Source of the DNA: a virus
Direction: 5' to 3' (one strand)
IMG/VR virus record: IMGVR_UViG_3300027668_000101
Location: 1 to 23,975 of that record
Length of the DNA stretch: 23,975 bases
Numbering within the stretch: the stretch's first letter is position 1; each line of letters starts with the position of its first letter. The notes below the pieces were generated by a model. That model ran no database searches, had not been told where the DNA came from, and saw nothing but the letters and a program-made list of their open reading frames with translations. Shown here one piece after another: positions 1 through 23,975 of this stretch. The position numbers and the translations under genes were made by a program.

Positions 1-54
1 TAGTGACAGAATAACCAAAAACTAATTTATCGTAGTAACTATCAGATTATTATG

Positions 55-60
55 TATAAT
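55..60 (+). promoter_or_regulatory. Possible -10 element in terminase leader
   Basis: The leader before the small terminase gene contains a perfect TATAAT at 55-60 with TG immediately upstream (53-54). No good -35 box lies 16-18 bases upstream: the sequences there read GTAGTA or similar. The leader (1-88) is AT-rich and holds no other recognisable signal. A promoter here would drive the late operon, but without a -35 box or a second copy of the motif this is a weak call. Confidence 0.3.
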
Positions 61-88
61 TGTACTCAACTATTGTTGGAGTAAAGTA

Positions 89-496
89 ATGGCCTATCAA
101 AAGACCACAGGATCAACAGGTGGCGTTAAAGTAGGATCAACCTATGACGAAGCAAGAACACGTAAAGTTAACGCTGAAGCTGAAGTGGCAGAACTGCACC
201 TAGAAACCATACATGGTAGGTTAATGCCAACCGAAGACGTTATCAAGGAATGGGAAGGTGTACTAGTAGCACTCAAAGGTAAGCTACTAGCACTGCCATC
301 AAAGATTGCACCCGTTCTCGCATCAGAGACCACTACTGCAGGATGTAAGTCAGTGTTGGAAGATGTGATTAACGAAGCACTAGAGGAATTATCGAGCTAT
401 GACCCCACAACAGATGTTGCTGAACACGCTGAAAGTGCTAAAGCCGCCGCCAAAATTAAGCGTAAGTCAGTGGGCCGATCAAGAAAGACGCCTTGA
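89..496 (+). CDS. Terminase small subunit, Nu1-like
   Basis: Predicted DNA-recognition subunit of the packaging motor; it would bind the packaging site and bring DNA to the large subunit. The 135-residue product carries the conserved Nu1-type pattern at about residues 20-75: a charged helix (DEARTRKVNAEAEVAELHLE), then GRLMPTEDV, then a second helix ending in LLALPSKIAP. Lambda Nu1 is longer (about 181 residues) and has an N-terminal winged helix-turn-helix; here only about 18 Gly/Thr-rich residues precede the core, so the usual DNA-binding domain is missing or replaced. The start is the ATG at 89 with GGAG about ten bases upstream. The 3' end overlaps the large terminase by 98 nt in another frame, so the basic tail (KIKRKSVGRSRK) comes from dual-coding DNA. 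The family call is from memory of the pattern; position next to a GpA-type large subunit supports it. Confidence 0.8.
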   Translation: MAYQKTTGSTGGVKVGSTYDEARTRKVNAEAEVAELHLETIHGRLMPTEDVIKEWEGVLVALKGKLLALPSKIAPVLASETTTAGCKSVLEDVINEALEELSSYDPTTDVAEHAESAKAAAKIKRKSVGRSRKTP

Positions 497-2228
497 CTCT
501 CAAACCAGTGCCGAGCCTGGCAGGTGGTACACATCGAGAGCGGAATACCAGCGTGGCATAATGGATGCTTGCTCTGACCCGTCCATACCTGAAGTAGTAG
601 TGATGGCGGCAGCTCAGTTAGGCAAGACCGAGGCTATCTTAAACATCATCGGCTTTCACATGGATCACGATCCAAGCCCTATACTTGTATTGCAGCCTAC
701 GCTGGATATGGCGCAGTCATTCTCTAAGGATCGTGTAGCCAACGGCCTAATCAAATCGACCCCTTGCTTAACGGCTAAGGTGAATGAGGCCCGTTCACGA
801 GATTCTGGTAACACAACTCTGCACAAGCTATTCCCTGGTGGCTCTGTATCGATAGTGGGCGCTAACTCACCTTCAGGTTTGGCGAGTCGTCCGATACGAT
901 TAGTACTCTGCGATGAAGTGGATCGCTATCCCGCTAGTGCTGGCTCAGAGGGTGACCCTATCCAGCTAGCAAGGAAACGTGCGGCTACCTTTTGGAACCG
1001 TAAGATCGTGATGGTGTCTACGCCGACCAACAAAGGCAACAGCCGAATCGAGTTTGCATACGAACACTCTGATCAACGTAAGTATTACATACCGTGCAAG
1101 CACTGCGAACATCTGCAAGTAATGAAGTGGAAGAACGTAAAGTGGATTGACGATGATCCTGACACCGCTAAGTACGAATGTGAGGAATGCGCTGTCTTAT
1201 GGACTGACGCTGACAGGGTATGGGGCATCCGTAACGGGGAATGGCATGCGACCAAGGAGCTAAAGGGTGTGGCTGGATTTGCCATATCTGCACTTAACTC
1301 ACCGTGGACGCCATTACCTGATGGAGTTAGGGACTTCTTGCTGGTTAAGAAGAATCCTGAGCAATTGCGGGTATGGACTAACACGTATCTTGGCGAGACT
1401 TGGGAAGATCAGGGCGAGACAGTAGATGACTATCTGTTGTATGAGCGCCGTGAGGAGATGAAGTACATACCAGAGGAGGTAGTGTTCCTTACTTGTGGCG
1501 TTGACGTACAGGATAACCGACTTGAGCTATCAGTCATTGGCTGGGGCCGTGATGATGAGTCTTGGGTAATTTCCCATAAGACGTTGTATGGTGACCCTTC
1601 CACTCCTCAATTGTGGACTTCACTTGATTCGTTCCTGTTTGCTAGGCATGAGACTGCTTATGGCAAGGATATGAGTATTAGAGCAACATGCGTTGACTCA
1701 GGCGGTCACTTCACTAACTCGGTGTATTCTTACTGCAAGAAGAACTATGGTCGAAGGGTGTTCGCTATCAAGGGTGTTGGTGGTGAGGGCAGGGCGATAG
1801 CGGGTAAACCGTCTAAGAATAACACTGTACGGTGCCCACTATTCCCTATCGGCGTAAACACGGTTAAGGACTTGTTGTTTTCTCGTTTGCGTATAGCTGA
1901 GGAAGGCCCAGGTTTTGTCCACTTCAACGATACACTAGATAATGAGTACTTTAGGCAGCTCACTGCAGAGAAGATTGTCACCCGTTATCATCGAGGGTAT
2001 CAGAAGAGAGTGTTTGAAAAGATACGTCCAAGGAACGAAGCTTTGGATTGCATGGTGTACGCACTCGCTGCATATGCTATTATGAATATAAATGTCAACA
2101 CTATGGCTGATCGTCATGAAAAAGAAGCGGTTGAGTCTGATGTTGAGAAAGTACCTGAAGAGTATTCGGCCCCACGTAAACCGTTTGTGCCAAAGACCAA
2201 GGGTGGATTCCTTAATTCATGGCGGTGA
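399..2228 (+). CDS. Terminase large subunit, GpA-type
   Basis: ATP-driven DNA translocase and nuclease that packages the genome into the prohead through the portal. The 609-residue product has an N-terminal GpA signature (SQWADQERRL, then GRWYTSRAEYQRGIMDA, residues 24-57), a Walker A variant AAAQLGKTE (70-78), Walker B LVLCDEVD (168-175) and motif III VSTPT (206-210). A probable zinc-binding insertion has CKHC (233-236) and CEEC (261-264). Nuclease acidic residues are D369 (GVDVQDNRLE), D433 (CVDSGGH) and D550 (EALDCMVYALA). Length is close to lambda gpA (641). The start at 399 has AGAGGAA ten bases upstream; the conserved SQWAD segment lies inside the overlap with the small subunit, so this upstream start is real rather than a later Met. 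Another in-frame ATG at 414 is possible. GpA-type enzymes usually go with cos packaging; no cos site was identified here. Confidence 0.95.
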   Translation: MTPQQMLLNTLKVLKPPPKLSVSQWADQERRLDSQTSAEPGRWYTSRAEYQRGIMDACSDPSIPEVVVMAAAQLGKTEAILNIIGFHMDHDPSPILVLQPTLDMAQSFSKDRVANGLIKSTPCLTAKVNEARSRDSGNTTLHKLFPGGSVSIVGANSPSGLASRPIRLVLCDEVDRYPASAGSEGDPIQLARKRAATFWNRKIVMVSTPTNKGNSRIEFAYEHSDQRKYYIPCKHCEHLQVMKWKNVKWIDDDPDTAKYECEECAVLWTDADRVWGIRNGEWHATKELKGVAGFAISALNSPWTPLPDGVRDFLLVKKNPEQLRVWTNTYLGETWEDQGETVDDYLLYERREEMKYIPEEVVFLTCGVDVQDNRLELSVIGWGRDDESWVISHKTLYGDPSTPQLWTSLDSFLFARHETAYGKDMSIRATCVDSGGHFTNSVYSYCKKNYGRRVFAIKGVGGEGRAIAGKPSKNNTVRCPLFPIGVNTVKDLLFSRLRIAEEGPGFVHFNDTLDNEYFRQLTAEKIVTRYHRGYQKRVFEKIRPRNEALDCMVYALAAYAIMNINVNTMADRHEKEAVESDVEKVPEEYSAPRKPFVPKTKGGFLNSWR

Positions 2229-2234
2229 TAATAT

Positions 2235-2804
2235 ATGGCTAACGCATTCGATGTAGCAAATGCCCCCGAAGGCGAACCTAAAGATATTGTTGTCGGTGAC
2301 TTCATTCAGTGGAAGCGCACTGACTTAGAGAGTGACTATCCCGCAGCTTTATATACTGCAACATACATTGCAAGATCCGCACTAGGCGGTGACAATGAGT
2401 TCAAGACAGTAATGACGGCATATGTGGCTGCAATTAGCAGTTCCGCTTCATCTGCTTACGCCAAGGGTGATTACCAGTGGCAGTTGGAGATTCTTCGCAA
2501 CTCTGATAACGAGCGACTTGTTGTAGGCCGAGGCACATTTACTGTGCTTGCTGACCTAGACTCAGAAGAAGATCCCCGTACTCATGTAACTATCATGCTT
2601 GGTAAGATCGAATCCTTGCTATCTGGCAAGGCAGACTCTGATGTGGCTTCATATTCTATAGCTGGCAGGTCTTTAGTTAAACTTACGTTTACTGAGATGC
2701 TTCAAGCCAGAGATTACTACCGCAACGAGGCTGCTAGGGAAAAAGCAGTGTCTAACGCTAAACAAGGCCGCAAAGGTGGCGCAACTGTTAAGGTAAGATT
2801 CTAA
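2235..2804 (+). CDS. gpW-like head-tail joining protein with N-terminal extension
   Basis: Located exactly where lambda places gene W, between large terminase and portal. The 189-residue product is much longer than gpW (68 residues). Residues about 115-189 look gpW-like: a helix (THVTIMLGKIESLLSGKA), a short beta pair (ASYSIAGRSLVKL), a second helix (TEMLQARDYYRNEAAREK) and a basic Gly-rich end finishing in VKVRF. Residues about 14-108 look like a separate beta-rich domain, with GDFIQWKRTDL, a Ser/Ala segment and GDYQWQLEIL followed by RGTFTVLADL. gpW-type proteins close the portal channel after packaging and provide the tail-binding surface. From memory the two-domain form is common in prophages, often as 'hypothetical protein'. 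The N-terminal domain's role is unknown. The ATG at 2235 lies seven bases after the terminase stop, with no strong ribosome site. Its stop overlaps the portal start by one base. Confidence 0.65.
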   Translation: MANAFDVANAPEGEPKDIVVGDFIQWKRTDLESDYPAALYTATYIARSALGGDNEFKTVMTAYVAAISSSASSAYAKGDYQWQLEILRNSDNERLVVGRGTFTVLADLDSEEDPRTHVTIMLGKIESLLSGKADSDVASYSIAGRSLVKLTFTEMLQARDYYRNEAAREKAVSNAKQGRKGGATVKVRF

Positions 2805-4282
2805 TGGGGATTCTAGACATATTCCGCAGTACAAAGACAGACGCTAAACCTAGACGAGTACGAAATTACTCAGGTGCGGCAACATCAAGGTTGTTTTCAT
2901 CCAGTTTCGGTTCCTCAGAACGTAGTGCAGACAGTGAGCTGCAGTCAGCATTACCTAAGCTAAGGTCTCGCTCAAGGGACTTGGTTCGTAATAACGAGTA
3001 TGCCAAGCGGTATATGAAGCTGCTACGTAACAACGTCATTGGTAAGAAGGGATTTAATACTCAGGTTAGGGCATTTGGAGGCGATACTAAGTTGGATCAG
3101 CCTGCTAACCAGCTAATCGAGTCTAAGTTTGCCCGATGGTGCAGGTTAGGTAACTGTACGGTAGATGGCAAGCTCTCATGGATAGATGTACAGAAGTTAG
3201 CTACTGAGACACTGGCCCGTGATGGTGAAGTGTTTATTATCAAGCATCGTGGTGCAAGCTTCCATGATTCGTTCGCTCTTGAGTTCGTAGAGTCTGATCA
3301 GGTTGATGTTACCTTTAATCGTAAGGCTCAAGGTGGCAACGAAATCCGTATGGGTATCGAGCTTAACCAGTTTAAGAAGCCTATAGCGTATTACTTCCTT
3401 CAAGCTCATCCTGGCGATTCCAATTTCTCGTCAATGACTGTCAAAGAGAAGTATGCTCGCGTTACTGCCGACAAGGTTATACATCTACTAGAGCCTACTC
3501 GCGTAGGTCAGACTCGCGGTGAACCGTGGCTGACTGCATCGATGGCGGCAATGAATCAGTTAGGCGCTTTACGTGAGGCAGCTATTGTAAATGCCCGTAT
3601 TGGCGCATCAAAGATGGGTTTCTTCACCTCTTCTGGCGGTGATGGTTTCGTGCCAGATGATATGGCTGAAGATATTCCTATTATGGAAGTAGAACCAGGC
3701 ACTATGCACCAACTACCTGTTGGCGTGGACTTTAAGTCGTTTGACCCGCAATACCCTAATAATGAGTTCGATGGCTTCCATAAGGCTGTCCTAAAGGGTG
3801 TAGCTGTAGGTTTAGGCCCAAGTTACCCATCATTATCTGGTGATCTAGAGGGAGTTAGCTACAGTTCTATCCGCCAAGGCGCGTTAGACGAGCGAGATTA
3901 CTACGAGAACGTACAAGAGTTCTTGATTACCCACTTAATCCGACCTGTGTTTGAAGCTTGGCTTGGATCCTCTATGGAGATGGGCACTCTAGGAATTCCT
4001 GTTTCACGATTTGATCACTTTGCAGAAGCTGCTCAGTTCAGAGGTCGTGCTTGGAGCTGGGTTGATCCTCTTAAGGAGATGAACGCAGCAGTTACTGGAC
4101 TGAAGAACGGTGTATTGTCGTTAGATGATGTCGCTAGTCAGTATGGTAAGGACGTTGAGGAGCTACTTGGGCAGATCAAGCGTGACAAGGCGTTAGCTGA
4201 ACAGTTCGGTATTAAGTACGCAATGGAGCCATTTGGCGGTAATTTAGAGAAAGTGGCACCAGATATTACCGATGATGACTAA
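2804..4282 (+). CDS. Portal protein, lambda family
   Basis: Forms the dodecameric ring at one capsid vertex through which DNA enters and leaves and to which terminase and connectors bind. The 492-residue product has the lambda-type portal signature near the N-terminus (LRSRSRDLVRNNEYAKRYMK, then NNVIGKKGFNTQ), followed by WCRLGNCTVDGKLSWIDVQK and ETLARDGEVFII, which are hallmarks of this family. The region GLGPSYPSLSGDLEGVSYSS, followed by IRQGALDERDYYE, corresponds to the conserved wing/crown-proximal motif. Length is slightly under lambda gpB (533), which includes a clipped N-terminus. The start overlaps the previous stop (TAATG), a translational-coupling arrangement. The S78-type protease needed for prohead maturation is encoded next. 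Confidence 0.93.
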   Translation: MGILDIFRSTKTDAKPRRVRNYSGAATSRLFSSSFGSSERSADSELQSALPKLRSRSRDLVRNNEYAKRYMKLLRNNVIGKKGFNTQVRAFGGDTKLDQPANQLIESKFARWCRLGNCTVDGKLSWIDVQKLATETLARDGEVFIIKHRGASFHDSFALEFVESDQVDVTFNRKAQGGNEIRMGIELNQFKKPIAYYFLQAHPGDSNFSSMTVKEKYARVTADKVIHLLEPTRVGQTRGEPWLTASMAAMNQLGALREAAIVNARIGASKMGFFTSSGGDGFVPDDMAEDIPIMEVEPGTMHQLPVGVDFKSFDPQYPNNEFDGFHKAVLKGVAVGLGPSYPSLSGDLEGVSYSSIRQGALDERDYYENVQEFLITHLIRPVFEAWLGSSMEMGTLGIPVSRFDHFAEAAQFRGRAWSWVDPLKEMNAAVTGLKNGVLSLDDVASQYGKDVEELLGQIKRDKALAEQFGIKYAMEPFGGNLEKVAPDITDDD

Positions 4283-4322
4283 AAAATGGTAGAATCGGGT
4301 TAAATGCCTTTAGGAGCATGTT

Positions 4323-6188
4323 ATGAGCGAAGAAATAGCTGAGGAAGTGGTCGAAGAGATCCGTTCCGAGGAAGTAATTGAAGAAGTTGTAGTTGAGGAC
4401 ACTGTAGAAGAGCGGTTCGATACTACGGCTGTACAGCATCGAGCAGGCATTGCTCAGGCTGATCATATTAATGAGGGTTCACGAACTGTTGAAATTGCTA
4501 TTTCCAGTGAAGAGCCTGTATCACGTTACTTCGGTAATGAAATATTAGACCATACTGAGAAATCCATTGATTTGGAGTTCTTGGCATCAGGTCGCGCACC
4601 TTTGCTACTGGATCACGATCCTGAGAAGCAAATTGGCGTTATAGAATCTGTAAACTTGGATAGCTCGGCCCGAAGACTACGGGCGACAGTACGCTTTGGA
4701 AAAGGTGTACTTGCTAATGAAGCGTTTACTGATGTTGTAGATGGTATCAAGGCTAATATTAGCGTTGGCTACCGCATCAACGAATTAAAGATGGTTAGCA
4801 AAGGCGGTAAAGACGATGAGGCAACTTATCGCGCCGTATCTTGGCGACCTGTCGAAGCGAGTTTGGTATCGATCCCCGCCGATGTGACAGTTGGAGTCGG
4901 TCGATCTAGCGAACCTTCACCCATCCCTATTATAGAAACTTCATTTAAGGAAGACATTATGTCTGAGATTGATATTGAAGCGGTGAAGGCTGACGCCATG
5001 AAATCCGCACAACGTAACGCCGCTCAAATTGTTGAGCTAGGTGCCCGACACAACAAGAGTGACATGGCTCGTAAAGCTATCGCTGAAGGAACTACTATCG
5101 AAGAATTCCGTGGTGAATTACTAGAGAGTGTTGGTTCTACTCGCGGCTTAGAAGCTAAGGACATCGGCATGAAGAAGGAAGAAGTTAAACGCTTCTCTCT
5201 AGTTCGCGCTATCCACGCTCTTGCTAACCCAACTGATCGCCGTGCTCAAGAAGCTGCTGCATTTGAATTTGAATGTTCACGCGCTGCTGCTGAAAGCTAT
5301 GGTCGCACTGCCCAAGGCATCATGCTTCCTGCTGAAGTAATGCGTAACTGGAAGAAGCGTGACTTGAACTCTGCTGACGAAGCATCTTTGTTCGCTGACG
5401 ACTTCCGTGGAAGCGACTTCATTGACGTTCTACGTAACTCATCTTCTGTTATGCAAGCTGGTGCTCGCGTACTAGGTGGCTTGTCTGGTGACGTTAAGAT
5501 TCCTAAGAAGGCTACAGCGGCTGCTGCTGCTTGGATCGCAACTGAAGGTGGCGCTGCTACTGAAAGCGAAATGACTGTAGGTCAGGTTAGTTTAACACCT
5601 AAGACTTTAGGTGCCTTCACTGACGTAACCCGCCAGCTATTGATCCAGTCAAGCATGGACGTTGAGAACTTGATCCGTGACGATCTAGCACAAGCTTTGG
5701 CACTTGCCATCGACTTAGCTGGTTTGGAAGGTTCTGGATCTAGCGGTCAGCCAACTGGTATCTTGAATACTACTGGTGTTAACACTGTTACTGCCTTCGC
5801 TGCTGCAAACCCTACGTTTGCTGAAGTAGTCGGACTAGAAACTGCCATTGCTAACGATAACGCCCTAATGGGTAACTTAGCATACATCTTACCATCTGCA
5901 ATGAACGGTGCTCTTAAGACCACTGAGAAAGCATCTGGTACGGCTCAGTTTGTAGCTGGCGGTGGTGACATCAACGGTTATAAGTCAATCGTGTCTAACC
6001 AAGGTACTGCAGGTAACATGTACTTCGGTAACTTCAACGACTTGTTAGTTGGCCTATTCGGCGGACTTGACCTTACTGTTGATCCGTATACTCACAGCAC
6101 CTCTGGTACGATCCGTATCGTTGCGTTGCAGTCAGTAGACATAGCAGTACGTCATGCTCAAAGCTTTGCTTTCGGTAACGATGGTTAA
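4323..6188 (+). CDS. Prohead protease-major capsid protein fusion
   Basis: One 621-residue gene combines head maturation protease and shell protein. Residues 1-32 are very acidic (mostly Glu/Val). Residues about 35-195 form an HK97-type S78 serine protease: H98 in LLLDHDP, S147 in KANISVGY and E178 in RPVEASLVSIPA match the expected catalytic positions. A linker (195-212) leads to a helical delta-like segment (213-310) and an HK97-fold capsid domain (about 320-621), recognisable from AQGIMLPAEVM, SSSVMQAGARVL, AAWIATEGGAATESEM, KTLGAFTDVTRQLL and SSGQPTGIL. Start ATG 4323 has AGGAG eight bases before it. A strong internal start at 4959 (residue 213) would make capsid protein alone. Codon use changes at the junction: by hand count 8 of 14 Arg codons in the protease part are CGA, CGG or AGA, against 1 of 20 in the capsid part. 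No separate scaffold gene is seen. Confidence 0.92.
   Translation: MSEEIAEEVVEEIRSEEVIEEVVVEDTVEERFDTTAVQHRAGIAQADHINEGSRTVEIAISSEEPVSRYFGNEILDHTEKSIDLEFLASGRAPLLLDHDPEKQIGVIESVNLDSSARRLRATVRFGKGVLANEAFTDVVDGIKANISVGYRINELKMVSKGGKDDEATYRAVSWRPVEASLVSIPADVTVGVGRSSEPSPIPIIETSFKEDIMSEIDIEAVKADAMKSAQRNAAQIVELGARHNKSDMARKAIAEGTTIEEFRGELLESVGSTRGLEAKDIGMKKEEVKRFSLVRAIHALANPTDRRAQEAAAFEFECSRAAAESYGRTAQGIMLPAEVMRNWKKRDLNSADEASLFADDFRGSDFIDVLRNSSSVMQAGARVLGGLSGDVKIPKKATAAAAAWIATEGGAATESEMTVGQVSLTPKTLGAFTDVTRQLLIQSSMDVENLIRDDLAQALALAIDLAGLEGSGSSGQPTGILNTTGVNTVTAFAAANPTFAEVVGLETAIANDNALMGNLAYILPSAMNGALKTTEKASGTAQFVAGGGDINGYKSIVSNQGTAGNMYFGNFNDLLVGLFGGLDLTVDPYTHSTSGTIRIVALQSVDIAVRHAQSFAFGNDG
4947..4958 (+). 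promoter_or_regulatory. Internal ribosome binding site inside protease-capsid gene
   Basis: AAGGAAG at 4947-4953 sits five bases before an in-frame ATG at 4959. It is the best ribosome-site/ATG pair inside this gene and falls exactly at the linker between protease and capsid domains. It would support independent translation of the capsid protein. Confidence 0.65.
4959..6188 (+). CDS. Major capsid protein from internal start (nested product)
   Basis: Proposed 409-residue product read in the same frame as the fusion, starting MSEIDIEAVKAD. It would contain the delta-like helical segment and the whole HK97 capsid fold without the protease. This parallels lambda C/Nu3 in using a nested start within a protease gene, but here the shorter product is the shell protein rather than a scaffold. 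A 1:many ratio of fusion to capsid would suit assembly, since a prohead needs hundreds of shell subunits and far fewer proteases. The support is the strong ribosome site, its position at the domain boundary, and the shift to CGT/CGC, AAC and GCT codons downstream. Whether both products are made needs protein data. Confidence 0.6.
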   Translation: MSEIDIEAVKADAMKSAQRNAAQIVELGARHNKSDMARKAIAEGTTIEEFRGELLESVGSTRGLEAKDIGMKKEEVKRFSLVRAIHALANPTDRRAQEAAAFEFECSRAAAESYGRTAQGIMLPAEVMRNWKKRDLNSADEASLFADDFRGSDFIDVLRNSSSVMQAGARVLGGLSGDVKIPKKATAAAAAWIATEGGAATESEMTVGQVSLTPKTLGAFTDVTRQLLIQSSMDVENLIRDDLAQALALAIDLAGLEGSGSSGQPTGILNTTGVNTVTAFAAANPTFAEVVGLETAIANDNALMGNLAYILPSAMNGALKTTEKASGTAQFVAGGGDINGYKSIVSNQGTAGNMYFGNFNDLLVGLFGGLDLTVDPYTHSTSGTIRIVALQSVDIAVRHAQSFAFGNDG

Positions 6189-6198
6189 TAGCCAAGAT

Positions 6199-6229
6199 AG
6201 GGGGCCGTCAAACGCCCCCTTTTATTTTT
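6199..6229 (+). terminator. Intrinsic terminator after capsid gene
   Basis: A seven-base-pair stem, AGGGGGC (6199-6205) pairing with GCCCCCT (6214-6220), encloses an eight-base loop and is followed by TTTATTTTT (6221-6229). This is a textbook rho-independent terminator ten bases after the capsid stop. The T-run directly abuts GGAG, the ribosome site of the next gene, so readthrough is needed for the tail genes unless a promoter lies downstream. Confidence 0.88.
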
Positions 6230-6239
6230 GGAGTATGTT

Positions 6240-6455
6240 ATGAAGTATGAAGTAATTAGCGGTTGTGTAATCGCAGGTAAGTCATATAAGACAGGTTCTA
6301 TTACTGAGATTAGTATAGACACTGCAAAGATTCTAGTTTCTATGGGCCGTGTTATCGCTCATAAAGACGAACCAAAGACAAAGACGGAAAACAGATCAGT
6401 AGGTTTGGAAACATCTTCCGAAAAGCCTAAGACTCGTTCCCGCAAGAGCAAATAG
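6240..6455 (+). CDS. Small head-region protein, function unknown
   Basis: A 71-residue product immediately after the capsid gene and terminator. Residues 1-45 form a compact, probably beta-rich core (MKYEVISGCVIAGKSYKTGS, then ISIDTAKILVSMGRVIAH). The last about 25 residues are Lys/Arg/Ser/Thr-rich and probably disordered, ending in RSRKSK. Many HK97-fold phages carry a small protein of this build just after the capsid gene; a head completion (gpFI-position) or accessory role is inferred from position only. The start is the ATG at 6240 with GGAG at 6230-6233; an upstream in-frame TTG at 6228 lies within the terminator tail and ribosome site and is unlikely. The stop overlaps the GTG start of the next gene. 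Confidence 0.65.
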   Translation: MKYEVISGCVIAGKSYKTGSITEISIDTAKILVSMGRVIAHKDEPKTKTENRSVGLETSSEKPKTRSRKSK

Positions 6456-6745
6456 TGGCAGTAGAGACAGCAGACGAGCGTCTACTACTCCTAAAGGACT
6501 TTGGCGTAACTGCCAACTGGTCTAGAGGTTCTGTGGTTGGTATATTTGACAGCTACTACTCTGATGATGATATTGGTGGTGGAACTGCCTTTGCAATGTC
6601 TCAGCCTAGATTTCTATGCCAAACCAGTGACATTGTTGGACTCTCCAATGGAGATGAACTAGAGGTTGGAAGTGTCGACTACTACGTTCGTGTAACTATG
6701 CCAGACGGTAATGGTATGACTGAATTGGCTCTGGAGCTGAAGTAA
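6455..6745 (+). CDS. Head-tail joining protein, gpFII-like
   Basis: A 96-residue product with the gpFII-type pattern: N-terminal LLLLKDFGVTANW, then VVGIFDSYY, PRFLCQTSDIVGLSNGDELE, and VDYYVRVTMPDGNGMTELAL at the C-terminus. Proteins of this family sit beneath the connector and form the docking surface for the finished tail. Length and gene position, between the head genes and the gpU-like gene, both fit (lambda gpFII is 117 residues). The start is GTG at 6455, overlapping the previous TAG by one base; no ATG fits the conserved N-terminus. Translation is probably coupled to the upstream gene. Confidence 0.75.
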   Translation: MAVETADERLLLLKDFGVTANWSRGSVVGIFDSYYSDDDIGGGTAFAMSQPRFLCQTSDIVGLSNGDELEVGSVDYYVRVTMPDGNGMTELALELK

Positions 6746-7182
6746 TGGCACATTTGCGCAAGTTGATTAGAGATAATGTAGTCACTACTCTAACAGGGTT
6801 AGCTACCACAGGATCTAATGTGTTTCAGTCTAAGAGCTATCCTCTAACTGGAGATAAGTTGCCTAGTTTAGGCGTGTTTACTCAGGGCCAGGAATCAGAC
6901 TATTCCACGGTAGGATCGCCACGTTCAGTACAGCACACATTGAATATGAGTGTGGAGATTTACGTTAAAGGTTCAACAGGGTATGATGACTCATTGGATG
7001 CGATATCTGAGCAGGTAGAGGCAGCTTTGTACACGGATTTAAGCCGTGGCACTTATGCACTGGATACTCAGATAACAGGGTTCGACTCAAGTTTTAGCGT
7101 TGAAGGTGAACAGCCCATCGCTGTAGGTACTTTATCAATAATGGTTAGGTACAGGTCTATTGAAGGCTCGCAAAGCCAGTAG
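6745..7182 (+). CDS. Tail terminator protein, gpU-like
   Basis: A 145-residue product. LRKLIRDNVVTTLTGL at the N-terminus, LPSLGVFTQGQESD in the middle, HTLNMSVEIYVKG as a core strand and LDAISEQVEAALY as a helix match the gpU tail-terminator pattern. Such proteins form a ring capping the head-proximal end of the tail tube, stop its polymerisation at the length set by the tape measure, and bind the head connector. The start overlaps the previous stop (TAATG). It is followed by the tail tube gene after a 47-base gap, in the lambda order U then V. A gpZ-like role is less likely given length and neighbours. Confidence 0.72.
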   Translation: MAHLRKLIRDNVVTTLTGLATTGSNVFQSKSYPLTGDKLPSLGVFTQGQESDYSTVGSPRSVQHTLNMSVEIYVKGSTGYDDSLDAISEQVEAALYTDLSRGTYALDTQITGFDSSFSVEGEQPIAVGTLSIMVRYRSIEGSQSQ

Positions 7183-7229
7183 TAGAGAATAGTTTAAATA
7201 AACGCGCACTAGCGCATTGGAGAAGTTAA

Positions 7230-7622
7230 ATGGCTAGCCATACAGGTAATGACGGTTCAGTTTACGTTGGTGCGAATGCAGTCGCTGAGTTGATAGATTG
7301 GTCTGTTGACACAACTGCTAATACAGTTAATGACACAGTTATGGGTGACGCTTGGGAAACCAGCAAAGTTACTACAAAGGCTTGGTCAGGCTCAATCAAT
7401 GTTCAGTGGGATCCTTCTGACACTAACGGTCAGGAAGGCTTGAAAGAAGGCGATGAGGTTACCTTAAATATGTACCCTCTTGGCAATACTTCAGGGCTTG
7501 CATATTTCTCTGGCGCTATTCAAGTTACTGGTGTTAACCGCACTGGCTCAAACCCTGAAATCATTAAGGCTTCAGTTAGCTTTACTGGTAACGGAGCTAT
7601 GACCTACGGCACTGTAGCGTAA
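7230..7622 (+). CDS. Major tail tube protein
   Basis: A 130-residue product that would polymerise into stacked rings around the tape measure protein to make the tail tube. The sequence is beta-rich, with DGSVYVGANAVAELIDWSVD at the N-terminus, KAWSGSINVQWDPSD in the middle and IIKASVSFTGNGAMTY near the end, a pattern typical of short siphovirus tube proteins. It lacks the C-terminal Ig-like domain of lambda gpV (246 residues). GGAGAAG (7219-7225) precedes ATG 7230 with good spacing, and codon choice is biased as in the capsid gene, consistent with high expression. It sits directly before the tail chaperone pair, as expected. Confidence 0.85.
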   Translation: MASHTGNDGSVYVGANAVAELIDWSVDTTANTVNDTVMGDAWETSKVTTKAWSGSINVQWDPSDTNGQEGLKEGDEVTLNMYPLGNTSGLAYFSGAIQVTGVNRTGSNPEIIKASVSFTGNGAMTYGTVA

Positions 7623-7626
7623 TAAT

Positions 7627-7956
7627 ATGGGTAAGCTAATTGATGTGGCTGTTTCTCACTTTAGTAATTGTGTAATTCGCACACTAGAAGTGCCAGAGTG
7701 GGATGCTACGCTATATGCGAAGAACCTCACTCTGAACGATAAAGCCAAGTGGCTGGGTCGTGCGGACAACGATACTACTGATTATTTATGCTACTCCGTC
7801 ATCTTCGGTGTTACCGATGCAGAAGGGGAAATGGTGTTTGATATTGCGGATAAGACTAGGCTTCGTAACAATGTGAATCCTGAACTTGTTTCACGTATAG
7901 CCAACTTCGTGTTAGCTGTACCCGATAAGGCTGAGGCCGACCGCGAAAAAAACTGA
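7627..7956 (+). CDS. Tail assembly chaperone G
   Basis: A 109-residue unshifted product that, with its longer frameshift form, would coat the tape measure protein and recruit tail tube subunits; such proteins do not remain in the virion. It contains PEWDATLYAKNLTLNDKAKW and ADNDTTDYLCYSVIFGVTDA, a pattern typical of gpG-like chaperones. It ends in REKN-stop within an A-rich slippery site. The ATG at 7627 follows the tail tube stop by four bases without a clear ribosome site, suggesting coupled translation. Support comes from sequence style, the position between tail tube and tape measure, and the frameshift signal. Confidence 0.85.
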   Translation: MGKLIDVAVSHFSNCVIRTLEVPEWDATLYAKNLTLNDKAKWLGRADNDTTDYLCYSVIFGVTDAEGEMVFDIADKTRLRNNVNPELVSRIANFVLAVPDKAEADREKN

Positions 7957-8117
7957 TAGATGACCAAGGTACCCCGACTGAGTTATACTTAATGTACAAT
8001 TTAGCCGAACACCTTGGTCAACCACTATCGACCATATTAGATATGACAGTTACTGAGTTTAATCACTGGTACTCATACCTAAGAATAAAGGGTGAACGGC
8101 AACAGGGGAAAACTTGA
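7627..8117 (+). CDS. Tail assembly chaperone GT (-1 frameshift product)
   Basis: After the heptamer A AAA AAC (7947-7953) a -1 shift opens a 54-codon frame starting at CTG 7953 and ending at TGA 8115-8117, giving a product of about 163 residues. The T part begins LIDDQGTPTELYLMYNLAEH and ends with MTVTEFNHWYSYLRIKGERQ followed by QGKT; the pattern with E, W and a Y-rich helix near the end is typical of T domains. In lambda the T part recruits tail tube protein to the tape measure. The frame has no ATG placed for independent translation of the complete domain (its first ATG codes the fourteenth residue), and no stops across 54 codons. Its stop overlaps the tape measure start (TGATG), so shifted ribosomes end exactly where the next gene begins. 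Confidence 0.88.
7947..8020 (+). other. -1 ribosomal frameshift signal: slippery heptamer plus stem
   Basis: The heptamer A AAA AAC (7947-7953) is in the X XXY YYZ register of the G frame. Seven bases downstream begins a perfect ten-base inverted repeat: TGACCAAGGT (7961-7970) pairs with ACCTTGGTCA (8011-8020), leaving a 40-base loop. A stem at 5-9 bases after the heptamer is the usual stimulator geometry. The loop might form further structure; I found no convincing pseudoknot. Confidence 0.9.
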
Positions 8118-9976
8118 TGGCGAACACCACAGAAACAGTTGTAGTCGTACGGGCAGTCAATGAAACTGACCGTGCCTTCAACGCAGTAAATCAAAACATG
8201 CGCAGGACTTCAAAGACTGCGAGTCACATGAACCAACAGTTCCGCTTTATGCGGGGCGGTCTGGGTCAAGTCGGACATCAAGTTCAGGATATAGCAGTAC
8301 AGCTCCAAATGGGGCAAAACGCTATGCTTATCTTCGGACAGCAGGGATCTCAAATAGCATCACTTTTCGGCCCTCACGGAGCTATATTAGGTGCGTTCTT
8401 GGCTGTTGGTGCAGCTTTGGGTACAGCCTTTATGCCTGGAGTGTTTGGCGCAACTAAAGCCCTAGATAAACTCGCTGAAGCGCAAGATGCCGTAAATAAG
8501 ATAATGGCTAACACAAGCATTGGCGAAGCTACTGCTGAGTATCAAGAGCTTCTTGACGTTAGTGCTGCACTTGCTGGCATGCAAATGGATGTCGCACTTA
8601 ATAAGCTTGCCATAGGTATAGAATCTAATAAAGAAGCATTAATTAGTGCGTTAGGTGGCTCAGTAGGAGTTTCATCCGATTTACTTGCTATGCAAGAAAA
8701 CATCGCTCAAGGTAATGACCAGTTTGCCAAACAGCAGCGTGAGTTCATGGCTGAAGTTAACAAGCAATCTGAGCTTGATCTAATTAGTCAGTTCGGTACT
8801 AGTGGCGTTGAGTTGAAGGAGGTTATTGAAGATCTATTCGGTGCAAAGACCTCAGACCAAGTAAAAGCAAGTATAGAACAATTAATGGGCATACAGGGCA
8901 CCACTGAAGCCTTCTCTGACGCTAAGTTAGCTGCAGCAGAGTACGCTCTAGGTCTATTCAAGTTAAAGCGTGAAGAGGAGAAGCTAAACACGCCATTAGA
9001 AGTGGCAGGCTTTGAGAAGAAGAAGAAGAAGTCAGACAAGCTAGACAAGGACTCTCTTGAAGCTGTAGCCAATCAGATGGCTGCTGAAGAATCTATCGTC
9101 ATGCAGGGTTATGAGACAGCCGTAAAGAATGCTAGAAAGGCCACTGTAACAGAAGCAGCAAGAGTTAAAGCAGCGCGTGATGCAAGAATCAATGAAATGG
9201 CAGCGGAAGAGGCTTTGGTTGGTGCTGGAATACAGACAGCTATAGACAATAGGGAAGCTGCTGCAGAAGAAACTCTAGCAGCCCGTAAAGCAGCTCTTGA
9301 AGATGAATACAGGTTAGAGCAAGAATATATTGAGTCTGGTGAGGCAGGCAGGATTGCAGCGGATCATAAGGCTGTACTAGCTGCTAGAGACCTTGCAGAA
9401 GAGCAGATTAGGATCAAGAAGGATGCTGCTGAGAAGCAGGCCCAGATTGAATTGCAGGCTATCAGTACGGCTGAATCTGCCATGGCTATGATGGGTAGCG
9501 CACTTAAAGATGGAACAGACGCTCAGAAGGCCGCATTTGCGATAGAGAAGGCTTTAGCGATCACTAGCATCATCATTAACACTCACGCAGCAGCATCTAA
9601 GGCGGCTGCAGTTGCTGCCATAGGTGGCCCACAGGCATGGTTTGCAACTGAAGCGGCTATTACCGCAATTGGTTATGCAAAGGCAGGTGTAGTTGCAGGC
9701 ACCACTTTAGCCTCATTTGAAGGCGGCGGTTTCACTGGTAACGGAATACGCGCTGGTGGCATGGACGGTAAAGGCGGTAAGATCGCCATGGTTCACCCTA
9801 ATGAGAAGATCATAGATATGGAGCAGGGCGGTGATACTCAAGCAGTAAACGTCACATTCAACATACAGGCCAACGACACCAAAGGATTCGATCAGCTACT
9901 GGCCTCAAGGCGTGGTACAATCGTTGGGTTAATAAATCAAGCTATGAATAATCGCGGTAAAGCGGGAGTCGTTTAA
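8117..9976 (+). CDS. Tail tape measure protein
   Basis: A 619-residue scaffold that sets tail length; released into the host envelope at infection in related phages. The N-terminus has the lambda gpH-type segment (RFMRGGLGQVGHQVQDIAVQ, then LQMGQNAMLIFGQQGSQIAS) followed by a hydrophobic Gly/Ala region (about residues 88-120) that could span a membrane. The middle is helical and charged with a KKKKK run near residue 300 and a 40-residue tandem repeat (9077-9316). The C-terminal part has IINTHAAASKAAAVAAIGGP and ASFEGGGFTGNGIR, then MVHPNEKIIDM, a standard ending in this family. Using the usual approximate 0.15 nm per residue, a tail near 90-95 nm is inferred. The start is ATG 8117, overlapping the GT stop; an in-frame TTG at 8114 is less likely. 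No peptidase or muramidase motif was recognised. Confidence 0.9.
   Translation: MANTTETVVVVRAVNETDRAFNAVNQNMRRTSKTASHMNQQFRFMRGGLGQVGHQVQDIAVQLQMGQNAMLIFGQQGSQIASLFGPHGAILGAFLAVGAALGTAFMPGVFGATKALDKLAEAQDAVNKIMANTSIGEATAEYQELLDVSAALAGMQMDVALNKLAIGIESNKEALISALGGSVGVSSDLLAMQENIAQGNDQFAKQQREFMAEVNKQSELDLISQFGTSGVELKEVIEDLFGAKTSDQVKASIEQLMGIQGTTEAFSDAKLAAAEYALGLFKLKREEEKLNTPLEVAGFEKKKKKSDKLDKDSLEAVANQMAAEESIVMQGYETAVKNARKATVTEAARVKAARDARINEMAAEEALVGAGIQTAIDNREAAAEETLAARKAALEDEYRLEQEYIESGEAGRIAADHKAVLAARDLAEEQIRIKKDAAEKQAQIELQAISTAESAMAMMGSALKDGTDAQKAAFAIEKALAITSIIINTHAAASKAAAVAAIGGPQAWFATEAAITAIGYAKAGVVAGTTLASFEGGGFTGNGIRAGGMDGKGGKIAMVHPNEKIIDMEQGGDTQAVNVTFNIQANDTKGFDQLLASRRGTIVGLINQAMNNRGKAGVV
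9077..9316 (+). repeat. Two 40-residue tandem repeats in tape measure protein
   Basis: Codons 9077-9196 and 9197-9316 encode related 40-residue helical units, both beginning MAAEE and sharing V, G, TA, N and KAA positions (roughly 15 of the first 34 residues identical by eye). DNA identity is lower. This looks like an old internal duplication that would add length to the tail. Confidence 0.6.
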
Positions 9977-10542
9977 TGACTTATCCAACAACACCTAAAT
10001 TTGCCACCGTTGGTATAGAATCAGTTGACCCAACATTAGTCTCTGAGACCATTAGTGGGCGTATGCAAAGCCGAAAGACATCAGCGCAGAAGTGGAAGTT
10101 CACCGCATCTTACCCTCCATTAACAAGGGCTGAGTTTTCTCCTATTTGGGCGTATCTTGTTGGAAGGAGAGGTAGGCATGGCGTCTTCACTGTCATAGTA
10201 CCTGAATTAAGCACCACAAGCGGAACTGGCACTGGAACTATTACCACAACAGCGACTGCAATTGGATTGTCTTCAGTACCTATAACAGGACTAAGTGGCA
10301 CTCTAAAAGCAGGAGACTTCGTTAAATTTGCAGGTCATGACAAGGTATACGCTCTAACCTCAGACCGTTCAGGAGCAGGTAACTTAAGTATAACTCCTGA
10401 GTTAGTTAGTTCTGTAGGAATAGAATCTGTTGTATACAATGACGTACCATTCACGGTAAGGATGTCTAACGATGTTCAGTCTTACCAAGTTGGTAAGGGT
10501 ATGATGTTTAGCAATGAAGTTGATTTTGTAGAGGCAATCTGA
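9976..10542 (+). CDS. Minor tail protein, possibly distal tail (Dit-like)
   Basis: A 188-residue product directly after the tape measure, where the distal tail or gpM-type tip protein is normally encoded. The N-terminal part has SGRMQSRKTSAQKWKFTASY, then PPLTRAEFSPIWAYLVGRRG, a layout I recall from tail-tip proteins of proteobacterial siphophages; the middle has a Gly/Thr-rich segment (TTSGTGTGTITTTATA), followed by LKAGDFVKFAGHDKVYALTS. No cysteine, signal peptide or membrane segment is present. The start overlaps the previous stop (TAATG). The family is uncertain; the position strongly suggests a ring or adaptor at the tail tip that links tube to hub. Confidence 0.55.
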   Translation: MTYPTTPKFATVGIESVDPTLVSETISGRMQSRKTSAQKWKFTASYPPLTRAEFSPIWAYLVGRRGRHGVFTVIVPELSTTSGTGTGTITTTATAIGLSSVPITGLSGTLKAGDFVKFAGHDKVYALTSDRSGAGNLSITPELVSSVGIESVVYNDVPFTVRMSNDVQSYQVGKGMMFSNEVDFVEAI

Positions 10543-11096
10543 TGAGTCGGGGCATCCATGCAGACGTTATAACTGAGCTTGCAAAAGACTCATTTAACAT
10601 GGCTCATTTGGTTACTATAGACTTCTCCACATCAGTTAACCTTACCGATTATAGGCATGATTTAGTTGACGGATCAGTTACGTATCAGGCTAGCAGTTAC
10701 TTGCTAGGAATGGGTGACGTAAGTGAGTCTACTGAGGCTCAGATAGGATCCATTAATATCGAGCTTTCAGGTGTAGGCCCATCTTACATATCTATACTTC
10801 TAACTGAGAATTACATAGACAGAAAAGTAACTATTAAGCGCGTATTATTGGATGACAGTGGGGTAATAATAGGAAATTCATTTGTTATATACGAAGGGCG
10901 TATTGATGGGTTTAATATTGAGGATTCTGGAAATGATAGCGTTGTAAGAGTTGCTGTAGCATCCCACTGGGCTGACTTTGCCCGTATTAACGGGCGTAGA
11001 ACGAACAACAACTCACAGCAGGCAGTATTCGATGGAGATTTAGGGATGGAGTTTGCTAGTGAGATTATTAAAGACATCAAGTGGGGACGTAAATAA
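10542..11096 (+). CDS. Minor tail protein, tail-tip hub region (DUF2163-like?)
   Basis: A 184-residue product between the Dit-like and J-like genes. The N-terminus reads as a beta-rich tail protein (MAHLVTIDFSTSVNLTDYRH), and the C-terminus carries FARINGRRTNNNSQQAVFDG and IIKDIKWGRK, a motif pair (aromatic, RRT, F-G-D-x-G, WGR) that I recall from phage tail-hub proteins related to DUF2163. It has no cysteines, so it is not a gpL-type iron-sulfur tip protein. Both ends overlap neighbours by one base (TGATG and TAATG), implying tightly coupled translation with the J-like gene and probably matched stoichiometry at the tip. Confidence 0.55.
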   Translation: MSRGIHADVITELAKDSFNMAHLVTIDFSTSVNLTDYRHDLVDGSVTYQASSYLLGMGDVSESTEAQIGSINIELSGVGPSYISILLTENYIDRKVTIKRVLLDDSGVIIGNSFVIYEGRIDGFNIEDSGNDSVVRVAVASHWADFARINGRRTNNNSQQAVFDGDLGMEFASEIIKDIKWGRK

Positions 11097-13765
11097 TGGA
11101 TCCGATTACTTGGTTCTTTATAGCATCGACAGCGGTTTCATGGGTGCTAGCCACCAAGGCCATGGATGCTGCAAAAAGGGCTGCAGAGGAGGCTAAAGGA
11201 CTTCTTGCTAACAAGGATTCCAACATCGCTTCTATACCTATTATCTATGGTGAGCGAAAGGTTGGAGGAACCCGTGTATTTATTGGTAATAGCGGATCAG
11301 ATAACACTTTTATATATATTATTTTAATACTATGCGAAGGCGAGATTAATAGTATAGGTAATATATACCTTGATGATGATCTTAGCACTGACAGCAAGTT
11401 TAGCGGCTTAGTAACAATTAATAAATACCTTGGAACTGACACTCAAGCTGCTGATCAGGTGTTTATTGACGCTAACATTGGATGGACTGATAACCATAGG
11501 CTGCGCGGGACTGCATACGTATCGGTTAAGCTAAAGTGGGATTCTGATGTATTTAGCTCAATCCCAACTATAAATGCTATTGTTCAGGGAAGGAAGGTAT
11601 TTACTGGATCTATTGTAGAGTATAGCTCTAACCCAGCATGGTGCTGGCGTGATTATATGACCAATAGTCGATACGGGAAAGGATTAGATGTTGCGTTAAT
11701 AAATGACACTCTAGTATCTGCTGCTGCTACTAAGTGTGATTTATCAGTTACCCCTTATGGGGGTGGAGTTAGCCGACCTATATTCTCATGTAATGCTGTA
11801 ATAGATACTGAGCTAGAGATATTTGATAACGTAAAAGTGCTGCTTTCTGGTATGCGCGGATTAATGCCTTACCAAGATGGTAAGTACGGATTGATTATTG
11901 AGGACGCAGGATCTTCCACATTTAGCTTTAATACTGACAACATAATTGGCTCCTTTAGTATAACTAGCGAATCAAAGAAGACTAGATTCAATAAGATTAT
12001 AGCAACGTACACAAACCCTTTAGCCAACTGGCAGGATGATCAAGTTCAGTTCCCTGTAGCAGGTAACTCTATAGGGCAGCAGTATTTAACAGAAGATGGA
12101 AATACAGTGCTAGAGAGTCGCATATCTTTACCTACCATAACTGATAAGTACACAGCTCTAGATATGGCAGAGATCGCGCTTCTTAGATCACGTTCTGGCA
12201 TCTCTGTTAGCTTTTCGGCTACTAGTGAGGCTCTTAATGTTATTGTAGGGCAGATAGTTGATGTAACACACCCTACTCCAGGGTGGACTAGTAAGGATTT
12301 CCGCGTTAGCAACTTAAAGATATCTACAGACGGAACAGTATTGGTAGATCTTATCGAGCATCAAGACAGTATATACCCTTGGGTGGAGAAGACTGTGGCT
12401 GATGACATTCCTGACACAAACTTACCTAACCCATTCTCTGTAGTTGCTCCTACTCCAATTAGCGTTACTGAAGAGCTTTACACTACGGTAAATTCAAAAG
12501 GAACACAGTCTAGAGCTATTTTTAATTGGGCAGCTCCTTCTGATGCGTTTGTCTCTGAGTATGAGGCTGAGTACCGCCTTAACAGTAGTTCTGACTTTAT
12601 ATTCATAACTAAGACTAGCTCCTTAAGTGCTAGGATTGAGGATATGGCAATAGGAATATATGACTTCAGAGTTCGCTCAATAAACTCAATGGATGTTAAG
12701 TCTGTGTGGGCGGTTCTATCAAGCCAATCTGTTGCAGGACTAACAGCACCGCCTTCTGATCTATCTGGTTTTACTATACGAGCATTGGATGGGCAGGCCC
12801 ATATAAGCTGGTCAAGGATCACTGACTTAGACGTTATAAATGGAGGGTATGTGCGCATACGCCACACTAATGTCCTGTCTGGAGCACAATGGAAGGACGG
12901 TAATGATATAGGAGAGGCTATCTCTGGCACTCAAACTCACACGGTTCTTCCTATGCTTACAGGAACTTATATGGCTAAAGCTGTGGATGAGGGTGGTCGG
13001 TTTAGTGTTAATGCTCAGATAGCTTCAAGCAACGTACCAAACATCGTAGACTTTAATGCTGTTACAACAGTAACTGAGCATCCAAATTTCACTGGAGTAA
13101 AGACAGATATGTCTGTAGTTGGCTCGGTATTGCAGCTTGATTCTATATCTGCTGGAGTTATTGAGGACGCTGGCACATACTACTTTGCTAATAGCGTTGA
13201 TTTAGGAGGTTCATATACTAGCAGAGTTACTGCTAATCTAAGTAGCTCAACAGCTATAGCTACAGACCAGCTTGACAGCAGAACCGCTAATATAGATTCA
13301 TGGGAGAATTTTGATGGAGAGCCTAGTGACCAGTTATCGGCAACACTTGAAATGCGAACCACATCGGATAATCCATCAGGATCTCCCACATGGACGAGCT
13401 GGAGTCCGTTTCTAGTAGGTGATTATTTCGCCCGTGGATACCAATTCCGAGTAGTGGTAACTAATGCCGATGCAAACTATAATATAAGCATTACGGCCCT
13501 ATCAGTTACGGTTGATATGCCTGATAGAACAGAACGGGCTTTTGATGTAACAACGGCAGTAAATGGATCGGGGGTTTCTTTTGCTCACGCTTTCCATGCA
13601 ACGCCAGCAGTTGGCATAACTATGCAAGACGCTAATACGGGCGATTACTTCCGCGTGACAAGTAAGAGCCGAACTGGATTTACTGTACAGTGTTTCAATA
13701 GCGCCAACACAGGTATTGCAAGATCAATTAATTGGATTGCCACAAGTTACGGCAAGGAGATTTAA
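11096..13765 (+). CDS. Tail tip / central fiber protein, J-like
   Basis: An 889-residue hub and fiber protein expected to sit at the tail tip, with receptor contact at its C-terminus. Residues 1-35 are hydrophobic/helical (WFFIASTAVSWVLATKA, then AAKRAAEEAKG). Next comes the J-type hub core, including SIPIIYGERKVGGTRVF, CEGEINSIGNIYLDD and NPAWCWRDYMTNSRYGKGLD, all typical of gpJ-like proteins. Around residues 445-550 and 555-650 are two probable fibronectin-III-like domains (AEYRLNSSSDF...DFRVRSIN and ISWSRITDLDV). The C-terminal about 60 residues (FAHAFHATPAVGITMQDANT, then GDYFRVTSKSRTGF) resemble terminal domains of other J-like proteins and are the likely host-recognition part. Lambda gpJ is longer (1132). 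The start overlaps the previous stop. Confidence 0.85.
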   Translation: MDPITWFFIASTAVSWVLATKAMDAAKRAAEEAKGLLANKDSNIASIPIIYGERKVGGTRVFIGNSGSDNTFIYIILILCEGEINSIGNIYLDDDLSTDSKFSGLVTINKYLGTDTQAADQVFIDANIGWTDNHRLRGTAYVSVKLKWDSDVFSSIPTINAIVQGRKVFTGSIVEYSSNPAWCWRDYMTNSRYGKGLDVALINDTLVSAAATKCDLSVTPYGGGVSRPIFSCNAVIDTELEIFDNVKVLLSGMRGLMPYQDGKYGLIIEDAGSSTFSFNTDNIIGSFSITSESKKTRFNKIIATYTNPLANWQDDQVQFPVAGNSIGQQYLTEDGNTVLESRISLPTITDKYTALDMAEIALLRSRSGISVSFSATSEALNVIVGQIVDVTHPTPGWTSKDFRVSNLKISTDGTVLVDLIEHQDSIYPWVEKTVADDIPDTNLPNPFSVVAPTPISVTEELYTTVNSKGTQSRAIFNWAAPSDAFVSEYEAEYRLNSSSDFIFITKTSSLSARIEDMAIGIYDFRVRSINSMDVKSVWAVLSSQSVAGLTAPPSDLSGFTIRALDGQAHISWSRITDLDVINGGYVRIRHTNVLSGAQWKDGNDIGEAISGTQTHTVLPMLTGTYMAKAVDEGGRFSVNAQIASSNVPNIVDFNAVTTVTEHPNFTGVKTDMSVVGSVLQLDSISAGVIEDAGTYYFANSVDLGGSYTSRVTANLSSSTAIATDQLDSRTANIDSWENFDGEPSDQLSATLEMRTTSDNPSGSPTWTSWSPFLVGDYFARGYQFRVVVTNADANYNISITALSVTVDMPDRTERAFDVTTAVNGSGVSFAHAFHATPAVGITMQDANTGDYFRVTSKSRTGFTVQCFNSANTGIARSINWIATSYGKEI

Positions 13766-13766
13766 A

Positions 13767-14237
13767 ATGGCACAGCATGATATAGATATAGCAAACGCTT
13801 CAGGAGCTGCAGTACGGGCAGATATTAACCTAGTGCTAACTGCTTTTGCCACCAGCCATTCAGGTACTACTCCTCCGTCTGTTACATTTCCGTATCAGTA
13901 CTGGGCAGATACTACTTCCACTCAGCTTAAAAGACGTAACGGTGCTAATAATGCGTGGGTGCTTATTGGTAGTTTAGACGTAGCAAATATGGGCCTAGCA
14001 ACTTTGGCAAGCCCAACACTTACTGGGGCACCACGATCTACAACTCCAGCATCTACTGATAGTAGTACTAAGATTGCTACTACGGCTATGGTTCAGGCAG
14101 CGGCAGCGGCAAAGGTGGCAGGTCATACAACAGTACATACTAAAGTAGATGGTACAAATACAGTAGCAACATTGCACATAAATAACAGCGCACCTAGCGG
14201 AACAACTTCAAACGGAGATATTTGGTTTGAGTATTAA
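13767..14237 (+). CDS. Short tail fiber-type protein
   Basis: A 156-residue product just downstream of the J-like gene. Residues about 50-65 read FPYQYWADTTSTQLKRRNGA, then WVLIGSLD, a small 'placeholder' motif common in tail fiber proteins. Residues about 80-115 carry the fiber linker ASPTLTGAPRSTTPASTDSS followed by TKIATTAMVQ, which recurs in the large fiber encoded at 17027. GGAG at 13756-13759 precedes ATG 13767; an in-frame ATG at 13716 would lie inside the J-like gene and lacks a good ribosome site. The C-terminus (SGTTSNGDIWFEY) is followed directly by the Gly-rich gene, whose start overlaps this stop. It may connect the tip to an adhesin. Confidence 0.65.
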   Translation: MAQHDIDIANASGAAVRADINLVLTAFATSHSGTTPPSVTFPYQYWADTTSTQLKRRNGANNAWVLIGSLDVANMGLATLASPTLTGAPRSTTPASTDSSTKIATTAMVQAAAAAKVAGHTTVHTKVDGTNTVATLHINNSAPSGTTSNGDIWFEY

Positions 14238-15075
14238 AGCTAAGGTAGGATCTACTTGGCATGAAGTTGAGCCTAGTGTAAAGGTTTCTGGTAATTGGAA
14301 GCCTGTAATAAAGGCGTCCATTAAAGTTGGAGGGATCTGGCAGGTTATTTACGAATACACTTACGTATATACATTCGACAGTGGTGCTCACTTTAATGTC
14401 GATCTAGACACATTAAGCTTAGATAAGACTCATAATGTAAAGATAGTAATCCCATCGAATGGCACTATATTAGCCTCATCCACAAGCCAGTACGCATTAA
14501 GAACTGGATCAGGTTATGGAGGAACTTTAACTATTGAAAACAATGGCATAATTTTGGGCCGTGGTGGAGATGGTGGTTCAGGTGGATTAAGTGGTTCAGG
14601 TGGAAATGCTGGTGCTTCGGGTGGCGGTGGAACCTCTGGTGGTGATTGTATATATATAGAATGCCCAACCATAATGGATAACAATGGTACGCTTTCAGGC
14701 GGTGGTGGTGGCTCAGGCGGTGGTGGTTCAGGCGGTGGCTCGTCTGGCTTTCCCAGTTATGGCAACTACTACGCGGGTGGCGGTGGCGGTGGTGGAGGTG
14801 CCCCCTATGGATTAGGTGGTGCTAAAGGGTCTGGATCAGAACAAAGAACAGGATCCCCTGGATCACAGGCAGGAATATCATCAGGCGGTGCAGGCGGTGC
14901 AGGATCGGCACACTCAGAAGGTGCAGGATCGGCAGGTGCAACAGGTGGCGCTGTAGGCGTTGTAGGTAATACAGCATCATGGGGTACAGGCAGCTTTAGA
15001 TCTGCAGGTGGCGCAGGTGGCGCTGTAGGAGAAACTTACTTCAACCCACAAAATTACCAGATAATACTATTGTAA
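14227..15075 (+). CDS. Polyglycine-rich adhesin-like tail protein
   Basis: A 282-residue product. Residues 1-45 contain two or three short repeats of the type V-x-G-x-W-x-x-V (KVGSTWHEVEPSVKVSGNWK, then VKVGGIWQVI). Residues about 46-110 are beta-rich. From about residue 112 to 270 the protein is dominated by glycine, with several pure runs (SGGGGGSGGGGSGGGSSG and GGGGGGGGAP) and many GGAGG/GSGG segments. Such runs occur in the receptor-binding gp38 adhesins of some T-even-like phages, where they pack as polyglycine-II helices and display variable loops; here this is an analogy. The start is probably TTG at 14227, overlapping the previous stop, because no ATG lies upstream of the conserved repeats. 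The C-terminus is abrupt (GETYFNPQNYQIILL). Two cysteines flank one loop region (GGDCIYIECPT). Confidence 0.6.
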   Translation: MSIKAKVGSTWHEVEPSVKVSGNWKPVIKASIKVGGIWQVIYEYTYVYTFDSGAHFNVDLDTLSLDKTHNVKIVIPSNGTILASSTSQYALRTGSGYGGTLTIENNGIILGRGGDGGSGGLSGSGGNAGASGGGGTSGGDCIYIECPTIMDNNGTLSGGGGGSGGGGSGGGSSGFPSYGNYYAGGGGGGGGAPYGLGGAKGSGSEQRTGSPGSQAGISSGGAGGAGSAHSEGAGSAGATGGAVGVVGNTASWGTGSFRSAGGAGGAVGETYFNPQNYQIILL

Positions 15076-15088
15076 AATATGGTATTAT
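15061..15088 (+). repeat. AT-rich hairpin over the stop of the Gly-rich gene
   Basis: ATAATACTAT (15061-15070) pairs with ATGGTATTAT (15079-15088) through ten pairs including one G-T, with an eight-base loop that contains the TAA stop. It is followed by TAATTAAATTAAA rather than a T-run, so it is not a standard terminator. It might stabilise mRNA ends or mark a promoter region (TTGTAA 15070-15075 and TAAATT about 17 bases on), but both ideas are weak. Confidence 0.4.
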
Positions 15089-15116
15089 TAATTAAATTAA
15101 ACGGAAGGATGAACAC

Positions 15117-15503
15117 ATGAGCGAATTATCGAATCACCTAGAAAATAAGTTTCTAGACATTACCTTGAAAGGAGCAACTGCTTATAACGTAGCTACTCCA
15201 TACTTGGCATTATTTAGCACCGACCCTACTGACTCAGGTTCTGGTACTGAATGTAGCTGGACAAACTATGCTCGTCAAGCAATGACGTTTGGCACAGTAT
15301 CCGCTGGATCAGTATCTTCTACTGGAACCATCACATTCCCAGCAGTAGTAGGCGCTAACGTGACTATTTCTCATATCGGAATCTATGATGCTTCAAGCTC
15401 AGGTAACTTGCTTTACCATACACCGCTTGATCTATCTAAGACACTGACTGTGGATGATGTTATGTCTGTAGCTGCTGGTGGTATTTCGGTTACTTTAAGC
15501 TAG
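15117..15503 (+). CDS. Tail fiber-associated protein, Gp80-like
   Basis: A 128-residue product. The N-terminus ELSNHLENKFLDITLKGATA, the central PYLALFSTDPTDSGSGTECS, YARQAMTFGTVSAGSVS and the C-terminal ISHIGIYDASSSGNLLYHTP fit a widespread phage structural family often called Gp80-like tail fiber protein (recognised from memory of the pattern). Members usually occur beside fiber-tail adaptors and fibers, as here. GGAAGGA about ten bases upstream of ATG 15117 is a strong ribosome site, and this gene follows one of the few intergenic gaps (41 bases), so it may head a transcriptional or translational unit. It probably forms a collar or base at the fiber attachment point. Confidence 0.7.
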   Translation: MSELSNHLENKFLDITLKGATAYNVATPYLALFSTDPTDSGSGTECSWTNYARQAMTFGTVSAGSVSSTGTITFPAVVGANVTISHIGIYDASSSGNLLYHTPLDLSKTLTVDDVMSVAAGGISVTLS

Positions 15504-15504
15504 C

Positions 15505-16758
15505 ATGAACTTTGCCGCGCTAAATAGTTACGCACTTGGTGGTTATCCACAAATATCGCTAATCTATTTAGATGCGGCAGTTACGGGTGCGTGTACTGTT
15601 GGCGCAAATGGTACGAAAGTAAGGGTTGGTGAGGCAGTAGTTACTGTTACTTCAGCAGCTCAAGCTACTGGTGTTAGGGTAGTTGTTCCAACAGCCCAGG
15701 TTTCGGCCTCTGCTAATATCACATCTACAGTATTTGGCATAGCTAGCGTTAATGCTAGTGTAATTGGCTTAGTGTCTTCTAGTGCTGATTTGCACAAAGT
15801 AAGCAGAGTTGATGCTTCTATTAATGCCTCCGCTAACATAAGCGCCACTGCATATAGGATTGCATCAAATACAGCTTCTGTTAATGTTACGGCTTTAGTT
15901 AATTCTACCGCCTATGCAATTGCTGAAAGTGGTGGTTCTGTTGAAGTAAGTGCAGGAGCTTCCGCTTCTGGAACTAAGGTTAAGTTTGTAGCTGGAAGTA
16001 TAAGTGCTTCATCTGCTACCACTGCTCAAGTTAATGCTATAGCGTACATTTCTGGCGATATATCATCAAGTGCAAGCTCGTCTGCAGAAGTTTATAAGGT
16101 AGCACATATATCTGGCGCAGTTAGTGTCTACGGAGCCACGGTTACATCGGGCAAAACTAGAGCCTACATTACAGCTATTATTTCGGTTAATGCCGAAGCG
16201 GTAGCCCAGGCTAAGGCAACTGCCTTTGTAGACGCAACGGTATGGGGTTCTTCAAATGTAAGCTCCACTGGCTTTGCTTATAGGGTGTCTACAGGCCATA
16301 TGTCTGGAGCATCTCAGGTAACTGGCGTACCAACCCGTCTTGTGGGTATTAAGGCATACGTTGACGTTTCAAGCAGTATTGAGGCATCTATAAATCTTAT
16401 AGCGTCATTCGATGGTCAGTTCCTTGGTGGTGCTGAGGTTCAGTCGACTGTATATAGAACTACAGGACTTTCAGGAATTGCAGTTGGGTCAGCAAGTGCT
16501 CAAGCTGATGCCATAAGAGTGGTTCCAGCTAATGCTGAGGTTATATCTTCAGCTAATGCTACAGCTTCATTAACCAGAATCGTGCTAATTGACGCAGCGG
16601 TGGTAGGTGTGGCTGCAGTAGACCCATCATTCGTCCTTGTTAATGATCATTTATCAGCGCCAAAGCAAAGAACAACTTTCGTATCCAGCACTGTTAGAAC
16701 ATCATACATAAAGACTGATGCTAGAATGATAACAACTGACTTAAAAAGGGCAGCATGA
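15505..16758 (+). CDS. Repeat-built fiber protein (18 x 20 residues)
   Basis: A 417-residue product whose residues 23-382 divide exactly into eighteen 20-residue units with no insertion or deletion. Position 2 is Ala or Gly in all 18 units, position 4 is Val/Ile in 15 (Met, Phe and Ala in the rest), position 12 is almost always Ala/Ser/Gly, and position 17 is mostly Val/Ile. This rigid period with small and aliphatic residues suggests a beta-solenoid or intertwined trimeric beta fiber (inference). The N-terminal 22 residues (MNFAALNSYALGGYPQISLI) may be a capping or attachment segment. The C-terminal 35 residues contain three short R-T-x-aromatic repeats (RTTFVSSTV, RTSYIKTDA, RMITTDLKR) like segments I recall upstream of Gp77-type adaptors. 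It starts one base after the previous stop and overlaps the adaptor gene by four bases. No catalytic motif is seen. Confidence 0.7.
   Translation: MNFAALNSYALGGYPQISLIYLDAAVTGACTVGANGTKVRVGEAVVTVTSAAQATGVRVVVPTAQVSASANITSTVFGIASVNASVIGLVSSSADLHKVSRVDASINASANISATAYRIASNTASVNVTALVNSTAYAIAESGGSVEVSAGASASGTKVKFVAGSISASSATTAQVNAIAYISGDISSSASSSAEVYKVAHISGAVSVYGATVTSGKTRAYITAIISVNAEAVAQAKATAFVDATVWGSSNVSSTGFAYRVSTGHMSGASQVTGVPTRLVGIKAYVDVSSSIEASINLIASFDGQFLGGAEVQSTVYRTTGLSGIAVGSASAQADAIRVVPANAEVISSANATASLTRIVLIDAAVVGVAAVDPSFVLVNDHLSAPKQRTTFVSSTVRTSYIKTDARMITTDLKRAA
15571..16650 (+). repeat. Eighteen 60-bp coding repeats, conserved only at protein level
   Basis: These 1080 bases encode eighteen uninterrupted 20-residue units. 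The nucleotide sequences of the units are strongly diverged, so the array would escape DNA repeat finders. The pattern is polar-small, Ala/Gly, any, Val/Ile, then alternating small and aliphatic residues to position 20. Confidence 0.8.
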
Positions 16759-17030
16759 TGGATATTTTCAGCCAACAACCTTTAGACATATTGGACTATG
16801 GAGTTGATCTGACTAAATGGCTTCCTGCTGGAGATTCTGTAGTGTCTTCAGTTGCTAAATCATCTCCTTCTGGACTAAACACTGTTGTTACTAATGGAGC
16901 GACCAGTGTACCAAAAGTATGGGCTAGTGGTGGAGTTAATGACACTGAGTACAAGGTTACCTTAACGGTCATTACTAATGGTGGTCGAACCAAAGAATTT
17001 GAGTTTAAAATAGTGGTGGTAGAAATATGA
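16755..17030 (+). CDS. Fiber-tail adaptor, Gp77-like
   Basis: A 91-residue (or 90, since the start is ATGATG) protein. The pattern DILDYGVDLTKWLPAGDSVV near the N-terminus, then TNGATSVPKVWASGGVNDTE and YKVTLTVITNGGRTKEFEFK, matches the small beta-sandwich family I know as Gp77 phage fiber-tail adaptor. It would join the fiber to the tail. The start overlaps the repeat protein's stop by four bases and its own stop overlaps the fiber start (ATGA), so repeat protein, adaptor and fiber are translationally linked and probably assemble together. Confidence 0.72.
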   Translation: MMDIFSQQPLDILDYGVDLTKWLPAGDSVVSSVAKSSPSGLNTVVTNGATSVPKVWASGGVNDTEYKVTLTVITNGGRTKEFEFKIVVVEI

Positions 17031-19606
17031 GTTTCGTTAACAATGTAAAGGCTTCACTTCACGCTGCTTTGACCAATAGCGCAACTAGTGTTCTGGTTGT
17101 TAAGTCTATCAGCCCATTTAACGATCCCCCATCAAGCGGCAATATTACGCTTATGGATAGCTTAAGTAACCCAAGCAAGATCGAGGTTATTTCTTATACG
17201 GGACGGACAGATAGCGGCACTTATTGGACTTTAACTGGCGCTACTCGCGGCTTAGAATCTTCTACCGCTTCCGCTTTTTCTGTGGGTGCTTATGCTATCC
17301 AAACATGGACGGCAGGCGATGCTACAACAGCGACAGTAGATACCACATATTCTGTAGGTGATGGAGGCTTAACTACTAATGACTTCACTAATGCCGATCA
17401 CTCTAAGTTAAACGCCATAGAAGCTAGTGCTGATGTAACAGATACTGCAAATGTTGTATCATCGTTAACAGCAGGCACTAATGTAGCTATAGCAGCTGAC
17501 GGTACTATATCTTCTACAGATACTAACACTACTTATACGGTAGGTGATGGTGGGCTAACGCAAGTAAACTTCACTACTGCTGACAACACTAAGTTAGACG
17601 GTATTGATGCATCAGCTAATAACTACTCACTTCCAGCATCTGTTGTCCATGATACTGAAGCAGGGGCGTTACATGCTACAGATGCACTGTCAATATCTGG
17701 ACACACTATCACATTAAAACGTGGTGATGCGACTACGGAGACAGTTACAGTACCTGACAATAACACTGTATACACTCACCCATCTAACCATGCTATATCG
17801 GTTATAACTGGGTTGCAGGCAGCGTTAAATGCTAAGGCACCTTTGGCTAGCCCTGCGTTAACTGGTACACCTACAGCACCTACAGCAGCAGCTAATACCA
17901 GTACTACGCAGGTAGCCACAACTGCTTATGTGCAGACTGAGCTTACTGATCTTATTGGCGGTGCACCAGGTACACTAGATACACTTAACGAACTAGCAGC
18001 GGCTATTAATGATGATGCAGCTTATGCGTCTACGTTGACAACTGCACTAGGTACCAAGGTAACTAAGACTACTAACCAAGCATTAAGCACTTCTGCCAAT
18101 GCTATGACTATTAGTGGGCATACTATTACGTTAAATCGTGGTGATGGGACTACGGATACAGTAACTGTCCCTGATAACAATACTACTTACAGTGTTGGTG
18201 ACGGTGGTTTATCACAGATCAACTTCACATCAGCTGATCATAGTAAATTAAACGGTATAGCTACTTCTGCTAACAACTACTCGTTCCCTGAGACTATCAG
18301 TGAGTCGGCAAATGGCAGTACTGTGGTGAAGCGTACAGTTAATGGTTACATAAATGGCGTGTACTACGGAGGGACAGGAACATTTTCTACAAGTGGTGAC
18401 ACATCAGGTATGGGTCTCTTCACAGGTACTAATGGTTCTGACAACTATGGTCGTAGCTACACAGCTGCTGCTGCTCGTACTCTGCTTAACGTAGCTAATG
18501 GTGCTAACAACTATTCGTTACCAGCTAGTGTTATTCATCAAACAGAGTTGAGCGGTAGCGTTATTTCTTCTAGTACAACTATTGCTGCTAACGTAGCAGG
18601 AGTTAAGGCTGCTTATGACAGATCGTGGCCTAACACTACGTATTCTGTGGGTGATGGCGGTTTAACTCAACATAACTTCACATCGGCAGATCATAGTAAA
18701 TTAAATGGTATTGAGACCTCTGCAACAGCGGATCAATCAGCAGCTCAGATTAAAGCGCACCTAGTTAACGGTATTAACAGCGAGCATTACGTAGATAACT
18801 CCGTAGACGCTGCACACCTTAATGTATCTGGTAACGGTAACACTAGTCAGTGGTTACGTTCAGATGGTGATGGCTCAATGACTTGGGCTGTACCACCAAC
18901 GAACACTGGCCCAACTGGAGCTACTGGCCCACAAGGCAATACTGGTTCAACTGGCGGAACAGGATCTACTGGATCTACTGGTTCGCAAGGCCCAACAGGA
19001 TCTACTGGCTCACAAGGTGCTACTGGCCCTGCCGGTAGTGCGGCTAACGTAACTGCTTCTAACGTATTCTCTGCTATTTATAATCAGAACCACACTGATT
19101 GGTACAGAACTACTAGCGATAAGGGTTTGTACTTCGCTAGTTATGGTGGTGGCGTACAAATGCTTGATACTACTTGGGTACGTGTGTATAACAGTAAAGC
19201 TTTATATGTAGCTAATCAGATAGCGGCTACAGGTAATATCACAGCCTACTACTCAGACCAGCGTTTGAAGACTAGTACAGGTAATATTGAGAATGCTATT
19301 GATAAGGTAATGTCGCTAGACGGCTTCACCTATGTTGAGAATGACTTGGCACGTAGCCTTGGCTATAGCAATGAACGGCAGCAAGTAGGTATCTCTGCAC
19401 AGCAAATCCAAGCAGTGTTACCAGAGGCGGTGTCGTTAGCCCCTGTGGACATGGCAACGGATGAGTTTAGTGGTGAAATATCATCGAAGTCTGGTGAGAA
19501 TTACTTAACCGTAGACTACTCACGTATTGTGCCACTACTCATTGAAGCCATCAAAGAACAACAGACTCAGATTGATGTACTCAAGGCTCTTGTAGGGGGT
19601 GCGTAA
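17027..19606 (+). CDS. Tail fiber with collagen-like repeat and S74 self-cleaving chaperone
   Basis: An 859-residue fiber. Residues 1-105 form an N-terminal attachment region (NNVKASLHAALTNSATSVLV, then DPPSSGNITLMD). Four copies of a roughly 28-residue module (Y-S/T-V-G-D-G-G-L...F-T-x-A-D-x-x-K-L) start at residues 108, 170, 388 and 539; other shared segments are SGHTITLKRGD (two) and ANNYS-L/F-P (three). A linker near residues 280-305 has ASPALTGTPTAPTAAANTST. Residues 628-672 are fifteen collagen-like Gly-X-Y triplets. Residues 743-859 are a peptidase S74 intramolecular chaperone: SDQRLK, with S743 and K748 spaced five apart as in the known Ser-Lys dyad, then GISAQQIQAVLPEAV and YLTVDYSRIVPLLIEAIKEQ. 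It would trimerise the fiber and cut itself off before S743. The start overlaps the adaptor stop (ATGA). Confidence 0.88.
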   Translation: MSFVNNVKASLHAALTNSATSVLVVKSISPFNDPPSSGNITLMDSLSNPSKIEVISYTGRTDSGTYWTLTGATRGLESSTASAFSVGAYAIQTWTAGDATTATVDTTYSVGDGGLTTNDFTNADHSKLNAIEASADVTDTANVVSSLTAGTNVAIAADGTISSTDTNTTYTVGDGGLTQVNFTTADNTKLDGIDASANNYSLPASVVHDTEAGALHATDALSISGHTITLKRGDATTETVTVPDNNTVYTHPSNHAISVITGLQAALNAKAPLASPALTGTPTAPTAAANTSTTQVATTAYVQTELTDLIGGAPGTLDTLNELAAAINDDAAYASTLTTALGTKVTKTTNQALSTSANAMTISGHTITLNRGDGTTDTVTVPDNNTTYSVGDGGLSQINFTSADHSKLNGIATSANNYSFPETISESANGSTVVKRTVNGYINGVYYGGTGTFSTSGDTSGMGLFTGTNGSDNYGRSYTAAAARTLLNVANGANNYSLPASVIHQTELSGSVISSSTTIAANVAGVKAAYDRSWPNTTYSVGDGGLTQHNFTSADHSKLNGIETSATADQSAAQIKAHLVNGINSEHYVDNSVDAAHLNVSGNGNTSQWLRSDGDGSMTWAVPPTNTGPTGATGPQGNTGSTGGTGSTGSTGSQGPTGSTGSQGATGPAGSAANVTASNVFSAIYNQNHTDWYRTTSDKGLYFASYGGGVQMLDTTWVRVYNSKALYVANQIAATGNITAYYSDQRLKTSTGNIENAIDKVMSLDGFTYVENDLARSLGYSNERQQVGISAQQIQAVLPEAVSLAPVDMATDEFSGEISSKSGENYLTVDYSRIVPLLIEAIKEQQTQIDVLKALVGGA
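18908..19042 (+). repeat. Collagen-like Gly-X-Y stretch in tail fiber (15 triplets)
   Basis: Fifteen uninterrupted Gly-X-Y triplets at residues 628-672. The Y position is Thr ten times, Gln three times and Ala twice. All four prolines are at X and none is at Y. Stretches of this kind form trimeric collagen-like rods in phage fibers. Confidence 0.88.
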
Positions 19607-20094
19607 TGGCTCTACAATCCTCAGGTGCCATAAGTTTCTCACAGATAGCTGCTGAGTTTGGTGGCTCTGGTTCACATTCACTATCAGAGTATTATCCTCT
19701 GGTAGGTCAAGGTGTCTCAGGTCTACCCTCAAGTGGTCAGTTTAGCTTCTCTCAGTTCTACGGTAAGAGTAAGTACGTTGTGACATCCACTTGGACTTCG
19801 AGTGGTTACAACACAGCCTCGTGGGTTAATTCATCTACCTATTATAGTGAAGACCATGCTTATTACGCAACGTTTGGTGGCACATTTCTGAAGCTTACCA
19901 CATGGGGTATTACTACTCAGTGGGGAGTGTCTTCATATATAAGTGGTAATACACGATATTCAACTACAGGCTCAAACGTACGTTGTGGTAACAATGGATG
20001 CAGACAAAGTATTCAGCTAGCAACCCTTACGAATACTTGGACTGATACATCAAGCTACGTCAACGTCACAACTACAGCATCAATAACAGGATAA
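19606..20094 (+). CDS. Small structural protein, fiber-associated
   Basis: A 162-residue product. The first 55 residues form a module I recall in many phage structural proteins: MALQSSGAISFSQIAAEFGG, then SLSEYYPL and a second half-copy, PSSGQFSFSQFYGKS. The motif S-S-G-x-(I/F)-S-F-S-Q occurs twice, at residues 5-13 and about 41-49, and may be a packing unit. The remaining about 105 residues are rich in Thr, Ser, Tyr and Trp and likely beta-structured; two cysteines lie close together (VRCGNNGCRQ) and could be a disulfide or metal pair. No catalytic motif is visible. It overlaps the large fiber gene (TAATG), so a role as fiber tip, accessory adhesin or minor virion protein is inferred from position. 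Confidence 0.6.
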   Translation: MALQSSGAISFSQIAAEFGGSGSHSLSEYYPLVGQGVSGLPSSGQFSFSQFYGKSKYVVTSTWTSSGYNTASWVNSSTYYSEDHAYYATFGGTFLKLTTWGITTQWGVSSYISGNTRYSTTGSNVRCGNNGCRQSIQLATLTNTWTDTSSYVNVTTTASITG

Positions 20095-20098
20095 TTAT

Positions 20099-20470
20099 AT
20101 GAACACTTTAAATTACGACAATGGTACTTGCGAAGTTCGCAGAGGAGATAAATACTTTTCCTCCAATGGGCATAAACCTGAATTAACTTTTGAATACGAT
20201 ACATTATTCTATGACAATTTTAATTCTGTAGCAAAGCGCATTATTGGTAGCGAATTAACGTTATTAACTGATGTGCAATGCGCAGAGATAGAAACTTTTA
20301 TTGATGGACTTGTCGCTGACCCACAAACACAAACCAACTTAGAATCCCAGCGTTATTTATATGAGACAGATTGGTTTGTTGTCCGAAAAGCAGAGTTAGG
20401 TACTCCTATACCAACTAACATTTTAGTAGGTAGAGCTGCTGCTAGAGAAGCTATAGTGCAGCCAAATTAA
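20099..20470 (+). CDS. Probable tail fiber assembly chaperone
   Basis: A 123-residue product. The C-terminal half has ESQRYLYETDWFVVRKAELG, then TPIPTNILVGRAAAREAI, matching the 'L-x-E-T-D-W ... P-x-P ... R-x-A-x-R' layout of phage tail fiber assembly proteins (a TAC/APC-type family, from memory). Such proteins help fibers fold and attach and are not usually in the virion. The N-terminal half (residues 1-60) is unrelated and probably partner-specific. AGGA (20088-20091) lies seven bases before ATG 20099. Its position downstream of the fiber genes fits the usual fiber-chaperone order. Confidence 0.62.
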   Translation: MNTLNYDNGTCEVRRGDKYFSSNGHKPELTFEYDTLFYDNFNSVAKRIIGSELTLLTDVQCAEIETFIDGLVADPQTQTNLESQRYLYETDWFVVRKAELGTPIPTNILVGRAAAREAIVQPN

Positions 20471-21085
20471 ATGGAAAACTTTATTAGGGTGTACCCTCAA
20501 GCACTGTCAGTGGAAGAATGTGATGCTTTAGTAAATGATTGGGATAACTTCCCAAGACCTCTTGAGGATGAACCAGCGTTCTTTAGCTCAAATGATATAG
20601 CAATGCGGAACGATTCTCAGGTTCAGCTTGATGCGGTATTTCAGGCTGATACTCAAGAATCGCAAGCTCTTAAAATTAAGTATTATCAAATACTAGAGAA
20701 AGCGGTTACCAAAGGGAGAGATGATTATCTTAGTGACTTAGGTCAGTTGGAGATGACTCCTCTTGAGCTAACAGGTTTTAAAGTACAGAAATATGATGCA
20801 TCTAAGGGTGGAGGGTATTACGTATTCCATTACGAACGTCATGGCTATAGCTTGCATAAGGATTCTATCAGACGGCAATTAGTTTGGATGGTTTATCTTA
20901 ATGACGTACCTGAGGGTGAAGGTGAAACTGAATTCCTATATCAAGGGCTAAGAGTACAACCTAAGAAAGGTGATTTAGTTATATGGCCCTCAGCCTTCAC
21001 ACACACACACCGAGGTAATCCTGTGTACACAACAGACAAGTACATAGCAACTGGCTGGATGCTGTGGCATAAACAGTCTAGTTAA
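20471..21085 (+). CDS. 2OG-Fe(II) oxygenase, prolyl 4-hydroxylase-like
   Basis: A 204-residue cytoplasmic enzyme (no signal peptide) of the 2-oxoglutarate/iron dioxygenase fold. Predicted iron ligands are H120 and E122 (FHYERHG, an H-x-E form) and a distal histidine H178 or H180 in AFTHTHRGNP. K190 or R181 could hold 2-oxoglutarate; the KYIATGWML ending is typical of phage members. The core strands read RRQLVWMVYLNDVPEGEGET and FLYQGLRVQPKKGDLVIWPS. The usual motif is H-x-D/E...H, so the acidic ligand is acceptable. The gene starts directly at the previous stop. Its placement next to a collagen-like fiber suggests that it may hydroxylate a virion protein; host EF-Tu or other targets are alternatives. 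Family confidence is high, substrate unknown. Confidence 0.85.
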   Translation: MENFIRVYPQALSVEECDALVNDWDNFPRPLEDEPAFFSSNDIAMRNDSQVQLDAVFQADTQESQALKIKYYQILEKAVTKGRDDYLSDLGQLEMTPLELTGFKVQKYDASKGGGYYVFHYERHGYSLHKDSIRRQLVWMVYLNDVPEGEGETEFLYQGLRVQPKKGDLVIWPSAFTHTHRGNPVYTTDKYIATGWMLWHKQSS

Positions 21086-21100
21086 TCAACAAGGGGAATT

Positions 21101-21646
21101 ATGAATAGATTGCTTAAAGAGGTAGCCCTATGCACCTTGTTAATTACATCCGCAGGGATAGCCTCTGCCGAACCTATCGTGACTGACTCTACGACTAAAA
21201 GTACAGTTCACACGACAGGCTCGGTCACTACAACGCTAAAGTCGCCACCGCCATCTGCTATATCACCGTCCCTTGGTGGTAGTAACTCTGATTCATGTAC
21301 GATTGGAGTGGCAGGGGCCGTACAGACGCAGATACTGGGTATTTCAGCAGGCACTACAACCCGCGACCTGAACTGTGAGCGATTGAAGAATGCTAAGACA
21401 CTCTATGATATGGGTATGAAGGTAGCCGCAGTATCAGTACTATGCCAGGACTTACGGGTATTTGATGCCATGATAATGGCTGGAACACCTTGTCCATACA
21501 ACGGCATTATTGGTGCTGATGCCAAAATAGCTTGGGAGAATGATGAGGAGGAAATACCTAAAGAGGAAGTCATTACCAAGTACGACACGAAAGAGTTTTT
21601 ACTTAGTTTAGGTGGCGCAATCTTAGGTTTGCTTCTACTACTATGA
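21101..21646 (+). CDS. Exported, membrane-anchored protein of unknown function
   Basis: A 181-residue protein, first gene of the envelope module. A signal peptide (residues 1-23, n-region MNRLLKE, cleavage after ASA) is followed by a Thr/Ser-rich stretch and a conserved-looking core (SCTIGVAGAVQTQILGISAG, NCERLKNAKTLYDMGMKVAA, then LCQDLRVFDAMIMAGTPCP). Four cysteines remain after cleavage, enough for two disulfides. Residues about 165-181 are hydrophobic to the end (FLLSLGGAILGLLLLL), so the mature protein is probably held in a membrane by its C-terminus with the core in the periplasm. C11 does not form a lipobox. AAGGGGAA precedes ATG 21101. The core reminds me of unannotated marine phage proteins, which I cannot verify. 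Function unknown. Confidence 0.75.
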   Translation: MNRLLKEVALCTLLITSAGIASAEPIVTDSTTKSTVHTTGSVTTTLKSPPPSAISPSLGGSNSDSCTIGVAGAVQTQILGISAGTTTRDLNCERLKNAKTLYDMGMKVAAVSVLCQDLRVFDAMIMAGTPCPYNGIIGADAKIAWENDEEEIPKEEVITKYDTKEFLLSLGGAILGLLLLL

Positions 21647-22506
21647 TTAGGCTAGTTGTTGCCTTGCTAGCGATCTACGCGACAAGCGCCCACAGCGAGT
21701 ATCTATACGGCCTGACAGGGAATATGGCAGGCACCGGACATACTTGGGGCATGAATATCGGGCCTAGTGGATCGCAAAGCCTAAAGATTAACGGGGTGTT
21801 TTATCAATACACGCCTGTGAAAAACATTGAAGATGACATGCTAGTTCATGTACGTAACAAGCGAGTAGGCGGTGGTTATATTTTCTCAAGTACAGATGAT
21901 TGGAGTGGGCTGCAAGGCGGAATACCCATCACCAAAGGGTTTGTTATAGATAACCTGCCTATAGAATTGTGGGGCGATGGATCGATTGATATTGAGGGTA
22001 CAGGATCGGTTGTTGATGCCAATGTAATTTACAGCTACAAGTATAACAACGACTGCCTAACGCCTATGTCAGACCCCTCTTGCTCTGGTTATATTGATGC
22101 TGTGCTGTCAATGATGGGCGAAAGTAAGATCGAGGCTTACGACCCATTGGTCGATGAAAATATCAACGATGTAATAGATGAGAAAGCCGAGTTAGATGAG
22201 GATGTTCAGCAAGAAGATGAAGAGAAAGCTGAGGCTAAAGACAGGTTGCAGCGCATGTTAAGCGGAGTCAATGACTCAATTCTTTATGCAAATGTAACCT
22301 CTCAAAATATTTTGATGTTTGCAATGTCTCGTAACAATAATCTAAACCCTTATTACGATAAGAAGTTATCTGGCGGAACCTACAAAGAGACAGTTGTTCT
22401 TGATGGCGGTCAACTACCTGACAACAAAAAAGGCGCTAGAGCAGGACTGGCACAGCAAATATTACACACCAAAATGGTGAGTATGCAGTATGACCCAAAG
22501 GAATAA
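21643..22506 (+). CDS. Exported protein with acidic coiled segment, unknown function
   Basis: A 287-residue protein that overlaps the previous gene by four bases (ATGA). Signal peptide residues 1-18, cleavage probably after AHS. The first about 130 mature residues look beta-rich (GLTGNMAGTGHTWGMNIGPS, then SLKINGVFYQY and IELWGDGSIDIEGTGSVVDA). Two cysteines lie nine residues apart (NDCLTPMSDPSCSG), a likely disulfide loop. Residues about 160-205 are strongly acidic and helical (DENINDVIDEKAELDEDVQQ and EDEEKAEAKDRLQRML), probably a coiled coil. The C-terminus (about 240-287) has a Gly/Lys-rich linker and QILHTKMVSM. No transmembrane segment is seen besides the signal. It may form a complex with its neighbours in the periplasm. 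No family recognised. Confidence 0.7.
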   Translation: MIRLVVALLAIYATSAHSEYLYGLTGNMAGTGHTWGMNIGPSGSQSLKINGVFYQYTPVKNIEDDMLVHVRNKRVGGGYIFSSTDDWSGLQGGIPITKGFVIDNLPIELWGDGSIDIEGTGSVVDANVIYSYKYNNDCLTPMSDPSCSGYIDAVLSMMGESKIEAYDPLVDENINDVIDEKAELDEDVQQEDEEKAEAKDRLQRMLSGVNDSILYANVTSQNILMFAMSRNNNLNPYYDKKLSGGTYKETVVLDGGQLPDNKKGARAGLAQQILHTKMVSMQYDPKE

Positions 22507-22509
22507 CCC

Positions 22510-23007
22510 ATGAAGAAGTTACTAGTAGTAGGCTTAGTGCTTGCAGTACATATACCAGCATTTGCAACGGATACCCCTATTGTAGGTAATGTCCAGACTC
22601 GCTGTCTCATTACAACCGATACCAATGGTGTATTTGGTAACCCCCTACCTAGTAAGCTAAGTACAGCCTCTGCTGACGGTGGAGTTGTTCCTGTCGTACG
22701 CTACGATGTAACTCTGGCAGATGCTTATTTAGCAAAGGTGACAACCCCTACTGCGTTTAGCGCAAGCCCATCTTTATCAGATTCGGTAACTTGGACAGGA
22801 TCAACCGCAGTCACTAAGACAAGTGATGCGGCTATGTCTGGCTATGAGGCAGCAAAGGTTACTTACGGCTCAACGACTCAGTTTGACTTAACAAAGGCTG
22901 GATCAACATGGTTCTCGTCTACCGCTACGGCAGTGTATGGCGTCAGTAAGTCATTCCCTGGAGGCAGTTATACAGCTATCGTATTAGCTGAATGCATTGC
23001 TAAGTAG
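22510..23007 (+). CDS. Exported small beta-rich protein, unknown function
   Basis: A 165-residue protein. Signal peptide residues 1-19 (MKKLLVVGLVLAVHIPAFA), cleavage after AFA. The mature part is rich in Thr, Ser, Val and Ala with few charged residues, suggesting a beta-sandwich or adhesin-like fold: IVGNVQTRCLITTDTNGVFG near the start, VVRYDVTLADAYLAKVTTP in the middle, and a C-terminal GGSYTAIVLAECIAK. Its two cysteines lie near opposite ends and could close the domain with a disulfide, as in pilin-like or spore-coat-U-like folds (an analogy only). AAAGGAA precedes ATG 22510 by about nine bases. It overlaps the next gene by 11 bases. Confidence 0.7.
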   Translation: MKKLLVVGLVLAVHIPAFATDTPIVGNVQTRCLITTDTNGVFGNPLPSKLSTASADGGVVPVVRYDVTLADAYLAKVTTPTAFSASPSLSDSVTWTGSTAVTKTSDAAMSGYEAAKVTYGSTTQFDLTKAGSTWFSSTATAVYGVSKSFPGGSYTAIVLAECIAK

Positions 23008-23368
23008 TATTAGGCTAACGCTGCTACTGACACTACTTCCTTTTGGTAGTGCTGTAGCGCATGAAATGCTACCAACATACCCCACGTTTACTCAGTCATT
23101 CATGGCAGGCATCTCTGTCACTACACTGAGCATCTTCAATAAAAGAAAAGATGTCTCTTACTATGAGATAGGGGTGTTTACAGATGAATGGGAGCCTATC
23201 CCATTTGTATCCCAATACACGGTGATACCTATGAAGTACTTAGACACAGTATCCTTTGATATTTATGTAAGCCATTTGTCACTAGACTCTGTTGAGTACA
23301 TCTGCTCTGTATCTCAGCTAGACCTCGGTGCTACGGTGTCATCTAAGATTTGTTCGAGAGTTAAGTAA
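22997..23368 (+). CDS. Exported small Ig-like protein, unknown function
   Basis: A 123-residue protein if translation starts at TTG 22997; no ATG or GTG lies upstream of the signal peptide in this frame, and the first ATG would remove it. Signal peptide residues 1-21 (SSIRLTLLLTLLPFGSAVA), cleavage after AVA. The mature roughly 102 residues look like one immunoglobulin-type beta-sandwich: TFTQSFMAGISVTTLSIFNK, VSYYEIGVFTDEWEPIPFVS, YTVIPMKYLDTVSFDIYVSH. The last part has two cysteines (EYICSVSQLDLGATVSSKIC). The fold suggests a periplasmic chaperone-like or binding domain, from style only. The previous gene's stop falls inside its first codons, so translation is likely coupled. An ATT at 23009 is a less likely start. 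Confidence 0.6.
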   Translation: MLSSIRLTLLLTLLPFGSAVAHEMLPTYPTFTQSFMAGISVTTLSIFNKRKDVSYYEIGVFTDEWEPIPFVSQYTVIPMKYLDTVSFDIYVSHLSLDSVEYICSVSQLDLGATVSSKICSRVK

Positions 23369-23787
23369 TGGGTAAGCTCGTACTTGCAGTATATGTAGTT
23401 TTTCTGGGACTACTGATGCTAAGTACCACTGTACTTGCGAATAACTCGCTTTCTCTGCAACTACCCGGCAGTAGTGGTAGCTACCAGTCAGACAAGTTTA
23501 AGACAGGTGACCTGGATTGCTCTAATGCCATAGGTGGTACGATCAACCTAGAGTTCGGAGTTACAGGTATCATTAATAATGCTACCAGTCTATGGAGCTC
23601 TGCCGGCAACACTCCTAAGTCTAAAGATATTGGTGTATTCGCTAGAATCATTATGCCTTTGAATGCACCTGAAGAACGGATCAACTGTAATACATTATAT
23701 TTACTAGAATTAAATAAGAAGCGTCTTGAGATAATGAAGTTAGAGACTGAATTAAATGCTCTTAGACGACTGCAGTTAGGGGAATAG
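23368..23787 (+). CDS. Exported protein with C-terminal helix, unknown function
   Basis: A 139-residue protein; start overlaps the previous stop (TAATG). Signal peptide residues 1-24 (MGKLVLAVYVVFLGLLMLST, then TVLA), cleavage after VLA. The mature N-terminus is Ser/Gly-rich (SLQLPGSSGSYQSDKFKTGD), followed by LDCSNAIGGTINLEFGVTGI and VFARIIMPLNAPEERINCNT, with one cysteine in each part forming a likely disulfide. Residues about 108-137 are a charged amphipathic helix (YLLELNKKRLEIMKLETELN, then ALRRLQ) suited to a coiled coil, which may bind the following membrane protein or another partner. I recall similar unannotated proteins from marine phages but cannot verify it. Function unknown. Confidence 0.7.
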   Translation: MGKLVLAVYVVFLGLLMLSTTVLANNSLSLQLPGSSGSYQSDKFKTGDLDCSNAIGGTINLEFGVTGIINNATSLWSSAGNTPKSKDIGVFARIIMPLNAPEERINCNTLYLLELNKKRLEIMKLETELNALRRLQLGE

Positions 23788-23788
23788 A

Positions 23789-23975
23789 ATGGCAGAGATA
23801 GAGTACGGTGGGGTTAAGTTAGGTGGTAGTAAGCTACTTTTAATAGTACCACTTATTGGTACCATCGTAGGCGGCCTATGGGGCGGTTTTGAGGTGTATC
23901 AGCGGTACCTTGATATGGAAGCTAGGATCAGCGGCTTCGTCTCCCCAGACCTCTCAGAGTACGATAAGCGCATAG
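23789..23975 (+). CDS. Membrane-anchored protein, partial at window edge
   Basis: The first 62 codons of a gene that runs off the right edge. The N-terminus is MAEIEYGGVKLGGSKLLLIV, then PLIGTIVGGLWGGFEVYQRY, giving one hydrophobic Gly-rich transmembrane segment at about residues 15-32 with no signal-peptide cleavage site. It is followed by a charged helix (LDMEARISGFVSPDLSEYDK). AGGGGAA precedes ATG 23789, one base after the previous stop. It looks like a single-pass membrane protein with a coiled C-terminal part. A holin-like or anchoring role for the exported proteins is possible; the truncated sequence does not decide. Confidence 0.65.
   Translation, partial: MAEIEYGGVKLGGSKLLLIVPLIGTIVGGLWGGFEVYQRYLDMEARISGFVSPDLSEYDKRI

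Follow-up and report, generated by a model that had tools for sequence, protein, structure and literature searches.

The window, a 23,975-nucleotide stretch of DNA (viral record IMGVR_UViG_3300027668_000101), ends with six genes, g1 to g6, all on the plus strand. The products of g1 (21101-21646), g2 (21643-22506), g3 (22510-23007) and g5 (23368-23787) are exported proteins of 181, 287, 165 and 139 aa, respectively, and g4 (22997-23368), which has a TTG start, encodes a 123-aa precursor. The last gene, g6 (23789-23975), is cut by the window end with its frame open, and encodes a membrane-anchored coiled coil. Neighbouring genes overlap or are at most 3 nt apart, with the exception of an 11-nt overlap between g3 and g4. 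The earlier sequence-only observation of five close-packed genes for exported proteins followed by a membrane-protein gene was confirmed. Upstream on the same strand lie a collagen-like-repeat tail fibre gene and then fibre-assembly-like genes (17027-20470), followed by a 2OG-Fe(II) oxygenase gene (20471-21085; PF13640, 7e-13; phrog_61, 5e-42) that is outside the conserved cassette. In 35 loci the module is preceded by a fibre-assembly-like gene family. A promoter scan was uninformative.

The six genes are a conserved, co-inherited exported unit. Among 96 relative loci with sufficient downstream sequence, 80 carry the complete g1-g6 set in the same order, and the g3-g4 and g4-g5 distances are 20 nt or less in 97% of loci. 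More than 590 relatives of g1, a lower bound, were found in IMG/VR. Substitution rates at codon positions 1, 2 and 3 of g1-g5 are about 0.16, 0.09 and 0.47, respectively, and the module is therefore under purifying selection. The co-occurrence that had been suggested as a check on the initial interpretation was recovered. Neither of the two refuting outcomes named at the start occurred, as the gene set is conserved and none of the homologues is known as a virion or lysis protein.

Export was assessed with a simple signal-peptide test based on n-region charge, a hydrophobic core and a small-x-small cleavage site. The window forms of g2-g5 pass this test, g1 fails solely through a Glu near the core (112 of 132 members of its family pass), and none of the other 23 window genes passes. 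The pass rates for the g1 to g5 families are 85%, 84%, 95%, 97% and 99%, respectively, versus 4.5% of 1363 neighbouring genes, in support of the five Sec signal peptides originally proposed. The g6 product has a single hydrophobic segment near its N-terminus. Its full-length relatives continue into a long coiled coil and terminate with NPL, a motif invariant in 12 of 12 aligned sequences; the full-length form in contig L003 has 187 aa and the C-terminus NPLAN.

No member of g1-g6 has a sequence relative in Pfam, NCBIfam or the PDB, and the only family matches of the cassette products are to two PHROG families of uncharacterised function, phrog_20531 for g1 and phrog_37374 (7e-5) for g5. Sequence profiles of g1-g5 gave chance matches only in the PDB, as did whole-family Pfam scans of g2, g3 and g4, where these were isolated. 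Searches of Pfam, PHROGs and NCBIfam returned no peptidoglycan-hydrolase or holin family match for g1-g6, and neither a lipobox nor a peptidoglycan-hydrolase domain was found in the window genes, in agreement with the earlier remark that endolysin, spanin lipobox and holin patterns were lacking. The core of g1 contains invariant Cys66, Cys92, Cys115 and Cys131 (CTIG..QTQILGIS...NCERLK...MKVAAVS.LCQD...AGTPCP) and is followed by a C-terminal hydrophobic tail. In g2, a conserved N-terminal domain precedes an acidic coiled-coil linker and a C-terminal domain of ~100 aa, which recurs in the longer g2 forms that some three-gene modules encode, with homology reaching E 1e-17 (L126). Most of these long g2 proteins have Sec-like signals, and some are weakly CBM_4_9-like. 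As judged by sequence, g5 would comprise two amphipathic strand-like segments and then a Cys, with a long helix at the C-terminus. A kinship between g1 and g5, suspected from a common strand-strand-Cys-helix pattern, found no support beyond the signal peptide.

Structures were predicted for g3 and g4. For the AlphaFold2 model of g4 (pLDDT 92), the 11 best PDB matches in Foldseek were PapD-family pilus chaperones, led by Caf1M (E 1.8e-4), with the alignment spanning about one domain. The mature chain of about 100 aa forms one domain, and domain 2 of the chaperones is missing. Its invariant residues are Cys103 and Cys119, which sit on the last two strands, and a His at the predicted mature N-terminus. 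The model also matched generic Ig proteins, the only kind of match obtained in a BFVD search; Ig folds are common, which counts against a specific chaperone reading. The model of the adjacent g3 (pLDDT 91) independently gave substrates of such chaperones as best matches, namely the pilin domains of PapG, FimF and CfaB (E 4.5e-3, for PapG, to 1e-2), as well as FimG and a cannulae fibre subunit (TM 0.52/0.56), though every E value was above 1e-3 and the TM values for pilins were about 0.4. The mature N-terminal segment of g3, PIxGx[VI]x[SA][KR]C, in which Gly26 and Cys32 are invariant (41 sequences were aligned), is similar to the start of mature FimF and FimG and is left without regular secondary structure when g3 is modelled as a monomer. 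Comparison by hhalign detected no sequence homology of g3 to FimA, FimI, FimF or FimG or of g4 to FimC, and PF00345 was absent from the Pfam matches of 51 g4 family members; the link to pili is thus at the level of fold only. Thus, g4 is predicted to be a single PapD-like chaperone domain and g3, less firmly, a pilin-like subunit, and both predictions fit the multi-subunit assembly suggested at the outset. A gene for an outer-membrane usher (PF00577) was not found above cut-off in any of 25 module contigs (29-174 kb, mostly fragments), and CsgG (PF03783) was likewise found in none, the E. coli usher control and the CsgG controls being positive. One weak usher match, below cut-off and with internal stops, was discarded.

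As judged by sequence comparison, the cassette moves horizontally between unrelated phage backbones. The module proteins of contig L003 are 77-95% identical to those of the window, while none of the remaining window genes is present there, and at the threshold applied, the module is all that either L003 or L004 has in common with the window. Contig L016 is 93-100% identical to the window from about position 22400 onward and 66-87% identical before that point. Conversely, the cultured Roseobacter phages CRP-811 and CRP-823 are collinear with the window but the module is missing; a weak match of the g6 profile in CRP-823 (E 3e-4) proved to be an unrelated coiled-coil protein whose membrane segment is C-terminal. 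This exchange, together with the absence from collinear phages, makes it less likely that the module is an indispensable part of the virion or of lysis. Homologues of g1 occur in Pelagibacter and Roseobacter phages, and no relatives of g2-g5 were found by tblastn in 50,697 phage records. As to hosts, a genome scan found mostly MAG contigs that resemble misbinned phage, and a single contig from an alphaproteobacterial single-cell genome. The only further hint of the host is terminase similarity to Roseobacter phages. The cassette was not described in the literature searched.

Given the predicted pilin-like and chaperone-like folds, infected cells are probably made to assemble some structure within their envelope or on its surface. 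The best explanation, to which we give a probability of about 0.4, is that phages of Gram-negative aquatic bacteria carry this cassette for an usher-less, chaperone-assisted assembly that alters the surface of the infected cell. The self-contained, horizontally exchanged cassette would be expressed late in infection, as gene position suggests, and g1-g5 would leave the cytoplasm via Sec, while g6 would be tethered in the inner membrane with its coiled coil extending into the periplasm. There, on a principle akin to chaperone-assisted pilus assembly but with no usher, the one-domain g4 may bind g3, which may then link to other subunits by its conserved N-terminal segment. In such a scheme g1 and g5 could form a platform or envelope anchor, and g2 an exposed or cell-wall-binding partner. 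The altered surface would most probably exclude competing phages or, alternatively, cause cell adhesion. A more specific proposal, that the mobile cassette, spread over unrelated backbones, builds an usher-less, chaperone-assisted donor-strand fibre or collar in the infected cell's envelope, a phage-encoded surface organelle serving inter-phage competition, is rather doubtful, and would be a categorically new phage system if true.

Another explanation, which we regard as unlikely, is a lysis accessory: together with g6, the exported proteins would span the envelope as a complex that ruptures or gates the outer membrane, replacing or joining spanins, or that controls when lysis occurs. The topology of g6 is that of an inner-membrane spanin subunit, although its window fragment had no spanin-family match in PHROGs. 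Of 42 loci with enough sequence downstream, at least 16 have a recognised holin or endolysin cluster close to the module, and in unrelated phages holin or lysozyme genes are found in the vicinity of g1; this location also suits a lysis role and counts against surface assembly. Furthermore, a phrog_739 spanin match was not found in 17 of the 25 module contigs. However, separate overlapping or adjacent spanin pairs (phrog_739/812) are present in at least eight module contigs, namely elsewhere in L038, L117, L123 and L127 and in the contigs of L045, L070, L091 and L115, and spanin replacement was therefore demoted. Collinear CRP-811 and CRP-823 have endolysin and/or holin genes although they lack the module, about 6 kb separate it from the holin-like and lysozyme-like genes of the single-cell contig L146, the window genes have no lipobox, and pilin and chaperone folds are not known to act in lysis. 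The envelope remodelling before lysis that had been suggested is weakened by the spanin pairs and by the cultured phages.

It is also quite unlikely that the assembly is an adhesin by which infected cells clump or attach to surfaces, bringing progeny into contact with new hosts. The same has been proposed for phage-carried curli modules (PMC9599517), and the predicted g3 fold and the CBM-like long g2 proteins are compatible with it, but CsgG was not found in the 25 module contigs and the window form has no recognised adhesin domain. Independent periplasmic effectors, each blocking a host envelope function or the entry of incoming phage DNA, are improbable: sequences and folds do differ among members and shorter forms without g3-g5 exist, but fixed order, tight overlaps and block-wise presence or absence suggest a joint product. 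Least probable is a virion component, in which the proteins, once exported or released, would coat the phage particle and might serve as accessory receptor-binding proteins. The adjoining tail-fibre and fibre-assembly genes and the CBM-like long g2 speak for it, as does the frequency of carbohydrate-binding genes in the variable islands of marine phage genomes. Against it, Sec-like signals on g1-g5 and most long g2 proteins are unexpected for cytoplasm-assembled virion proteins, and the module is swapped between unrelated backbones and missing from collinear siphophages.

The cassette or its g1 gene is thus found in hundreds of viral contigs or more, is mobile and is subject to strong purifying selection. 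If its products do assemble on the surface of infected cells, a phage-made structure would cover abundant aquatic bacteria during infection, with a bearing on superinfection, aggregation and receptor ecology. Marine-phage proteins annotated as 'carbohydrate binding domain' have been assigned to host recognition (PMC3909814), and some long g2 proteins bear the same annotation; given the export signals of g2-type proteins, a role in virion host recognition for some of them would in that case be in doubt.

Exported phage envelope modules are already known as a kind, in morons and phage curli, and the predicted PapD-like and pilin-like folds would be the new element. Chaperone-usher pilins have an incomplete Ig fold with an N-terminal donor strand, Arg8 and Lys112 in the chaperone cleft anchor the subunit C-terminus, and Caf1M-type chaperones have an F1-G1 disulfide. 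Like FimC, PapD or Caf1M with FimA/PapA-type subunits, the predicted chaperone-like g4 and pilin-like g3 are encoded in tandem and Sec-exported; the N-terminal extension of g3 is conserved, an invariant Gly standing ahead of a Cys, and g4 has two invariant Cys on the last two strands. Unlike that pathway, the cassette has one chaperone domain rather than two, no usher was found, sequence homology is not detectable, and g3 and g4 sit with four unrelated genes. The two-component spanins Rz/Rz1 resemble it in the topology of g6, but the window has no lipoprotein partner and genuine spanin pairs coexist with the module. Lambda Lom and phi80 Cor are exported morons beside tail genes, likewise optional and with signal peptides, that alter the host envelope; they are single genes, mostly of temperate phages, whereas this is a six-gene cassette. 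The phage-borne curli (T8SS) of pelagiphages and methylophage Melnitz are also exported multi-gene envelope cassettes exchanged by marine phages, with proposed roles as surface fibres, in exclusion or in lysis (PMC9599517, PMC9004378), but no curli homology was detected in g1-g6, and no CsgG in the 25 module contigs. Short, uncharacterised modules with a homologous g1 occur in the cultured pelagiphages HTVC115P, HTVC202P, HTVC023P, HTVC033P and Mosig (g1, long g2, g6-like) and the roseophages CRP-207 and CRP-810 (g1, g6). In these, g3, g4 and g5 are absent, and g6 or a g6-like membrane coiled coil follows; the protein in the middle either differs or is a longer one that begins with another domain. 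Through these shorter forms in cultured phages, the cassette is already open to experiment.

The virus record of the window is linear and comprises 23,975 bases; its genes, collinear with those of annotated Roseobacter siphophages, read as a siphovirus late region. Terminase, portal, capsid, tail and fibre genes are followed by a 2OG-Fe(II) oxygenase gene and then by six consecutive genes, g1-g6 (the module), of which g1-g5 encode Sec-exported products and g6 a membrane-anchored coiled coil. Genes g1-g5 occupy 21101-23787; neighbours overlap or lie at most 3 nt apart, except for an 11-nt overlap between g3 and g4. Gene g6 starts at 23789 and is truncated by the end of the window. In its full-length relatives (187 aa) a membrane segment close to the N-terminus is followed by a long coiled coil, and every one of the 12 aligned members has an NPL motif at the C-terminus. 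Two small genes recur near g6 in many loci; the product of one is a membrane protein whose N-terminus is EF-hand-like, that of the other a basic protein with a C-terminal SAAYWSNKxKW. The oxygenase gene (20471-21085) lies immediately upstream of the module, and several relatives likewise have a related oxygenase (37-42%) ahead of it. Elsewhere in the window, prohead-protease-like and capsid-like parts are apparently fused in one 621-aa gene (4323-6188), which matches the annotated capsid gene of CRP-811, a cultured Roseobacter phage, and a fibre with collagen-like repeats (17027-19606) has a C-terminal segment resembling an intramolecular chaperone (S74-like).

A simple export-signal test was passed by 84-99% of members in each g1-g5 family, by no other window gene (0 of 23) and by 4.5% of 1363 neighbouring genes (background). 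Substitution rates in g1-g5 at codon positions 1, 2 and 3, taken from pairs with 70-97% protein identity, were ~0.16, 0.09 and 0.47, and these are therefore real, constrained genes. In IMG/VR, 45 relatives of g2 were found and more than 590 of g1, the latter a lower bound. The six genes, which the sequence-only reading had proposed to seek as a co-occurring set in viral metagenomes, were found complete and in the same order in 80 of 96 eligible loci (those with at least 3.6 kb between the g1 start and the end of the stretch). Gene g1 is present in every one of the remaining 16 and g6 in nearly all; several encode a 'long g2', a longer middle protein. The module or its beginning is present on each of four contigs of one MAG, Rhodobacteraceae bacterium Water_Bin34 (L138-L140, L142), and this bin probably contains several phages. 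A 335-kb contig filed under Candidatus Neomarinimicrobiota (L145, PBPT01000016.1), with g1, long g2 and g6, appears to come from a jumbo phage and to have been misfiled in a MAG.

Among shorter forms, pelagiphages HTVC115P, HTVC202P, HTVC023P, HTVC033P and Mosig have a three-gene set in which g1 precedes the genes for a long exported protein and for a membrane protein with a coiled coil. The first two of these are clearly recognisable in S28-C10 and Baldr, where the third is assigned by position only; roseophages CRP-207 and CRP-810 have a different middle gene between g1 and g6. In uncultured three-gene loci, homology to g2 (E down to 1e-17) covers the C-terminal ~50-120 residues of the long protein, whose N-terminal part differs. 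A weak CBM_4_9 likeness was seen in two of eight aligned long g2 forms, and the long protein is annotated as carbohydrate binding in S28-C10 and HTVC033P. Marine-phage 'carbohydrate binding domain' proteins were assigned to host recognition in a 2014 study (PMC3909814). Several proteins of this kind at pelagiphage/S28-C10 long g2 loci (L047, L048, L052-L056) have signal-peptide-like N-terminal segments, and because of these at least the g2-type proteins may act in the envelope of the infected cell, not on the virion.

Terminase comparison placed Roseobacter siphophages closest to the window among cultured relatives. CRP-811 and CRP-823 share its gene order from the small terminase up to where the fibre region begins (TerL 57-60%) and then pass directly to lysin, holin or amidase genes. 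Genes g1-g5 are absent from both (HMM E >0.6); one weak g6 match was rejected as a different protein. Contigs L003 (20 kb) and L004 (12.6 kb) encode module proteins 76-95% identical to those of the window, and no other window gene was found in them at the threshold used. Positions 1150-4219 of a further locus, L016, match window 20901-23975 at 66-87% identity and then at 93-100% from ~22400 to the end; judged by this alignment, the jump is a recombination join within the module, inside g2. A different virion structural protein (phrog_3287) is present in module loci L027 and L110, and phrog_12 portals in L039 and L059. The module is a mobile, optional cassette, and its exchange between backbones, together with the export signals, is evidence against an obligatory part of the virion.

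Pfam and NCBIfam scans of g1-g6 gave no match at trusted level, g1 and g5 alone matched PHROGs (both uncharacterised families), and a PDB sequence-profile search with g1-g5 found nothing. Prior to modelling, the sequence pattern had already raised the suspicion that g4 contains a PapD-like domain and that g3 is a pilin. AlphaFold2 monomer models were confident, with pLDDT 91 (g3) and 92 (g4). In Foldseek searches of the PDB, the 11 top matches of the g4 model were pilus chaperones (Caf1M, 1.8e-4; FimC, SfaE, DraB), aligned over ~110-125 columns of 189-206 residues. Those of g3 were the PapG pilin domain (4.5e-3), FimF, CfaB and FimG, and the model gave TM 0.52/0.56 against a cannulae fibre subunit. 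The case for a pilin-like fold of g3 is weak taken alone; more weight lies in the independent match of the adjacent g3 and g4 to the two partners of one system. At its mature N-terminus g3 carries PIxGxV..[KR]C, in which Gly26 and Cys32 do not vary across 41 aligned members; this segment has no regular structure in the monomer model and resembles the mature N-termini of K-12 FimF (ADSTITIRGYVRDNGC) and FimG (ADVTITVNGKVVAKPC). Invariant Cys103 and Cys119 of g4 lie on the last two strands, like the F1-G1 disulfide of Caf1M-type chaperones. The predicted first mature residue of g4 (22997-23368), His22, is invariant in 51 aligned sequences (AHEMTPTYP); a second invariant His is absent, and the alignment thus gives no evidence of a copper site. 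Since no sequence homology of g3 or g4 to Fim proteins was found, the models suggest similarity of fold, perhaps of working principle, and not membership of the chaperone-pilin system. Neither an usher of the chaperone-usher pathway nor CsgG of curli was found in 25 module contigs, mostly fragments.

In the proposed mechanism, g4 would most likely pair with g3 and hold it in the periplasm, and g3 would be handed to further subunits via its N-terminal segment in a putative polymerisation. The assembly would be anchored, or given an exit, by g1 (four conserved Cys, hydrophobic tail) and g5 (two amphipathic strands, helix) and tethered to the inner membrane by g6, and g2 would be displayed or bind an envelope component. 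As to purpose, we infer superinfection exclusion as the likeliest, then adhesion, then help with lysis. At least 16 of the 42 loci with room downstream have a recognised holin or endolysin cluster beside the module, and a phrog_812 match is absent from 19 of the 25 module contigs, where a role in lysis is conceivable; however, in the SAG contig L146 the module lies ~6 kb from holin-like and lysozyme-like genes. The module is not itself a spanin, as the absence of a lipobox from its genes in the window bears out the sequence-only reading, and separate spanin pairs (phrog_739 + phrog_812) are encoded outside it in L038, L117, L123 and L127 and also in the contigs of L045, L070, L091 and L115.

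Superinfection exclusion, the preferred purpose, has a parallel in gene position. The module lies just downstream of tail-fibre and fibre-assembly genes in 35 loci, a placement that recalls lambdoid phages, in which exported exclusion genes are found next to tail genes. A fibre-building cassette, if true, would be categorically new; mobile exported envelope modules of phages are an already known kind of system.
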